From positions 2,385,906-2,449,905 of the forward strand of contig NZ_CP046155.1 of assembly GCF_016403105.1 (NCBI RefSeq): 64,000 nucleotides of DNA, given 5' to 3'. Below, piece after piece: positions 1 to 64,000 of this stretch (position 1 is the stretch's first letter; the number at the start of each line of letters is the position of its first letter). The DNA comes from Leptolyngbya sp. BL0902. GTDB taxonomy: Bacteria; Cyanobacteriota; Cyanobacteriia; Phormidesmidales; Phormidesmidaceae. The notes under the pieces are model-generated. The model made no database searches and was not told where the DNA came from. It worked only from the letters and a program-made list of their open reading frames with translations. Made by a program: the position numbers and the translations under genes.

Positions 1-483
1 CCGAATGAAGCGGCAGTGGGGCGAAAAAATGGTGCCCCATTCTGGCAAGCCGCGTTCTTGGGCGAAGGGCGGTGGGGCCAGGGCCGTGAGGGCTTTGTCA
101 TAGGCGGGGGGCAGGGTGTCGGCCACGGGGGAAAGATCGACAATGGCGGCGCTGATTTGCCCTCGGCCACCCACCAGGTCGCAGCCAAACATCGGTAGGC
201 CGTATTCAGGATTCGGGAACATCACACAATGGAGGATGTCCAGGTTATTGCCGACCCGCGCCAGTTCTAGGTGCAGCTTGCGAAACTGGGGCGCTTGGTA
301 GCCGTGGTTTTCGATGGTCAGCCGTTCGCCCTCTAGCTTGCCCTCCACATAGCCCAAGTCCTCCGGCAGTGCGTAGGGAGACAGATCCAGATAGTCCTGC
401 CACACCGCCTCGATACGGTTGGCCAAGGCCCGAATCATGGGGTGCTGCTGTTCCCGCAGGGAAGGGAGAGGAGAAGACGCCAT
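1..483 (-). CDS. pcyA: Phycocyanobilin:ferredoxin oxidoreductase, 3' end outside window
   Basis: Reduces biliverdin IXalpha to phycocyanobilin with electrons from ferredoxin, giving the chromophore of phycobilisomes and phytochromes. The frame is open from an ATG at 483 to the first base of the window (161 residues), against about 240 for the family, so the C-terminal third is missing only because of the window edge. The segment around residues 85-103 ([19 protein letters not shown]) is the family core: His85 and Asp102 have the 17-residue spacing of the catalytic His88/Asp105 pair of Synechocystis PcyA. It is divergent from the gene starting at 604. The identification is by sequence memory and firm. 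Confidence 0.93.
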
Positions 484-603
484 GGAACCAGAATGCATAT
501 AGTAGACTTTCAGCATATCAGCCTACGCTAGCAGGCTGTGACCCGCGATACGGTTTCTTGGCAACCGCTGGCTCAATCTTGGCGTGGTAGAGAGGAGAGA
601 CGG

Positions 604-1692
604 GTGAAGCTCACAGACTGGATTAACTTAGCGCTGCTCGGCATTAGCTTGTATGTGCTGTGGCGGTTTCGGCAGATTGTGCTGCTGATTTTTGCTGCCG
701 TCGTCCTCGTGACGGCCCTCAATAGCCTGACGCGGCTGTTTGTGCGTACCTATGGCTGGCCCCGCGACCGGGCGTTGCTCGTCACATCGGCCTTTGTGGC
801 GTTGGGAGGCTTCATTTTTCTGGGCCTTGTCTTTCCTCTCTTTGCCAGCCAGTTTCAGGAACTATTGGAACTCACTCCCAAGGGGTTTGCGGTCCTCACG
901 GGCTGGTTCGACGACTTCCGCGCAAATCCGCCCGACTGGTTTCCCGACCAAGATATCCAGCTTATCCCTGACTTTAGCGAACTGCTGCGTCAAGTCACCA
1001 ATATCAGCACCACGGTCTTCGGCAACTTCCTATCCTTCTTCTCCAGCTCGGTGGCTATTTTGCTGCAAGTGCTGCTGCTGCTGGTTCTCACCCTGATGAT
1101 TTTGGCTAATCCTCCCGCCTATCGGGGGTTGCTGCTGCGGATGTTTCCCTCCAGCTATCGCCAGCGGGCCGATGATATTCTCACCCGCTGCGAATCCGCC
1201 CTCATGTCGTGGTTGGGGGGAGTGGCGCTCAGCTCAATGTTTGTGGGCACCCTCAGCTTTGTGGGGCTGATTATTTTGGGCGTGCCCTATGCCTTTGCCC
1301 ACGCCGTCCTCGCTGGGATGTTTAACTTCATTCCCAACCTGGGGCCAACCCTCAGCGCCATCTTTCCCATCTTTGTGGCGCTGCTGCAATCTCCCGGCAA
1401 GGCCCTGGCGGTGCTGGTGCTCTACGTCGTCATCCAAAATGTTGAAAGCTACTGGTTCACCCCCATGACCATGCAGAAGCAGGTTTCCCTTCTGCCCGCC
1501 GCCACCCTCATTGCCCAGATTTTCTTCACCACCTTCCTCGGCCCCTTGGGGCTAATTTTGGCCCTTCCCTTGGCGGTGGTCTGCAAAACCTGGATCGAAG
1601 AAGCCTGGATTAAGGACGTGCTAGATCGCGATGGCCCATCGGATTCGGCCCTCACACCCCCACCTCCGTCCCCCTTTCTCGGCCATCGGTAA
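604..1692 (+). CDS. AI-2E family transporter (PF01594-type membrane protein)
   Basis: Polytopic inner-membrane protein of 363 residues if it starts at the GTG at 604, which follows a purine-rich AGAGGAGAG. The frame is open further upstream to an ATG at 538, but that extension is hydrophilic and unlike the family. The N-terminus shows hydrophobic segments (WINLALLGISLYVLW, then a second close behind), a soluble stretch with GWFDDFRANPPDW, and a C-terminal membrane block containing GMFNFIPNLGP and PLGLILALPLAV, all typical of the AI-2E/YdiK/PerM family. Members export small molecules or ions; the substrate cannot be told. The gene at 1738 follows after 45 bases and may be co-transcribed. Confidence 0.85.
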   Translation: MKLTDWINLALLGISLYVLWRFRQIVLLIFAAVVLVTALNSLTRLFVRTYGWPRDRALLVTSAFVALGGFIFLGLVFPLFASQFQELLELTPKGFAVLTGWFDDFRANPPDWFPDQDIQLIPDFSELLRQVTNISTTVFGNFLSFFSSSVAILLQVLLLLVLTLMILANPPAYRGLLLRMFPSSYRQRADDILTRCESALMSWLGGVALSSMFVGTLSFVGLIILGVPYAFAHAVLAGMFNFIPNLGPTLSAIFPIFVALLQSPGKALAVLVLYVVIQNVESYWFTPMTMQKQVSLLPAATLIAQIFFTTFLGPLGLILALPLAVVCKTWIEEAWIKDVLDRDGPSDSALTPPPPSPFLGHR

Positions 1693-1737
1693 GCCAATTC
1701 ACGATAAGATCGGCGGGTTGCAATCAAGAGAGATACT

Positions 1738-2094
1738 ATGGCCGATACCGATACCCCCAACCCCTCCCCCGATAAGCCCAAGAAAAAAATTATTACCACC
1801 AGCAGCCAACGGAACGAAGGCGGCGAAGGTGGCGAAGGCGGCGAACGTCGTGAACGTAGCGAACGCGGCGAGCGTCGGGGTGGCAAAGGTCGTCGCGGGG
1901 GTCGGGGTCGGGAAGAGGAACGCAAACCCGCTGTTCCCCCCGCCCTCATGCGCGGCCCCAGGCCCAAGCCCAAAGCTGAAGTGGTGGAAGAGGTGATTGA
2001 AGAAACGGCTGCTGAGACTGAAGCCGCCCCTGAAGAGGCTCCTACCGAAGACGCCACGACCGAGGCGACAGCTGAAGCCACCGCAGAGAGCTAA
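1738..2094 (+). CDS. Small charged low-complexity protein
   Basis: Predicted 118-residue protein with ATG at 1738 and no recognisable fold. Residues about 28-62 form a Gly/Arg/Glu tract (GGEGGEGG, then RRGGKGRRGGRGR) like RGG-type RNA-binding regions. Residues about 80-118 are acidic and Ala/Thr/Glu-rich. The basic-then-acidic layout suggests a disordered nucleic-acid or protein partner, but this is inference. It lies 45 bases after the AI-2E gene on the same strand and is followed by an inverted repeat at 2102-2143. The opposite strand also carries a long open frame here, which I take as a by-product of the skewed composition. Confidence 0.6.
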   Translation: MADTDTPNPSPDKPKKKIITTSSQRNEGGEGGEGGERRERSERGERRGGKGRRGGRGREEERKPAVPPALMRGPRPKPKAEVVEEVIEETAAETEAAPEEAPTEDATTEATAEATAES

Positions 2095-2101
2095 ACCTTC
2101 G

Positions 2102-2143
2102 GCTACCCCAAACCGGGATTCTGAGCATCAACCCTGGGGTAGC
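2102..2143 (+). terminator. Inverted repeat after the 1738 gene
   Basis: Nine-base arms GCTACCCCA (2102-2110) and TGGGGTAGC (2135-2143) match perfectly and start 7 bases after the stop codon. No T-run follows, so it may be a processing or pause hairpin rather than a classical terminator. Confidence 0.45.
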
Positions 2144-2195
2144 GTGAATGACCTCAGGCTGTGGATGAATCTGTGGATGATCTAACGGTCTAAGA

Positions 2196-2237
2196 AAACC
2201 CCTGGGATCGAGGCATTGCGTCACGTCCCAGGGGTTT
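2196..2237. terminator. Bidirectional terminator between convergent genes
   Basis: Perfect 12-base arms AAACCCCTGGGA (2196-2207) and TCCCAGGGGTTT (2226-2237) flank an 18-base loop. The position, between the plus-strand gene ending at 2094 and the minus-strand gene ending at 2249, suits termination in both directions. Confidence 0.7.
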
Positions 2238-2248
2238 GTGGTTTTGGC

Positions 2249-3847
2249 CTAGGCTGCGAGGGGCGCTTCTTCTGGGGTGGGCGTGGCCAGCTTGGCGGAT
2301 TGGTAGGCGGCAAGCTGAGCTTCGATGTTTTGGCGCACGATTTGACGGAAGTCGAGGAAGTGCTCGGCCTGGGCGCAGACGGAGACATAGTTCGCCGCTA
2401 CCGCAGGGTAGCGCCAGAGGATGATGGCCAGGTTGATCCAGAAGCGCAGGCGGGTCTTGCGCTTAATGCCCTGCCGCCAGAGGACGATGAAAAAGGCACG
2501 GATGGTAATCCAGTTAATATCCGGTGCCCCAGCGGAGACGGTGCGGTTTTTATAGTTGCGTTTTTGGGCTTCTCCTAGCATCAAAAAGTGGCGGAAGGTG
2601 CGGTTGAGGACAATCAGCGGATCGTACAAATCCCAGAAGGTTTGGATAAATTCTTCAGTGATGTCTTCGATGGGCCGAGTGGGCACGAAATTCATCAGGG
2701 TGGCCTGGTTGATGTCGGCGCTCTTGCCCAGCAAGCGACCTTCTTTTTCTAGGCGGTGCCAGAGGGCGGTATCCGGCAGGGCTTGCAGCATACTCACCAT
2801 GGCGGTGGGGATGGCGGTTTGCTCCACAAATTGATAGATGCGTTCGCCTGCGCCTTTTTTCTCGCCGTCAAAGCCGACGATGAATCCGGCCATCACCCGC
2901 AGTCCGGCGTTGGCAATGGCGACCACCGATTCCGATAGCGGATCGCGAACATTTTGGAACTTTTTGGTGAGGGCGAGGCTATCGTCATCGGGGGTTTCGA
3001 TGCCTAAAAAGACGGTGCCAAAGTTGCAGTCCACCATCATCTGCATCAGTTCTGGATCTTGGGCCAAGTCTACCGAAGCCTCAGTGGCAAAGGAGAAGGG
3101 ATAGCCGTGCTCCTCCATCCAGGGCTTCATGGCCGTCAGCAGGCGTTTGACGTTGCGCTTGTTGCCGATGAAGTTATCATCCACCATGAAGATGCTGCGC
3201 CGCCAGCCCAGGTCGTAGAGGTACTGAAGCTCGGCCAAAAGCTGATCGGGCTCTTTGGTGCGGGGTTTGCGCCCATAGAGCACAATGATGTCGCAAAATT
3301 CGCACTGAAAGGGACAGCCCCGCGAAAATTGGATCGACATTTCGGCATAGGCATCTAGCTCCAGCAGGTCGTAGCGGGGGATGGGGGTGTCGGTAACGGC
3401 GGGTTTTTCGCCCCCAGAGCGGAAGGTGCCGCTGCGGTCGCCCCGTTCCACCGCCTCCACAAACATGGGTAGGGTAATTTCCCCTTCGTCTAAAATCAAA
3501 AAGTCGGCCCCGGCTTCTTCCGCTTCGTGGGGCAGAGAGGTGGGATAGGGGCCACCCACGGCCACCAGCTTGCCGTATTCCTTCGCGGTACGAATAGCGG
3601 CCAAAAAGTCGGGCCGATGGACGATCATGGCGGAGACAATCACAATATCGGCCCAGCGCCACTCGGCGTCTTCCACCTCCCGCACATTGCGGTCTACCAG
3701 CTTAAAATTCCAGCTTTGGGGCAAAATAGCCGCCACCGTCACCAGACCCAAGGGCGGCAACTGTGCCTTCATGCCTACCAGTTCCAGGGTTTTATCAAAG
3801 GACCAAAAGCTTTTTGGAAAACGAGGATAAACCAGCAGGATATTCAT
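2249..3847 (-). CDS. B12-binding radical SAM protein (DUF4070 type, HpnP-like)
   Basis: 532 residues from an ATG at 3847. The N-terminal ~140 residues look like a cobalamin-binding Rossmann domain (MNILLVYPRFPKSFWSFD; later VAVGGPYPTSLP). The radical SAM core follows, with the [4Fe-4S] ligands Cys178, Cys182 and Cys185 in SRGCPFQCEFCDII. The C-terminal part resembles DUF4070. Such enzymes use SAM plus cobalamin to methylate unactivated carbons or similar; the relative HpnP methylates hopanoids at C-2. The sequence start matches a class widespread in cyanobacteria, and I cannot tell true HpnP from its paralogues. No hopanoid genes are nearby. Confidence 0.85.
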   Translation of the reverse strand: MNILLVYPRFPKSFWSFDKTLELVGMKAQLPPLGLVTVAAILPQSWNFKLVDRNVREVEDAEWRWADIVIVSAMIVHRPDFLAAIRTAKEYGKLVAVGGPYPTSLPHEAEEAGADFLILDEGEITLPMFVEAVERGDRSGTFRSGGEKPAVTDTPIPRYDLLELDAYAEMSIQFSRGCPFQCEFCDIIVLYGRKPRTKEPDQLLAELQYLYDLGWRRSIFMVDDNFIGNKRNVKRLLTAMKPWMEEHGYPFSFATEASVDLAQDPELMQMMVDCNFGTVFLGIETPDDDSLALTKKFQNVRDPLSESVVAIANAGLRVMAGFIVGFDGEKKGAGERIYQFVEQTAIPTAMVSMLQALPDTALWHRLEKEGRLLGKSADINQATLMNFVPTRPIEDITEEFIQTFWDLYDPLIVLNRTFRHFLMLGEAQKRNYKNRTVSAGAPDINWITIRAFFIVLWRQGIKRKTRLRFWINLAIILWRYPAVAANYVSVCAQAEHFLDFRQIVRQNIEAQLAAYQSAKLATPTPEEAPLAA

Positions 3848-4105
3848 GGATACTAACGTAGGATTTCCGCCATCCTACGAGAGTTATCCTAAATGTGCAA
3901 ACTGGAAGCCGTGGGAGTGTCCCAGTTGGCAGGATTTTTAGCCGTTTTGGAGGGTGTGCCAGCGTTCATCAACATCCCCTAGTGCGGGGATTTTCTATCG
4001 CCTTGCTGACCTTTTGGCGTGCTTTGATTGACTCAAATCTATGATTTGTCCTGGGTTAATCCATGGTGATGACGGCCCCTGGCGATAGCGACCCTCTGAA
4101 TCACC

Positions 4106-5176
4106 CTAGGCGGCGTGGCGTTCGAGGGCCAACTGCACCAGGGTATCCACCAGTTCCGGGAAGGGTACACCGCTGGCCTCCCAGAGCATGGGATACATAC
4201 TGGTTGCCGTAAAGCCGGGGAGGGTGTTGATTTCGTTGATCAAGATTTCCCGGGTAGCTTCCACATAGAAAAAGTCCACTCGCGAGAGTCCGGCGGCATC
4301 CACGGCCTGAAACGCCTTCACCGCCATGTCCCGGATTTGCTGGCTGACGGCCTCCGGCAGAGGGGAGGGAATGGTGAGGTCGGCTTGGCCGCTAGTGTAT
4401 TTGGTTTCGTAGTCGTAGAAGTCGCTCTGGAAGGAGATTTCCCCCAGCACCGAGGCCCGTGGGTTGTCGTTACCGAGGACGGCGCATTCCACCTCGCGGG
4501 CCACCACTCCGGCTTCGACGATCAGCCGTCGGTCGTAGCTGGCGGCACTGTCGAGAGCGGCTTCCAGTTCGCGGCGGTTGGTGGCCTTGGCAATGCCCAC
4601 GGAAGACCCCAGGTTGGCGGGTTTGACAAAGCAGGGATAGCCCAGTTCGGCTTCAATCTGGTCGCACAGTTTAGGGAACACGCAGGGATTTGACCACACC
4701 TCACTGCGGTTCACGGCCAAATACTTCACCTGGGGTAGACCCGCCTGGGCAAAGGCGTTTTTCATGGCGATTTTGTCCATCCCCGCGGCCGAACCCAGCA
4801 CCCCAGAGCCCACCCAGGGGCGCTGCATCAGGGTGAACACGCCCTGTACGGTACCGTCTTCGCCGTTGGGGCCGTGGAGCACCGGAAACCACACGTCCAC
4901 CTCATCCACCTGGCTAAACTGGGGCAGTCGTTGCAGCGACGTGATAGTTTCGGCGGCAGGTAAGTCGCTGAGGGGAAGTCCGGCGGCAAGTACCTCAGCC
5001 GCCTCAGCACCCGCCAGCCACACGCCATCCTTACGAATATAGACGGGCAAGATGTGGTACTTCTCCGCATTGGCCCCGCTGCTCAGCCCCCGCGCAATCG
5101 CCTGGGCCGACCGAATCGACACCTCATGCTCCCCAGAGCAGCCGCCAAATACCAAGCCCACCGTCATCGCCGTCAT
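4106..5176 (-). CDS. ddl: D-alanine--D-alanine ligase
   Basis: Joins two D-alanines with ATP in the cytoplasm for peptidoglycan precursor synthesis. I start it at the ATG at 5176 (356 residues), because the conserved beginning [15 protein letters not shown] follows at once; the longer open frame to 5266 adds residues foreign to the family. ATP-grasp features are visible: the glycine-rich loop [10 protein letters not shown], then SRVDFFY, and the metal and substrate loop [19 protein letters not shown] near the C-terminus. It follows hypD on the same strand with a 217-base gap that holds a copy of the palindromic repeat, so it is probably transcribed separately. Confidence 0.95.
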
Positions 5177-5351
5177 TGTGTCGCCCCTATCACGCCAGTT
5201 AGCGCATAGGGTATCACAGACTGCTTGGCCTATCGCGGCAGGAATGATTTGGGGCACAAAGCCCACGGCAAGCCCCAGATGAACGATGGACGTTTGCTCG
5301 TCGGGAACCCTAGAAAGACATGGACAAGGGCGTAAAAAAGGGCATGAAAAA

Positions 5352-5375
5352 GGGTGTGGAGACCACGCCCCTACG
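5352..5375 (+). repeat. Palindromic repeat family, copy a
   Basis: GTGTGGAGACCACGCCCC at the core, followed by TACG, in the gap between ddl and hypD. It shares the core GGAGACC and the right end CGCCCCTACG with copies at 8034, 13617 and 15661, but the arms carry a compensating change (GTGG/CCAC in place of GAGG/CCTC), so the pairing is preserved. Confidence 0.65.
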
Positions 5376-5393
5376 ATGCCATCGTCACTTGAC

Positions 5394-6533
5394 TTATACT
5401 CGACTCACCTGCCGTCGCTCCGTGGCTAGGCGTCCATATTTGTAGTAGGCGGCGCAAGCTCCCTCAGAGGACACCATGCAGGCTCCCAGCGGACTTTCTG
5501 GCGTGCAGGCGGTGCCGAATACCTTGCAATCCCAGGGCTTTTTCACACCTTTTAGAATCTCGCCGCAGGCACAGGCCCGATGATCCGCCACCTGCCGACC
5601 GGGGAGGGTGAATTTCTCTTCCGCATCCCACGCCGCCAGGGCTGGTCGCATCCGTAGCCCAGAGGCCGGAATATCTCCCAAGCCACGCCATTCAAAGGTG
5701 GGGCGCACCTCAAACACCTCGGCCATCGCCCCCATCGCCACCGCATTACCCTGATCGTTGACAAGGCGGGTGTACTGATTTTCCACCTCACAACGGCCCT
5801 CCGCCAACTGCCGCAGCACCATCCACACCGACTGCAAAATATCCAGCGGCTCGAAACCCGACACCACCACGGGTTTACCATAGTGAGCGGTAATCACCCG
5901 GTAAGGATCGGTGCCAATCACGGTGCTAACGTGCCCCGGCCCCACAAAACCATCCAGTTGCAAATCGGGGTTATCCAGCAGGGCTTCCAAGGCCGGAACT
6001 ACCAGGACGTGGTTGCTAAACAAACTAAAATTCATCACCCCCTGATCCCGCGCTTGCAGCACCGTGAGGGCCGTACTGGGGGCCGTGGTTTCAAAGCCAA
6101 TGGCGAAAAAGACCACTTCTTTATCAGGATTGGCCTTCGCCATCGCCAACGCATCCAGCGGCGAATACACCATGCGAATATCTGCCCCCTCCGCCTTGGC
6201 CTGGAGCAAATTCAGCGTTGAACCGGGCACCCGCATGGCATCGCCAAAGGTGGTGAAAATTACGTTGGGCTGCTGGGCAATGGTGATGGCATCATCCAAT
6301 CTTCCCTTAGGCATAATGCACACCGGACACCCCGGCCCATGGACGAGTTCAATGCTGGTCGGCAGCAAATGTTCTAACCCAAACTTAAAAATGGCGTGGG
6401 TATGGCCCCCGCAAACTTCCATAATTTTGATGGGGCCAGGTCGATCCTGGGTTAGCTTTTCCGCCAGTTGGGTAATATCCGCCAAAACGCCTTGAGCCTT
6501 AGCCGGATTACGAAATTCATCAACGTATTTCAT
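5394..6533 (-). CDS. hypD: Hydrogenase maturation protein HypD
   Basis: Iron-sulfur scaffold that, with HypC, assembles the Fe(CN)2CO group of [NiFe] hydrogenases. 379 residues, the usual length. The key cysteines are at the expected positions: Cys41 in MEVCGGHTH, and Cys69 and Cys72 in HGPGCPVC. The C-terminal [4Fe-4S] region contains [20 protein letters not shown] and [12 protein letters not shown]. It lies downstream of hypF and hypC on the same strand but is separated from hypC by a toxin-antitoxin-like pair. Hydrogenase structural genes and hypA, B and E are not in the window. Confidence 0.96.
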
Positions 6534-6622
6534 AGGTTAAAGATAAAGACAAGTATTTGTGATTCAAAAAGACAGAGAAAATCGCTGATACAAGGAAAAT
6601 TATGATTTCATGATTGACATTC

Positions 6623-6823
6623 CTAATTTTTGCCAGAAACTTTTTGGAGATTTGTCCAGCGAGTTGCCTGACTGCGATTCGATGACAGGTCAACTATTTC
6701 TCTGCCGCTTTCAGCTTCTTGTTTTTGCAGGTCAGCAAATAGCGATTTTAAGTCGTAATTGAAGGATCTCAGGTATTCTTCCCGAATTCTATGAATCTCT
6801 TCTACAATTTCATCTCGATACAT
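6623..6823 (-). CDS. Putative antitoxin partner of the PIN protein
   Basis: 66 residues from the ATG at 6823, two bases after the stop of the PIN gene, so the pair is translationally close. It begins MYRDEIVEEIHRIREEY, a helical charged segment like the small proteins that often follow this class of PIN genes, and continues with FNYDLKSLFADLQKQEAES. The order (toxin first) is the reverse of classical vapBC but common for this subgroup. The longer open frame to 6856 would overlap the PIN gene and is unlikely. The function is inferred from context and pattern only. Confidence 0.65.
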   Translation of the reverse strand: MYRDEIVEEIHRIREEYLRSFNYDLKSLFADLQKQEAESGREIVDLSSNRSQATRWTNLQKVSGKN

Positions 6824-6825
6824 TA

Positions 6826-7299
6826 TTAATCTCCAAGTAGTTCGTAGGGTGTGCAAAGGATGGGTAGTTCATATCCAAAGTCGGCGCTAATTTGTGCTAA
6901 CCGCCTTTGGATTTGGGCATTCGCTATGTGTTTACAATTCCATGTCAGCAGGTAGTCCATTCCATGAATTGTTGAAGCAGCAATATGAACGGCATCAATA
7001 TCGGCTTTTGCGGGAAGATTGCTGCGTGCTAGAAAATTCTCTGCCAGACCCAGTACAGATGAGTTCAGCTCGAGTATTTTGATTTGGCTGATGATTTCGA
7101 GGCGTTGCGCTGCGATTTCGGCATCTCCCTGAGAGGTTTCCTTGACAACAGCTTGTGATGCGTATAATTGAAACTTACTACGACGATTCTCCCACCACTC
7201 CTTTGTTATCTCAATATTAGCGGCTACCACTATATCTCGGCTTGGGCGCGCAGTGAGATAGCCTAAAATGCTTGTTTCAATATAGATAGTTTCACTCAT
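6826..7299 (-). CDS. PIN-domain (VapC-like) putative toxin
   Basis: 157 residues from the ATG at 7299, which overlaps the hypC stop as TGATG, so it is translationally coupled to hypC. PIN features are IYIETSILGYL at the start (Glu where many PIN proteins have Asp), KADIDAVHIAAST in the middle and LLTWNCKHIAN near the end, supplying the acidic metal site of an RNase. The DNA from about 6540 to 7320 is visibly richer in A and T than hypF and hypD around it, which suggests acquisition. It is probably a toxin-antitoxin module with the gene at 6623; a housekeeping link to Hyp is not excluded. Confidence 0.78.
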   Translation of the reverse strand: MSETIYIETSILGYLTARPSRDIVVAANIEITKEWWENRRSKFQLYASQAVVKETSQGDAEIAAQRLEIISQIKILELNSSVLGLAENFLARSNLPAKADIDAVHIAASTIHGMDYLLTWNCKHIANAQIQRRLAQISADFGYELPILCTPYELLGD

Positions 7300-7571
7300 C
7301 AAAAGTTCGCTATTTCTAGTTCCTTAGTGTCAAATTCTGCCAGTTGATCTAACAAGACCAGAGTAGCAGCAGCTTCGTCAGGGTCGATGCGGTTGAGGGC
7401 AAAGCCAACGTGAACCAGCACCCATTCCCCTACACAGCTTTCGAGGGGATGATCGTCATCCACAATGCAGGCAATGTTAACAGGACGCCGCACGCCGCTG
7501 ATATCCACAATGGCGAGTTGATTAACGGGGTCACTAATGGATTGAATTTGACCGGGAATACCTAGGCACAT
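7299..7571 (-). CDS. hypC: Hydrogenase maturation chaperone HypC
   Basis: 90 residues beginning MCLGIPGQIQSI, where Cys2 is the essential residue that binds HypD and the hydrogenase precursor. The VLVHVGFALNRIDPDEA segment is the conserved beta-barrel end. It lies 80 bases after hypF on the same strand; the gap carries a TTTGAA-rich repeat. Its stop codon overlaps the start of the PIN gene. Confidence 0.95.
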   Translation of the reverse strand: MCLGIPGQIQSISDPVNQLAIVDISGVRRPVNIACIVDDDHPLESCVGEWVLVHVGFALNRIDPDEAAATLVLLDQLAEFDTKELEIANF

Positions 7572-7590
7572 GGGAATTTTTTGGAGTAAG

Positions 7591-7623
7591 TTTTGAACTT
7601 TGAATTTTGAACTTTGAATTGAA
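7591..7623. repeat. TTTGAA-type short tandem repeat, copy 1
   Basis: Alternating TTTGAACTTTGAATTTTGAA units between hypF and hypC. The same unit type occurs inside hypF at 9233-9270. Short tandem repeats of this kind are frequent in cyanobacterial genomes. Confidence 0.7.
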
Positions 7624-7651
7624 CACCGAAATCTCCATCGACAAAAGACGA

Positions 7652-10255
7652 TTAGGGCGGTGGTTGAGCCGATTGGGCAGCGGCAATCACCGCTTGACCG
7701 AGGGAAAGCCCGCCATCATTGGGAGGAACTTGGTGATGGGTGAGGACGGTGAGGCCAAGGGTTTGCAGGCGCTGCGTCACTTGGGCGGTGAGGATTTGAT
7801 TTTGAAACACGCCACCGGAAAGCGCAACGGTCGTGGCTTGATGGTGTTGGGCTAAGTGTTGCACCAGCGTGGATAGGGCATTGGCGAATCCCACATGGAA
7901 GCGGGCAGAAATTAGGGCGGGGGCGGCATTTTGTTGCAAATCCTGGAGCAGACTGGGCCACATTGGGGCGGGATCGAGGATGAGGGGTTGCAGTTCTGAT
8001 GCGGAATCTGGCCTGTTGGTCTCCAGGATCGGTGGGCGAGGAGACCTCGCCCCTACGGCATTGGATAGGCCCTGAAGGGTGAAGGCATAGGCGGAATTTT
8101 GGGCGGTTTCGAGGTGGTGGGGTTGGATCAGGGCTTCCAGTTCGATGGCTCCTTGGCCTTCGTAGGTGGCGGTTTCGCGGCAGAGGCCCACGGCGGCGGC
8201 AACGGCATCAAACAAGCGTCCTGCCGAGGAGGCCAGGGGCGCATTGAGGTTTTGGGCCAGCATGGTATCCAGCAGGGCCAGGGGTTGATGTTTGAAAAAG
8301 CGCACCAAGTCCAGTTTGGGAAAGGCTTTTTGCACCGCGTCCCAACTGCCAAAGGCGGCAACGAGGTGGGCGTAGGTGTTGCGCCAGGGTTGGCGGATGG
8401 CTTGGGTGCCGCCCAGCATGGCCACGGGCTTGAGGTGGGCGAGGCGTTGGTATTGGCGATAGTCCGCCAGCAAAACTTCGCCGCCCCAGAGGGTGCCATC
8501 GTCGCCATAGCCGAGGCCATCTAGGGCAATGCCGAGGACGGGGGCGGTGTCCAACGGCAAACCGTTATCGGCCATGCAGGCGGCGATGTGGGCATGGTGG
8601 TGCTGCACAGTGGTGAGGGCAAGTCCCTGACGCTCGGCCCAGTCTTGCCCCAGTTTGGTGGAGAGGTATTCTGGGTGGGCATCCACGACGAGGTGGGTGG
8701 GGTCGTATTCAAACAGGTTGAGGTAGAGATCGAGCGCCTGCCGATAGCCCTGGTGGGCCGCTGCATTTTCCAGATCGCCCAGGTGTTGGGAGAGAATCGC
8801 CTGTCCGGGCCGCAGCAGACAGAAGGTACTTTTCAGTTCGCCACCTAGGGCCAAAATCGGCGGTAAATCCTCAAATCCAGCGGGTAACGCTATCGGAGCC
8901 GGAGCATAACCCCTCGCCCGCCGCAGAATTTGGGGTTGGCCATCGACCACCCGCACCACCGAATCATCCACCCGGTTCACAATGTCGCGGTTGTGCAGCA
9001 AAAAGTAGGTGGCAATGTCGCCCAACTGCTCCCGCACCGCCTCGTTGGTGATGCACTGGGGCTCGTCGGAACGGTTGCCGCTGGTCATCACAATGGGCCG
9101 ATCTAACCGCTGCAGAATGAGGTGGTGCAGGGGCGTGTAGGGCAGCATGACGCCGAGGGTGCCCAGTCCAGGAGAAAGGGACGGGGAGAGGGGGAGAGGA
9201 GGAGAGGGGAGTCGGGAGTCGGAAGAGGCGGAGAACTTTGAACCTTGAACTTTGAATTTTGAATTTTCAACTGGCGTGAGGAGGACAATGGGCGCAGCGG
9301 GGCTTTGTAACAATTCGGCTTCTTGGGGGCTAACGTCGCAGTAGGGGGCGATGGCCGCGAGATCCTTCACCATCAGGGCGAAGGGCTTGTGGTAGCGGTG
9401 TTTGCGCTGGCGTAGGGTTTGAACGGCGGCCTCGTTGGTGGCATCGCAGGCGAGGTGAACGCCGCCCAGCCCTTTGATGGCAACAATTTCGCCGCGCAAA
9501 ATTAGGGTGGCGATGGCTTCGGCTTCGTCCACCAAGGAAAGGGACTTACTGCATAGGGGTTTGCCGTCGGCCCGTTCTAGCCACACCTTGGGGCCGCAGA
9601 CGGGGCAGGCGGTGGGCTGGGCATGGAAGCGGCGATGGCCCACATCCTGGTATTCTTGGCGGCAGGAGGGGCACATCTCGAACCAGGCCATGCTAGTGCT
9701 TTGGCGGTCGTAGGGTAGGTGGCGGATGATGCTGAGCCGGGGGCCGCAGTGGGTGCAATTGGTGAAGGGATAGCGAAAATGGCGGCGACGAGGGTTGAAG
9801 ATATCCGCCAAGCACTGGGGACAGGTGGCGGCATCGGGGGGAATTTCGGTGCGGGCGGGGGTGTGGGCACTTTCAACAATGGTGAAGCCTGCTTCAGTCA
9901 CCGCATCTAACGGCAGGGATTGCCGCTGAATACAGGCAATTTTGGCCAGCGGCGGCTTTTCCTTCAGCAAATGGGTGACAAACTGGTCAATTTGGGCTGA
10001 CGTTCCGGCCAAGTGGATCAACACGCCTTCCCCATCATTCAGCACATGGCCGCGCAGACCCAACGCTACCGCCAGCCGATAGACTGTGGGCCGAAAGCCG
10101 ACCCCCTGAACGGTGCCCGTCACCCGCAGCACCTCGGCTAGCGGGGTTTCTACGAGGGGTTGAGCAGTTGCTTGGGGCGTGGCTCTACGTTTGGGGGTGT
10201 AGGGCGCTGAAATATGGGAAGTGACAGATTGAGCGGAATCAGAGGAAAGCGTCAT
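7652..10255 (-). CDS. hypF: Carbamoyltransferase HypF, with two low-complexity insertions
   Basis: Makes the cyanide ligands of the [NiFe] hydrogenase site from carbamoyl phosphate. I prefer the ATG at 10255 (867 residues); the frame is open to 10318. Domains in order: acylphosphatase (VTGTVQGVGFRPTVYRLA), two zinc-finger units (CPQC, CTHCGPRLS, CPSC, CPVCGPK), a YrdC-like domain, and a Kae1/HypF C-terminal domain (VVDAHPEYLSTKLG, HHHAHIAACMADNG, ALSGGVFQNQ). Two stretches interrupt the family pattern without breaking the frame: a Ser/Pro-rich insert (about 9165-9275), made partly of TTTGAA repeats, and one near 7990-8070 that contains palindromic repeat copy b. Activity is likely kept, since all domains are intact. 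Confidence 0.93.
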   Translation of the reverse strand: MTLSSDSAQSVTSHISAPYTPKRRATPQATAQPLVETPLAEVLRVTGTVQGVGFRPTVYRLAVALGLRGHVLNDGEGVLIHLAGTSAQIDQFVTHLLKEKPPLAKIACIQRQSLPLDAVTEAGFTIVESAHTPARTEIPPDAATCPQCLADIFNPRRRHFRYPFTNCTHCGPRLSIIRHLPYDRQSTSMAWFEMCPSCRQEYQDVGHRRFHAQPTACPVCGPKVWLERADGKPLCSKSLSLVDEAEAIATLILRGEIVAIKGLGGVHLACDATNEAAVQTLRQRKHRYHKPFALMVKDLAAIAPYCDVSPQEAELLQSPAAPIVLLTPVENSKFKVQGSKFSASSDSRLPSPPLPLSPSLSPGLGTLGVMLPYTPLHHLILQRLDRPIVMTSGNRSDEPQCITNEAVREQLGDIATYFLLHNRDIVNRVDDSVVRVVDGQPQILRRARGYAPAPIALPAGFEDLPPILALGGELKSTFCLLRPGQAILSQHLGDLENAAAHQGYRQALDLYLNLFEYDPTHLVVDAHPEYLSTKLGQDWAERQGLALTTVQHHHAHIAACMADNGLPLDTAPVLGIALDGLGYGDDGTLWGGEVLLADYRQYQRLAHLKPVAMLGGTQAIRQPWRNTYAHLVAAFGSWDAVQKAFPKLDLVRFFKHQPLALLDTMLAQNLNAPLASSAGRLFDAVAAAVGLCRETATYEGQGAIELEALIQPHHLETAQNSAYAFTLQGLSNAVGARSPRPPILETNRPDSASELQPLILDPAPMWPSLLQDLQQNAAPALISARFHVGFANALSTLVQHLAQHHQATTVALSGGVFQNQILTAQVTQRLQTLGLTVLTHHQVPPNDGGLSLGQAVIAAAQSAQPPP
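8034..8058 (+). repeat. Palindromic repeat family, copy b (inside hypF)
   Basis: GGGCGAGGAGACCTCGCCCC plus TACGG lies in frame in hypF. Arms GGGCGAGG and CCTCGCCC pair around AGA. It encodes part of a non-conserved loop (GARSPRPPI) in the C-terminal domain. Confidence 0.8.
9233..9270. repeat. TTTGAA-type short tandem repeat, copy 2 (inside hypF)
   Basis: Repeated TTTGAA/CTTGAA units within hypF, translated on the minus strand as a NSKFKVQGSKF-type tract. Next to it (about 9165-9232) lies a GGGGAGAGG-type purine run translated as a Pro/Ser/Leu-rich segment. Confidence 0.75.
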
Positions 10256-10483
10256 GGCAACTAACGCAATGCCCAGGGCATCAACGACCAACTGCGTCCT
10301 AGTCAAACAGAACGCCATACCTACGAGAGTAAAGGGGGCATGGCGCTTTGTTTAAATCCCTATGATTTTCTTTAGTGTTGGGCCACAGCAGTGCGACGAT
10401 CAGCGGAGTTGTTCTGGGCCATAGCGTCTGGGCCTGGACGATGCCAAGCCATGGGTCTGCCAAGGAATTGGTTTACGAGATGC

Positions 10484-11353
10484 CTAGGCTTTGTTGTTGA
10501 TCAGCGCCTTGGAGAGGCCGGAGAACCGTTCCATGGCAATCATCAGCAGGGCAGTGAGGAAAATCAGCACCCCGGAGATGGCGGCGGCACGCACGTCCAG
10601 GTCGTTTTCGATCATCGACCACATGCGGATGGGCAGCATTTCGGTGCGGGCATCGGACAAAAACAGTGTCACCGCCACGTTGTCGAAGGAGGTGAGGAAG
10701 GCCATGAACGCACCAATCAGCACCCCTGGTTTAATCAGGGGCAGGGTCACGTTGAAGAAGGTGTAGGCAGGGCTGGCCCCCAGGGCGCTGGAGGCTTCCT
10801 GGAGGGAGGAACCAAGCTGGGTAAGGCTGGCCAGCACGTTCCGCACCACGTAGGGCGTACAGATGACGATGTGGCCAATGATTAAGGTAAACAGGGACAG
10901 GCGAATGCCCACCATGGCAAAGAAGGCCATCATGCCCAAACCCAGGGCCACACCGGGCAGGGCCAGGGGCGACATCACCAGGGCATCCATCGCCGCCACC
11001 CAGCGGCCCCGGCTGTTGATCATGGCGAGACAGGCCGAAACCCCCAGCACCACACACACAATGGCAGTGAACAGGGCCACCTGAAAGCTATTCAGGGCAG
11101 CAGCCCGGAGTTCGGGGAAGCTAAACAGCGACAGATACCACTGCAAGGAAAAGCCGGGGGGCGGAAATTGCAGTGTAGCCGAGGAACTGAAGGAGGCCAA
11201 CAGCACAATGATGGTGGGGGCCGTGAGCATAATCAGGCCCAGAATGGCGAGGATGGGCATCACCACCGCAAAGGACACCTGATCCAGCTTGCGGAGGGAG
11301 TAGGCCGACTCGGCGGGCAGTTGGGCGGGTGGGTTGAGGGAGGTGGAGGACAT
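10484..11353 (-). CDS. ABC transporter permease (PotC type)
   Basis: Inner-membrane permease of 289 residues from the ATG at 11353, with about six membrane segments. The cytoplasmic EAA loop that touches the ATPase is visible as LQEASSALGASPAYTFFNVT. Upstream segments include PILAILGLIMLTAPTIIVLL and SPLALPGVALGLGMMAFF, typical of the PotC/PhnE-like second permease of polyamine-type importers. It is the last gene of the operon running from 16826 to 10484, and pairs with the permease at 11438. The substrate is not readable from sequence. Confidence 0.9.
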   Translation of the reverse strand: MSSTSLNPPAQLPAESAYSLRKLDQVSFAVVMPILAILGLIMLTAPTIIVLLASFSSSATLQFPPPGFSLQWYLSLFSFPELRAAALNSFQVALFTAIVCVVLGVSACLAMINSRGRWVAAMDALVMSPLALPGVALGLGMMAFFAMVGIRLSLFTLIIGHIVICTPYVVRNVLASLTQLGSSLQEASSALGASPAYTFFNVTLPLIKPGVLIGAFMAFLTSFDNVAVTLFLSDARTEMLPIRMWSMIENDLDVRAAAISGVLIFLTALLMIAMERFSGLSKALINNKA

Positions 11354-11437
11354 GGCGGTTCCTAGGGAGTCTGCGTTGGCGAATCGTCAGAGGTGAGTTG
11401 TCTGAGGCGGATAGTTTGGGTTAGGAAATGGTCTGGA

Positions 11438-12283
11438 TTAACGGATGTAGCGGCGGCTGCGTTTGCCGAAGGCACCCAAAATCAGCACCACGGCCACCAC
11501 CATGATCAGCAACAGGGTGGAGACGGCGGCGGCAAAGGGTTGGTTTAGCAGTACGATGCCCTGTTGATAAATCAGTGTCGGCAGATAGATGAGCTGGCCC
11601 CCGCCGATGATGGAGGGCGTGACGAAGGAGCTGACCGTGAGGGCAAACACCAGCAGCGACCCAGAAATCATCCCCGGCAGGGTGAGGGGGAAGGTGATTT
11701 GCCAGAAGGTGCGCCATGCCCCACCGCCTAGGCTTTTAGACGCCGCCGCCAGCCGGGAATCAATCTGGGAAAGCGATGCCACAATGGGCAGCACCATCAT
11801 CGGTAGCCAAATTTGGGTGAGGGCAATCAGCACGCCGTTGTGGGTAAACAGCAGGCGGATGGGTTCCTCGATGAGTCCGAGTTTCATCAGGGCCGTATTG
11901 ATCAACCCCTGTCGGCCCAAAATCACTACCCAGCCAAAGGTACGAACCACCGCACTGGTGAGCAGGGGCAGCATGATCAAAAAGGTGAGTACCCCCTTCC
12001 AGCGGGCGTGGACATTGGTATAGAAATAGGCGACGGGGTAGCCAATAATTAGGCAGGCAATGGTGACTTGAACCCCCAACCAAAAGGTATCGGTGAGGGC
12101 TTTGACGTTGACCGCATTGCCAAAGAATTTGGTGTAGTTCTCTAAGGAAATGCCGCCAGCCCCAGCCTGAAAGCTAGAGGCAATCAAAATCACCAAGGGT
12201 ACGATGTAAAACAGTTGCAGAAAAATGGCCAGGGGCAAGGCCAAAAAGTCCTGTTTAGGTCGCAGTAGTTGGCTGATGTTCAT
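11438..12283 (-). CDS. ABC transporter permease (PotB type)
   Basis: 281 residues from the ATG at 12283; the frame is open to 12367 but the extra residues (containing Cys, Pro and polar residues) do not look like a permease start. Membrane segments include ALPLAIFLQLFYIVPLVILI and FLIMLPLLTSAVVRTFGWVV. The EAA loop reads AAASKSLGGGAWRTFWQITF. It forms the heteromeric channel with the PotC-type permease 84 bases downstream. The preceding binding-protein gene ends 155 bases upstream; that gap carries a short AGAAACCGGGTTTCT repeat. Confidence 0.9.
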   Translation of the reverse strand: MNISQLLRPKQDFLALPLAIFLQLFYIVPLVILIASSFQAGAGGISLENYTKFFGNAVNVKALTDTFWLGVQVTIACLIIGYPVAYFYTNVHARWKGVLTFLIMLPLLTSAVVRTFGWVVILGRQGLINTALMKLGLIEEPIRLLFTHNGVLIALTQIWLPMMVLPIVASLSQIDSRLAAASKSLGGGAWRTFWQITFPLTLPGMISGSLLVFALTVSSFVTPSIIGGGQLIYLPTLIYQQGIVLLNQPFAAAVSTLLLIMVVAVVLILGAFGKRSRRYIR

Positions 12284-12397
12284 AGCGTTTAACTGGCTGA
12301 GGTTGACATGCGGGCAATCCTGAAAACTCAATGTTGACCTAGAGAAGAACCCCGATGTCTGACCCAAATGACAATCCTGGGATGATGGCCAAGATTA

Positions 12398-12412
12398 AGA
12401 AACCGGGTTTCT
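12398..12412. repeat. AGAAACCGGGTTTCT near-palindrome
   Basis: A 15-base near-palindrome (arms AGAAAC and GTTTCT) lies between the binding-protein gene ending at 12439 and the permease starting at 12283. Sequences of this form recur widely in cyanobacterial intergenic DNA; its role here is unknown. Confidence 0.5.
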
Positions 12413-12438
12413 AGGTAGGGCGTTTTGCCTAGGAATTT

Positions 12439-13548
12439 CTACAGTTGAATGGCCTGATCAAAGCGTTCAATCCATTCGGAGCGATTGGGGTTAATTTGTG
12501 ACCAATCTAAGAACACCAGATTGCCAAGGGCTTCATCGAGGGTGGAGCCAAATTTCTCCGCCAGGAGGCCCGTTAGTTCCACATTGCGGTTGACGGGCAA
12601 AAAGTTGTAGGGCTCCTGGGACATGGCCGTTTGCACCTCTAGGCTGAGGCTGGCGTCAATGAAGGCGGCGGCGGCGGCGAGGTCAGCGGTGGTGTTGGCC
12701 ACAATTTGCTGAGAGGGCCGCATGGCAATCGCCCCTTCCTGGGGAGCCACCCATTCAATGTCCACCCCACGGGCCTTCAGGGCCATGACGTTGTTCAAAT
12801 CGTGGGGAGCCAGGGCAATTTCCCCCTGCTGGAACAGCGTAGCCAGGGCTCCAGAGTTGGCGGCGAGGCCCGCTAGGTTCGGTTTGAGTTCCTGCTCTAG
12901 GGCTTCAAAGGCGGGTTCAATGTTAGATTCACTGCCGCCGCGCAACTTGGCCAACTGCACCATCACCGAAGTGCCCTGGGTGGTCTGCATCCCCTGCATC
13001 GACACCCGACCCCGGAACTGCGGATCGTAGAGGTCTTCCCAGGAGGTGGGTGGGGTGGTGATTTCGCTGGGATTGTAGGCCAAGCCAATTACCTGAAGGC
13101 CCGTGGTGGGTGCCCAGCCATCGGGGCTCAGCAGTTGGGGGGCCACCTGGTCGTAGTTGCTGATCATCTCCACCGGGATGGGCACAAAGAGTTCCTTAGA
13201 AGCCGCATTAAAAGGGCCTTCGTCAATCAGCGCCACGTCAAAGGGGGGATTTTGCGGAGCTGCCGTCAGTTGGGCCACCTGCTCTAGGGACACCATCGTC
13301 ACCAGGTTGGCACTGCCCCCGCCAGCGGATTGAAAGGCCGGAACAATCACATCCCGATAAAGCTGCTCCCAGCTTCCGGCAAAGGTAGTAACAATCAAAT
13401 CCGACCGACCGCCCCCGCTGGTGCCGCCCCCAGCAGAGGTTTGGGTAGGTGTGGTGTCGCAGGCTTTAATCAGCAGGGCGGTACCCGCAAACAGGCCAGT
13501 CCCCAGCAGGGTACGACGGCTAAATTGAAAGGATCCAGATCGGGACAC
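12439..13548 (-). CDS. ABC solute-binding lipoprotein, Tat type (copy 1)
   Basis: Periplasmic binding protein (PotD/PotF-like, family 1) of 369 residues starting at a GTG (13548). The N-terminus has a twin-arginine motif (FSRRTLLGTGLF) and a lipobox-like LIKACD at about residues 27-32, so it is probably exported folded through Tat and lipidated at the Cys. The mature part contains LIVTTFAGSWEQLYRD, PPFDVALIDEGPF and PTSWEDLYDPQFRGRVS, typical of polyamine/iron-type binding proteins. It resembles the gene at 15717 along its length, so one transporter appears to have two binding proteins. Ligand unknown. Confidence 0.9.
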   Translation of the reverse strand: MSRSGSFQFSRRTLLGTGLFAGTALLIKACDTTPTQTSAGGGTSGGGRSDLIVTTFAGSWEQLYRDVIVPAFQSAGGGSANLVTMVSLEQVAQLTAAPQNPPFDVALIDEGPFNAASKELFVPIPVEMISNYDQVAPQLLSPDGWAPTTGLQVIGLAYNPSEITTPPTSWEDLYDPQFRGRVSMQGMQTTQGTSVMVQLAKLRGGSESNIEPAFEALEQELKPNLAGLAANSGALATLFQQGEIALAPHDLNNVMALKARGVDIEWVAPQEGAIAMRPSQQIVANTTADLAAAAAFIDASLSLEVQTAMSQEPYNFLPVNRNVELTGLLAEKFGSTLDEALGNLVFLDWSQINPNRSEWIERFDQAIQL

Positions 13549-13616
13549 GAACTCAAACTCCGGTAACTATAAACAAACACTTGTGCCAAAGCCGACCGAT
13601 ATGCCCCAGCATCCAA

Positions 13617-13642
13617 GGGGCAAGGAGACCTCGCCCCTACGG
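13617..13642 (+). repeat. Palindromic repeat family, copy c
   Basis: GGGGCAAGGAGACCTCGCCC plus CTACGG in the 199-base gap between the first binding-protein gene and the ATPase gene. It has one arm mismatch compared with copy b. Confidence 0.75.
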
Positions 13643-13747
13643 TTGGTTGGATTGGGAATTGGGGTGGGCTAGATCGGGTTAGGCACCATTCCTAAACACA
13701 AAGACCACGCTTAGGGCGGATGTGAACTGAGCCCACCCTTGCCCGAC

Positions 13748-14878
13748 CTAGGCGGTGAAGACCGAACAGGCGTCGGAGGCCACCAGATCAAGGTGAATTT
13801 GATCGCCGGGGGCAAGGGGCTTGGTTCCGAGGGTGCGGGTTTGGGTGAGCTTGATGTGCAGGTCGTTGGCGAGAACGACATCGTAGGTCATCACCGCACC
13901 GAGGGGGAGGCACATGGCCACGGTGCCCGCCAGGGTGTGGCGGTGGGATTGGGTTTGAACCCGCAGGTTTTCGGGCCGAATGGCCACGGTGATCGGGGTT
14001 TGGGAGGGGAGGGCGTGATCCGTTGTAACCTCCAGTTCGCCACCAGGAACCTTGACCAAATAGCCCTTATCTACCCGACCCAGCACCTCCCCAGGCAGGT
14101 GGTTGCAGGTGCCCACAAAGGAGCTGACAAAGGGTGTAGCCGGACGGTCGTACAAATTGCTGGGGCTGTCGAACTGGTGAATTTCGCCGCCAGACAGTAC
14201 CGCAATGCGGTCGGACATACTCATGGCCTCCTCCTGATCGTGCGTCACCATGATGGCGGTGATGCCGCGATTGCTGAGGATGCGGCGAATTTCAATCTGC
14301 ATATCCAGGCGTAGGCTTTTATCGAGGGCGCTGAGGGGTTCATCCAGCAGCATGATGCGCGGCTCTACCGCCAGGGCACGGGCAATGGCCACCCGCTGTT
14401 GTTGGCCTCCCGATAGTTCGCTGGGCACCCGCTTAGCCAAGTGGCCGAGCTGCACCATGTCTAGCATTTCGCCTACCCGGTTGGCCACCTGAATGCGAGA
14501 CATCTTGCGTCCCGCCCGCAGCCCGTAGGCCACGTTGTCCCACACGGTCATGTGGGGGAAGAGGGCGTAGTTTTGGAACACAATGCCCGTGCCCCGCTCA
14601 CTGGGAGACAGCCCCGTCACCGATTTGCCGTCGATCAAAACGCTGCCCGATGTGGGGTCGAGGAAGCCAGAAATGATTCGCAGCAGGGTGGTTTTACCGC
14701 AGCCGCTCGGCCCCAACAGCGACACAAACTCTCCCGGCTGAATGGCTAGGTTGATGTCCTTCAGGGCCACAAAGGAACCAAATTGGTGCATCACCTGGGA
14801 CAGGGTCAGGCTGTGTCCTGAGTCGGTGCCCAGGGTGGCGACAGCGGCTAGGGTGGCGGGAGATTGGGTGGCTTGCAT
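13748..14878 (-). CDS. ABC transporter ATP-binding protein (PotA type)
   Basis: 376-residue ATPase that energises the importer. Walker A is LLGPSGCGKTTLL, the Q-loop follows at IVFQNYALFPHMTVWDN, the signature is LSGGQQQRVAIARAL, Walker B is IMLLDEPLSALD and the H-loop is VTHDQEEAMSMSD. A C-terminal TOBE-like domain (about residues 275-376, with VAIRPENLRVQ) is as in PotA/CysA/MalK-like ATPases and often senses substrate. It is located between the flavin reductase and the first binding protein on the same strand. Confidence 0.94.
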   Translation of the reverse strand: MQATQSPATLAAVATLGTDSGHSLTLSQVMHQFGSFVALKDINLAIQPGEFVSLLGPSGCGKTTLLRIISGFLDPTSGSVLIDGKSVTGLSPSERGTGIVFQNYALFPHMTVWDNVAYGLRAGRKMSRIQVANRVGEMLDMVQLGHLAKRVPSELSGGQQQRVAIARALAVEPRIMLLDEPLSALDKSLRLDMQIEIRRILSNRGITAIMVTHDQEEAMSMSDRIAVLSGGEIHQFDSPSNLYDRPATPFVSSFVGTCNHLPGEVLGRVDKGYLVKVPGGELEVTTDHALPSQTPITVAIRPENLRVQTQSHRHTLAGTVAMCLPLGAVMTYDVVLANDLHIKLTQTRTLGTKPLAPGDQIHLDLVASDACSVFTA

Positions 14879-14956
14879 GAACCTTAGGGGGGGTGGATGG
14901 ACATTGAATGTTGTGGCCTAAACAACCTCAATCAACCGTCAAATCCCAGTCTTAGA

Positions 14957-15625
14957 CTAGGGCGCGGCCACAACGCTGGGATCGGGAGGGGTGGGAATGG
15001 CAAGGTGGATGAGTTCACCAATTTTGGTGTACTCCACCGGGCCACCCAGGCGAGTGACAGGCTGCATGTGCACTGTATCCACCAGCCCCAGCTGACTTCT
15101 GTATAAATCCTTGCGGATATGGAAACGCAAGACCTGACCCAGCACCATAATGCTGGCGGCTTCGGCCACGGGCACAATTTGGGTGACTCGGCACTCCATC
15201 GCCACCGGGGCACCCTGAATCATCCAGGGCCGCACCTCCGTGGCGGGCACGGCTTTCAGTCCCGCTACCTCAAACTCATTGGTGCCGTGGGGCAGTTCCA
15301 TGGCGGTTTTCACCATCGCCTCCGACAGGGCTTCATCCACCACATGGCAGACAAACTCTCCCACCTCTCGCACATTGCGTAGGGTGTCTTTTTCCTGGGG
15401 GTCGCGGCGACGCAGGGCCACCGAAAACATCAGCGTGGGCGGAAACCCCGACACCGCATTAAAAAACGAGTAGGGCGCTAGGTTGGGCTGGCCCTCGGCG
15501 CTGATCGTAGACACCCAGGCAATCGGGCGCGGAGCCACCACGCTGGTTAACAAGTGATAGGGGGCAGGCACCTCCATCTCCGCTGTGGCCAGGGTGATCA
15601 TCTCTGGGGCGTCAAGGTCGGGCAT
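14957..15625 (-). CDS. Flavin reductase family (FMN split-barrel) protein
   Basis: 222 residues with the flavin reductase-like domain. Signs are PYHLLTSVVAPRPIAWVSTI at the start (the 'RP' flavin-binding strand), NLAPYSFFNAVSGFPPTLMF, and KDTLRNVREVGEFVCHVVD. Members reduce FMN or FAD with NAD(P)H to feed a two-component monooxygenase, or bind FMN directly. No partner monooxygenase is seen in the window. Its place inside the ABC operon, 78 bases upstream of the ATPase gene and 91 bases after the second binding protein, suggests it acts on the imported compound; this is inference. Confidence 0.87.
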   Translation of the reverse strand: MPDLDAPEMITLATAEMEVPAPYHLLTSVVAPRPIAWVSTISAEGQPNLAPYSFFNAVSGFPPTLMFSVALRRRDPQEKDTLRNVREVGEFVCHVVDEALSEAMVKTAMELPHGTNEFEVAGLKAVPATEVRPWMIQGAPVAMECRVTQIVPVAEAASIMVLGQVLRFHIRKDLYRSQLGLVDTVHMQPVTRLGGPVEYTKIGELIHLAIPTPPDPSVVAAP

Positions 15626-15660
15626 GGTGGGTCGGGCACTGTAGGCTCAATGGGGAAGAA

Positions 15661-15684
15661 GGGCGAGGAGACCTCGCCCCCACG
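15661..15684 (+). repeat. Palindromic repeat family, copy d
   Basis: GGGCGAGGAGACCTCGCCCC plus CACG in the short gap between the second binding-protein gene and the flavin reductase gene. Both arms are perfect. Confidence 0.75.
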
Positions 15685-15716
15685 GGGTCAACGCTGGGGC
15701 ATTGGGAGGCTTGGGC

Positions 15717-16826
15717 CTAGGACTGCACGGTTTGGTTGAACCGCTCAATCCATTCAGCCCGCTGGGGGTTGATGGTGGGCCAATCGAGGTTGTGGGCCAT
15801 GGCGATGAAGTCATCCACCGACTCGATACCCATGGAGGCCAACTGGGGCGGTAGTTCCACGGTGTTGTTGGAGGGGATGTAGAAGTAGGGTGCACCCGTC
15901 ACCTTGGCTTGGGCGGCAGCGCTGAGCATGGCATCCACGTAGGCCACGGCGCGATCAAGTCCAGCCGCCGGGTTTTTCACAATGTTGAGGCTATAGCGGG
16001 CAGCGGCGATACCGCTCTCCAGGTTAGCAATGGCCATGGGCACACCCCGTTCCGCCAGGGTAAGCACGTCGTTGTGCCACATGGGGCCAATATCTACTTC
16101 GCCTTGCTGGAAGAGGGTGAGGAGTGCGCCGGGGTTCGCCGCCACACCGCTCACCCGGGGCAGCATTTCGGCCACCGCCTCAAAGGCAGGCTCGATGTTG
16201 TCTTCGCCACCCCCCAGCACCTTGGCGAGTTCTACCATGAAGGAAGTACCCAAAATGCTGTTGAGGCTGACCAGTCCCAATTGAGCGTTTAGGTTGGGGT
16301 CGAGCATCGCTTCCCAGGAGGTGGGGGGCGTTTGCACCCGCTCGGTGTTGTAGGCCAGCACAATGCCCTGGGCGTAGAAAATTGGCGCGAGGCCCTGGGC
16401 ACTGAGGAAGGCCGGATTCACATCGCTGCTGTTGGGGCTTTTGTCCATCGGGAAGGGCTGGAGCAGGTCTTCAGCTACAGCCACGGCATTTTGCCCGTCG
16501 TCCAAAATCAGCACATCAAAGGGAGGGTTATTGGGAGAGGCCTTCACCCGCGCAATTTGCTCGAAGGCTAACAAAGGCTGAGCACTGACGCTCACTCCGG
16601 TCTGCTCTGCAACCACCGGAGCCAACGCTTCCCGAAATAGGCTATCTGTGGTGCCAGGGAAAGAGGCAACAATGAGTTCACCTTCAACGCCACTGGCCGC
16701 CGTTGAAGTGGCGCTGCCCTGGGGGGCCGAGGCATCGCAACCTTTCAGCGCCCAACTAGCCCCCAAAAACAAACCCGCGCCCAAAACAGAGCGACGGGAA
16801 ATCCGCTGAATAGATCGGTTGTTCAC
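15717..16826 (-). CDS. ABC solute-binding lipoprotein, Tat type (copy 2)
   Basis: 369 residues starting at GTG 16826, first gene of the operon. Same architecture as the protein at 12439: a twin-arginine signal (ISRRSVLGAGLFLG), a lipobox-like ALKGCD near residue 30, then LIVASFPGTTDSLFREAL, PPFDVLILDDGQN and PTSWEAMLDPNLNAQLG. The shared layout points to duplication followed by divergence. The two may bind different ligands for the same permease, or one may be a spare. A 12-base palindrome at 16997-17008 lies upstream and could be the operon's operator. Confidence 0.9.
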   Translation of the reverse strand: MNNRSIQRISRRSVLGAGLFLGASWALKGCDASAPQGSATSTAASGVEGELIVASFPGTTDSLFREALAPVVAEQTGVSVSAQPLLAFEQIARVKASPNNPPFDVLILDDGQNAVAVAEDLLQPFPMDKSPNSSDVNPAFLSAQGLAPIFYAQGIVLAYNTERVQTPPTSWEAMLDPNLNAQLGLVSLNSILGTSFMVELAKVLGGGEDNIEPAFEAVAEMLPRVSGVAANPGALLTLFQQGEVDIGPMWHNDVLTLAERGVPMAIANLESGIAAARYSLNIVKNPAAGLDRAVAYVDAMLSAAAQAKVTGAPYFYIPSNNTVELPPQLASMGIESVDDFIAMAHNLDWPTINPQRAEWIERFNQTVQS

Positions 16827-17176
16827 GTTCTAGAGACCTCTCTGGATAGTAGCTAGACAAACACTAGGCATCTGTCAACGCCTGCCTTACCACCTCTGCC
16901 CAGGATGCTGAAACAGAGACGGCACGGGGCAACCTTAGCCCCAAGCCCTGGCTAATTTTTCCCAAAGTTAACTTTTCTCAAAACCTGGGTAGTATTCTGT
17001 ATACAGACAAGTTCCAGAGGCGTCCGTAGTCCAGGCTACCGTTTTGGCAAGAGAGTCATCTAACCCCCAGGCCCATTGCAGGCTGCGCGCAGCCCCCATG
17101 GAGAGAAGAGGGGCGGGGGGATCTTCATAGTGCACTTCCATGCCCTTCGTCCGGACGCAGTCTGCTACCGCACGTC
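16827..17176. other. Non-coding upstream region of the ABC operon
   Basis: 350 bases with no supported gene. It holds the palindrome at 16997-17008 and a short AT-rich block just before it (about 16955-17010). The part from 17040 to 17176 lies between this and the ligase remnant and shows nothing I recognise. Confidence 0.6.
16997..17008. promoter_or_regulatory. TCTGTATACAGA palindrome, candidate operator
   Basis: A perfect 12-base palindrome about 170 bases upstream of the first gene of the ABC operon. Its TGTATACA centre resembles operators of FadR-type GntR regulators. The regulator is not identified. Confidence 0.35.
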
Positions 17177-17587
17177 CTACGGAGAGGACGTCAAAGCCTG
17201 ACCTTGATAGACCTGAGCCATGTTTTGGTTATGGAAAACCTGCTTAAATTCCACGGAGATAGAGAGTGTAATCATCGCAAAAAAAATCCAGAAGAAGTCA
17301 TTTTGAGCCAATAGGGATGGCTCGGCTAGGTTAGTTTGAACTAAAAATATCAGAGCTATAATGACCCAAAAATAATCCAAACAGAATTTTTGTCGGACTA
17401 ATAAATAAGCTTTAATCAAAGTAGACCAGTAGATTCCCAAGAAGATCAGAAACCCAAGAAGGCCGAGCTGAAGCAAAAAGTCTAGGTAGCCATGGTGAGA
17501 GTGAGTCACTGGCCATCGAACAGCTACCGTACCGTTAACCAGGCTAACGGCCCATAGCTGTTCTCCCTTGAGTCCTGATCTAAGCAC
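17177..17587 (-). pseudogene. C-terminal remnant of an O-antigen ligase/polymerase
   Basis: A 136-residue frame that looks like only the last part of a WaaL/Wzy_C-type membrane protein, which normally has 400 or more residues. HSHHGYLDFLLQLGLLGFLI matches the family's conserved His-containing periplasmic loop and the following membrane helix; two more hydrophobic segments follow (YFWVIIALIFLVQ, FFWIFFAMITLSISV). I see no N-terminal membrane block upstream. The DNA is AT-rich compared with its surroundings, which suggests a transferred gene that has since been truncated. No other polysaccharide genes are nearby. Confidence 0.65.
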
Positions 17588-17865
17588 CGATCTGAGTACC
17601 GCTGAGTACCGAGGAAAATTTGCTCATCATTGGGGGATGCCGCTTTACACCAGGGTTGTCGCGTTGCTGACCCATGATTTGAAGGCTCTGCCATGGGCTG
17701 CGTGGCTAGGGATGGAGATAATAGCGGCTATCAAGGGGCTTGAGAAGAGGGAGGAGCCTTACCAGGGGATGGGGCAAGGGCCATAAAAATTTCCCCAACG
17801 GCGATGCCATTTTGGGGAGTAAACAGCCCATAATAGGGGTCGGTGAACAGAAGGGAGCGCAAACC

Positions 17866-18120
17866 ATGCCAAGAACGCCCAGTGAATACGTGATTCACAT
17901 GCTGTTTGACGGGGGCCACCACGAAGAAGTGCGCTTCTCCTCCATCCAGGATTTTCAGAAGTGGTACAGCGGCGAGCTCATGCCCAAGGCCAGTTCCGAC
18001 GAATTTATTACGGTGCCCCTGCCCAAGGTCAATCCGGGAGAATACATGGTGATCCGGCCTTCCCGCCTCACCGCCATTCGGGTGGAACCTGTGTTCAGTT
18101 CCAGCGTCGAACGATTTTAG
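17866..18120 (+). CDS. Conserved cyanobacterial hypothetical protein
   Basis: 84 residues from the ATG at 17866, which follows AAGGGAG; the frame is open further upstream, but that part is not protein-like. The sequence is a compact soluble mix (YVIHMLFDGGHHEEVRFSS, then FQKWYSGELMPKASSDEFI) with no membrane segment or known motif. It reads like a small conserved cyanobacterial family of unknown function. The mltA gene follows after 53 bases on the same strand. Confidence 0.7.
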   Translation: MPRTPSEYVIHMLFDGGHHEEVRFSSIQDFQKWYSGELMPKASSDEFITVPLPKVNPGEYMVIRPSRLTAIRVEPVFSSSVERF

Positions 18121-18173
18121 CCTGCCTGCCGTGAACCGACGGCGGCAGGAGGTTGCTTCACAGGATAGAAGGC

Positions 18174-19454
18174 ATGGGTAACAAGGCATGGCGGCAGCAA
18201 CATCTGCGGCTTGGAACGCTGGGGCTAGCGGCGGGGTTGGCGTTGATTGTGGGGCTAGAGGGAGCTTTGGCGCGAACGGCGGAGCGGCTGGAGCATCGTC
18301 CGGCTACCGTTGAGGGCACCCTTCACCCTAGGGAGACCCAGAGGCCCCTCGCCCAGGCCACGGTGTTGCCCGACCCTACGCCCATTGTGCCCTTGCGGCC
18401 TCTCCCTGCGTCGGATGCTGCCCGTGTTTGGGCCACGGTGACGCTGCCCCAGGATCGCCGCCCCCTGCTGCAAGCCATTCAGCATAGTTTCACTTACCTC
18501 GCGACGCCTAAGGCCAGGGCCGACTACCAGGCCCACCCCACCCCCGGCGTGACCCATGATCGGGTGGAGCGCAGTCTGCGTCGTTTGCGGCATTTGGTGC
18601 AGCATAGCCCCAACGATGCCGCCTTCCAAGCGGCCCTGACCCGAGAGTTCGTGCTGTATCAGTCCGTGGGTCGAGATGGGGCTGGAGAGGTGGGGTTTAC
18701 GGGCTATTTCGAGCCCTACTATGCCGCTAGCCCCGTGCCCACCGCCGAGTTTCGCTATCCCCTCTATCGCCGCCCTGCCGATCTGGAGTCTTGGCCCACG
18801 CCCCACCCCACCCGCCTTCAGTTGGAGGGGGCCGATGGCTTGCAAGGGAGTCAGGGGCCGCTGCGGGGGCTGGAGTTGGTCTGGCTGGCCAGTCGCCTAG
18901 AGGCGTTTTTGGTGCAGGTGCAGGGGTCGGCCAAGCTGGGGTTGCCCGATGGCCAGGTGATGACCGTGGGCTTTGCGGGCCGCACCGATTATCCCTACAC
19001 CAGCATTGGCCGCGCCCTGATCGAGTCTGGGAAAATTGCCGCCGAAGACCTGTCGCTGCCCAACCTGCTGGCCTACTTTGAGGTCCACCCCGACGAACTC
19101 GATATCTACATCCCCAAAAACGACCGATTTATCTTTTTCCGTTCCACCGATGGCGGGCCACCCACGGGTAGCCTCAGCGTTCCCGTCACCGCTGGCTACT
19201 CCATTGCCACAGATAAGTCTCTAATGCCGCCCGGAGCCATGGCATTGATCCAAGCGCCCCTGCCCCAGCACACCCCAGACGGCGACTGGGAGCACCCACC
19301 CACCACCCGCCTTGTGCTCGACCAAGATACGGGCGGAGCCATCCTTGGCCCCGGTCGGGTCGATCTGTTTGTGGGCTCTGGCCCCGAAGCCGGGGAACTG
19401 GCAGGCCGGATTAATCATCCCGGACAGCTTTACTACCTCCTGCTGCGGCCCTAG
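18174..19454 (+). CDS. mltA: Membrane-bound lytic murein transglycosylase A
   Basis: Cleaves the glycan strands of peptidoglycan to 1,6-anhydromuropeptides. I start it at the ATG at 18174, preceded by GGATAGAAGG; a TTG at 18153 is possible. A hydrophobic export segment (LGTLGLAAGLALIVGLEGAL) lies near residues 14-33. The MltA domain shows GFTGYFEPYYAAS and, at the C-terminus, the 3D domain LVLDQDTGGAILGPGRVDLF with the conserved Asp residues and the end AGRINHPGQLYYLL. Length 426 residues fits cyanobacterial members. Confidence 0.93.
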   Translation: MGNKAWRQQHLRLGTLGLAAGLALIVGLEGALARTAERLEHRPATVEGTLHPRETQRPLAQATVLPDPTPIVPLRPLPASDAARVWATVTLPQDRRPLLQAIQHSFTYLATPKARADYQAHPTPGVTHDRVERSLRRLRHLVQHSPNDAAFQAALTREFVLYQSVGRDGAGEVGFTGYFEPYYAASPVPTAEFRYPLYRRPADLESWPTPHPTRLQLEGADGLQGSQGPLRGLELVWLASRLEAFLVQVQGSAKLGLPDGQVMTVGFAGRTDYPYTSIGRALIESGKIAAEDLSLPNLLAYFEVHPDELDIYIPKNDRFIFFRSTDGGPPTGSLSVPVTAGYSIATDKSLMPPGAMALIQAPLPQHTPDGDWEHPPTTRLVLDQDTGGAILGPGRVDLFVGSGPEAGELAGRINHPGQLYYLLLRP

Positions 19455-19546
19455 CTTTGTCCTGGGGTCAGCCCCCTAGCGGCGACAGGTGGGACGATTA
19501 TCCCCTGGACTTTGGATGGTGCCTAACCAGGGAACCCTGGATAGAC

Positions 19547-20230
19547 CTAGCCAGGATGATACAGCCCTCGGCGGGTGGTGGTGTAGCCACAGGCCACCAG
19601 CGATTCCGCTAGCTTGGTGGCACAGGCAATGCCGTCGAGAACGGGCACCCCAAGTTCTGCGGCTATCTGGCTGGCCATTCCGGTAACGGGGCCACCACCC
19701 AAAATCAACACATCAGCTCCGTCGTGGTCGAGGGCCTGTTGTCCGGCGGTGCGGCAGGCGGTGATAGCTTGGGTGGGGTCGGCGAGCATGGCGGCATGGC
19801 TAACGGGGGCAATCCGCACGGAGGCAAGGCGGGTGTGGAGGCCATAGTGGCGGGCCAAATCGGCAATGGTGACGGCATTGTGAGGGCCGAAGGTGACGAT
19901 GCTGTAGGATCCGCCCAGCAGGTGGGCGCTGAGCATAGCGGCTTCGGCCATCCCCACCACCGGAATCGACAGCTCGTGGCGGGCGGCCTTTAGTCCTGGA
20001 TCGCCAAAACAGCCGATGATAGCCGCATCGTGATCATGGGCCTGGGCTTTGAGGGCCACCACCGTTTCCACCGCCGCCGTTGCGAACTCCCAGTGGGTGC
20101 GAATCACCGGGGTTCCTGCCGCCGTTAGCCCAGTAATGGTGGTCTTTGGGGCCGCGACCGTGCGGGCCACGGCAACCATGCGATCCGTCACCGCCTCGGT
20201 GGAGTTGCTGTTAACCAGTAGAAGTTTCAT
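19547..20230 (-). CDS. Asp/Glu/hydantoin racemase family protein
   Basis: 227 residues from the ATG at 20230 (MKLLLVNSNST); an ATG four codons earlier is possible. The family uses two cysteines as acid-base pair: here Cys in DAAIIGCFGDPG and Cys in LDGIACATKLAESL. VPVVGMAEAAM-like and GAD-LILGGGPVTGMA segments are characteristic. It would racemise an amino acid or a 5-substituted hydantoin. No hydantoinase is nearby; the flavin reductase/ABC operon 3 kb away may be related, but that is speculation. Confidence 0.88.
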   Translation of the reverse strand: MKLLLVNSNSTEAVTDRMVAVARTVAAPKTTITGLTAAGTPVIRTHWEFATAAVETVVALKAQAHDHDAAIIGCFGDPGLKAARHELSIPVVGMAEAAMLSAHLLGGSYSIVTFGPHNAVTIADLARHYGLHTRLASVRIAPVSHAAMLADPTQAITACRTAGQQALDHDGADVLILGGGPVTGMASQIAAELGVPVLDGIACATKLAESLVACGYTTTRRGLYHPG

Positions 20231-20418
20231 GGGCGTGGTCATCGCTGATGGGGAAAGCCAGCTTCATCGTGGGTTGACCAGGGCTGAATCGTCAACCCCT
20301 ATGGCCCACTGGTTGGGGGCCATCCATGGGGAGGGGCACGAAATCGGCTATGGTCGGTCAGGGAATGCCTGGGCTCAGCCCCATGCGGTGCGGTGGCTAG
20401 GCCCAATTAGACCAGGGC

Positions 20419-21186
20419 ATGAGGATGCGGATCGTGGATATGGCCACTGTTGCTCTACTGTTTGCCGTTGCCGTTGTGGCGGGCTGTGTCGATACCATCG
20501 CAGGCGGTGGTGGGCTGATTACCCTCCCAGCGCTGCTGATGACGGGGATGCCCCCGGCGATGGCTCTGGCAACCAGTAAGCTCCAGGCCACCGGGGGATC
20601 CGTCACCGCGACGCTCTTTTTTCTGAGACGGCAGGCCATCCAACTGACCGCCCATCGCTGGGCCATAGCCACCACGTTTTTGGGGGCAACCCTAGGGGGA
20701 TGGCTGGTGCTGACCCTGGACGCCAGCCTTCTAGCCCGCCTGATTCCCTTTTTGCTGATGGCCCTGGGCACCTACTTTGCCCTTTCTCCCCAGGTGGGGC
20801 AGATGGATCAGCAGCAACGGCTAGGATCGACACCCTTCGCCCTGACCATTGCGCCCCTGATTGGCTTCTACGACGGCTTCTTTGGCCCCGGCACCGGGAT
20901 GTTTATGGCCCTAGCCTTTGTGGGCCTGCGCGGCTATAACCTTACCAAGGCCACCGCCCACACCAAATTGCTGAACGCCACCAGCAACGTGGCCGCCCTT
21001 CTGTATTTCATGGTGTTTGGCCAGATCGATTGGCGGGCCGGACTGGCCATGTTTGTGGGGCAGTTGCTCGGAGCCCTGCTGGGGGGCAGGCTTGTGCTGA
21101 AGCATGGCCCATGGCTGATTCGGCCCATGATTACGGGGGTCTGCTTTGTCCTGGCCCTCAGACTGCTGCTGGCACCGCCCCCGTGA
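20419..21186 (+). CDS. TSUP family permease (TauE/SafE type)
   Basis: 255-residue membrane protein with the duplicated TSUP motif. The first half has DTIAGGGGLITLPALLMTG followed by LATSKLQATGGS; the second half has GFYDGFFGPGTGMFMALAF followed by AHTKLLNATSNVAAL. The family exports or imports sulfur-containing or carboxylated organic anions such as sulfite, sulfoacetate or glyphosate-like molecules; the substrate is unknown here. It is divergent from the racemase gene, with 188 bases between them. Confidence 0.9.
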   Translation: MRMRIVDMATVALLFAVAVVAGCVDTIAGGGGLITLPALLMTGMPPAMALATSKLQATGGSVTATLFFLRRQAIQLTAHRWAIATTFLGATLGGWLVLTLDASLLARLIPFLLMALGTYFALSPQVGQMDQQQRLGSTPFALTIAPLIGFYDGFFGPGTGMFMALAFVGLRGYNLTKATAHTKLLNATSNVAALLYFMVFGQIDWRAGLAMFVGQLLGALLGGRLVLKHGPWLIRPMITGVCFVLALRLLLAPPP

Positions 21187-21281
21187 TGCCAGAAATTTCC
21201 ATCCATCCGCTTTGATTTCTGAAGAGAGGATGTCACACTCAGAAAACAGTGGACGATAGAAAAACCTTGGCGAGAAAACCA

Positions 21282-22937
21282 ATGAACATGAAGCGATGGG
21301 GTCAGGCGGTGTGGGGATCCTTGGCGCTGGGGCTAGCGCTGAGTGGTCAGGTTCCAGCCCAAGCCGCAGACACCGTGATTTTAGAATTTGGCCCCTTCAG
21401 TCGGTCGGTATCGGTGTCGGCCCTGGAGGAATTTGCCCAGGGCAACGATGCCAGTCGAGAATTGGCCCCGCTGCTGCGCCGCCTTACCCCCGACCAACGG
21501 GAAGGGCTGCGGACTGGGCTAACGGCCAGCCGGGATGTGGAACTGGTTCCCCTCAGCCAGTGGTTCAACGACCCCATGGGGGAACAGTCCCTCTCCTTTT
21601 TGGGCCAGATGATCCGCACCCAGGCGCGGCTGAACGGCCAGCAAGCGCTGCGGGCGGCGGTGGTTAAGGCGGCGGCGGAAGACAACACCCTCTCCCTGCT
21701 AGATGTGATTCGCCATTTCCCGACGGGTACCCTGCGGCTAGACCTGGCCCAACTGCTTTTCAGCGCCCAGCAAACCCTAGATGAAGCCGCCCTCACCCAT
21801 CAGGTGCTCGAAGCCGTGCGAACCCAGTCTCAGCAGGACGCCGCCCAGCAAATCCTTGACACCGCTGGCCTGCCCGACCTCACCCAACCCGGCCCCCATG
21901 GCCACCGTCAGGTGTCGCTGCAACTGACGGATCCAGCCCGCAACCGCACCATTCCGGTGGAGGTGGTGGTGCCCCAGGATGTGGCCACCGTCCCCGGCCC
22001 GATTCCGGTGGTGGTGCTGTCCCACGGCCTAGGCGACCACCCCGAAAGCTTCTTGGATGTGGCGGCCCACGCGGCTTCCCACGGTGTAGTCATGGTGTTG
22101 CCCGAACACATTGGCAGCAACTTTAGACAGCAGCAGGCCATGCTCAACGGTGTTGCCCGCGAGAGCTTTCTACCCGAAGAATTCCTCGACCGTCCCCTGG
22201 ACGTCCGGTTTATGCTGGACGAACTGAGCCGCCGCAACGCCGATACCTTTGGCGGACGGCTGAACTTAGAGCGGGTGGCCGTAGTGGGCCACTCCTTTGG
22301 GGGCTACACGGCTCTAGCCTTGGCCGGGGCTACCATCGACTTCGAGCGCCTAGCCCAGCGCTGCGCCCCCAACACCAACATCGTGGCGGATGTGGCCTTG
22401 CTCTTAGAATGCCGCGCCTTGGCCCTGCAATCTCAGCCCGCCGTGGTCGAGCAACTGGCCACGGGGGTAGCCGATGATCGGGTGGCCTTGGTGATGGCCT
22501 TTGCCCCAGTAGCCAACCTCTTTGGCCCCACGGGGATGGCGAATATCCAGCGTCCGGTCATGATTTTGGGAGGAGCCCTCGATATTGTGGCTCCGGTGGT
22601 GCCCCAGCAAGTATCAGCCTTTAGCTGGCTAACCACCCCCGACCGCTACCTCTACCTGGCGGACAACAGCTCCCACAGCCCTGCGTTTACCCGATCCATC
22701 AGCCAATTGCTCAACTTTGACCAAGACCTCGACCGCAGCCTCGATGAGGCCCTCAGCATCTCACGGGGGGTAAACAAAGCGCTCATTGTGGCCTTCACCC
22801 AGGTCTATGCGGCTAACCGAGAGGAGTTTACCCCCTTTCTCACCGCCCGCTACGCAGAAACCGCCAGTGCTGATCCCTTCCGCTTCCACATGGTTCAAGC
22901 CCTACCCGCCGACATCCTGCCGCTGCTCACACCCTAG
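21282..22937 (+). CDS. Secreted alpha/beta hydrolase with DUF1400 domain
   Basis: 551 residues from the ATG at 21282; a GTG at 21249 is the alternative. A signal peptide (WGSLALGLALSGQVPAQA, cleaved before ADTVILEF) is clear. Residues about 20-150 form the cyanobacterial DUF1400 domain (FGPFSRSVSVSALEEFA, PVGTLRLDL-like strand). The hydrolase domain has the oxyanion strand VVVLSHGLGDHPES, the nucleophile elbow VGHSFGGYTAL with Ser, and late Asp and His (GGALDIVAP, DNSSHSPAF). It is probably a periplasmic lipase or esterase; substrate unknown. Confidence 0.88.
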   Translation: MNMKRWGQAVWGSLALGLALSGQVPAQAADTVILEFGPFSRSVSVSALEEFAQGNDASRELAPLLRRLTPDQREGLRTGLTASRDVELVPLSQWFNDPMGEQSLSFLGQMIRTQARLNGQQALRAAVVKAAAEDNTLSLLDVIRHFPTGTLRLDLAQLLFSAQQTLDEAALTHQVLEAVRTQSQQDAAQQILDTAGLPDLTQPGPHGHRQVSLQLTDPARNRTIPVEVVVPQDVATVPGPIPVVVLSHGLGDHPESFLDVAAHAASHGVVMVLPEHIGSNFRQQQAMLNGVARESFLPEEFLDRPLDVRFMLDELSRRNADTFGGRLNLERVAVVGHSFGGYTALALAGATIDFERLAQRCAPNTNIVADVALLLECRALALQSQPAVVEQLATGVADDRVALVMAFAPVANLFGPTGMANIQRPVMILGGALDIVAPVVPQQVSAFSWLTTPDRYLYLADNSSHSPAFTRSISQLLNFDQDLDRSLDEALSISRGVNKALIVAFTQVYAANREEFTPFLTARYAETASADPFRFHMVQALPADILPLLTP

Positions 22938-22962
22938 CGCTACCCCAGGCTTCGGGGCAGCG
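22938..22962 (+). terminator. Hairpin after the DUF1400 hydrolase gene
   Basis: Arms CGCTACCCC (22938-22946) and GGGGCAGCG (22954-22962) with one mismatch begin directly at the stop codon. There is no T-run, so the terminator role is uncertain. Confidence 0.4.
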
Positions 22963-23020
22963 TGTCTAGAATCGACCGAAAATCAGCCAAATTGCCCTAT
23001 TCAGGCGGCTCTCCTTGGGC

Positions 23021-24010
23021 CTAGTCTAGCCCCAGTTCTCGCTTCAGCAGGGTGATGGATTTTTCGCCGATGTAGTTGTCGCACACCACCAGGTGGGGCG
23101 GACGAATCAGGTCATCACGGGCGGCGGCGATGGTTTTCTTCACCGTGGGCAGGCTGGCTTCGTCAAACACCACGATGGTTTGGGCACTGCGCACCACGGC
23201 ACCGAGTTTATAGCTGTCTTCGGTTTGGGCGGTCATCACCAAAATGTCGTCGCCGCGCAGGCTGTAGCTAATCACCTCCGCCGCCCGCAAAATGCCCGTG
23301 CTGAGGCTGACCATGCCGAGGCAAGTGCCCTGGGGCAAATCCTTCAGCAGGCTGAGTTCTTTTTTGTAGTCGTAAATGTCAACAGCAATCACCCGTACCG
23401 ATTTGGGGGCGGCGATGGCCTCGGCTTCGTTAATGAAGTAGCGGCTTGTCACCACCGTGCCAGACCGAGCCTGGGCCAGCACCGCATCCAATTCCTCTAG
23501 GGGCACCAGTTGTAGGGGAATTTTGAGCGCTGCCTCCAGTTCCCGCACAATCAGTTGGCCCGCGCCGATGTCTTGGCTGGGCACCGTCACCAGCACCCGC
23601 GCACTGCACCGCAGCCGCCAGTCAATTTCTGCCAAAAACAACTCCCGCGCCTGGTTGAGGGAACAGCCCTGGCGCAGCAACTCATCCAAACCCGATTCCA
23701 CCACCGACCGCGCCTGGGGAAACTCATCCCACAGGGCCGACTGGGGCCGCGCACTTTCCCCCACCCCCTGCTCCCGCACGTAGATGCCGGATCCGGGCAG
23801 GGCTTCTACTACTCCGGCATCCTCAAGCTGGCGGTAGACCTTGCTGATGGTGTTGCGGTGTAGGCCCGTGTGCATCGCCAGTTGGCGGGTGCTGGGCAGT
23901 CGGTATCCGGGGGGATACTGCCGGGAGGCAATGGCAAACCAAATTTGGTCGTAGAGCTGGGTCGAAGCGGGAATGTCGCTATCGGGCTGAATATGAAACT
24001 GCACCACCAC
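23021..24010 (-). CDS. GntR family transcriptional regulator
   Basis: 329 residues from GTG 24010. The N-terminal winged helix (about residues 10-75) has the GntR pattern PASTQLYDQIWFAIASRQYP, GYRLPSTRQLAMHTGLHRNT and VYRQLEDAGVVEALPGSGIY. The C-terminal ~230 residues are not an aminotransferase or FCD domain; the cyanobacterial family has a phosphosugar- or PBP-like effector part, here with LIVRELEAALKIPLQLVPL. The gene is divergent from the dienelactone hydrolase at 24340, its likeliest local target. Effector unknown. Confidence 0.85.
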   Translation of the reverse strand: MVVQFHIQPDSDIPASTQLYDQIWFAIASRQYPPGYRLPSTRQLAMHTGLHRNTISKVYRQLEDAGVVEALPGSGIYVREQGVGESARPQSALWDEFPQARSVVESGLDELLRQGCSLNQARELFLAEIDWRLRCSARVLVTVPSQDIGAGQLIVRELEAALKIPLQLVPLEELDAVLAQARSGTVVTSRYFINEAEAIAAPKSVRVIAVDIYDYKKELSLLKDLPQGTCLGMVSLSTGILRAAEVISYSLRGDDILVMTAQTEDSYKLGAVVRSAQTIVVFDEASLPTVKKTIAAARDDLIRPPHLVVCDNYIGEKSITLLKRELGLD

Positions 24011-24339
24011 ACTTACCTCCGAACAAAGGCCACGGGATTGATTGTCGGTTTGTCCTTAGAGACTTAGAACATGGCTAAGCCCCTGCGGCCCTCACCCTAA
24101 ATCCCTCTCCCCCTGGAGGAGGGACTGTGAAGGAACTTTCCGGCTCCCCTCTCCCGTCCTGGGAGAGGGGCTGGGGGTGAGGGCTCTTCTCCATTGATCC
24201 ACAGGCCGTACTGCTAATTTAGGACGAAACCTCCACAACGCGCCGTCATCTTTCCCTGGCCGTAGGGCCGCGCAATAATTTTTGACATTTGCCCCAGCCC
24301 CAGCGGTAAGGTAAGGGATGTTGATCATCCCCAGCCGCC
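24011..24339. other. Intergenic region between gntR-type gene and hydrolase
   Basis: 329 bases holding the 97-base repeat (24088-24184) and presumably both divergent promoters. No gene or convincing operator is seen. Confidence 0.6.
24088..24184. repeat. 97-base element with inverted ends, copy 1
   Basis: Begins GCCCTCACCC and ends GGGTGAGGGC, perfect 10-base terminal inverted repeats. Two internal hairpins occur: CCCTCTCCCC/GGAGGAGGGA-like on the left and CCCCTCTCCC/GGGAGAGGGG on the right. A near-identical element lies at 49561-49658 and a right half at 33700-33740. It resembles the small non-autonomous, MITE-like repeats spread through cyanobacterial genomes; no transposase is in the window. 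Confidence 0.8.
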
Positions 24340-25077
24340 ATGTCTTCCCTTGTCCGTAGCGCCACCGTTTCCATCACCAGCGGCGACCTGTCTATCCCCG
24401 CCTATCTGGCCGAACCCTCCCGTGAGGGCCACTTTGGCGGCGTGGTGGTCATCCAAGAAGTCTTTGGCGTCAACAGCCACATCCGCGACGTGACGGAACG
24501 CATCGCCGGAGCGGGCTACGTGGCCATCGCTCCCCACATCTACCACCGCCAAGCCCCCCACTTTGAGGTGGACTACACCGACGAGGGCTTAACCCAGGGC
24601 CGTCAATACAAAACGGGCACCCACGCCGAGGAACTGCTGAGCGACGTGCAGGGGGCGATTGACTTCCTGCTGGCCAAGGACAACGTGCGTCCCGGCGGCG
24701 TGGGCTGCATTGGGTTTTGCTTTGGGGGCCATGTGGCCTACCTGGCGGCGACCCTGCCCCAGGTGAAGGCCACCGCCTCCTTCTACGGTGCGGGCATCGT
24801 CAACAGCACACCGGGCGGCGGCGAACCCACCCTCAGCCGCACGGGCGACATCGGCGGCACCCTCTACGGCTTCTTTGGCGACCAGGATCCGCTGATTTCC
24901 CTGGAGGAAGTGGATCAGATGGAGGAGGCGCTGAAGGCCCATCAGGTGCCCCACCAAATCTTCCGCTACCCCGACGCCGACCACGGTTTCTTCTGCGACC
25001 AGCGCTACAGCTACAACGCCGCCGCCGCCCAAGACGCCTGGGAACGGGTGCTGGATTTATTCAGCAAAACCCTCTAG
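24340..25077 (+). CDS. Dienelactone hydrolase family protein
   Basis: 245-residue alpha/beta hydrolase. The catalytic triad of dienelactone hydrolase is visible: Cys127 in VGCIGFCFGGHVAYLA, Asp in FFGDQDPLIS and His in PDADHGFFCDQR. The N-terminus GGVVVIQEVFGVNSHIRD is the family's conserved Glu-containing strand. Cyanobacterial members are usually annotated as carboxymethylenebutenolidase; the real substrate is not known. No signal peptide. It is divergent from the GntR-type regulator. Confidence 0.92.
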   Translation: MSSLVRSATVSITSGDLSIPAYLAEPSREGHFGGVVVIQEVFGVNSHIRDVTERIAGAGYVAIAPHIYHRQAPHFEVDYTDEGLTQGRQYKTGTHAEELLSDVQGAIDFLLAKDNVRPGGVGCIGFCFGGHVAYLAATLPQVKATASFYGAGIVNSTPGGGEPTLSRTGDIGGTLYGFFGDQDPLISLEEVDQMEEALKAHQVPHQIFRYPDADHGFFCDQRYSYNAAAAQDAWERVLDLFSKTL

Positions 25078-25079
25078 CC

Positions 25080-26993
25080 TCAACAGCACCAAAAGCGCAG
25101 GGTTTCATCGGCACTGGCACTGACGATCATGCGGCTATCGGGGGTAAAGGCGAGGGCCGTTACCGACCAATCGTGGCGCATCGGTTGCCCCGGATCAGGT
25201 TCCCCCAAGCTCAACTGGGCCAAATTCATCAGGGTCAGTCGTCCGGCCTCGGTGCCGATAGCGAGCCACTGCCCATCAGAACTCAAGGCCAAAGCCGTAA
25301 TCGAGGTGGAAAACCGTTGGATCAGCGATCCCTGATCAGAAGCTTGCGCCGTCCACACCTGCACATTGCCCTGGGCATCGCCGCTGACGATGCGGCCATC
25401 CTGGGGGTGGCAAGCCAGGGCCGTAATCGGGGCTTTGGGGGCGGTGATGGTGTGGCTCAGCCGTCCGGCGGGCAGCGACCACAGGCGAATCGTGCGGTCT
25501 TGGCCACCGCTGATCAGAAGCTTGTCGGTCACGTTAACGGCCAGGGTCGTCACGGCAGCTTGGTGATGCACCAACACCTTGGGCTGAAACTGCTGCGAGG
25601 GGGACACCAGATAAATCCGCCCATCGCCACAGGCCACCGCCAGGGTATCGCCGTCGGGGCCTAAAGCCAGGGCCGACACCTGCCAACTCGTGAGGGGAAG
25701 CCGTTGACGATCACCTGGATGGGCCAAATTCCACTGAATCACCTGCCCATCTTCGCCGCCGCTAATCACCGTTTCGTTAGCGCCAAACGTCACTGCGTTC
25801 ACCTTGCCCCGATGCCCCGGTCTGCGCAGGGTTTTGCGAAACTGGTGCAAAAGCTGACCATTGGTACAGTCCCACAGGCGCACCGACCCATCCGCACAGG
25901 CCGCCGCCAGGGTGCAACCTTGGGGGCTGATGGCTAAATCCTGAACCACAATTCCGGGGAGATCGATGCGGTGGCGGGCTTGCCACGTGGGGGGTGGGGT
26001 AGGGGCGAGGTCTCCTCGTCCCACAGGAGTCGGGTAGGGGCGAAGTCTCCTCGTCCCCAAGAACTTTGGCATCGGGAAGGCTTTGCCTGGGGAAGACGGG
26101 ACTGGGGAAAGACTGCCCCATCGCAGGTCGGCCATCACCTCCTGGGCGCTGCGGTAGCGTTCCTTCAGGCGACGGTTCACCATTCGGTCTAGAACGCGGG
26201 TCAGGGCAGGGCTGATGGGTTGGGTAAGGAACGGTTGCCAGATCCAGGCATCCTCGCCCACGGCATAGAGGTCGAAGGGATGAAGCCCGGTCAGCAGGTG
26301 CAGGGCAGTGAGGCCGAGGCTGAAAATATCGCTGGCAAAGACGGCCTTGCCGAGGGTTTGTTCGGGGGCGGCATAGCCCGCACTGCCGATCACAGTTCCG
26401 GTTTGGGCCATCGCCTCCAGGTTCACGGTTTTGGACGCGCCAAAATCCACCAGCACCCAGGGCCGATCATCCGAGGGGGCGATGATGTTGGCGGGTTTGA
26501 TGTCGCGGTGGATGACCTGATGCTCGTGGACAAATTGCAGCACAGGCAGCAGGTCGCTCAGCAGGCGGCGAATCTGGGCTTCCTCTAGCGGCGGATTCAG
26601 TTGGTCGAGGTTGGGGCCAGGGATGTATTCCTGCACTAAAAACTGACCTTGTTCGGTATCCAAGGCTTCTAACAGCCGGGGAATTTGGGGATGGTAGCCC
26701 AGGGTGGCGAGCTGTTCGGCCTCCTGCCAAAACCGTTGTCGTTGTGCTTCAGGCGTTTTATCTTGGCGAAAACCTTTGGAATCTGGCCAAAGCTGCTTGA
26801 TGACGCAAACTTCCGGCGGCTGAACGCCCTCATCCACCGCCCGATAGGTACGGCCAAAGCCCCCCTGCCCCAGCACCGCCCCACACCGATAGCGCTGATT
26901 CAGCCGCAAAGGCGCACCGCAAGACTGGCACCGCAGGGCCGCAGCCGGGTTAACGGGCTGGGCACATTGGGGGTTAAGGCAGAGGCTGTCCAT
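25080..26993 (-). CDS. Ser/Thr protein kinase with C-terminal WD40 repeats
   Basis: 637 residues from the ATG at 26993; the frame continues upstream but the real start is marked by the zinc-ribbon-like CLNPQCAQPVNPAA...CQSCGAPL at residues 5-29. Kinase domain about 35-300: Gly loop GQGGFG (42-47), Lys66, HRDIKPANI with Asp164, and DFG at 183-185. About seven WD40 units fill residues 330-637 (SVRLWDC, RTIRLWSLP, ETLRFWCC). The linker between the domains contains two palindromic repeat copies in frame. A soluble signalling kinase; targets unknown. Confidence 0.92.
   Translation of the reverse strand: MDSLCLNPQCAQPVNPAAALRCQSCGAPLRLNQRYRCGAVLGQGGFGRTYRAVDEGVQPPEVCVIKQLWPDSKGFRQDKTPEAQRQRFWQEAEQLATLGYHPQIPRLLEALDTEQGQFLVQEYIPGPNLDQLNPPLEEAQIRRLLSDLLPVLQFVHEHQVIHRDIKPANIIAPSDDRPWVLVDFGASKTVNLEAMAQTGTVIGSAGYAAPEQTLGKAVFASDIFSLGLTALHLLTGLHPFDLYAVGEDAWIWQPFLTQPISPALTRVLDRMVNRRLKERYRSAQEVMADLRWGSLSPVPSSPGKAFPMPKFLGTRRLRPYPTPVGRGDLAPTPPPTWQARHRIDLPGIVVQDLAISPQGCTLAAACADGSVRLWDCTNGQLLHQFRKTLRRPGHRGKVNAVTFGANETVISGGEDGQVIQWNLAHPGDRQRLPLTSWQVSALALGPDGDTLAVACGDGRIYLVSPSQQFQPKVLVHHQAAVTTLAVNVTDKLLISGGQDRTIRLWSLPAGRLSHTITAPKAPITALACHPQDGRIVSGDAQGNVQVWTAQASDQGSLIQRFSTSITALALSSDGQWLAIGTEAGRLTLMNLAQLSLGEPDPGQPMRHDWSVTALAFTPDSRMIVSASADETLRFWCC
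25999..26022 (-). repeat. Palindromic repeat family, copy e (inside kinase gene)
   Basis: On the plus strand GTAGGGGCGAGGTCTCCTCG then TCCC; it is the reverse orientation of copies a to d. It lies in frame in the kinase linker, translated as part of VGRGDLAPTP. Confidence 0.75.
26034..26058 (-). repeat. Palindromic repeat family, copy f (inside kinase gene)
   Basis: GTAGGGGCGAAGTCTCCTCG then TCCCC, 35 bases from copy e and in the same orientation. Together they encode TRRLRPYPTPVGRGDLAPTP in the kinase linker, so the linker grew by a tandem repeat insertion. Confidence 0.72.
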
Positions 26994-27056
26994 AGGTAGG
27001 ACGGATGAAAGGTAACGCCATCCTACTGAAGATTCGGCAAGATTTGGCTTGGGTAA

Positions 27057-27242
27057 CAACAGGCAATTATCGAGGGAGCCTCCGAGTCTGTATTGGTGGA
27101 GGTGCTTGATTTTCTCCAGTTTTTGCAGGCTAAGCAGGCTGAAGATGCTGCTGATCTTCAAGCGGCCCGTGAAGCTCTGGCGACCGTGGCCACGGAAGGT
27201 ACGGTGTCTTGGGACGCCCTCAAGGCCGATGTCGGGCTATGA
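27057..27242 (+). pseudogene. Antitoxin remnant without a clear start
   Basis: Frame running from just after a TAA at 27054-27056 to TGA at 27240-27242, reading AIIEGASESVLVEVLDFLQF and then KQAEDAADLQAAREAL. The EVLDFLQFLQ motif is typical of short RelB/DUF2281-like antitoxins, but no ATG or well-placed GTG precedes it, and the normal N-terminus appears to lie in another frame from the ATG at 27005. It overlaps the toxin remnant by ATGA. Probably frameshifted or decayed. Confidence 0.55.
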
Positions 27243-27343
27243 GCTATCGCCTGGAGTTCACCAAGCCTGCTGCCAAACAATTTAAGGCGCTTCCTCTGCC
27301 AGTACAGCAACGGCTGCAATCCAAAATGGAGGTCGCGGTATGA
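27239..27343 (+). pseudogene. Truncated RelE/ParE-like toxin
   Basis: 34-residue frame beginning MSYRLEFTKPAAKQFKALP, an exact-looking RelE-type N-terminus, and ending after SKMEVAV, whereas the family has about 85-90 residues. The start overlaps the antitoxin stop as ATGA and its own stop overlaps the DUF2283 start as ATGA. It lacks the catalytic C-terminal half and cannot be an active toxin. Confidence 0.6.
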
Positions 27344-27534
27344 AAAAAATTAGCTACAGCAAAGATGTGGATGCCCTGCTGATAGAGCTATCCCAGGAAC
27401 CCATCGCCTACGCCGAAAAAAATGGTCAGGTGATTCTCCACTACTCCCCCGACGACAAACTCGTTTTGGTTGAAATCCTTGATTTCAGGCGTTTTATGTC
27501 GGAAGATGCGGTGGCCGCTCTCCTGGCTTCTTAG
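27340..27534 (+). CDS. DUF2283 domain protein
   Basis: 64 residues, beginning MKKISYSKDVDALLIELSQE, with VLVEILDFRRFM near the end, the pattern of DUF2283 proteins. They often lie next to toxin-antitoxin genes and may be antitoxin-like; function unknown. Its start overlaps the truncated RelE-like frame by four bases (ATGA), so a toxin-antitoxin operon seems to have lost its toxin's 3' half and joined to this gene. Confidence 0.7.
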   Translation: MKKISYSKDVDALLIELSQEPIAYAEKNGQVILHYSPDDKLVLVEILDFRRFMSEDAVAALLAS

Positions 27535-27603
27535 AGCTTTGGTGCATTGCGGCCAGGGGGTTGATTGCATCGTCCCACAAGATATCGATGCCGCGAATGC
27601 ACC

Positions 27604-28320
27604 CTACGCTGGGGTAGAAAGCTGCGCCACAAAAGCCTGATGTTCTGGAGATCGCAGCCCCCTTTGCAGCACCGTTAACACCTGGGCCATATCGCCGGAA
27701 AGTATCGCCCCCGTCGCTAACCACAGCCCCGGAAATCGCTGGCTGCGGATTACGCCCTCGTTGTCTATGGGCAGGGGTTGATAGTCGCCTTCGGTGAGGT
27801 GGTACCAGTCAATTTTTTGCTCAAACGCTTGCCATACCAGGTATTCTGCCACCCCATTGCGGCGATAGGCTTGTTTTTTGGCCCCTAGGTCAATGGCGGC
27901 GCTGCTGGCGGCAATTTCGATTACAAGTTCCGGTGTGCCCTCTAGGTAGCCGTCTGCATCCACGCGGGTTTGGCCCCCGGCAGCTTCGTTAATCAGCAGC
28001 ACAACATCGGGTTGTAGCTCGTTATTCCAATCGAGGCGCACGGTGGGTTCGATACCTAGGCTTAGCCCAGGGGTCATCACCTGATACGTCCACACCCAAC
28101 CATGGATGCGGCTGTGGGGTTCGGCGTGTTGTTGAAACCGCAGGGGTGAGGCCACGTAGACAACTCCTTCAATCAGTTCGGCCTGGGTGACGGGGGCAGT
28201 GGCATAGCGACGCTCAAACTCTGGGCGAGTCAGACGGTCGCCGCTTTCGAGGGGTGGGGCCACCGTGGGTTTGGCCGATTGAACGGAAGTCGCGGGAGTG
28301 GTCGTCATGGGACGGGGCAT
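27604..28320 (-). CDS. Uma2 family (DUF820) putative endonuclease
   Basis: 238 residues; ATG at 28320, with another five codons in. The restriction-endonuclease-like core shows LQPDVVLLINEA with the metal-binding Asp, and PELVIEIAASS followed by KKQAYRRNGVAEYLVW, in the E-x-A-S...K pattern of the family. DUF820/Uma2 genes occur in dozens of copies in many cyanobacteria, with unknown role. A predicted N-terminal ~25 residues (TTTPATSVQSAKPTVAPP) are low complexity. Confidence 0.88.
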   Translation of the reverse strand: MPRPMTTTPATSVQSAKPTVAPPLESGDRLTRPEFERRYATAPVTQAELIEGVVYVASPLRFQQHAEPHSRIHGWVWTYQVMTPGLSLGIEPTVRLDWNNELQPDVVLLINEAAGGQTRVDADGYLEGTPELVIEIAASSAAIDLGAKKQAYRRNGVAEYLVWQAFEQKIDWYHLTEGDYQPLPIDNEGVIRSQRFPGLWLATGAILSGDMAQVLTVLQRGLRSPEHQAFVAQLSTPA

Positions 28321-28468
28321 TGGTAGGGTGGTTCTATGCTAGCCAATGGCCTGGAGTGTGGGATACATCCTGATCGTTGAGCATACCAGTCTCTCAGCAC
28401 ACACCATCTCTAACCGCATCGCATCAAGGCATCCCATCAAGATTTTGCCGCTCTACTACCTTGAATGG

Positions 28469-29527
28469 TTAAGCCCGCCACTTGAGCAGTTGCGTTTTGA
28501 CGGGAGTAACAAACTCTCGCGATTCGTCCTGGGAGCGCTGGTATTCCTTTTTAAGCTGATAGTACCAGCGGGCCAGGGTGTCGGAATCTTTGATCAGCCG
28601 CAGCACCGATTCGTGTTTTAGCCCCTCCTGTTGTTTGATCACCACATCCCGATCCTGTCCTAAGAAGGAGCGAATCAGGGTTGGCAAAATGGGCTTCAGC
28701 AGGTTGCCCCAGGGGATATCCCAATAGAGCTGAAAGGTAACGTCAGTTTGGTCGTCGGTGAGGGGCGTGACGGTGGTTAGGTTTACGACCCGGTTTTTGG
28801 GGGTCGTGGTTTCTTCGGTGCGTACCCCCGGCAGGTAAAAGATGATCTCGTTTTCGGGTAGGCCGCCAATTAACCAGTAGCCTCGGCCCATGTGTTCGGG
28901 CATTTGGTGACGACGCATGGTGAAGCCGTAGGGCGAGGGGTCGAACCATTTGATTTCGTCGTTGAGGGTGCCGCCCCGCCACCACCAGGAACGATGGACA
29001 AAGGGCGAGTGGGCCGGGTCCATTAACCCCACCACGGCATGGTCGATGTAGCAGGGAAAGCGCATGGTGTAGGTGACGTTGGGGGCCACCTCATCGCCAA
29101 AACCGGGCACCCTGGGCACGTCGAATCGGGGCGGTTGGGCCTTTGTGCGGTCGGGGTCGGGGATATACACCCAAAGGTTGCCCTGCACTTCTTTGACCTC
29201 GTAGCTGCGCACGTCAAAGCGGCTCAGATCCATCTCCTGCTCTGGCATCAACGACGGAATTTCGGCGCACTTGCCATGCTCATCAAAGCGCCAGCCGTGG
29301 TAGCAGCACTGCACGGTCTCGCCATCGTACCAGCCGCAGCTTAGGGGAACCGCCCGGTGGGGGCAAAGGTCGCGGATGGCAAAGGCTTTGCCCTGGTTGG
29401 TGCGGCCAAACAAAATCGGCTCGTTGAGCAGGGTCTTGGCCACCATTTTCCCGCGCTTGAGGTCGGCGCTGGGCATGGCATGGTACCAAATATTACGCAG
29501 CAGATAAATATCGTTGACAGCAACCAC
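28469..29527 (-). CDS. Rieske-type aromatic ring-hydroxylating oxygenase, alpha subunit
   Basis: 352 residues from GTG 29527. The Rieske [2Fe-2S] ligands are Cys55 and His57 (CPHRAVPL) and Cys74 and His77 (CCYHGWRFDE). The mononuclear iron site is in LMDPAHSPFVHRS, with the D-x-x-H-x4-H pattern. The family includes PaO-like, vanillate demethylase-like and other oxygenases common in cyanobacteria; the substrate cannot be read. There is no predicted reductase next to it, so electrons probably come from ferredoxin. Confidence 0.9.
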   Translation of the reverse strand: MVAVNDIYLLRNIWYHAMPSADLKRGKMVAKTLLNEPILFGRTNQGKAFAIRDLCPHRAVPLSCGWYDGETVQCCYHGWRFDEHGKCAEIPSLMPEQEMDLSRFDVRSYEVKEVQGNLWVYIPDPDRTKAQPPRFDVPRVPGFGDEVAPNVTYTMRFPCYIDHAVVGLMDPAHSPFVHRSWWWRGGTLNDEIKWFDPSPYGFTMRRHQMPEHMGRGYWLIGGLPENEIIFYLPGVRTEETTTPKNRVVNLTTVTPLTDDQTDVTFQLYWDIPWGNLLKPILPTLIRSFLGQDRDVVIKQQEGLKHESVLRLIKDSDTLARWYYQLKKEYQRSQDESREFVTPVKTQLLKWRA

Positions 29528-29651
29528 AGGCCCTAAGCTCTTTGATGAAAATAGCCTTTACAATACTATCGCGCCGTTCAATGGCTCATGATGATTTTGA
29601 ACAGCAAGGGTGTGCTTCTGCCCCAAAATTAAGGCAGATTAATGCGATAAA

Positions 29652-29703
29652 ACCGCCCTTGTCCTAGCTGTCTCCCCCAAGGAGAGGCGTAGGCAAGGGC
29701 GGT
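29652..29703 (-). terminator. Terminator of the short-repeat protein gene
   Basis: Arms ACCGCCCTTG (29652-29661) and CAAGGGCGGT (29694-29703), extended inside by CCTA/TAGG. Read on the minus strand the hairpin is followed by TTTT, 22 bases after the stop of the gene at 29726. Confidence 0.72.
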
Positions 29704-29725
29704 ATGCCCAGGATAATCCAGATGT

Positions 29726-30145
29726 CTAGTCGAGGTAGCCCATCAGCACGGACGGACGGGGATCGATCACGTCGTTGGGCGCAATGGGGCGATCACCGGG
29801 AAGCGTATGGAGGTCGGAAATAATTAGGGTACTCACGCCGACCGGACGGTGGCCGGGTAGGGTATCGAGGGTGGAGATCATGAACGTATTGGCCCCAATG
29901 GGACGCTGACCCGCCTGATCGAGGGTGCCCACAATTTCAAAGCTGCTGAGGGCAATGGGCCGATGGTTGGGCAGGCTATCGGTTTCCACCAAGCGAGTTT
30001 CGTCATCCAGAACAAATACCACCCCACTGTCGCCAGCTTTCACCAATCCTCCTTCCGAGGTGTTGCGCTTGGCTCGGCTAGGACGTCGAGGGCTGGTCTC
30101 TTTTTCTGGGGTTTCGGGGTTGCTGGCGTCGTTGGGGGTAGTCAT
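29726..30145 (-). CDS. Short-repeat protein with G-x-R-P motif
   Basis: 139 residues, no known domain. After a basic, polar N-terminus (about 1-45, with RRPSRAKRNTSEGG), four units of about 20 residues repeat: LPNHRPIALSSFEIVGTL, QRPIGANTFMISTLDTL, GHRPVGVSTLIISDLHTL and GDRPIAPNDV. Each has an R-P-I/V turn followed by a hydrophobic strand, which suggests a small beta-solenoid or repeated docking site. I do not recognise a function. A terminator lies just after it and ssrA is on the other strand 323 bases away. Confidence 0.72.
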   Translation of the reverse strand: MTTPNDASNPETPEKETSPRRPSRAKRNTSEGGLVKAGDSGVVFVLDDETRLVETDSLPNHRPIALSSFEIVGTLDQAGQRPIGANTFMISTLDTLPGHRPVGVSTLIISDLHTLPGDRPIAPNDVIDPRPSVLMGYLD

Positions 30146-30468
30146 CGGTATTAAAGTCCTTATTGCAACAGGCCGTCACCAGGAGGGCGACCGCCGGGGT
30201 GAATATCAAGGCCGCACCCTCGGCTAGCCGAGGTAGCTCACTGCTGCCCGAAGTTAGGGAAACAGGATGCTTAAGAGATAATTATACGTCGAGGGCTGTC
30301 CCTCTCAGTTTATGAATGATTATCAATGCTATAAGGGCGCAGCGGCTAAGGGGGCATCCGGGGTGGGCCGTCACCGACCGGAAGGGCGGCTTTCCCTACC
30401 GCAATTCTAGGGCAACCCTCTCCCAGGGGTAGAATCTTGGCCTATAATAAACGAAAGAGTTCACCCAG
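30146..30468. other. Region upstream of ssrA
   Basis: 323 bases without a supported gene. It contains a perfect 16-base palindrome CCTCGGCTAGCCGAGG (30218-30233) shortly upstream of the short-repeat protein gene, an AT-rich block at about 30270-30330, and the ssrA -10 box. Confidence 0.55.
30443..30448 (+). promoter_or_regulatory. ssrA -10 box
   Basis: Consensus TATAAT 20 bases before the mature 5' end of tmRNA. I see no good -35 hexamer. Confidence 0.6.
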
Positions 30469-30854
30469 GGGGCTGTAACGGTTTCGACGTTTTGACGAAA
30501 GTCACGCTGTGATACAGGCCGAGAGGGAGTCCACTCTCGTTAATCCAGGCTCAAAACAAACGTAAGTGCGAACAACATCGTTCCTTTTGCTCGTAAAGCT
30601 GCACCTGTTGCCGCTTAACTAAAACTCTTTTAGCGAGCGTTCATAGTTTGACTCCGTTAAGGACTATGGACAAAACCCCAACGGATGCACTGACAGGCGT
30701 TCTCTAGTGAGTCTGTCGGCTAAGCTTTCATTAGAGCATCCCACCGTCCGGGATAAGTGGCGGTTCCTGCCCCAAGGATTAGCGGGGCTAAGCCTGTGAA
30801 TGAGTGGTGTGTTAATACTCAAAGCGGACACGGGTTCGACTCCCGTCAGCTCCA
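30469..30854 (+). ncRNA. ssrA: tmRNA (one-piece)
   Basis: Rescues stalled ribosomes and tags the nascent protein for proteolysis. The 5' end GGGGCTGTAACGGTTTCGAC and the 3' end TTCGACTCCCGTCAGCTCCA are canonical; GGGGCTG and CAGCTCC pair over 7 bases to form the acceptor stem, with A30854 as discriminator and CCA not encoded. The tag frame runs from GCG at 30568 to TAA at 30616-30618 and reads ANNIVPFARKAAPVAA, close to known cyanobacterial tags. It is colinear, unlike the two-piece form of some marine picocyanobacteria. Confidence 0.97.
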
Positions 30855-30895
30855 TTCCTACAACATGTGTTTGATTATTAAATATTTTTCCAAGT

Positions 30896-30922
30896 AAGAG
30901 ACTCAATGTTGGGTCTCTTTTT
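30896..30922 (+). terminator. ssrA terminator
   Basis: Arms AAGAGAC (30896-30902) and GTCTCTT (30913-30919) with a 10-base loop and a run of five T at 30918-30922, 41 bases after tmRNA. Confidence 0.75.
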
Positions 30923-31038
30923 GCATCTGCCTATACTGAGAAGGTAGCCCTAGGCTACGGAAGGTTGGCAACGCTTAGGGAGGTCGATCTTCCTGAAAGT
31001 TGTCTGCTGCTATTGTTTTTTTTAAGAGTTTTAGGAAC

Positions 31039-31197
31039 ATGCAATTCCCCGTCTGGCCTTACCTAAACCAACCCATCTTTAACCGTAACCACCAGGCGAT
31101 TTATAATCCCTGGCGATTTTGGCGTACCTACCAAGTGCGATTTCTAGAGCGTTGCTGGCTGCGGGAATATCGTCCTGAGGAACATTACAAATCTTAG
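31039..31197 (+). CDS. Small aromatic-rich hypothetical protein
   Basis: 52 residues from the ATG at 31039, with AGGA 4 bases upstream. It is rich in Trp, Tyr, Phe and Arg (VWPYLNQPIFNRNHQ, NPWRFWRTYQVRFLERCW). No domain is recognised. It stands alone between ssrA and the DUF1350 gene. It could be a real small gene; coding cannot be proved without homologues. Confidence 0.42.
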   Translation: MQFPVWPYLNQPIFNRNHQAIYNPWRFWRTYQVRFLERCWLREYRPEEHYKS

Positions 31198-31384
31198 TTT
31201 AAATGTCGCAAAAAAACTAAGAATTCCTGACGTTTAACTCGATCCAAGCAACCGTTGTGATTCCCCCTAAAAGACGGCAGTGTGCCCAGGTGTAGGGAGA
31301 GCATTGGCTCATCGGTTATCACTAACTTCAAATTTCGCTACATTAAGATACACACAACACCGGATGGGCGAATTGGCGACAGCT

Positions 31385-32224
31385 ATGGTAAATGGGATCG
31401 CAACCTGGCAAGAGGTGACGGGCAACTGGATTTTGATGCCTCCCCGCCCTCGGGGTATTATCCATTTTCTCGGCGGGGCGTTTGTGGCAGCGGCCCCCAG
31501 CGTGACCTACCGCTGGTTGCTAGAGAACCTGGCAAGCCAGGGCTACATCATTGTGGCTACTCCCTTCATCAATACCTTTGACCACGAAGCAATTGCGGAG
31601 GAAGTCCTGATTACCTTCAGTCAGGCCCTGCGCTATCTGGATCGACGGCTCGGCATCAATGATCCGTATCTGCCCATCTATGGCCTAGGGCACAGCATGG
31701 GTTGCAAGGTACACCTCCTGATTAACAGTCTGTGGGAGGTGGATCGGGCGGGAAACATCTACATGAGCTTTAACAACTACCCAGCCAAACGGTCGATTCC
31801 TTTTTTAGAGCAGGTGGCGCAGTTTAGTCCTGCGCTGGATGTGGAGTTTACTCCCGGCCCGGAGGCGACGCTAGCCCTCGTGCGGGATCAGTATCCGGTA
31901 GCGCACAATCTGCTGATCAAGTTTCGGAACGACACCATCGACCAAACCCGACCGCTGGCGGATACGCTGGTGCCGCGCTTTCCACAGCAGACGACGGTGC
32001 AGATCCTTCAGGGTAGCCACACAACGCCTATTGCTCAAGATATTGGCTGGCAGCCAGGGGATTCGTTTTCGCCCCTCGATGCCCTAGGCCAATTTGTGAA
32101 GCAGGAGTTTTATCGGGATCTAAACCAGCTCAAGCAGACACTTTTGACCTGGCTGGCCGAGCCTATCGTCCCTCCCAAGGCGACGCCCATTGCCCTCAAA
32201 CGAAAGGGAGCCGAGACACCCTAG
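31385..32224 (+). CDS. DUF1350 family protein (alpha/beta hydrolase-like)
   Basis: About 279 residues from ATG 31385, or seven more from ATG 31364; the frame itself opens at 31280. The start TWQEVTGNWILMPPRPRGII and IHFLGGAFVAAAPSVTYRW are typical of the DUF1350 family of cyanobacteria and chloroplasts, which has an alpha/beta hydrolase fold. YGLGHSMGCKVHLL gives a G-x-S-x-G-like elbow (GHSMG). Function unknown. No signal peptide. Confidence 0.88.
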   Translation: MVNGIATWQEVTGNWILMPPRPRGIIHFLGGAFVAAAPSVTYRWLLENLASQGYIIVATPFINTFDHEAIAEEVLITFSQALRYLDRRLGINDPYLPIYGLGHSMGCKVHLLINSLWEVDRAGNIYMSFNNYPAKRSIPFLEQVAQFSPALDVEFTPGPEATLALVRDQYPVAHNLLIKFRNDTIDQTRPLADTLVPRFPQQTTVQILQGSHTTPIAQDIGWQPGDSFSPLDALGQFVKQEFYRDLNQLKQTLLTWLAEPIVPPKATPIALKRKGAETP

Positions 32225-32295
32225 GAGGGTGGCAAGCCGTGTCCCTCCAGGTGGGTGCGAGTCAACAGCGAACGAGACGGTTAGGTTGGCAATGC

Positions 32296-33639
32296 TCAGG
32301 CTGACTCCCCCTGAAGCAGGCGCATCATTTTGGCCACCATGGCGAGGCTTTCTTCGTAGAGCACATCTTCGCCCCAGCGCTGGAGTTGTTGGCCCAGCAT
32401 GAAGTCCGCCTTTTGGTCGGAGAGGGCCGTCACCTGTTCTACTTGGCACGCCTGGGCACCGCCCCCCGCCTCCATGCGCATACAGCCTGTGGTTTCGGAG
32501 CAAAGGATGGTGCAGCAGTTGGCGCACTCGTTGGTGGAGAGTAGGCGAATTCCGGTGAGGTCGCCGATTACTTCGCCGGAGTCGGCTACGGGAATGCCCG
32601 CCAGTTCCGCCTCAATTTCGATGCCATTTGGCCCCCGGAAGTGCAGGGTTTTGAGGTTGTAGACGCCCCCTTGTTCGGTGTAGTCCACGGGTTCCCACCC
32701 CAGGCGACTAGCAAACCAGCCTAGGTACATCAGGGCTTGGGCGGCGTTGCCCTGCTCGTAATCGACGCTGATGCGGTCTACATCCTTGAGGGATTCGCGG
32801 CGTTCCGGGGGGTCGTAGGCGGCGGCAGTGAGTTCTTGCCACGGGGCCAAACGGTGCCAGTTGAGGTCGGCGATGGTGATGCCTTCTTCGATCAGGCACT
32901 GCATGGTGTGAAGTTCGGCTTCGGCATCACTGAAATAGCTGGAATCGACGATGATGCAGTTGCTGGATTTAGCCAGGTTTTGGAAAATCGGCTGCTCTGG
33001 GCTAGGGGTGGCCTTCCACCACACAAACCGGGGCAGTTCCGGCAGAATCAAAGACGCCACCAGGTCGCTCACCCGTTCCAACGCCGCCTTGGTGCCGCGC
33101 AGGGTGATGTACTCGCAGCAAATCAGGTTGCTGGTGCTTTTCTTTTGCACGGGGCAGTAGGCGGAAACCTGGGCTGTCACCCCGGTATCTTCGCCGAAGG
33201 TGGGGCAGAGGGTGATGACGCGACAGGGGTTATGGGCGGAGATGGATTCGCTGAGGTTGAAGCCGCGCAGGTCGGGGTTTGGGTATTCCTTTTGGATTTG
33301 GGAAAGCTGGCTATACTCCTCGCGCACCCTGGCCAAGGTGGGTGGATCGATGCGTCCCGTCACCCGCAAATCATAGGCGATCTGGGCCTGACGAATGCCC
33401 TCACGGGTGAGGGGGCCGTGGTTGCCGTCGATGGGGCCGGGGTAGAATTCCAGGGCTGCGAGGACTTGCTGCACCTCCTCCGGCTCATAGATCACCATGG
33501 TAAAGGTGCTGGCGCGGGTGGCCACGGGGGCGGCGGCTCCGGCATCCTGCTGTCGCCAGATATTTCGCAGTTCCGATTCAATCTCGTCGATGGAAATGTC
33601 CTTGGGGCGCTGGAGCGCAACGGTGGGGGTCATGGTCAT
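32296..33639 (-). CDS. opcA: Glucose-6-phosphate dehydrogenase assembly protein OpcA
   Basis: 447 residues. OpcA activates and helps assemble cyanobacterial G6PDH and passes on redox control of the oxidative pentose phosphate pathway. The start is uncertain between two ATGs at 33639 and 33633. The N-terminal ~50-115 residues hold a peptidoglycan-binding-like helical stretch (FYPGPIDGNHGPLTREGIRQ). The OpcA domains follow, with VDSSYFSDAEAEL and LLSTNECANCCTILCSETTG, a cysteine-rich motif likely to be redox-active. It lies 140 bases after zwf on the same strand, the usual cyanobacterial pair. Confidence 0.94.
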   Translation of the reverse strand: MTMTPTVALQRPKDISIDEIESELRNIWRQQDAGAAAPVATRASTFTMVIYEPEEVQQVLAALEFYPGPIDGNHGPLTREGIRQAQIAYDLRVTGRIDPPTLARVREEYSQLSQIQKEYPNPDLRGFNLSESISAHNPCRVITLCPTFGEDTGVTAQVSAYCPVQKKSTSNLICCEYITLRGTKAALERVSDLVASLILPELPRFVWWKATPSPEQPIFQNLAKSSNCIIVDSSYFSDAEAELHTMQCLIEEGITIADLNWHRLAPWQELTAAAYDPPERRESLKDVDRISVDYEQGNAAQALMYLGWFASRLGWEPVDYTEQGGVYNLKTLHFRGPNGIEIEAELAGIPVADSGEVIGDLTGIRLLSTNECANCCTILCSETTGCMRMEAGGGAQACQVEQVTALSDQKADFMLGQQLQRWGEDVLYEESLAMVAKMMRLLQGESA

Positions 33640-33699
33640 GGCGGTTTGGGGAGTTAGGGGTTAGGGAGCAGGGAGTGGGGAAGAGAGTGGATTTCTTGT

Positions 33700-33740
33700 C
33701 CCCCTCTCCCACCTTGGGAGAGGGGCTAGGGGAGAGGGCC
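33700..33740. repeat. Right half of the 97-base repeat
   Basis: CCCCTCTCCC (33701-33710) and GGGAGAGGGG (33716-33725) form the same hairpin as the right arm of the element at 24088, followed by GCTAGGGGAGAGGGCC. It sits between zwf and opcA, where it could modulate read-through. Confidence 0.6.
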
Positions 33741-33779
33741 TCCGGGGCTAGGGGTGTAGCTTACTTCCCAAAGGGTGGG

Positions 33780-35309
<1,530 letters not shown>

Positions 35310-35715
35310 AAGCGTTGGGGGTAGGGAGTAGGGGCAGTTGTAACCAAAGCCGTCGCGACTCAGAAGGCCAGCGTGGGTGAACCCAATGGGCCCACGTTGT
35401 TATTGTGGCGGCACTTGCCAAGAATCTGCCCATACTATAGATGGTCTTAATCAACGGCGCGGGGCTTCCAGTACCCATGTGATTGATGGAGCCATGCAAG
35501 ACAAAAGCGCCTAGCCGGATTCGTCTTGGCCTCTTGATTTTAAGGCAGTCCATTCACCCACGCCCTGGAAAGCCCGTAAGTTAGCATCAAAACTTGGCTT
35601 GGCGGAGACAGCCATGGTCATAGCCCACTTCAGGGGAACTTCTCGTCCGTTGCACCAGTCATGGGCCGATGGCCCGCCCTGCATCGTCGCGACTTGTTAG
35701 GAGCAAGAAACCATC
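35310..35715. other. Intergenic region upstream of zwf and the merR-type gene
   Basis: 406 bases between divergent genes. There is a short inverted repeat GGGCCGATGGCCC at 35663-35675, 40 bases before the MerR start. No gene or certain promoter is visible; the small minus-strand frame 35293-35553 is not supported. Confidence 0.5.
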
Positions 35716-36135
35716 ATGATCACCACTACCCACCTTAAAATCGGCGAAGTGTCACGCCAGACTGGGGTGGCCGTCGGTGCTCTGCGCTACTACGAAAGCC
35801 TGGGCCTCATTACCTCCCAGCGCGGCCAGAACGGCTACCGATACTACGCCCCCACCACCGTGCAGCAGGTGGAGTTCATCAAAAAAGCCCAGGCCCTCGG
35901 ATTTTCCCTAGAAGACATTAAGGAGGTGTTGACAGTACATCAGCAAGGCCACACCCCTTGTCACTTTGTCCAGTCCCTCTTGCAGCAAAAAATTGATCAT
36001 CTAGAGGCCCAAATTCATCAAATGACAGTCTTCAAAGCAGAACTCGAACAGTACCAGGATCAATGGGCCAGCCATCCCCCCCAGACGACCGATGGGGAGA
36101 TTTGCCCCCTCATCGAAACCGTTTCCTTGGCATAG
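35716..36135 (+). CDS. MerR family transcriptional regulator
   Basis: 139 residues, ATG at 35716 after a TTAGGAGCAAG ribosome-binding site. The winged helix (residues 8-75) reads KIGEVSRQTGVAVGALRYYE, followed by LITSQRGQNGYRYYA. A dimerisation helix follows (FVQSLLQQKIDHLEAQI). Cys in GHTPCHFVQ and Cys in GEICPLIE near the end are in positions like those of metal-sensing members (ZntR/CueR-like, or SoxR-like), but the set is incomplete for any one metal. No adjacent efflux gene. Confidence 0.88.
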   Translation: MITTTHLKIGEVSRQTGVAVGALRYYESLGLITSQRGQNGYRYYAPTTVQQVEFIKKAQALGFSLEDIKEVLTVHQQGHTPCHFVQSLLQQKIDHLEAQIHQMTVFKAELEQYQDQWASHPPQTTDGEICPLIETVSLA

Positions 36136-36268
36136 TCAAAGGCGGTGATAAGCTACCCTAGCCCTCTTAGGGCATCCTGCTACTCATTCCGTTTTCCCTG
36201 TGTTAGCCAGCCTTGCGTTCTGGGAATACTTTGGCTATCCCCAACATAGTCTCGATGGATGAAAGACT

Positions 36269-36721
36269 ATGACGTATCTCCAACTTACACAGCAGACAAT
36301 CAAGAACTTAAGAAAGGTATCCGGTTCTATCCCCGACAGGATGCCCATCTTTTGGAAAGGATTCAGAATGTCCCTAGACGAAGCTTGTGAGGTGATTACC
36401 GCGCTAGAGCAGGCCAAGGCCAGACGCATTGAGCGCTATCGGAACTCTCAGGTAGGCTCTCAAATTACAGCCATGGCTTTTGAAGGAACGAAAGGGGCAT
36501 TGCAAGTCACCGCTAAGGGTCTGAAACTTAACCCTATTACCGCCTTAGCAGGAATTATTGTGGATGCAGCGGAAAGAGGTATTGATGCAACTGGTGGCCT
36601 GATCGTTGATGGCATCAGTACAAGCAGTGCTACCATTAACCTCCCAGTTGTTCAAGAACTGGAAGAGGCTATCCAGCAGCTTAACAAGCTCGTCTCTGAT
36701 GCCCAAGCCTCGAACTTATAG
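36269..36721 (+). CDS. Hypothetical protein
   Basis: 150 residues from the ATG at 36269; an ATG at 36368 (MSLDEACEVI) would give 117. No family is recognised. The middle contains alternating hydrophobic stretches (LNPITALAGIIVDAAERGID, then ATGGLIVDGISTSSATI) without a true membrane helix, and the end is a helix (VQELEEAIQQLNKLVSD). Base composition is somewhat richer in A and T than its neighbours, so it may be a recent arrival. Moderate confidence that it is coding. Confidence 0.55.
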   Translation: MTYLQLTQQTIKNLRKVSGSIPDRMPIFWKGFRMSLDEACEVITALEQAKARRIERYRNSQVGSQITAMAFEGTKGALQVTAKGLKLNPITALAGIIVDAAERGIDATGGLIVDGISTSSATINLPVVQELEEAIQQLNKLVSDAQASNL

Positions 36722-36760
36722 AGCAACAGCAGGAGACTCATAGGGTAAGCCAGCCCATCG

Positions 36761-37195
36761 TCAAAATACCCGTTTAACCCAATACTTAGGGGATTCTGCG
36801 TATCCCTGGCGGGCATAGAAGCGATGGGCTTGCAGACGGCGGCTGTGGCTGTGGACTTCAAGGCGATCACACCCCCGCTCTTGGGCAAGTTGATAGGCTT
36901 GTTCCTCTAGGGCGGTGCCAACGCCTTGTCCTCTGGCTTCAGGGCTGACGCAGAGATAGCTGATGCGGCAAAAGTCCCCCGGCAGGGCCAGTTGGGGGAT
37001 GAAATGCAGGGAAATCACACCCACTACGGCCTGCTCAACCTCGGCTACCAGCAGCACGGCATCGTCGTGATCAAGCTGGCGCTGAATGCTGCGGTTGAGA
37101 AAATCAAGCTCAACGGGATAGCCTAAGGCATCGAGGAGCATGGCTATCACCGCACTGTCTGCTACAGTGGCGGGCCGGATGTGGATGGATCGCAT
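36761..37195 (-). CDS. GNAT family N-acetyltransferase
   Basis: 144 residues from the ATG at 37195; the frame opens earlier but MRSIHIRPATVADSAVIAML is the classical GNAT start. The acetyl-CoA motif is LCVSPEARGQGVGTALEE (about 84-101), and YARQGY near the end is also typical. It starts two bases after the stop of the glutamine amidotransferase gene (37198), so the two are probably translated together. Acceptor unknown. Confidence 0.9.
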   Translation of the reverse strand: MRSIHIRPATVADSAVIAMLLDALGYPVELDFLNRSIQRQLDHDDAVLLVAEVEQAVVGVISLHFIPQLALPGDFCRISYLCVSPEARGQGVGTALEEQAYQLAQERGCDRLEVHSHSRRLQAHRFYARQGYAESPKYWVKRVF

Positions 37196-37197
37196 GG

Positions 37198-37965
37198 CTA
37201 GAGGGCTAGGGGTAGGCCGTTGTGAAACACCAGCAACTCGCCGGATTTGATGGGCGTCCACTGTTCGTTATCGGTTAGGTGGGTGGTGGCGATGATGGCG
37301 ACTCGGTCGCTGGGGGTGGTGAGTTCTTGAAAGTTCACCGTCAGGTCTTCGTCAATCAGGTGGGCGGCAGCAAAGGGCGCTTGCCGCACGATGTAGCAGA
37401 GCTTGGTAGAGCAGTGGGCAAAAAAGTGTTCCCCGTCGGAGAGCAGGTAGTTGAAAATGCCGTGCTGGGCAATGTCGGCGGTGATGGTTTTGAGGGCCGA
37501 GTAGAGGTCGGTGATCGGGGGCTTGCCCTGGGGAAACCGCTGGCGCAGACGGTTGAGGATTTGGCAAAAGGCGCGTTCGCTGTCGGTTTGGCCCACGGCT
37601 TGATGGAGGCCGGGATTAACCGCCAGGGTGGGGACATCGCCGTTGTGGGCAAACACCCAGTAGCGGCCCCACAGTTCGCGCTTAAAGGGGTGGCAGTTTT
37701 CTAGCCCCACTGGCCCCACCGTGGCCTTGCGAATGTGGGCAATCACGTTCATGGATTTGATCGGATACTGCCGCACCAAGGTAGCAATGGGGGAGGTACT
37801 GGAGGGGTTGTCATCCAAAAACACCCGGCAACCCAGTCCTTCAAAAAAAGCAATGCCCCAGCCGTCTTTGTGGTCGTCGGTTTTGCCACCCCTGGCACAA
37901 AAGCCTTCAAAGGAGAAGCAAATATCCGTTGGCACGTTGCAGTTCATTCCGAGGAGTTGGCACAT
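37198..37965 (-). CDS. Class II glutamine amidotransferase (YafJ-like)
   Basis: 255 residues starting MCQLLGMNCN; the nucleophile is Cys2 after removal of Met. The family pattern continues with GGKTDDHKDGWGIAFFEG, NVIAHIRKATVGPVGLENCH and FAHNGDVPT, the Ntn-hydrolase glutaminase core. There is no synthetase domain, so it is a stand-alone glutaminase like YafJ/EgtC-type. EgtC-like roles in ergothioneine synthesis would need egtB and egtD, which are not here. It lies upstream of the GNAT gene. Confidence 0.9.
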   Translation of the reverse strand: MCQLLGMNCNVPTDICFSFEGFCARGGKTDDHKDGWGIAFFEGLGCRVFLDDNPSSTSPIATLVRQYPIKSMNVIAHIRKATVGPVGLENCHPFKRELWGRYWVFAHNGDVPTLAVNPGLHQAVGQTDSERAFCQILNRLRQRFPQGKPPITDLYSALKTITADIAQHGIFNYLLSDGEHFFAHCSTKLCYIVRQAPFAAAHLIDEDLTVNFQELTTPSDRVAIIATTHLTDNEQWTPIKSGELLVFHNGLPLAL

Positions 37966-38022
37966 GCGGATGGTGGGGATGGGGTGGCACGACTCCCGAA
38001 AAATTTTAGCGGATGTTCTGGA

Positions 38023-38886
38023 TCAAAGTTCCTCGTCGGCCAGTTCGCGCTCTAGCTCTAGGCTGAGGGGTTGGGCCAGTTCTTCGGTGGCCGAGGCTTC
38101 CAGGGCCAGGGGTTCGGCCACGGCTTCTTCCTGCTTGGCCTCCAGGTTGATGGGCAGGCGTAGGGGTTGTTCTTCCTCCATTGCCGCCTGGGGCAGGGAG
38201 TCCGCCAAGTCATCCAAGGGCCGAGGAATCACCATTACTGCATGGAGTTCGCCGATGCGTTCCGCTTCGTGCATTCCGGCTTCGATGGCAATGGCCACGT
38301 TGGGCAATGAGCCGCGAATCAAAATCGTACAGAGCCCGTCGCCAATGGTTTCGTGGGAAATCAGCTCCACATCGGCGGATTTGGTCATGGCATCCGCTGC
38401 GCCCACCATGGCCGGAAAGCCCCGCGTTTCCAAGAGCCCAATGGCTTGACTGCCCAGCCGACTTTTGCCTTCGCGCCGCAGTTGTTCCCACCGGGCACAG
38501 ATGGGCAGCACTGCTTCCAGATTAGGCAAAGGCCGAGGAATCAGGCTGGAGGACGCCGTTTGGCCCGCCTCTTCCACCGCTTCGACGCCCGCCGAAACCG
38601 CCATCCGCACGTTGGCCACCCCGCCCCGCACAATGGCCGTACAAAGGCCACTTCCGGTTTTTTCGTAGCCGACGAGATACACATCAGCGGCCTTCAGCAT
38701 GGCATCCGCCGCCTTCACTACCACCGGAAACCCCGCTGCCGACACCATGCCCAGGGCCGAGCCACGGTACTTGTCAAACCGACTTTTAGGCTCCGACTGA
38801 CTGGCGGGAGGGGTGGCCAGGTTCAGCTTAGCCTTGGGGGCCAATTTCAAGTCTTGTTTTGAGGCTAATTTACCGTCGGCTTGCAT
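38023..38886 (-). CDS. ccmO: Carboxysome shell protein CcmO (tandem BMC)
   Basis: 287 residues with two bacterial-microcompartment (PF00936) domains in tandem: about 40-125 ([20 protein letters not shown], then [20 protein letters not shown]) and 145-235 ([36 protein letters not shown]). The two halves differ from each other, as in CcmO of Synechococcus 7942. It forms pseudo-hexamers that may be inserted in the shell facets or edges. The N-terminal ~35 residues are Lys/Ala/Ser-rich. It is the last gene of the ccm operon, 37 bases after ccmN. Confidence 0.95.
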
Positions 38887-38923
38887 AGAGCGCCTCTAGG
38901 GGATGAGATCCGTATACTCCATT

Positions 38924-39730
38924 CTAAGGCTTGTCCTCAGGAGACACACCCCCGGACGTGACACCATTTAACGGCTGCCGATGGGGAAACAGCTTGGATA
39001 GGAGGTCTTGCACCTGCTTTTGCCCGTGGGCGGGTGGACGGGTGCCGTTAGAAGGGATGGGTGAATCGGCCTGATCAGCCGGATCGGCTTCCAATTCTAC
39101 GTCACCACCTCCCTTTTCCTTAGTTTCGGCCTCATTGGAGAGGGACGGGGTAGACGTGTCAGCCGCGTTGTCTTGAGAGGTTTCGGAAAGTGTCTCTTGA
39201 ACGAAGCTTTCCTGCGGAGAAGTGACTTGAGCAGGGATTGCTTGAACTGAGGTTGCCTGAATAGGGGTTCCTTGAATGAGTGTCTCTTGGGCAGATCTTT
39301 CCTGAACCGATGCGTCTTGAATCAATGCAGCTTGCTGGAAGGCCACTGGATTCGGGGCCGTTCCGTTTGCAGAAGACTGGCTGGGATCGCCCAATAGAGA
39401 GTTAGGGGGCACCACTTGGCCGGACGAAATCGCGGGATTAATCAGGGTGCTTTCTGCGCCAATGCAGGCGTTTTGGCCAATGCGTCCGGCACCAACAATC
39501 AGCACACCGCTGCCCAGTACCGCCCCCGGTTCAATCACCACATCTCCCCGGACGGCCTGGATAATCACGCCGCTGCCCACGCACACCCCAGGGGCCACCA
39601 CCAACCGACAGCCCGGAGCCGCATCCAGCACCACACAATCGCCAAGGGCCACGCCCTCGGCTACCTCAACCTGTCCCCCCAAAGCAGGAGCGTCAGGATT
39701 GGCAAGTGCCGTTGGCAGTGGCCCTATCAT
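38924..39730 (-). CDS. ccmN: Carboxysome assembly protein CcmN
   Basis: 268 residues. Residues 1-130 are a left-handed beta-helix of hexapeptide repeats (VVLDAAPGCRLVVAPGVCVG, then GVLIVGAGRIGQNACIGAES). A disordered Gln/Ser/Thr linker (about 130-230) follows. Near the C-terminus, QKQVQDLLSKLFPHRQPL (about residues 236-253) fits the encapsulation helix that binds the CcmK shell. CcmN connects CcmM-Rubisco cargo to the shell. It lies between ccmM (31 bases) and ccmO. Confidence 0.94.
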   Translation of the reverse strand: MIGPLPTALANPDAPALGGQVEVAEGVALGDCVVLDAAPGCRLVVAPGVCVGSGVIIQAVRGDVVIEPGAVLGSGVLIVGAGRIGQNACIGAESTLINPAISSGQVVPPNSLLGDPSQSSANGTAPNPVAFQQAALIQDASVQERSAQETLIQGTPIQATSVQAIPAQVTSPQESFVQETLSETSQDNAADTSTPSLSNEAETKEKGGGDVELEADPADQADSPIPSNGTRPPAHGQKQVQDLLSKLFPHRQPLNGVTSGGVSPEDKP

Positions 39731-39761
39731 TGGCTATCGGTATCCCTAGGAACGCCCTAAC

Positions 39762-41084
39762 TTAAGGACGCTGGATGGTGACTTCCGCCGCCCGCCGCTT
39801 GGCCTTGGGATCCACGGCAACTAGGCGAACATACTCGCCCTGGTGTGCCCGCAGTTGGCCATCAATGGCGGCCAGCAAATCCGAGACGCGGCTCCCTTCT
39901 AGGGTGGCGCAGGTCTTCCATACGTTGCTGCGATAGCGACGCTGATCAGCGGCCTCTAGGCTGAGACGATAGCCCTGGTTGACAAACTGGTTCACCTGTT
40001 GGGCGGTGTCTTGGCTGAGACCTTGACCGCCGCCCTGGCTGGCCGGAGCAGGGGCGGACGCTTGGGGTGCAGAGTAGGACGCTACGGGAACACTGGGGCC
40101 GGATGCGGGGGCTTGACCAGGCCGTTGTACGGTCACTTCAGGCCCACGGCGCTTGGCTTTGGGGTCGATGCCGAAGATGCGGACATACTCGTTGGGGTAA
40201 GCGGCCATGCACTGAGACACCGCCGCCAGTACCTCGTTCTCGCGGTTGGAGGTGATGGGAGCGCAGGTTTGCCACACGCCACTGCGGTAGCGACGGGTAT
40301 CGGCGTGCTCGGCCCCAATGTGGTAGCCCTGGCTGATCAGTTGCCGCACCTGCTGGGCGAGGTCGCCACTGAGGTTCACGGCACCACCGCTGGCCGGACG
40401 CTGACCCACGGAACGGCCAAAGCCTGTCCCCGCTGGAACCGAGGAGCCGCTAACGGGCTTGCCATCGGGCCGCTGAATGGTGATGGGTGCAACCCGCTGG
40501 TTGGCGCGGGGGTCAATGCCGAACAGGCGCACGTATTCCCCGGCATGATCGGCCAGACAGGCTTCTAGGGCCGCTAGTACCTCCCCCTCACGGTTGGAGG
40601 TAATGGGAGCGCAGGTCTGCCACACGCCGCTGCGATAGCGACGGCCATCGGCGTGCTCGGTGCCGATGCGGTAGCCCTGGCTGATAAACTGGCGCACCTG
40701 ATTCACCACCTCAGCGGACAGGGATCCCGCCGCCACCGCCGCCGGACGGTAGGCTTGGCTGGCCCCGCTGGAAACCGCAGGCACAGAACCATTCACCTCA
40801 ACGGCCTTGCCATCGGGCCGCTGAATCGTCACCGGAGCCACCCGCTGCTTGGCCTTGGGGTCGATGCCGAACATCCGCACATACTCGCCCCGGTGCTCGG
40901 CCAGACAAGCCTCTAGGGCGGCAAAGGCTTCCCCTTCACGGGTGGCCTGGATGGGGCTACAGGTTTGCCACACCCCACTGCGGTAGCGGCGATTGTCGGC
41001 GTGCTCGGTGCCAATGCGCAGACCTTGGGCCAAATACTGGCGCACCCGCTGCACAACATCGGGGGAAAGCTGTTGAGATTGCAT
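39762..41084 (-). other. ccmM: Candidate short form of CcmM from an internal start
   Basis: An ATG at 41084 begins MQSQQLSPDVVQRVRQ, exactly where the first small-subunit-like repeat starts. Upstream GGATTAGGTACT gives a weak AGG ribosome-binding site 4 bases before it. It would yield a 440-residue protein with all four repeats, as the short CcmM (M35) made by internal translation in other cyanobacteria. Confidence 0.5.
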
Positions 41085-41738
41085 AGTACCTAATCCATCG
41101 CGTTCGTTTAAGTTGGAGCCAGCTAAGTTAGAGCCTGCCAAAGCCGAGGGCGACTCCGCCGATAGGGCGTTCAGCTCAGTTGATAAAGCATTCAAATCAG
41201 CGGGGGCGGGGCCATAGCCGAGCAATTCTCGCACCAGAGCCAAGTCTTGGGGGCTAACGTCCGGCAAACCATCGGCCTGACTTTGGCGGGTAATCACCGA
41301 TCCCGACGGCACCAATTTGCCTGGGGGAACCTCCACATCCTGCACTAGGGCGTGCATCATCACAATGCTGTTGGCCCCCAGGCGGGCATTGAAAATGGTG
41401 GAGCGAAACCCGATGAAAACGTTGTCGCCAATGTAGGCTGGGCCTTGAATCAGCGTCCGGTGGGTGAGGGTTGCGCCTTGACCAATCCAGACGGTGTAGG
41501 GTCGCTGGTCATCGCCAAGCACCCTAGCCTGACCCAGACCGTTAATCGTGACCCCTTCCTGGATAACCGTGCGAGAACCCACCACACAGGTTGCTCCCAC
41601 CTGAGCCCGCAAAGCCGCGCTGGGGGCAATCGCCACCCCCTGGCCTAGGCGCACATCGCCCACGGACTCAAACCTAGAGAAAGCTCCCTCAGAGGTGGCA
41701 TCCGACACCCGAGACGCCGCCAGCGTGCTGACCGTCAT
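39762..41738 (-). CDS. ccmM: Carboxysome scaffold CcmM, degenerate carbonic anhydrase domain
   Basis: 658 residues from the ATG at 41738; the frame opens at 41819. Domains: N-terminal gamma-carbonic-anhydrase beta-helix (about 25-185), then four Rubisco small-subunit-like repeats, each with RRYRSGVWQTC or close, from about 225 to 658. The repeats crosslink Rubisco. Zinc ligands of the active family are His in VVIHGLE, THxxLIHGP (two); here the positions read Asn66 (TINGLG), His93 (LTHRTL) and Gln98 (LIQGP), so two of three are lost. An internal ATG at 41084 precedes the first repeat and may give a short form. Confidence 0.96.
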   Translation of the reverse strand: MTVSTLAASRVSDATSEGAFSRFESVGDVRLGQGVAIAPSAALRAQVGATCVVGSRTVIQEGVTINGLGQARVLGDDQRPYTVWIGQGATLTHRTLIQGPAYIGDNVFIGFRSTIFNARLGANSIVMMHALVQDVEVPPGKLVPSGSVITRQSQADGLPDVSPQDLALVRELLGYGPAPADLNALSTELNALSAESPSALAGSNLAGSNLNERDGLGTMQSQQLSPDVVQRVRQYLAQGLRIGTEHADNRRYRSGVWQTCSPIQATREGEAFAALEACLAEHRGEYVRMFGIDPKAKQRVAPVTIQRPDGKAVEVNGSVPAVSSGASQAYRPAAVAAGSLSAEVVNQVRQFISQGYRIGTEHADGRRYRSGVWQTCAPITSNREGEVLAALEACLADHAGEYVRLFGIDPRANQRVAPITIQRPDGKPVSGSSVPAGTGFGRSVGQRPASGGAVNLSGDLAQQVRQLISQGYHIGAEHADTRRYRSGVWQTCAPITSNRENEVLAAVSQCMAAYPNEYVRIFGIDPKAKRRGPEVTVQRPGQAPASGPSVPVASYSAPQASAPAPASQGGGQGLSQDTAQQVNQFVNQGYRLSLEAADQRRYRSNVWKTCATLEGSRVSDLLAAIDGQLRAHQGEYVRLVAVDPKAKRRAAEVTIQRP

Positions 41739-41852
41739 GATCCAAGTCTCCAAAAAAATCAGCGCCCCTAACCAGGAACCCCTTAGCCCGGATAGGCAAT
41801 GTCCAGAGCGGTTCCCCAACCCTGGACGGTTGCCATTGCGGCTTGGCTACCC

Positions 41853-42155
41853 CTAGCTAAAATCGTGCCGCTTGTCGTAGAGGGCACCGCTGTCGAGGCT
41901 GACGGTATCAACAATGGCGATCACCGCTGCATCCACCGGACGCCCCTCATAGCCGGGATGTTGACGGGCACCGCTGCCTTGGGTAATCAACACCCATTCC
42001 CCTGTCCCTGCGCCGACCACATCTGCCGCTACGGTGTAATCGGGGAGCAAGTCCCCCGTTTCGCTGATGAGCTGCACCAGCAAAAATTTCACACCGCTGA
42101 GGCTGGGCTCTTTGCAGGTGCTAACCACCGTGCCGCGCACCTTAGCCAAGAGCAT
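41853..42155 (-). CDS. ccmL: Carboxysome pentameric vertex protein CcmL
   Basis: 100 residues of the EutN/CcmL family (PF03319), pentamers that cap the icosahedral corners. It starts MLLAKVRGTVVSTCKEPSL and contains GAGTGEWVLITQGSGAR, the conserved centre, and VDAAVIAIVDTVSLD. It is 7 bases before ccmK1 in order of transcription: ccmK1 ends at 42163. Spacing to ccmM is 114 bases. Confidence 0.97.
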   Translation of the reverse strand: MLLAKVRGTVVSTCKEPSLSGVKFLLVQLISETGDLLPDYTVAADVVGAGTGEWVLITQGSGARQHPGYEGRPVDAAVIAIVDTVSLDSGALYDKRHDFS

Positions 42156-42162
42156 GGCTTAC

Positions 42163-42501
42163 CTATCTGCCGTAGGGACGAATACCGCTGACGCTCTCGC
42201 GGAACTGTTCCACCGCTTCGGTGTAGCGAATGGGCAGCACGAACTCTAGGTTTTCGTGGGGGCGGGCGATGATGTGGGTGGACAGCACTTGGCCACCGTT
42301 CACGCGCTTAACATTTTCAATACCAGCGGCCACAGAGGCTTGCACCTCAGACACATCGCCACGGACGATGACAGTGACGCGACCGCTACCAATTTTTTCG
42401 TAGCCCACCAGGGTGACGCGAGCGGCTTTCACCATCGCATCGGCGGCTTCCACCACAGCGGGGAAACCCAGCGTTTCTACCATACCAACTGCAATTGCCA
42501 T
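42163..42501 (-). CDS. ccmK1: Carboxysome shell protein CcmK1
   Basis: 112-residue single BMC-domain shell hexamer. The pore motif KIGSGR is intact ([16 protein letters not shown]). It differs from the neighbour at 42699 mainly by a 10-residue C-terminal extension ([11 protein letters not shown]), the length difference that distinguishes CcmK1 (about 111) from CcmK2 (about 103) in Synechocystis. Name assignment rests on that length and on gene order. Confidence 0.93.
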
Positions 42502-42698
42502 GCTTGTAAGCCCTTCCTTAAGCTTGTATTGTTTACTGGCTGTGTGCGTAACCTACGTCGCCCTTGGCCAGACGCCCTTGGGCAACACGTATAAAGTTAG
42601 GAAAGCCATTTTTACCGTTCCACACGTCCGTCACGGACTTGGGCCCCATAGACCTGGGTTGCAGAACCAAAACGACAACCTATGAAGCAAGGTTTACC

Positions 42699-43007
42699 CT
42701 AGCTTCGGAACTGCTCCACAGCCTCGGTGTAGCGAATGGGCAACACAAACTCAAGGTTTTCGTGGGGACGAGCAATGATGTGGGTAGACAGCACTTCGCC
42801 ACCGTTGACGCGCTTGGCGGATTCCACCCCAGCGGACACAGACGCTTGCACTTCGGACACATCACCACGCACGATCACGGTGACGCGACCGCTACCGATT
42901 TTTTCGTAGCCCACCAGGGTTACACGGGCGGCTTTCACCATGGCATCCGCCGCTTCCACGACAGCCGGGAAACCCAGGGTTTCAATCATTCCAACAGCAA
43001 TTGGCAT
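42699..43007 (-). CDS. ccmK2: Carboxysome shell protein CcmK2
   Basis: 102-residue BMC hexamer, first gene of the ccm operon, with the ribosome-binding site GGAGATTACGAC before the ATG. The body ([40 protein letters not shown]) is almost identical to CcmK1 but stops earlier. The gap of 197 bases before ccmK1 shows no gene. Promoters probably lie in the divergent region 43008-43721. Confidence 0.95.
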
Positions 43008-43721
43008 TGTCGTAATCTCCTTGTTAAATCTAGATCTTTTCCCCTGCGTTCACCCAGGAATTCAGCCTTTATTGGCAGCATGAACAGTCCCGAACTCATC
43101 AAGAAACGGGATTTGCTCAAGGTTAGTGAAGGCGAAAAGAGCTGATTTCTCTTTGATGACAACCTAAGCATAGGTGTCGATTGACACTTTTGCAATATAA
43201 GTCTCAATGATTGTTGCTAATGTTGAGTATTATTAAACCTTATCCCCAAAGCCCTTGCGAAAGCGGCCATTGGCGGCTCTTTCCGGGGTGAGTCCTCACC
43301 CTCATTTAGGGTCTGCCAGGGGGCTGCTGTTGACCTGAGTCGCCCTCTATCGCCACCTAAAATTGATGGATGCCAGAGTTGCAGTATTAAAATTATATCT
43401 GGGCATTGCATTGATATAAATCAATTGTTTTGGTCGCTGGGCATGATCTCCGGGGGGATTCACGAATCGGGTAGGATGATGGCTAACGGCTGATAGCTCG
43501 GTCTGGCCTTCTGGGTTTTGGGGCGGGCGAGGGGGTGCAGATCAACGGTTGGAATCCGCCATCCCGGCATCGCTTCGTTCACATATCTTAATGGTGCAAT
43601 GGCCACGAATTCGTCAGGCTGGAAGGAGTAGGTCTGCGGTGACGCCCTCTTTCCCGATGGGTCAGCGTTGGGTGGATGGGTGGCCTGTCGCAGATTGTTT
43701 AGACGAGGTAGTGACGAATTT
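43008..43721. promoter_or_regulatory. Divergent control region between ccm operon and ndhF
   Basis: 714 bases, no supported gene; small frames here are not convincing. It includes AT-rich blocks at about 43140-43245 and 43375-43430. A dyad ATTGAT-ATAA-ATCAAT lies at 43410-43425. LysR-type CcmR/CmpR regulators control inorganic-carbon genes in relatives and bind AT-rich dyads, so this is the place to look for their sites; binding here is inference. Confidence 0.55.
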
Positions 43722-45557
43722 ATGAACCAAATGTGGGTGGAGACAAGTTGGCTGCTGCCAATCTATGGGCTGCTGGGGGTGGTGTTGGCCCTGCCGTGGT
43801 CTATGGGCTTTATCCGCCGCACGGGGCCAAGGCCAGCAGCCTACCTCAACATCGCCATGACGCTGTTCGCCTTTATCCACGGCCTGTTGGTATTTCAGGG
43901 CATTTGGAATGAAGGTTCCCAGGAACTCGTTTTCTCCTGGTTCAAGTTTGCCGACCTGCATTTAGAGCTGGCCTTTGACATCTCGGTGCTGAACCTGGGG
44001 GCGCTGGAGCTGATTACCTTCCTCAGTCTGCTGGCCCAGGTGTTTGCCCTAGGGTATATGGAAAAGGACTGGGCCTTGGCTCGGTTTTACTCCCTGATGG
44101 GGTTCTTTGAAGCGGCCATGAGCGGCTTGGTGCTGAGCGGGTCGCTGTTCGTCTCCTACTCGCTGCTGGAGATGCTGACCCTTTCCACCTACCTGCTGGT
44201 GGGCTTTTGGTATGCCCAGCCCCTCGTCGTCACCGCCGCCCGCGATGCCTTTTTGACCAAACGCATTGGCGACGTGCTGCTGCTGATGGGCGTCGTAGCC
44301 CTGGCGGCAATGGCCGGAAGCCTAAACTTTAACGACCTCTATGGGTGGGTCAAAACCGAAAATCTTTCGCCCCTGGTGGGGACGCTGCTGGGGCTGGCGC
44401 TGATTGCGGGGCCGATTGGCAAATGCGCCCAGTTTCCCCTGCACCTGTGGCTGGATGAAGCGATGGAAGGGCCGAACCCAGCGTCGATTTTGCGAAATTC
44501 CGTCGTCGTCACCTGCGGGGCCTACGTGCTGATTCGCCTTCAGCCGATTGTGGTGCTGTCCCCTGTCACCTTGGGGGTGCTGATTGCCCTGGGCAGCATT
44601 ACGGCCATCGGGGGTTCCCTGGTGGCCCTGGCCCAGATTGACCTGAAGCGGACGCTGTCCTACTCCACCAGCGCTTACCTGGGTCTGGTCTTCGTGGCCG
44701 TGGGGACAGAGTGGCCCGGTGTGGCGATTACCCTGCTGCTCACCCATGCGGTGGCCAAGGCGCTGCTGTTTATGGGGGTGGGCAGCATCATCACCACCAC
44801 CACCAGCCAAAACCTCACGGAAATGGGCGGTTTGTGGTCACGGATGCCCGCGACGACCCTGGCCTTTGTGATTGGCTCCCTGGGCATGGTGGGAATTTTC
44901 CCCCTCGGCTGCTTCTGGGGGCTGCGGATGGGGGCGGATTTCCTCAGCCAGAGTTCGCCCCTGCTGGCCTTAGTTTTCCTCTTGGTGAATTTCTTAACGG
45001 CCCTGAATTTGACCCGTGTCTTCCGCCTGGTCTTTCTGGGGCAGGCCCAGCCCAAAACCCGCCGCGCCCCAGAGGTGCCCTGGCCGATGGCGGTGCCGAT
45101 GGTATCCCTCTCCATCGTGACCCTGCTGGTGCCCGTGATGATGGCCCGGATGTCGCTATTGCCGCCCGTGGAGTATTTGAACTGGCCCGTAACCGCCCTC
45201 CTGGTGGCCTTTGGGGTGGCAGGGGTCGCCCTGGGATCGGCGATTCCCCTGTCCAAGTCCCTGGCCCGGTCGCGCAATCGTCCGGTGCGGATTCTCCAAG
45301 ACCTGTTGGCCTACGACTTCTACACCGAACGGCTCTATGCCAACACCGTGGTCGCCGCCGTGGGAGGGCTGTCGCGCCTGAGCAATTGGTTTGACCGCTA
45401 CGTGGTGGATGGCCTGGTGAATGCCGTCGGCCTAGCGTCACTCTTGGGCGGAGAAAGCCTGAAATACAGCGTTTCTGGCCAATCTCAACTGTATTTGTTC
45501 ACCATCATGGCCGGGGTGGGCCTGATTGGCGTTTTCATGACCTGGAGCCTGTGGTAG
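43722..45557 (+). CDS. ndhF4: NDH-1 subunit NdhF of the CO2-uptake complex (NdhF4 type)
   Basis: 611 residues from the ATG at 43722, integral thylakoid membrane protein, 14 or more helices, homologous to NuoL. Conserved segments include LEMLTLSTYLLVGFWYAQP, KCAQFPLHLWLDEAMEGPNP and SYSTSAYLGLVF. It forms, with NdhD and CupB, the CO2-to-bicarbonate module of NDH-1. I assign the F4 type from context: adjacent ccm operon, a CupB-length partner and no cupS; sequence alone does not let me exclude NdhF3. Stop overlaps a possible GTG of ndhD. Confidence 0.9.
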   Translation: MNQMWVETSWLLPIYGLLGVVLALPWSMGFIRRTGPRPAAYLNIAMTLFAFIHGLLVFQGIWNEGSQELVFSWFKFADLHLELAFDISVLNLGALELITFLSLLAQVFALGYMEKDWALARFYSLMGFFEAAMSGLVLSGSLFVSYSLLEMLTLSTYLLVGFWYAQPLVVTAARDAFLTKRIGDVLLLMGVVALAAMAGSLNFNDLYGWVKTENLSPLVGTLLGLALIAGPIGKCAQFPLHLWLDEAMEGPNPASILRNSVVVTCGAYVLIRLQPIVVLSPVTLGVLIALGSITAIGGSLVALAQIDLKRTLSYSTSAYLGLVFVAVGTEWPGVAITLLLTHAVAKALLFMGVGSIITTTTSQNLTEMGGLWSRMPATTLAFVIGSLGMVGIFPLGCFWGLRMGADFLSQSSPLLALVFLLVNFLTALNLTRVFRLVFLGQAQPKTRRAPEVPWPMAVPMVSLSIVTLLVPVMMARMSLLPPVEYLNWPVTALLVAFGVAGVALGSAIPLSKSLARSRNRPVRILQDLLAYDFYTERLYANTVVAAVGGLSRLSNWFDRYVVDGLVNAVGLASLLGGESLKYSVSGQSQLYLFTIMAGVGLIGVFMTWSLW

Positions 45558-45559
45558 CC

Positions 45560-47146
45560 ATGCTGAGCGTACTGATTCTGATCCCGTTAATTGGCGCACT
45601 GGCGGTTATCCTTTGGCCCGGAAAAATTACGCCGCTCACCGCAAAATGGGTCAGCGGCGGCACCATCGGCCTAACGCTGCTGTGGGTGATTTTTCTGGCG
45701 ACCCAGTTTGACATCACTACACCGGGCTTTCAGTTTGAGGAATTGCTGCCCTGGGTAGAGCCGCTGGGCCTCAGCTATCGCCTAGGGCTGGACGGTCTTT
45801 CCCTGCCCTTGCTGGTGGTGAATAGCCTGCTGGGGATTGTCGCCATCTACATCAGCGACCCCCACCTGCATCGGCCTCGGCTGTATTACGCGCTGATTTT
45901 GGTGATCAGCAGTGCCGTGGCGGGGGCGTTCCTCTCGGCTAACCTGCTGCTGTTCTTCATCTTTTACGAATTAGAACTGATTCCCCTGTACCTGCTGATC
46001 GCCATCTGGGGCGGGGCACGGCGGGGCTATGCGGCCACCAAGTTTCTGATTTACACCGCTCTCTCGGGGATTTTGATCCTCGGTGCCTTCCTGGGCCTAG
46101 TGTGGCTGTCGGGCAACACCAGCTTTGACTACGACAGCGGCTTGGCGACAGCGTTACCCCTGGCCCAGCAAATCATCCTGCTGGTGGCGCTGCTGATTGG
46201 CTTTGGCATTAAGGTACCGCTGTTTCCCTTCCATACCTGGTTGCCCGATGCCCATGTTGAGGCGTCTACTCCGGTTTCCGTGCTGCTGGCGGGGGTGCTG
46301 CTGAAGCTGGGCACCTACGGCCTGGTGCGGTTTGGCCTGGGCCTGTTCCCCGATGCCTGGATGGCCCTGGCTCCGGTGATGGCGACCTGGGCGGTGATCA
46401 GCGTTCTGTATGGTTCCCTCGCGGCCATTGCCCAGACCGACATGAAAAAAATGGTGGCCTACAGCTCCATTGGTCACATGGGCTATGTGCTGCTGGCAGC
46501 GGCGGCTTCGACCCCCCTCAGCATTGTGGGTACGGTGTTCCAAATGGTGAGCCACGGGCTGATTTCGGGCCTGCTGTTTTTGCTGGTGGGGGTGGTCTAC
46601 CACACCACGGGCACCCGCGATCTCACCGTACTGCGCGGCCTGCTGAACCCAGAGCGGGGCTTACCCTTCGTCGGTTCCCTGATGATTTTGGGGGTGATGG
46701 CCAGTGCAGGGATTCCCGGCATGGTGGGCTTTATCTCGGAATTTCTGGTGTTTCGGGGCAGTTTCCTAATTTTCCCGGTGCAAACGCTGCTTTGCATGGT
46801 GGGGTCGGGCCTGACGGCGGTGTACTTCCTGCTGCTGGTAAATCGGGCCTTCTTTGGACGGCTGGCGGTGGCTCCCCCCAGTGGCTCCCCCCAGTTGGAT
46901 GTTGACCTGCCGGGTGTGACCTGGCGCGACCGCCTGCCCGCCCTGGCCCTGGCCAGCCTGATTATCGCCTTTGGCCTTCAGCCCAACTGGATGGCCCGCT
47001 GGAGCGAACACACCACCCTCGCCCTCCACGAACCCTACCAAGGCTTTGTCCAGGCCAGCATCCTACGGATGGCTCCCCTGAACGAGTCCCTCGTCGCCGA
47101 TACCCTAGTGATGGATGCCCCAGCAACGACCCCGCTGCTTCCCTGA
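45560..47146 (+). CDS. ndhD4: NDH-1 subunit NdhD of the CO2-uptake complex (NdhD4 type)
   Basis: 528 residues from ATG 45560, two bases after ndhF; an upstream GTG at 45551 would overlap ndhF. NuoM-like antiporter fold: the key Glu in FFIFYELELIPLYLLIAIWG, the Lys/Pro segment GFGIKVPLFPFHTWLPDAHV and KMVAYSSIGHMGYVLL are all present, so the proton path looks intact. It is followed by cupB after 55 bases. Confidence 0.9.
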   Translation: MLSVLILIPLIGALAVILWPGKITPLTAKWVSGGTIGLTLLWVIFLATQFDITTPGFQFEELLPWVEPLGLSYRLGLDGLSLPLLVVNSLLGIVAIYISDPHLHRPRLYYALILVISSAVAGAFLSANLLLFFIFYELELIPLYLLIAIWGGARRGYAATKFLIYTALSGILILGAFLGLVWLSGNTSFDYDSGLATALPLAQQIILLVALLIGFGIKVPLFPFHTWLPDAHVEASTPVSVLLAGVLLKLGTYGLVRFGLGLFPDAWMALAPVMATWAVISVLYGSLAAIAQTDMKKMVAYSSIGHMGYVLLAAAASTPLSIVGTVFQMVSHGLISGLLFLLVGVVYHTTGTRDLTVLRGLLNPERGLPFVGSLMILGVMASAGIPGMVGFISEFLVFRGSFLIFPVQTLLCMVGSGLTAVYFLLLVNRAFFGRLAVAPPSGSPQLDVDLPGVTWRDRLPALALASLIIAFGLQPNWMARWSEHTTLALHEPYQGFVQASILRMAPLNESLVADTLVMDAPATTPLLP

Positions 47147-47201
47147 TCGTCCATCCCCCCGCCGCCCCCCTTGCCGATAGCCCTATCGAGACCTCACAGC
47201 C

Positions 47202-48335
47202 ATGACCCACACCCTCCCCAAACCCGCGTCGGTGCATCCCCTAGAGCCATTCATCGACCGTCTGCTGTCGGCGGATGCCCTGCTGCCGCACTCGGACACC
47301 AACGTGCTGGAGGTGGTGGGCATCCTCAAAAGCTACGGGGTGGTGCTGGATGCCTACTCGAAAAACCTGATCTACATCGCCGATCATCAGTTTTTGGTGC
47401 TGTTTCCCTTTTTCAAATACTTCAATGGTGAGGTGTCCTTCGGGAAATTACTCAAGCACTGGTGGCACGACCGCATCAACTTCGAGTACGCCGAATACTG
47501 CATGAAGGCCATGCTCTGGCACGGCGGCGGCAAAATGGACGAGTACTTGGACTCCGAAGAATTCCTAGCCCTCTGTCGCACAGCCACCACGGCCAAAACG
47601 AAATCGAATCCCCTTGTACGCAGCATCAACGCCGTTTTTCCCGATTTCCTCACCGAGCAAGTGCGCCAACTCGCCTACTACAGCGCCCTCGGCCAGTTTT
47701 GGCGGGTGATGAGCGACCTGTTCATTGACCTCTCCGACGCCTACGACGCTGGCAAGGTCAACACGATTCCCGAAGTAGTGGCCTTCATCAAAGCGGGCCT
47801 GGTTGCCGCCGCCAGTAACCCGATTACCTACAGCGTCAACATCAACGGCCAAACCTACGACCTCATGCCCAAATCGGCAGGGCTCACCTTTTTGATGGAT
47901 GTGGCGGTGCCCTACGTGGAGGCCGTCTTTTTCCGGGGTGCGCCGTTTTTGGGCACGGTCTCCTACAACGCCCAGGCCAACCAAATCCCCGCCGAACAGG
48001 GCCAATTCCAGTACGGTGCCCTCTACGCCGACCCCATCCCCGTGGGCGGTGCGGGCATTCCCCCGACGCTGCTGATGCAGGATATGCGCCACTTTCTGCC
48101 GGATTATTTGACCGAGTTCTACCTCGCCAGCGGTCGCGGCCTGGATGATGTGCGGGTGAAGATTTGCCAAAGCTTCCAAAAATCCATGTTTTGCGTCACC
48201 AGTGCCTCGTTGCAAGGCTTGCTGCCCCACGCCGCCGACACCACGAACCCCCAAGAGCAGGTCGCCAACCGGGATTTTCTCGCCGCCTGGATGGATCGGC
48301 TGATGACCTCCCGTTTGGATGTGGTGCAGCTTTAG
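47202..48335 (+). CDS. cupB: CO2 hydration protein CupB (ChpX type)
   Basis: 377 residues, soluble protein that docks on NdhF/NdhD and hydrates CO2 vectorially, thought to use a zinc site. CupA/CupB signatures seen are YSKNLIYIADHQFLVLFPFF, HWWHDRINFEYAEYCMKAML and RQLAYYSALGQFWRVMSDLF. CupA proteins are longer (about 450); 377 fits CupB, and no cupS follows. His and Cys residues in HWWHDR and EYCMK could supply metal ligands. It is the last gene of the ndhF-ndhD-cupB operon. Confidence 0.9.
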   Translation: MTHTLPKPASVHPLEPFIDRLLSADALLPHSDTNVLEVVGILKSYGVVLDAYSKNLIYIADHQFLVLFPFFKYFNGEVSFGKLLKHWWHDRINFEYAEYCMKAMLWHGGGKMDEYLDSEEFLALCRTATTAKTKSNPLVRSINAVFPDFLTEQVRQLAYYSALGQFWRVMSDLFIDLSDAYDAGKVNTIPEVVAFIKAGLVAAASNPITYSVNINGQTYDLMPKSAGLTFLMDVAVPYVEAVFFRGAPFLGTVSYNAQANQIPAEQGQFQYGALYADPIPVGGAGIPPTLLMQDMRHFLPDYLTEFYLASGRGLDDVRVKICQSFQKSMFCVTSASLQGLLPHAADTTNPQEQVANRDFLAAWMDRLMTSRLDVVQL

Positions 48336-48399
48336 AGCCACTACCGGGGACGATTGGCAGCGATTGACTAGGGGAAAGGGCAACCACTTTAGACCGCCA

Positions 48400-49434
48400 C
48401 TATTCTGTAGCCTTGGGCGAGTCAATTGGGGGCGGAGGGATAATGACCCGAAAATCGGCATCCACCACACCCTCATCATCGAGATCGGGAGAATTAGGCT
48501 CTTCGTCCTCGTAGGCGTCCCCATAGTTATCTTCGCCATAGTCAGGGTCATAGCCGCTGTCGTCGCGATCCCCATAGATATCATCGGGGGGAGCATAGAT
48601 GCGGTCAGTCTGGCCGGATTCGGCCTGTTCGCGATAGCTGTAGGAGTAAATTGATCCGTCTCGATAGACCTGGGTGGGCGGCTTCGGGGCTTCGTAGGCC
48701 CTGGCAGGGTGAGGTTCCGATCCGTAGGAGTCGGGGGCAGGCTGACCGTCGATGTCGTCCCAGCCTTCGGTGATCTCCTCCAGGCTTTCCTCCACGGGGC
48801 TAACACCAGAGGAACGGTAGGATCGGGGATCAACGTCATCCCAGTCGTCGGTGATTTCCCGCAACGATTCCTGCACCCGTGGGTCTGGGCCATCGTCTGG
48901 GCGGCGACCCAACCAGCTCAGGGGAGATCGGAAAGTGCCTGGGGATGGAGAGGGATGGGGAGATCGCGGCGGTGCTCCCGCTGGAGGTCGCTGGGGTGCA
49001 GGTTCGGGGCGACGGTGATCGTCCCAACTGCTCCACTGGGTGGGAGATTCCAGATCCGTCCAATCGCGCCAAGAACCATCGGCTGGAACGGATCGGGCGG
49101 CGGCATCAGCGGAAGATTGCACCTCTTGGCGACGGTCAACATCGCTAGGACGAGAAGGCTCGTTGGGATTGGCAGGCTCGTAGAAGGGTTGGGGCTCGTA
49201 CTTGTAGCGATGGCGCGAGGATTTACCTCGAGTAGGTGGCCCCACGATGGCATTCATGGCTAGGGTGGTCAACCCGCCGAGAAGAATGGCCAGCACTAGC
49301 CAAAGGCCCACGGGCAGGGCCAAGGTGCGCCCCCCCAGGAACACCAGAGGCAAGCTAAGAGACAAATTTTGCAGGCCCAGGAGCAGCAGCGTGCCCAGCG
49401 CCAGTAGTCCCACAACCCAACGTGTTGTTGCCAT
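48400..49434 (-). CDS. Membrane-anchored disordered protein with repeated motif
   Basis: 344 residues from the ATG at 49434 (a second ATG lies 7 codons upstream). Two membrane helices come first (VVGLLALGTLLLLGLQ and GLWLVLAILLGGLTTLAMNA, about 5-60), then a long polar tail rich in Pro, Ser, Asp and Tyr. A motif occurs twice in the tail: VQESLREITDDWDDVDP and VEESLEEITEGWDDIDG. The C-terminus is acidic and ends near FRVIIPPPPID. No function recognised; it looks like a cytoplasmic docking platform held in a membrane. Confidence 0.72.
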   Translation of the reverse strand: MATTRWVVGLLALGTLLLLGLQNLSLSLPLVFLGGRTLALPVGLWLVLAILLGGLTTLAMNAIVGPPTRGKSSRHRYKYEPQPFYEPANPNEPSRPSDVDRRQEVQSSADAAARSVPADGSWRDWTDLESPTQWSSWDDHRRPEPAPQRPPAGAPPRSPHPSPSPGTFRSPLSWLGRRPDDGPDPRVQESLREITDDWDDVDPRSYRSSGVSPVEESLEEITEGWDDIDGQPAPDSYGSEPHPARAYEAPKPPTQVYRDGSIYSYSYREQAESGQTDRIYAPPDDIYGDRDDSGYDPDYGEDNYGDAYEDEEPNSPDLDDEGVVDADFRVIIPPPPIDSPKATE

Positions 49435-49560
49435 GGCCTCAATCCTCTCGGTCAACGGCTTTGCCTATCCTATCGTGCTGGGCGACTTGCCTGAATGCGA
49501 ACCCCAAACCCCGGTTTGTGAGATCAGTAGCTCACAAACCTGCTCTTTTGTCGTAAGCTC

Positions 49561-49658
49561 ACCCTCACCCTAAATCCCTCTCCCATGTTGGGAGAGGGAC
49601 TTTGAACAAGGCTCTGGCTCCCCTCTCCCGTCCTGGGAGAGGGGCTGGGGGTGAGGGC
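49561..49658. repeat. 97-base element with inverted ends, copy 2
   Basis: Begins ACCCTCACCCTAAATCCCTC and ends GGGGCTGGGGGTGAGGGC. It has the same two hairpins and nearly the same length as the element at 24088. The terminal inverted repeats pair over 9 bases here (CCCTCACCC/GGGTGAGGG). Confidence 0.8.
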
Positions 49659-49739
49659 GACAAGACTTTGCGATCTACTGAGCTTAAGCAGCCCATGGTT
49701 GCTGGAGCAGTCGGTGAAAAACCGGGGTTCTCCCGAACA

Positions 49740-50402
49740 TCAGGAATCTTCTGGCGGTGCAATCTCATGGGGCAGATGGCCCTGCCAGCGGTTGAGGGGT
49801 ACGCAGTCGATATCGAGCTGGTCTAAGGCGCGGGCGATAACAAAATCCACCAAATCCTCGATGCTTTGGGGATGGTGATACCAGGCGGGAATGGCAGGCA
49901 CAATGCGGGCTCCAGCTTCCGCCAAGGTCGTCAAATTCCGCAGATGAATGAGGCTGAAGGGGGTCTCGCGGGGCACAATCACCAGTTTGCGGCCCTCCTT
50001 GAGCTGCACATCGGCGGCACGTTCCAGCAGGTCGGAGCTCATGCCCGCCGCCAGCCGTGCCACGGTGCTCATGCTGCACGGAATCACCACCATGCCCGCC
50101 GCCCGAAAGGATCCGCTAGCGATGGAGGCCCCTACGTCGCCCCAGGGATGGCAGCGCAGGGTACCTGCGGCCTCAACGCCAGCCTGCTGTCGCCAAAATT
50201 GGGCCTGTCGTTCGGGGTCGAGGGGCATGGGGATACCTTCCTCGGCCTGCCACACCATTTGACAGGCCTTGGAAGCCACCACATCCACCGTGCCCCCCGC
50301 CGTTAGGACGTGCTTGAGGGTACGGACGGCGTAGATCAGCCCGGAGGCTCCCGTGATCCCCACAATCAAGGGCCGAGCCGGGGGCTGGGGCATGGATTGC
50401 AT
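49740..50402 (-). CDS. ubiX: Flavin prenyltransferase UbiX
   Basis: Joins dimethylallyl phosphate to reduced FMN to make the prenylated FMN cofactor of UbiD decarboxylases. 220 residues from the ATG at 50402. The start VGITGASGLIYAVRTLKHVL is the conserved flavodoxin-like loop, and later VVIPCSMSTVARLAAGMSSD and REGRKLVIVPRETP-like KEGRKLVIVPRETPFSLIHL are diagnostic. It begins 9 bases after the end of the RNase R-type gene, in the same operon. Confidence 0.94.
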   Translation of the reverse strand: MQSMPQPPARPLIVGITGASGLIYAVRTLKHVLTAGGTVDVVASKACQMVWQAEEGIPMPLDPERQAQFWRQQAGVEAAGTLRCHPWGDVGASIASGSFRAAGMVVIPCSMSTVARLAAGMSSDLLERAADVQLKEGRKLVIVPRETPFSLIHLRNLTTLAEAGARIVPAIPAWYHHPQSIEDLVDFVIARALDQLDIDCVPLNRWQGHLPHEIAPPEDS

Positions 50403-50411
50403 GGTCACAAC

Positions 50412-52793
50412 CTATTCGCTCTCGTCGCTGCTAAGGTCAGATCCAGCGGTTTCAGGGGCGTCCTCGTCGTAGGCGGGGTTTTCTTCGTCGTCGGGCATTT
50501 GACTGCCGCCACCCACGGCCACTAGGTCAATCTGCTGACGATAGTAATCGACGCTCTTCACCTGCACATCTACCTTGTCGCCAAGGCGGTATTGCTGGCG
50601 GTTTTTACGGCCCACCAGTTTTTGCTGACGGGCGCGATACTCATACCAGTCGTCCTTGAGGGAGCTGACATGCACCAGCCCTTCCACCAGCAGCTCTTCG
50701 ATTTCCACAAAGAAGCCGTAGGACTGAACGCCCGTAATCAGCCCGTGGAAAACTTCCCCCGTGTGGGAGCGCATAAATTCGGCCTTTTTCAGCCCCTCTA
50801 GGTCAGATTCGGCCTCCTGGGCCAGCCGTTCCCGTTCGGTCAGGTGGATGGCAAGGCGGGGTAGGTCGTCCTCTAGATCGTGTTGAATTTCGGGGGGCAG
50901 CACATTCCAGCTAATTTGACCGTGGCAGGCGCTATGGTGCAAATCCACACCGTCCTTAGATCGGGTGGAGCGACGATCTCGGCCCGACTCGAACACCGCA
51001 TGGAGGATGCGATGCACCACCAAATCCGCATAGCGGCGGGAAGGGGAGGTGAAATGGGTGTAGCCCTCGGCCAAGCCCAGGCCAAAGTGCTGGGAGGGAT
51101 GGGTGCTATAGAAGGCGGGCTGGATGGTTTCGAGCAGCAGGTAGGTGAGGATTTTCTCGGCGCTGGAGTCGGCAAACTGCTCCACAAACCGCTGATAATC
51201 CTTGGGCTGGGGCGCATCTTCGGCTTCTAGGGTGAGCTGGATGTCCATGTTTTCCGCCAGCTTGGTGAGTTCCTGCACGTCGTTGGGGTCGGGGGCGCGG
51301 TGCAGTCGATAGATGGCTGGAACGCCCAGGGCTACCAGATGTTGGGCCACCAGTTGATTCGCCAGCAGCATACATTCCGTCACCAGGGGGCGGGAAGACA
51401 CCCCTGCCGACACCACCATGACGCCCAGCAAGCCCTCGTCGTCGTACTGGAACTTGGGAGAGCGGTAGTGGGCCAGGGGTTCTTCGGCATCGGCGGGGAA
51501 GTCGTACTCCGGTAGGTTGAGCTCGAAGGATCCGCGATGGAGCCGCTGCCGCTTGATGGCTTGGCTGAGGTAGAGCAGATTGTCTAGGAGATCGTAGATG
51601 GGGGCGAGCTTTTTCAGGGCCTTCGCGTCTACCCCTAGGGTGCTGAGCGCGTCAGGGTTATCCCGCTCTAGAACAGCCTGGGCCTCTTGGTAGGTGACGT
51701 GATAGTTCACATTCACCACCGAGGGGCGAATTTCGTACTCCAGCACATGCCCGGTATCGTCTAGGGTGGCCAGCATCGACAGGGTGAGCCGATCCTTACC
51801 AACCTCCAGGGAACCCAAGCTACCCGACAGCGGCGGCGGCAGCATAGGAATCACCGTATCGCCCAAATACACCGAGGTACCGCGCCTAGCCGCCTCTTGA
51901 TCAATGGCGGAATGGGCCGGGATGTAGTGGGTAATGTCGGAGATGTGAACCCCCAGCCGCCAGTGGCCCGCCTCGGTTCTGTCGAGGGTGAGGGCATCGT
52001 CCATCACCGAGGCGTTGGGGCCGTCAATGGTGAGGGTGAGGGCCTCGCGCAGGTCTAGACGATCCTTGAGGGCCGTTTTGCCTAGGCGGGTGGGCAGGGC
52101 TTCGGCTTCCGCCAGCACCCGATCAGAAAACTGGCGGGGCAGGTCGTGCTTGCAGTGGACGATATCGAGGTCGGAGGCCGCTTCAGCATCGCTGCCCAAA
52201 ATTTGCGCCACCCGCCCCTGGGGAGGGTTTTGGCCGAGGGGATAGCGGACAATTTCTACGTGGGCCAGTTGATCGACGGCCTCGTTTAGATTGCCGCCAT
52301 TGGCCAACAAAGACAGTTCAAACAGCAGCCGATCATCCAGGGGCACCGCCCGGTAGTCTTCCGCTTCCTGCTTGACGCGGGCCAACACCGAGGCATTCGC
52401 CCGTTCTAAGATCAGCCGCACTTCACCTTCGGGGCTGCGTCGTCCGCTGCCTTCTTTGGTCACGCGCACCAGCACTCGATCACCATTCCAGGCGGTATTC
52501 AGGTGGCTTTCCCGCACGTAGATATCTTCGGCCCCTTCCTCATCTTGGATGGCAAAGCAAAAGCCTTTGCTGGAACAGCGCAGCTTGCCTTCCACCACGC
52601 CATCCTCAGAGTTGCGCCGATATTTACCCCGCTCTTTCACCAACACCCCAATGCGTTCTAGGGCGTCTACGGCAATCTGCAAGTCTCGCTGACTCGTGTC
52701 GGTGGTGCAGTGGAGCTTCTTTTCGAGGTGTTTCAGGGTAAGGGTTTTGTCTTTGCCAAAACTCGCGAGTAATGCCGCAATCGAAAATTCCAT
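50412..52793 (-). CDS. rnr: Ribonuclease R family exoribonuclease (RNB/S1)
   Basis: 793 residues from the ATG at 52793 (MEFSIAALLASFGKDK), preferred over an ATG at 52853 because the cyanobacterial family starts here. Domains: N-terminal winged helix (1-70), cold-shock-type OB domains (about 70-200), the RNB catalytic domain (about 230-560) with DALTLDRTEAGHWRLGVHIS and its metal-binding Asp residues, and a C-terminal S1 domain (YRLGDKVDVQVKSVDY). It degrades RNA 3' to 5'. It is in an operon with ubiX. Confidence 0.94.
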   Translation of the reverse strand: MEFSIAALLASFGKDKTLTLKHLEKKLHCTTDTSQRDLQIAVDALERIGVLVKERGKYRRNSEDGVVEGKLRCSSKGFCFAIQDEEGAEDIYVRESHLNTAWNGDRVLVRVTKEGSGRRSPEGEVRLILERANASVLARVKQEAEDYRAVPLDDRLLFELSLLANGGNLNEAVDQLAHVEIVRYPLGQNPPQGRVAQILGSDAEAASDLDIVHCKHDLPRQFSDRVLAEAEALPTRLGKTALKDRLDLREALTLTIDGPNASVMDDALTLDRTEAGHWRLGVHISDITHYIPAHSAIDQEAARRGTSVYLGDTVIPMLPPPLSGSLGSLEVGKDRLTLSMLATLDDTGHVLEYEIRPSVVNVNYHVTYQEAQAVLERDNPDALSTLGVDAKALKKLAPIYDLLDNLLYLSQAIKRQRLHRGSFELNLPEYDFPADAEEPLAHYRSPKFQYDDEGLLGVMVVSAGVSSRPLVTECMLLANQLVAQHLVALGVPAIYRLHRAPDPNDVQELTKLAENMDIQLTLEAEDAPQPKDYQRFVEQFADSSAEKILTYLLLETIQPAFYSTHPSQHFGLGLAEGYTHFTSPSRRYADLVVHRILHAVFESGRDRRSTRSKDGVDLHHSACHGQISWNVLPPEIQHDLEDDLPRLAIHLTERERLAQEAESDLEGLKKAEFMRSHTGEVFHGLITGVQSYGFFVEIEELLVEGLVHVSSLKDDWYEYRARQQKLVGRKNRQQYRLGDKVDVQVKSVDYYRQQIDLVAVGGGSQMPDDEENPAYDEDAPETAGSDLSSDESE

Positions 52794-53167
52794 GTAGCGA
52801 TCATTCCTAAGGATTATTCGTGTCTGACTCGGGCCTAATTCGGGGTGGGTCATCCATCGCGGAGTTGGGCAGTAACGCCTGGGTCTTGTAACCTAGCCAT
52901 CGCGAGGGAGGTTGATTCAGGGGCTGACTGGGAACAGAACTGGATGGGAGGCCCACCGCCAGCCGTGAATCGAACGGTTTGACCGCAGCCTGAATGGGGT
53001 CGGAACGGCCAAACGCCGTGGCTTGCTCAATCCGGCAACGGAACTAGCAAGACCTACCTTTTACAGTGTCTCAACAAATGGGACGCTGTCAAATGTTTTT
53101 GTCAATATCGCGTTACGTTTTGCAATGGATTGCGGCGGGGAAGCACCCTGAGGGGGGCTAGGGGGGG
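52794..53167. other. Intergenic region between rnr and phoU
   Basis: 374 bases. Apart from an AT-rich stretch at about 53050-53125 that could hold the rnr promoter, I see no gene, repeat or clear signal. Confidence 0.5.
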
Positions 53168-53896
53168 CTAGGTGCGCTCTCCAGTAATCATGTAGGCCAC
53201 TCGCTTGCCCACGTTGGTGGCATGGTCGGCGATGCGTTCCATGTAGCGAATGGCCAGCACCAGCAGCACCGTCGGCTCAATGGATCCGGTGATGTTGGTC
53301 TGGTGGGCGAGGAGGTTGTACAGCTCTTCGTAGTCGTTGTCTACGGCGTCATCTTTTTGCTTAATGTCTAGGCCAGCGGTGGCGTCGAGTTCCGAGAGGG
53401 CCAGCAGACTCATGGCCACCATGGATCGGCAGCGGTCGAGCATGGTGTTCACGCGGCCCATCAGGGGGTGGGCAGGATAGGGAAACAGCTTGATCGCCAC
53501 ATCTCCCAAATCCTTGGCGTAGTCGCCAATGCGTTCGAGGTCGCGCACCATCTGAATAAAGGCTCCCACCCGGCGCAAATCAGCATCGGCGGGGGCAGGC
53601 AGGGTGAAGAGGTGCATGCAGTCTACTTCGATTTGGCGATAGAACCGATCCACCTGTTTGTCTTGACTTCGCAACCGTTGTGCCGCCTCCAGGTTGCGAT
53701 CACAGAGGGCATCGCGCGCGAGCACGCAGGAATTTTCCACGAGGGCACCCATGCGTAATAGATCACGCTGTACCCGGAGCAACTGACGCTCAAACTCGCT
53801 GCGCAGGGGGGGCGTCGTGTTTACAGGGGTTGAGGGCGTCAACCATGGATCCGAGTCCTGCACCAATCGTTTCTCCCTGGGGTTGTTCCAATCCAA
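53168..53896 (-). CDS. phoU: Phosphate transport regulator PhoU
   Basis: 242 residues with two PhoU-type three-helix bundles: RDLLRMGALVENSCVLARDA, MVRDLERIGDYAKDLGDVAI and, in the second half, RYMERIADHATNVGKRVAYM, each with the conserved E-R-I-x-D metal-binding pattern. It modulates the phosphate-specific ABC transporter and its two-component signalling. The frame starts with TTG at 53896 and a GTG at 53863 is the alternative; both are unusual and the true start needs support. No pst genes are adjacent. Confidence 0.92.
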   Translation of the reverse strand: MDWNNPREKRLVQDSDPWLTPSTPVNTTPPLRSEFERQLLRVQRDLLRMGALVENSCVLARDALCDRNLEAAQRLRSQDKQVDRFYRQIEVDCMHLFTLPAPADADLRRVGAFIQMVRDLERIGDYAKDLGDVAIKLFPYPAHPLMGRVNTMLDRCRSMVAMSLLALSELDATAGLDIKQKDDAVDNDYEELYNLLAHQTNITGSIEPTVLLVLAIRYMERIADHATNVGKRVAYMITGERT

Positions 53897-54253
53897 GGGC
53901 TTGGCGGAGTAGTCGCGCCTAGCCTACTGAAAAACTATAGCGCCCTGAGACGAAATGCCGTGTTGGCCCTCGAACAAGGTTTTGTTAGCTTGGCATTAAC
54001 TTTCCCCAAAATTGCCCAAGTTTCCCCAATACCCTGAACCTCAAGGCCCTGATCCTGGTGATTGCACCCACGGAAGTGACGATGCCTGAAGACGGTAGCC
54101 CACCAGCTCGGCTCAATGGCCCTGACGTTTGTAGACCATTAAGCTGTGTAACAGTTACCCCGGCCCCCAGCGAAGAAAAGACCGACTTAGTTAACAATCA
54201 GGTCTAGACAAGTCTGTCATCCATCGTTCACACCGTTTGTGAGGAATTGTTCT
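53897..54253. other. Upstream region of psaM
   Basis: 357 bases between divergent phoU and psaM. It contains the 11-base palindrome GTAACAGTTAC at 54148-54158. I see no second gene. Confidence 0.5.
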
Positions 54254-54349
54254 ATGGCGCTTTCTGATACCCAGGTTTACATCGCCCTGGCTCTGGCCCT
54301 AATCCCCGGCTTCCTGGCCTTCCGACTGTCCACCGAACTGTACAAATAG
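54254..54349 (+). CDS. psaM: Photosystem I subunit XII (PsaM)
   Basis: 31-residue single-helix membrane protein of the PSI trimer region. The sequence starts MALSDTQVYIALALAL and ends FRLSTELYK, matching known PsaM (Synechocystis: MALSDTQ...FRLSTELYK). A GAGGAA ribosome-binding site precedes the ATG. A strong terminator follows at 54402. It stands alone between phoU and pyk. It is too short for automated calling and easily missed. Confidence 0.97.
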   Translation: MALSDTQVYIALALALIPGFLAFRLSTELYK

Positions 54350-54401
54350 CCTCTCAGGATGGGGCTCAACCACCATCAACGCCCCGTTCATCATCCGATA
54401 T

Positions 54402-54435
54402 AAAAGCCCCTAGTTCAGCAGAGCTAGGGGCTTTT
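54402..54435. terminator. Bidirectional terminator between psaM and pyk
   Basis: Perfect arms AAAAGCCCCTAG (54402-54413) and CTAGGGGCTTTT (54424-54435) with a 10-base loop; flanking A and T runs make it work in both directions for the convergent genes. Confidence 0.85.
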
Positions 54436-54453
54436 GTCTTGTGAGGCGATCCC

Positions 54454-56241
54454 CTACAGACCCAAACTAGGGCCAGTGTGAGTAGCACTGCGGGCTCCGG
54501 CGTACACGAGGCCCCGGCGGGTATCGAGGGTGAGGATGGTGCCGTCGCGGATAATTTCCGTGGCGTTTTTCACCCCTACAATCACCGGAACTCCTAGGCG
54601 TAGGCCGATCACCGCCGCGTGGCCCGTCAGGCTCTCGTCTTCGGTGATGATGCCCCCAGAGCGGCGGATGGCTTCGACGAAATCAGCACTGGTGCGGGGC
54701 ACAATCAAAATTTCGCCCTCATTAAAGTCGTTGATATCCAGGCTGCTGTGGGCCACCCTAGCCCGACCGCTGACGGAAGCTTCGCCGATGCCCACGCCCC
54801 GGCCCAGCACCGCTGTCACCACATCCACCTTGATCAAATCCGTGGAGCCCGACACCCCTTGCAGGGTACCTGCCGTTAGCACCACCAGATCGCCATCGTT
54901 GAGCAGGTGCTTCTCCTGGGCCACCCCCATCGCTGCCTGGAAAGTTTGGGTGGTGGAAGGCAAATCCAGCACCAGCAGCGGCTTGACGCCCCACACGAGT
55001 TGCAGTTGGCGAGCCACATTCACATGGGGCGTAATGGCCAGAATCGGCGTTTGAGGCCGATATTTCGACACGTTGCGAGCGGTGGATCCGCTTTTGGTCA
55101 GGGTCATAATCGCCGCCGCATTGAGCTGGGAGGCAATCCGCCCCACGGCTTGGCTAATGGCGTTGGGGATGGAGTAGGCTCCGCTGTTTTCCAAATCGCG
55201 ACGATCCAGCCCCTCCTGTTCGGTACGCACCGCCACCCGCGCCATGGTGGCCACGGCTTCTACGGGGAATTTGCCCACCGCCGTTTCGTTGGAGAGCATC
55301 ACGGCATCGGTGCCGTCCAAAATGGCGTTGGCCACGTCCGATACCTCAGCGCGGGTGGGGCGCGGGTTAGACACCATGCTATCCAGCATTTGGGTGGCGG
55401 TAATCACCGGAATGCCGAGGGCGTTGGCGGTGGCAATCAGCCGCTTTTGCAGAATCGGCACATCTTCAGCGGGCAGTTCCACCCCCAAATCGCCCCGCGC
55501 CACCATCACCCCGTCAGACAGCGACAGAATCGCCTCCATCTGTTCGATGGCCTCGTGCTTTTCAATTTTGACGATCACGGGCACAGGCTTTCCGGCCTGG
55601 GCAATGATTTCCTTAATTTCCAGCACATCCTGGGGGTTGCGGACAAAACTGAGGGCCACCCAGTCCACCCCCTGGTTGAGGCCAAACATCAGGTCTTCCC
55701 GGTCTTTGTCGGTCAGCGCCTTGATAGACAAGTACACCCCTGGGAAGTTGACCCCCTTGTTGTTGGTCAGCAGACCACCCACCACCACGCGGCAGTGGAG
55801 TTCCTGGGCATTGATATCCACACCCTCCACCTTCATTTCCACCTTGCCGTCATCCAGCAGAATGGTGGAGCCAACGGGGACTTCCTCCGCCAGCTTGTCG
55901 TAGGTGACGCAGGCCCGCTCTTGGGTGCCCAAAATCCGCTCGCTGGTGAGCACAAAGGGATCGCCCTTCGCCAGTTGAATCGCCCCCTGCTCGAACTTGC
56001 CCAGGCGAATCTTCGGCCCCTGCAAGTCTTGCAAAATGCCCACGGGCTGGTTCAACTCAAAGGACACCTGGCGAATCAGACGAATACTGCGCTGGTGGTC
56101 TTCATGGCTACCGTGGGAAAAGTTGAGCCGCAGGGTGGTGGCCCCGGCTTCAATCAGGGCACGGAGCACGTCAGCATTCTGGGTTGCAGGGCCGATGGTG
56201 GCGACAATTTTAGTACGGCGGTGATTGGTACTCAGCGGCAT
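54454..56241 (-). CDS. pyk: Pyruvate kinase with C-terminal PEP-utiliser domain
   Basis: 595 residues from ATG 56241 (MPLSTNHRRTKIVATIGPAT). Converts PEP and ADP to pyruvate and ATP. Catalytic segments: RLNFSHGSHEDH, VIVKIEKHEAIEQM with the key Lys, and GVMVARGDLGVELPAEDVP. Beyond the usual ~475 residues it has an extra domain (about 490-595) with LTGHAAVIGLRLGVPVIVGV, the mobile phosphohistidine-like domain common in Bacillus and cyanobacterial long forms. Three direct repeats lie upstream (56321-56374). Confidence 0.96.
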   Translation of the reverse strand: MPLSTNHRRTKIVATIGPATQNADVLRALIEAGATTLRLNFSHGSHEDHQRSIRLIRQVSFELNQPVGILQDLQGPKIRLGKFEQGAIQLAKGDPFVLTSERILGTQERACVTYDKLAEEVPVGSTILLDDGKVEMKVEGVDINAQELHCRVVVGGLLTNNKGVNFPGVYLSIKALTDKDREDLMFGLNQGVDWVALSFVRNPQDVLEIKEIIAQAGKPVPVIVKIEKHEAIEQMEAILSLSDGVMVARGDLGVELPAEDVPILQKRLIATANALGIPVITATQMLDSMVSNPRPTRAEVSDVANAILDGTDAVMLSNETAVGKFPVEAVATMARVAVRTEQEGLDRRDLENSGAYSIPNAISQAVGRIASQLNAAAIMTLTKSGSTARNVSKYRPQTPILAITPHVNVARQLQLVWGVKPLLVLDLPSTTQTFQAAMGVAQEKHLLNDGDLVVLTAGTLQGVSGSTDLIKVDVVTAVLGRGVGIGEASVSGRARVAHSSLDINDFNEGEILIVPRTSADFVEAIRRSGGIITEDESLTGHAAVIGLRLGVPVIVGVKNATEIIRDGTILTLDTRRGLVYAGARSATHTGPSLGL

Positions 56242-56653
56242 AGTGAACTCTCTAACATGAACTGAACGACAACCCAGAGGCAAGCAAAATCAGGGGGTCA
56301 AACCCCGTTGGGATGCCCAGCAGACAACCTCTATCCCCAGACAACCTTTACATCAAGGCAGACAACCTTTACATAAAAATTGGGATTTTGTCACTCTAAA
56401 GCAAATCTGAGCCCAAACATCGACGCCCGCCGATGACTTTGATCCAACCGAGGTCATCCTGCCCTACCTCACCGATTCCGGCGGCGTCCTAGGCAAAGAA
56501 AGGGGGGTAATTCACGAAACCCGCCCCAGAAAACGCTTCTAGCCGCCCCCAGCCCCCGTGACTGAGATTTTTACCGATAGTCCGTCACAAAACTTTATTA
56601 ACGCCGCGCCGTAACGTATACTACCGAGGATACTGGTGTAGGAGCGATGCAAC
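56242..56653. other. Divergent region between pyk and crtR
   Basis: 412 bases without a gene. It holds the CAGACAACC direct repeats at 56321-56374, and an AT-rich stretch (about 56570-56640) just before crtR, probably its promoter. Confidence 0.55.
56321..56374. promoter_or_regulatory. Three direct repeats CAGACAACC(T/C)TTACAT
   Basis: Copies at 56321-56330 (partial), 56338-56353 and 56359-56374. The last two are identical over 16 bases (CAGACAACCTTTACAT) with a 21-base period, two helical turns, which suits a dimeric or cooperative DNA-binding protein. They lie 80-133 bases upstream of pyk. Confidence 0.5.
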
Positions 56654-57541
56654 ATGTCGGCGGCAACGGAGCCCCTGACGATACGAAAAACGGTGCCCCC
56701 TGAGTTGTTGAAAACTGAGGGCGGCTTAAGTCCGAATACCATAATGTTTCTGGCCTCCGTAGGCTTGATCAGCGTTTCCACTGTGGGCTACTTTCTGTGG
56801 AGTTGGCCCAGTTGGTGCGTGTTTTTGATGAATGTGCTGTCCCTCCACCTGTCCGGGACGGTCATTCACGATGCTTCTCATAATTCTGCCCATCGCAACC
56901 GTATCGTCAACGCCGTTCTCGGCCACGGTAGCGCCCTGATTTTGGGCTTTTCCTTTCCGGTGTTCACCCGCGTGCACCTACAGCACCACGCCCACGTGAA
57001 CGATCCTGAAAACGATCCGGATCACTTCGTCTCCACCGGAGGGCCGCTGTGGCTGATTGCCGCCCGCTTCTTCTACCACGAGATTTACTTCTTCAAACGC
57101 CAACTCTGGCGCAACTGGGAGCTGCTGGAGTGGTTCTTGGGCCGCTTGGCCGTCGCCCTGCTGGTGTTTGCCGCCTGGAAGTTTGACTTCCTGGGCTACA
57201 TCTTCAACTTTTGGTTCTCCCCGGCCTTGGTCGTCGGCATTGCCCTGGGCTTGTTTTTTGATTACCTGCCCCACCGCCCCTTCGAGGAACGGGATCGCTG
57301 GAAGAACGCCCGCGTTTATCCTGGTGCCGTCCTAAACGTGCTGATCATGGGCCAAAACTACCATCTGGTGCATCACCTGTGGCCCTCGGTGCCCTGGTAC
57401 AAATACAAGCCCACCTACGAAGTCATGCGGCCTTTGCTGGACGAGAAGGGTTCACCTCAGTCCCTAGGGTTGCTGCAAGTAAAGGACTTCTTTAGCTTTC
57501 TCTACGACTTGTTTCTAGGGATTCGATTTAAGCGCCATTAA
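56654..57541 (+). CDS. crtR: Beta-carotene hydroxylase CrtR
   Basis: 295-residue membrane di-iron hydroxylase of the fatty-acid-desaturase superfamily, making zeaxanthin and related xanthophylls from beta-carotene. The histidine boxes are HDASHNSAH (about 73-81), HLQHHAH and HLVHHLWP. Membrane helices include FLASVGLISVSTVGYFLW and LALGLFFDYLP-like segments. It is a monocistronic gene divergent from pyk. CrtR is the cyanobacterial type, not the shorter bacterial CrtZ. Confidence 0.95.
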   Translation: MSAATEPLTIRKTVPPELLKTEGGLSPNTIMFLASVGLISVSTVGYFLWSWPSWCVFLMNVLSLHLSGTVIHDASHNSAHRNRIVNAVLGHGSALILGFSFPVFTRVHLQHHAHVNDPENDPDHFVSTGGPLWLIAARFFYHEIYFFKRQLWRNWELLEWFLGRLAVALLVFAAWKFDFLGYIFNFWFSPALVVGIALGLFFDYLPHRPFEERDRWKNARVYPGAVLNVLIMGQNYHLVHHLWPSVPWYKYKPTYEVMRPLLDEKGSPQSLGLLQVKDFFSFLYDLFLGIRFKRH

Positions 57542-57664
57542 CGCTCAGCGACGGTCATCGTCTTGACCTCAAACCAGGCAGGGTAGGTCATCACAATGGC
57601 CCACCCTGCTCAGCATAGGCTCGGGATCAACCTTAGAGTCTCAAGAACCCTAGAATCTCAGTTT

Positions 57665-59524
57665 TTAGGACTGTTTGACCCCAAAGGACGGGGCAATATA
57701 GTCCTCTGGCAGGTAGTTGGCGGGGATGGTGGAGTGGTTGCCATCCCGCAGGGCGGTGTAGCCCGGTGAGAGAATTTCGATATCGGCGGCGTTGCAATAG
57801 TCTTGGATGTTTTGGTGTAGGGCCGAATAGATGAGGGGCATTTGGTTTGGGGCGGCGGTGTAGGCGCTGAGGGTGTAGCTGACGTTGAAGTCGTTGAGGC
57901 CCGTTTGCAGAACGAAGGGGGCAGGGTTGGATTGGATGTTGGGGGTGGCCAGGGCCGCTTCGATCAGCACCTCGTGAACCTTGCGCCAGGGCAGATCGTA
58001 GCCGAGGGTGATGGTAGTTTGGAGCACCAGATAGCCCCCGGCCTCGCGGCAGATGGCGCTGAAGTTGGTGACGTTGCTGTTCAGTACCGAGGCATTGGGG
58101 ATGGTGACGGTTTCCTTTCTGGGCGTGATGACGCGGGTGACAAATAGGGATTTGTCCTGCACTTCGCCGATGATGCTGTCAATGCGGATGAGATCGCCAA
58201 TCCGAAAGGCGCGGGTGTAGATCAAAATAATTCCGGCCAGGGCGTTGGCGACGGCGGAGGAGGACCCCAGGGTCAGCAAGGCCCCGATAAACAGCGACAC
58301 CCCCTGAAAGGCTGGAGATCCAAATCCGGGCAAAAACGGCCCAGCGATCACAAAGGCGATGGCCACAATAAAAAACATGGCAAGGCGAACGGTGGGCTGC
58401 ACCCATTCGGGGTAGAACCAGGGGTAGACATCCTGCCGCCCTAGTTCGACAATCACTTGCTTGGCAAACTCGATCACGTAGTAGGTGATGAGGGCCAAAA
58501 TCCCCAGCATCATCAGGTTGGGTAGATAGGCCACAAACCCCTGGGCCAGGGCACTAAGGCGTTCTGCAATGTCTCGCAGCAGGCTGTCGCCAATTGCCTC
58601 TGTGGCTGGAAACTGGCTGAGCACAAAGGGCACATAGAGGTAGAGGGCAAACAGCACGACCCCCATCCGCACCAGTTGGATGATGCTCTGGAGCAGGTAG
58701 CTGGTGGCTCCGGCCCCTAGCAGGTGAATCGACCGGATTCGCAGGGCGAGGATACCGCTTTCCCGCTGGGTCTGAATGCGGCTGGACAGCTTAGAACAGA
58801 GGAAAAACAGCCCTCGCAGAAAAATAACCAGAATTAACGTGCTGACTACGATAGCGACTAAGTTGGTGGCCGTCCGCCTGAGGGTGCGGGCCTCCCGATA
58901 GTCGATCAGAGCCTGCTGAATCCAGTCCACCGCCATCGCTGCCAGTTCGGGGTGAGGCCGACCGTAGACAGCTTCGTCCTCTGGGCGAACGGTAAACAGC
59001 ACGCTATCCCCGGCAAAAACAACGCTCTGGGTCTCCCCCGTTTCCGCCCGAATGTCGTCGGGGGCAATGCTGCTGTCCGCCACAGCCGCCTGAATGCGCT
59101 GGGTGAGGATAGCGGCCCGTTCCTCGGCGGAGACCCCCTCAAGGCCCACCCTGACCCGAAATAACTCCCTGCCATCCAGCACCACCGGAAAGCCGTCGAT
59201 GGCATTGCCTACGAGGCGGCTAGGTGGTGCCCCCCCCTGAGCCAATGGCGTAGCTGACGGGCTGGCGGTTGTCTCTGGAGCAGGGGCCGTTTCCTCGGTT
59301 GCGGTTGTTTGAGCGTTTTGAGTTTGGGCCACGTAAGTGGGGGGAGCAGAAGTCTGGGCCAGAACCCCATGAGCTTTCCCCGGCATAGCATGGGTGCCCC
59401 CGATCAGCAGCGCTCCCAGCAGCGCCACCGCCATCCAAAACAGCCGCCATCGCTGCCGAGGTAGCGCCCCACGGAAGGCCAAGGGACTGAACGGATATCG
59501 AGATTTCGCGTGGTTAAGGCCCAT
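57665..59524 (-). CDS. MscS-type mechanosensitive channel
   Basis: 619 residues from the ATG at 59524; an upstream TTG (59563) is possible. A signal or first helix (FWMAVALLGALLIGG) is followed by a periplasmic domain with a low-complexity Ala/Thr/Gln tract (about 55-95). Several membrane helices lie at about 210-430, then the MscS beta domain: GSSSAVANALAGIILIYTRA, FRIGDLIRIDSIIGEVQDKS and ITPRKETVTIPNASVLNSNV. It may protect against osmotic down-shock. Partner unknown. Confidence 0.92.
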   Translation of the reverse strand: MGLNHAKSRYPFSPLAFRGALPRQRWRLFWMAVALLGALLIGGTHAMPGKAHGVLAQTSAPPTYVAQTQNAQTTATEETAPAPETTASPSATPLAQGGAPPSRLVGNAIDGFPVVLDGRELFRVRVGLEGVSAEERAAILTQRIQAAVADSSIAPDDIRAETGETQSVVFAGDSVLFTVRPEDEAVYGRPHPELAAMAVDWIQQALIDYREARTLRRTATNLVAIVVSTLILVIFLRGLFFLCSKLSSRIQTQRESGILALRIRSIHLLGAGATSYLLQSIIQLVRMGVVLFALYLYVPFVLSQFPATEAIGDSLLRDIAERLSALAQGFVAYLPNLMMLGILALITYYVIEFAKQVIVELGRQDVYPWFYPEWVQPTVRLAMFFIVAIAFVIAGPFLPGFGSPAFQGVSLFIGALLTLGSSSAVANALAGIILIYTRAFRIGDLIRIDSIIGEVQDKSLFVTRVITPRKETVTIPNASVLNSNVTNFSAICREAGGYLVLQTTITLGYDLPWRKVHEVLIEAALATPNIQSNPAPFVLQTGLNDFNVSYTLSAYTAAPNQMPLIYSALHQNIQDYCNAADIEILSPGYTALRDGNHSTIPANYLPEDYIAPSFGVKQS

Positions 59525-59614
59525 TCGTGGTGCTGTCCTTTGAAGCGTGAGTGATTGAATCAACGTCGATGGGGGCGAAGGAGTTGGGACGAAGGAGTTG
59601 GGGTGAGGGCGACG

Positions 59615-60520
59615 TCATGGCCCTTGATATTCCCGCTGGTCGGCGAGTTTGCGGATGGCAACCTGCACCGACATCCCCAAATAGTCCGAAGCCTCTCCCA
59701 TCCAGGAACCCGATAAGGGAATCACCTGTCCGGGATGGCGGGCGATGGCCACAGGGACAAGGTCAAAGCCTTCGCTGATGCGGTTGGTGGGGTCATAGTT
59801 GCGCCATCCAGCACCGGGAAGATAGACCTGAAGCCAAGCGTGGGTGGCCCCAGAGCCAGTCATGCCCACATCGCCGCCATCCAAAGCCGCATCATACAAG
59901 TAGCCACTGACAAACCGACAGGCCAACCCCAGCCGCCGCAGGGCTTCAATCATCAGCCAAGCATAGTCGCGGCAAGTGCCCATGCCCGTTTTCAGGGTAT
60001 CGCCAGGGGCCTGGGTGCCCTCCGCCTCGCGGGCTTCATACTTGAGGGTGCTGTGGATGGTATCCATCATGCGGTTGATCACATCCAAGGTACCGTCCTG
60101 ATCGCCCAGCACAAACCGCCGTGTCCAATCTGCCACAAGGCCATCAACGTCCTCGGCATGGGGCCGCATAAAGACGGCTAAATCCGTCCATTCGTCCGGC
60201 GTATACTGCACGGGCAGTTCCTCTGCCCTGGGGTCGAGGGGAAACTCCTGCACCGCCCGATAGCCGAAGTGCTCCCCCCGCACCCGATAGGTGACGGTCA
60301 GTTCCTTTCCTGGAGTTTGCAGGTCAATCACCGCCACGTTGTTAGACAGGGTATCCATCACCCAGCGCACCTGGGAGGGCAGGTTAGTTTCTAGGGCGTA
60401 GCTCAGCACCCGTCCGCCGTAGCTACCCCTCGGCAAAAAAATAGCGCGGTGGGTTCCAAAGGTAACGGGCTTGGCGTAGCGGTAGGTGGTGACGTGCTCT
60501 AGATCATAGATAACGCTCAT
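59615..60520 (-). CDS. Transglutaminase-like cysteine protease family protein
   Basis: 301 residues from ATG 60520 (MSVIYDLEHVTTYRY), within a longer open frame to 60718 that would run into the opposite gene. N-terminal domain (about 1-110) is the transglutaminase-associated beta-sandwich. Catalytic triad: Cys183 in TGMGTCRDYAWLM, His227 in GATHAWLQVYLP and Asp243 in WRNYDPTN. Bacterial members act as proteases or amidases. It is divergent from the S10 peptidase gene with only 84 bases between starts. Confidence 0.9.
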   Translation of the reverse strand: MSVIYDLEHVTTYRYAKPVTFGTHRAIFLPRGSYGGRVLSYALETNLPSQVRWVMDTLSNNVAVIDLQTPGKELTVTYRVRGEHFGYRAVQEFPLDPRAEELPVQYTPDEWTDLAVFMRPHAEDVDGLVADWTRRFVLGDQDGTLDVINRMMDTIHSTLKYEAREAEGTQAPGDTLKTGMGTCRDYAWLMIEALRRLGLACRFVSGYLYDAALDGGDVGMTGSGATHAWLQVYLPGAGWRNYDPTNRISEGFDLVPVAIARHPGQVIPLSGSWMGEASDYLGMSVQVAIRKLADQREYQGP

Positions 60521-60604
60521 GGCGGGATGGCTGGAGGGACACAAGTTAGGATAAGACCATTTCCCAGTTCTCTGGGCTTTGTTACCGCATTTCAAGGGAT
60601 CTCG

Positions 60605-62140
60605 ATGACCGCTTCCACCTCCAGCCGCCAGGGCTGCATCACCCAACACACCCTCACCACCGCCCAGGGCATGGTTCCCTACACCGCCAATGCCCAATGG
60701 CAGTTGATTTACGAGCACGATCAGCCCGTGGCTGAACTATTCCACGTGGCCTACACCGTGGATGACGCCGACCCCAGCCAGCGACCGCTAACCTTTGTGG
60801 TGAATGGTGGGCCAGGGGCCGCTTCCGCCTACCTACACATGGGGGCGATGGGGCCAAAGCGGGTGGTGTTTGAAGCGGATGGGGGCCTGCCCAAACCGCC
60901 CGTGCAAATTGAGGACAACGCCGAAACCTGGCTAGCATTCACGGATTTGGTCTTTATCGATCCCCTGGGGACGGGCTTTAGTCGGGTGTTGGCCAAGGAA
61001 GACGGTGCTTCAACTAAGGCCGCATCAAAATCTAGCGATTCCAGCCCCGCATCGGAGGAATTGCCCTCTGACCCCAAGGGGAATCCCCCGTCGGCAACGG
61101 CTACCCTCGACAAAGCCAAAACCTTTTGGGATACAGACCGGGATCTCAAGGCCCTAGGGGAATTTATCCAAGGCTATCTGTCAGCCCAAAACCGCTGGCT
61201 GTCGCCGATTTTCATCACCGGAGAAAGCTATGGCGGGTTTCGGGTGGCCAAGTTGGCCCGCCACTTGCAGCAGGATTTTGGCGTCGGGCTGAATGGCGTT
61301 GTGATCATTTCCCCGGTGTTAGAGTTTGACCTGCTCTACGGCACCGACTACAGCCTCACCAACTGGGCCGTCACCATTCCCTCCATGGCCGCTGCCGCCG
61401 TCTACCACGGGCGGGTCAGTACCACCGACAGCCCAGCCGCCCACGCCGCCAAGGCCGAAGCCTTTGCCCGCCAAACCCTGATTCCCTTTTTGGCCCTCGG
61501 CAATCTGGCCACCGAGGACGACCGCCAGCGAGTCTATGGCGAACTGGCGGCGCTGATTGGCCTTCCCCTTGATGTGGTGCAGCGCCACCGGGGCCGGGTG
61601 GATATGGAAACCTTTGCACGGGAACTGCTGCGGGATCAGGGCCGCATCCTGGGGCTCTACGACGCCTCGGTAACGGCCCTCGATCCCTTCCCCAATCGCC
61701 CCCTCAACGAGGGCACCGACCCCACCCTAGATGGGCTAGATCGCCTGTTTACGGGGGCTATTAACCACCACCTGCGCAGCACCCTCGGCGTTTCCACCCC
61801 CCTCACCTACCACCTGCTGAACTACGACGTGTTCAAAGCCTGGAAATTTTTGTCGGAGAAAGACCGCAAACAGGGCTTTGTGGGTGCCGTGGACGATCTG
61901 CGGGTGGCCATGGCCCTCAACCCCCACATGCAGGTAGCCATCAACCACGGCTTCTACGATCTGGTCACGCCCTATTTTTCCTCCAACCTGCTGGTAGATC
62001 TCATGGCCCTCAGCCCCGAGCTACAGCCCAACCTGACGCTGCGCCACTTTCAGGGTGGCCATATGTTCTACACCTGGGAGGCCTCTCGACAACAGTGGCA
62101 GCGCTCCATGCAGGCGTTCTACCAAACCGCCCTGGCCTAG
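60605..62140 (+). CDS. Peptidase S10 family serine carboxypeptidase
   Basis: 511 residues from ATG 60605. The oxyanion motif is TFVVNGGPGAAS (residues 63-74); the nucleophile Ser is in ITGESYGGFRVAKL; the late Asp in HGFYDLVTPY and His in FQGGHMFYTW complete the triad. A hydrophilic, Ser/Pro-rich insert (about 140-175; ASTKAASKSSDSS) interrupts the fold after FIDPLGTGFS. I see no signal peptide, unusual for the vacuolar type but usual in bacterial members. Function in protein turnover unknown. Confidence 0.9.
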   Translation: MTASTSSRQGCITQHTLTTAQGMVPYTANAQWQLIYEHDQPVAELFHVAYTVDDADPSQRPLTFVVNGGPGAASAYLHMGAMGPKRVVFEADGGLPKPPVQIEDNAETWLAFTDLVFIDPLGTGFSRVLAKEDGASTKAASKSSDSSPASEELPSDPKGNPPSATATLDKAKTFWDTDRDLKALGEFIQGYLSAQNRWLSPIFITGESYGGFRVAKLARHLQQDFGVGLNGVVIISPVLEFDLLYGTDYSLTNWAVTIPSMAAAAVYHGRVSTTDSPAAHAAKAEAFARQTLIPFLALGNLATEDDRQRVYGELAALIGLPLDVVQRHRGRVDMETFARELLRDQGRILGLYDASVTALDPFPNRPLNEGTDPTLDGLDRLFTGAINHHLRSTLGVSTPLTYHLLNYDVFKAWKFLSEKDRKQGFVGAVDDLRVAMALNPHMQVAINHGFYDLVTPYFSSNLLVDLMALSPELQPNLTLRHFQGGHMFYTWEASRQQWQRSMQAFYQTALA

Positions 62141-62250
62141 AAATATGAGTTGCTTTGTTAACTTTTGTATCTAGATCGCCCTTGACCTGATGCGAGAGCG
62201 TAACGGAACTTGATAATTAACTCAGAAAAGCAGGTTAGAAGGACAGACCT

Positions 62251-62625
62251 ATGGGCTTTATCAAATCAATCTTTGGCATCATTGGCGGCGTATTCAAGGC
62301 CATCCTAGGCGTGTTTGGCGTCGGCAAAAAATCCGAGTTCTTTATGGAACTCGATGAGGGTGATGTGGCCCCCGCTGCGGCTCCTGCTGCGGCTCCTGCC
62401 CCTGCGGCAGCTACAGCCGTTGCAGAGCCCGTAGCTGCCCCTGCCGCCCCTGCTGCCCCTGCGCCTAAGCCTGCACCAGCAGCTCCCCAATCTGCTCCAT
62501 CAGCCCCGGCGGTTCCCAGCTTTGCGGCTAACTATTTGGTGGGTTCCACCCTGCCCAGCCGTCGCCGCCCTGGCCCCAGCATGTCTCCCTTCCGGGATAT
62601 GGCCAAGCAAGTTCAACCTCGCTAG
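62251..62625 (+). CDS. Small protein with amphipathic N-terminus and Ala/Pro-rich linker
   Basis: 124 residues. MGFIKSIFGIIGGVFKAILG at the start can form a membrane-surface helix; similar small proteins with this opening exist in cyanobacteria but no function is known to me. The middle (about 45-90) is an Ala/Pro/Val linker of PAAAP units. The C-terminus is basic (LPSRRRPGPSM, MAKQVQPR). The gene is followed by a terminator and faces tex. Confidence 0.72.
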   Translation: MGFIKSIFGIIGGVFKAILGVFGVGKKSEFFMELDEGDVAPAAAPAAAPAPAAATAVAEPVAAPAAPAAPAPKPAPAAPQSAPSAPAVPSFAANYLVGSTLPSRRRPGPSMSPFRDMAKQVQPR

Positions 62626-62663
62626 GTTAATCAGGCCATTACGACTCAGGCCATTACTACAAG

Positions 62664-62700
62664 GAAGGGTTCGGGATATAGAATCTCGAACCTTCTTTTT
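62664..62700 (+). terminator. Rho-independent terminator after the 62251 gene
   Basis: GAAGGGTTCGGGAT at 62664-62677 pairs, with one bulge, to ATCTCGAACCTTC (62683-62695), followed by TTTTT and TTTT. It is 38 bases after the stop. Confidence 0.75.
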
Positions 62701-62737
62701 TGGGGGCTTGCTAGTTCTTTGGGCCTGTTTTTCCGCC

Positions 62738-64000
62738 CTAGCCTTGTTTAATAGATAGGCCAATGCGTTTCAGTTTGGTATCCACATCCATCACGCGAAC
62801 TTTGACCACTTGGCCCACTTTAACGATGTCGTTGGGGTCACTGACGAAACGGTTAGCCAGTTGGGAAATGTGAACGAGCCCATCTTGGTGAACGCCCACA
62901 TCCACAAAAGCCCCGAAGTTGGTGACGTTGGTAACTGTGCCTTCAAGCACCATACCCGGCTTAAGGTCGGTGATGGTGTTGATGTCGTCCTGAAAACGGG
63001 CGTAGGTAAACTGATCACGAGGGTCACGACCCGGTTTTTCCAGTTCCTTCAAAATATCCTGGAGGGTGAGTTCTCCGGCGGTTTCTGTGGTGTACTGACT
63101 AATCTGAAGGCGTTTGAGGCGATCCGTAGCCTGGGAAATTTGGGTGAGAGGAATCCCTAAATCCGCCGCAATTTTATCCACAATGACATAACTTTCGGGG
63201 TGAACCGCCGTATTATCTAGGGGATTTTTGCCATCGCGAATGCGCAAGAAACCCGCCGCCTGTTCAAAGGCTTTGGGGCCAAGCTTTTTGACTTTTAGCA
63301 GATCCTTGCGAGACAGAAACGCGCCGTTGGTGTTGCGATAGTCCACAATATTATTCGCCACCGCCGGAGTAATGCCCGACACGTAGGTGAGCAACTCGCG
63401 GGAGGCCATATTCAGGTCTACGCCCACATAATTCACGCAGCTTTCGATGGTTTCATCCAGCTTTTGCTTCAGCCGTTTTTGATCAACATCATGTTGATAT
63501 TGCCCCACGCCGATGGATTTGGGGTCAATTTTCACCAGTTCCGCCAGGGGATCTTGCAGCCGTCGGGCAATGCTGATCGCCCCCCGCACGGTGACATCTA
63601 AATCAGGAAATTCTGCGGCGGCTACTTCACTGGCGGAGTAGATGGACGCCCCGGATTCATTGACAAAAACCTTCACGGGCGGCTGGCTCAGGGTCTTCAA
63701 GACTTCTCCCACAAAGGCATCGGTTTCGCGGCTGGCGGTGCCGTTGCCAATGGCGATCAGTTCGATGCGGTGCTTGCGAATCATTCCGGCCAAGGTTTCC
63801 ACCGCCCGCTGCCGTTGCTGGGCCGACTGGTGCGGAAAAATTGCCTGGTACTCTAAAAACTTGCCCGTGCTGTCTACCGCTGCCACCTTGCAGCCCGTGC
63901 GAAACCCCGGATCTACGCCCAGGGTTGGCTTCATCCCCGCCGGAGGCGATAGCAGCAGATTTTTCAAATTGGCCTCAAAGGTTTGGATCGACACCTCATC
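62738..64000 (-). CDS. tex: RNA-binding transcription accessory protein Tex, 5' end outside window
   Basis: The frame is open to the window edge: 420 codons shown, against about 720-780 residues for Tex, so the N-terminal third is absent. Visible parts: the YqgF/RNase H-like domain (TLGVDPGFRTGCKVAAVDST), a helix-hairpin-helix unit (ISYTY-like YVSGITPAVANNIVDYRNTN) and a C-terminal S1 domain (VLEGTVTNVTNFGAFVDVGV). The GTG at 63992-63994 is not the start, because upstream codons are still Tex-like. Tex binds nucleic acid and affects transcription and gene transfer in other bacteria. Confidence 0.94.
   Translation of the reverse strand, partial: DEVSIQTFEANLKNLLLSPPAGMKPTLGVDPGFRTGCKVAAVDSTGKFLEYQAIFPHQSAQQRQRAVETLAGMIRKHRIELIAIGNGTASRETDAFVGEVLKTLSQPPVKVFVNESGASIYSASEVAAAEFPDLDVTVRGAISIARRLQDPLAELVKIDPKSIGVGQYQHDVDQKRLKQKLDETIESCVNYVGVDLNMASRELLTYVSGITPAVANNIVDYRNTNGAFLSRKDLLKVKKLGPKAFEQAAGFLRIRDGKNPLDNTAVHPESYVIVDKIAADLGIPLTQISQATDRLKRLQISQYTTETAGELTLQDILKELEKPGRDPRDQFTYARFQDDINTITDLKPGMVLEGTVTNVTNFGAFVDVGVHQDGLVHISQLANRFVSDPNDIVKVGQVVKVRVMDVDTKLKRIGLSIKQG

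Follow-up and report, generated by a model that had tools for sequence, protein, structure and literature searches.

The N-terminal domain of the CcmM encoded in this carboxysome locus appears to be a catalytically dead, probably zinc-free γ-carbonic anhydrase (CA)-like trimer, kept as a carboxysome hub that would dock CcaA; we put the probability of this reading at about 0.88. CcmM inactivity in CcaA-bearing cyanobacteria is already known. The new detail is a metal site that is dismantled throughout the genus and carries a fixed Gln.

The carboxysome locus

The window is the whole 64,000-nucleotide stretch of DNA that was analysed. NCBIfam matches identify a β-carboxysome locus on its minus strand, with ccmK, ccmK, ccmL, ccmM, ccmN and ccmO in consecutive order.

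42699-43007, minus strand: ccmK-type shell protein, 102 aa; top NCBIfam matches under their cut-offs
42163-42501, minus strand: ccmK-type shell protein, 112 aa; top NCBIfam matches under their cut-offs
41853-42155, minus strand: ccmL; NCBIfam 152.1 bits, cut-off 125
39762-41738, minus strand: ccmM, 658 aa; γ-CA-like N-terminal domain and four Rubisco-small-subunit-like modules
38924-39730, minus strand: ccmN; NCBIfam 115.2 bits, cut-off 100
38023-38886, minus strand: ccmO; NCBIfam 321 bits, cut-off 270

CcmM was assigned to NCBIfam NF053794 with 652.6 bits against a cut-off of 550. Four RuBisCO_small (PF00101) stretches were found in the protein, in agreement with the initial annotation, which had described four intact Rubisco-binding repeats. 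Modules 1 to 3 have cysteine pairs (260/278, 376/394 and 492/510), and the fourth (39762-40100, minus strand) has a single cysteine at position 610. In CcmN (38924-39730, minus strand), short Gln-rich motifs (VQE, IQG, IQA) are repeated along a long linker that precedes the C-terminal segment. Adjoining the locus on the opposite strand are ndhF3, ndhD and chpXY (CO2 hydration protein) at 43668-48335 (plus strand), a set that corresponds to the CO2-uptake form of NDH-1.

The zinc-ligand columns of CcmM

The catalytic positions of the γ-CA-like domain were located as follows.

41199-41738, minus strand: γ-CA-like domain, residues 1-180; two His in all
41598-41603, minus strand: Gln46-Val47, replacing Asp-Glu of active CcmM (alignment to solved CcmM)
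41541-41543, minus strand: AAC codon of Asn66, at the first zinc-ligand column (Thermosynechococcus CcmM has His)
41460-41462, minus strand: CAC codon of His93, kept at the second zinc-ligand column (codon count from the ATG at 41738)
41445-41447, minus strand: CAA codon of Gln98, at the third zinc-ligand column, which is Gln in 26/26 genus genomes

A phmmer search aligned residues 66, 93 and 98 without gaps to the His of CcmM in PDB entries 3kwc/3kwd (Thermosynechococcus elongatus BP-1) and 7d6c/7o4z (which we take to be CcmM of S. elongatus PCC 7942). The Asn66, His93 and Gln98 codons (AAC, CAC and CAA) that had been proposed from the DNA alone are confirmed to the base. The Thermosynechococcus protein aligns with the domain over residues 20-178 and has His-His-His with Asp-Glu, whereas the window CcmM has Asn-His-Gln with Gln-Val. 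The 7d6c/7o4z protein also has all three ligand His, in contrast to the window CcmM, which is without two of them. The only His in residues 1-180 are at positions 93 and 129, so a three-His site is impossible under any alignment and other histidines at the ligand positions are ruled out. Within the stretch that reads RADEG in the active enzyme, Arg44 is kept and Gln46 and Val47 stand for Asp and Glu; we take these two columns to be Asp61 and Glu62 in Cam numbering. The Glu62-equivalent column thus holds Val47, compared to Glu in 3kwc, and Gln60 is also kept. The Cys pair found downstream of the domain in Thermosynechococcus CcmM is missing, and Cys51 is the sole Cys before residue 260. With two of three ligands, the Glu62 equivalent (Val47) and the C-terminal Cys pair lost, it is very unlikely that the domain hydrates CO2, which supports the structural scaffold proposed in the initial annotation.

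The dN/dS of the domain was 0.04 against G002, 0.09 against G021 and 0.15 against G018, the last with a dS of 1.8 that is close to saturation. These low values indicate that the domain is maintained; its catalytic parts alone are gone. A hexapeptide match is present in the domain sequence. The AlphaFold model is poor (pLDDT 67.5), and Foldseek returned no match at E 0.001 and no γ-CA fold, so the assignment of the γ-CA fold and the putative trimer rests on sequence homology.

CcaA and other carbonic anhydrases of the genome

An inactive CcmM had been taken to mean that the organism needs a second carboxysomal CA, and the genome search found one. The single Pro_CA gene encodes CcaA (G000:C1:187852-188637, 262 aa from its ATG), which scores 159.5 bits against PF00484 and contains the intact β-CA Cys-Asp and His-Cys motifs (CSDSR and GHTQCG). 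The closest solved structure is CcaA 5swc (E 8e-94). The protein ends in RLSPEQAARLYRGAVV, a C2-like tail resembling the GWLAPEQQQRIYRGNAS tail of S. elongatus CcaA, which binds the CcmM γ-CA-like domain according to the accessible part of PMC8580825. By analogy, the structural role of the CcmM domain probably includes holding CcaA, which refines the scaffold reading.

The genome also has an α-CA gene. Its sole other γ-class match is a 211-aa protein with 30% identity whose ligand stretch (ILHGD, GHRAVIHS) retains His; neither of these proteins is known to be carboxysomal. A search for CsoSCA gave no match in this genome and none in the control genomes either.

Ligand states across the genus and family

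The family search gave a CcmM-type match in 62 of 63 genomes, and the main copy was read in 61 (26 in the genus of the window and 35 outside it). Among named relatives, Phormidium sp. FACHB-1136 and several Nodosilinea records come nearest, which makes the genus probably Nodosilinea sensu lato. Ligand loss is genus-wide (26/26 genomes) and is no chance state. The ligand states are Tyr-His-Gln (14 genomes), Tyr-Tyr-Gln (9), Asn-His-Gln (2) and His-His-Gln (1), which places Tyr in the first column in 23 genomes, Asn in 2 and His in 1. Gln98 is encoded in 26/26 genomes, by CAG in 16 and CAA in 10; of 153 columns, 50 are invariant, this one included. No genus copy has Glu at the Glu62-equivalent column (0/26), and no Cys pair follows the domain in the 24 readable main copies. 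Outside the genus, at least one ligand is lost in 16 of the 35 family genomes, and Gln also occupies the third ligand column in other genera of the family. Two family copies, L108 (G028, Gln-Cys-Tyr) and L109 (G029, Gln-Pro-Gln), have no ligand His remaining; both genomes carry CcaA with the tail. Among viral contigs, the 31 pattern matches included no relatives.

A domain that still binds metal through altered ligands (Asn or Tyr, His, Gln) could have residual or different catalysis. Retention of His93 in 17/26 genus copies and of Gln98 and Gln60 in 26/26 indicates that the pocket is not freely drifting, a point in favour of such a site. However, 9/26 copies are Tyr-Tyr-Gln and have no ligand His, and neither the Glu62 equivalent nor the Cys pair is present, which makes an altered metal site improbable.

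Ligand loss and the presence of CcaA

CcaA was found in 42 of the 45 genomes of the family and phylum sample that have an unbroken ligand-lost main CcmM; one of the 45 main copies (G075) is a fragment. It was not found in G006 (97% complete), in G075 (61%) or in G024 (84%), which carries three His-His-His satellites. In 18 family genomes CcaA accompanies a main copy that has His-His-His, which indicates that CcaA permits the loss and does not force it.

The phylum sample comprised 244 genomes, of which 109 matched. The 92 that were read exclude 17 matches at 33-41% identity that belong to other classes of the phylum. An unbroken main CcmM that has lost a ligand His was found in 5/92 genomes, and one further genome has a broken gene. 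CcaA presence was scored as a match at E 1e-30. His-His-His was present in 43 of the 44 CcaA-less genomes, and the gene of the remaining genome (G249) is broken. This gene (L198) is interrupted by one stop and reads His-Tyr-His in a 3.0 Mb genome. The CcaA-bearing genomes numbered 48, counting some short matches (e.g. G104 with a stop, G107 and G257) that may not be CcaA proper; His-His-His was found in at least one copy in 44 of them and a ligand-lost main copy in 5, including G054, which also has an intact satellite.

The association is weak in this sample, as ligand loss in 5/48 CcaA-bearing versus 1/44 CcaA-less genomes gave p 0.21 by Fisher's test, or 0.058 with the broken gene excluded. 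A tree-aware test of ligand loss against CcaA was not significant (median p 1), and its 3 supported independent pairs are too few for a test. The tree contained 169 rows with the ligand columns removed and needed at least 6 changes; L198 (broken gene), L086 and L088 (damaged starts), L205 (fragment) and L035 (second copy) were left out. The genus lies within a group of 36 ligand-lost rows whose support is only 73, which leaves it uncertain how many times the ligands were lost separately. Outside the family, the Cys pair was present in 13/14 readable CcaA-less genomes versus 10/25 readable CcaA-bearing genomes; these counts cover the readable rows, as in the others the tail lay beyond the reach of the pattern or of the sequence that was fetched.

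G006 belongs to the same genus (L009, 590 contigs, Tyr-His-Gln), and neither CcaA nor another Pro_CA or an α-CA was found in this assembly. Either the assembly has a gap at this point, or the carboxysome of G006 has no known CA. The gene that neighbours ccaA in the genome of the window lies elsewhere in G006, but it lies elsewhere in the ccaA-bearing G018 too and is uninformative on the absence of ccaA from G006.

Satellite CcmMs

Short satellite CcmMs share their domain family with the window CcmM and differ from it in retaining His-His-His, which was read in 17/17 rows from 15 genomes (L073-L088 and L190); two rows have damaged starts and a third (G014) an irregular start. The Cys pair is also present in 17/17, and the adjacent active-site letters are kept or readable as Arg-Asp-Glu in 14. 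The one satellite that was scanned has one Rubisco-binding module. Fifteen of the 17 form one clade (support 98) separate from the main copies. With these proteins (e.g. L075, L081 and L085), catalysis and scaffolding may have been divided between two CcmMs. Short CcmM copies are known from a few genomes, and Sommer et al. suggest that they add activity in a strain that lacks CcaA (PMC5853843, accessible part).

CcmM activity could have moved to such a satellite, a γ-CA domain with one Rubisco-binding module, instead of to CcaA. The intact ligands and Cys pair are consistent with this, as is the occurrence of a satellite alongside a ligand-lost main CcmM in 5/26 genus genomes. The genome search found no satellite CcmM in the genome of the window, where the other γ-class match is the 211-aa protein. 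A transfer to satellites can thus hold for some relatives only; it is refuted for this organism and overall has a very small chance of being right. A sequencing or assembly error or a decaying gene has nothing in its favour and a negligible probability, as G002, an independent relative at 97% identity, also has Asn-His-Gln with an AAT codon, Gln98 is present in 26/26 genomes, and the low dN/dS rejects a pseudogene.

Discussion

The first report on CcmM activity in relation to CcaA presence is said to be that of Pena et al. 2010. CcmM is described as inactive in CcaA-bearing and active in CcaA-less cyanobacteria in the accessible parts of PMC9120777, PMC10172474, PMC9865033 and PMC13249358, the last of which words it as mostly inactive where CcaA is present. 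The same available text describes the Thermosynechococcus elongatus BP-1 CcmM as active in a strain with no CcaA, with a Cys194-Cys200 disulfide and a requirement for the Cys pair (PMC13249358). The CcmM (M58) proteins of S. elongatus PCC 7942 and Synechocystis PCC 6803 resemble the window CcmM in having a γ-CA-like scaffold, Rubisco-binding modules and CcaA in the strain, and are reported to be non-functional as CA (PMC9120777 and PMC9865033, in the portions available). Because the PCC 7942 protein is called non-functional in the accessible part of PMC9120777 and 7d6c/7o4z keeps three His, ligand loss is not required for CcmM inactivity. No description of zinc-ligand replacement in CcmM was found in the accessible parts of the papers cited here or of PMC5226100; one may have been published elsewhere. 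A search of the open literature found no paper on CcmM in Nodosilinea.

Some γ-CA-like subunits of plant mitochondrial complex I, a different protein in a different complex, have lost the ligands and retain the γ-CA fold in a structural role, and this family is among the phmmer structure matches of the window CcmM. In the proposed hub, the CcmM domain would trimerise, carry the four Rubisco-binding modules and dock CcaA via the C-terminal peptide of CcaA, and CcaA would produce CO2 within the shell. We propose that this production of CO2 by CcaA released the CcmM metal site from selection, with the rest of the domain remaining under strong selection.

The vacated zinc site may instead have been rebuilt. 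Gln98, Tyr/Asn66 and His/Tyr93 might together plug the subunit interface through hydrogen bonds and without a metal, which would lock the trimer permanently in an assembly-competent state. This is a tentative idea that we consider doubtful, but such a role would leave Gln98 invariant, as it is in 26/26 genomes with both codons, and would fit the Gln that other family genera have at the same position. If true, the plug would make scaffold assembly independent of zinc and of the redox switch by which active CcmM is controlled.

Close relatives provide a natural CcmM series of His-His-His, His-His-Gln, Asn- or Tyr-His-Gln and Tyr-Tyr-Gln, which makes the part of the metal site in assembly versus catalysis testable. 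These CcmMs would also offer zinc-free scaffolds for carboxysome engineering in which CcaA alone would give the activity.
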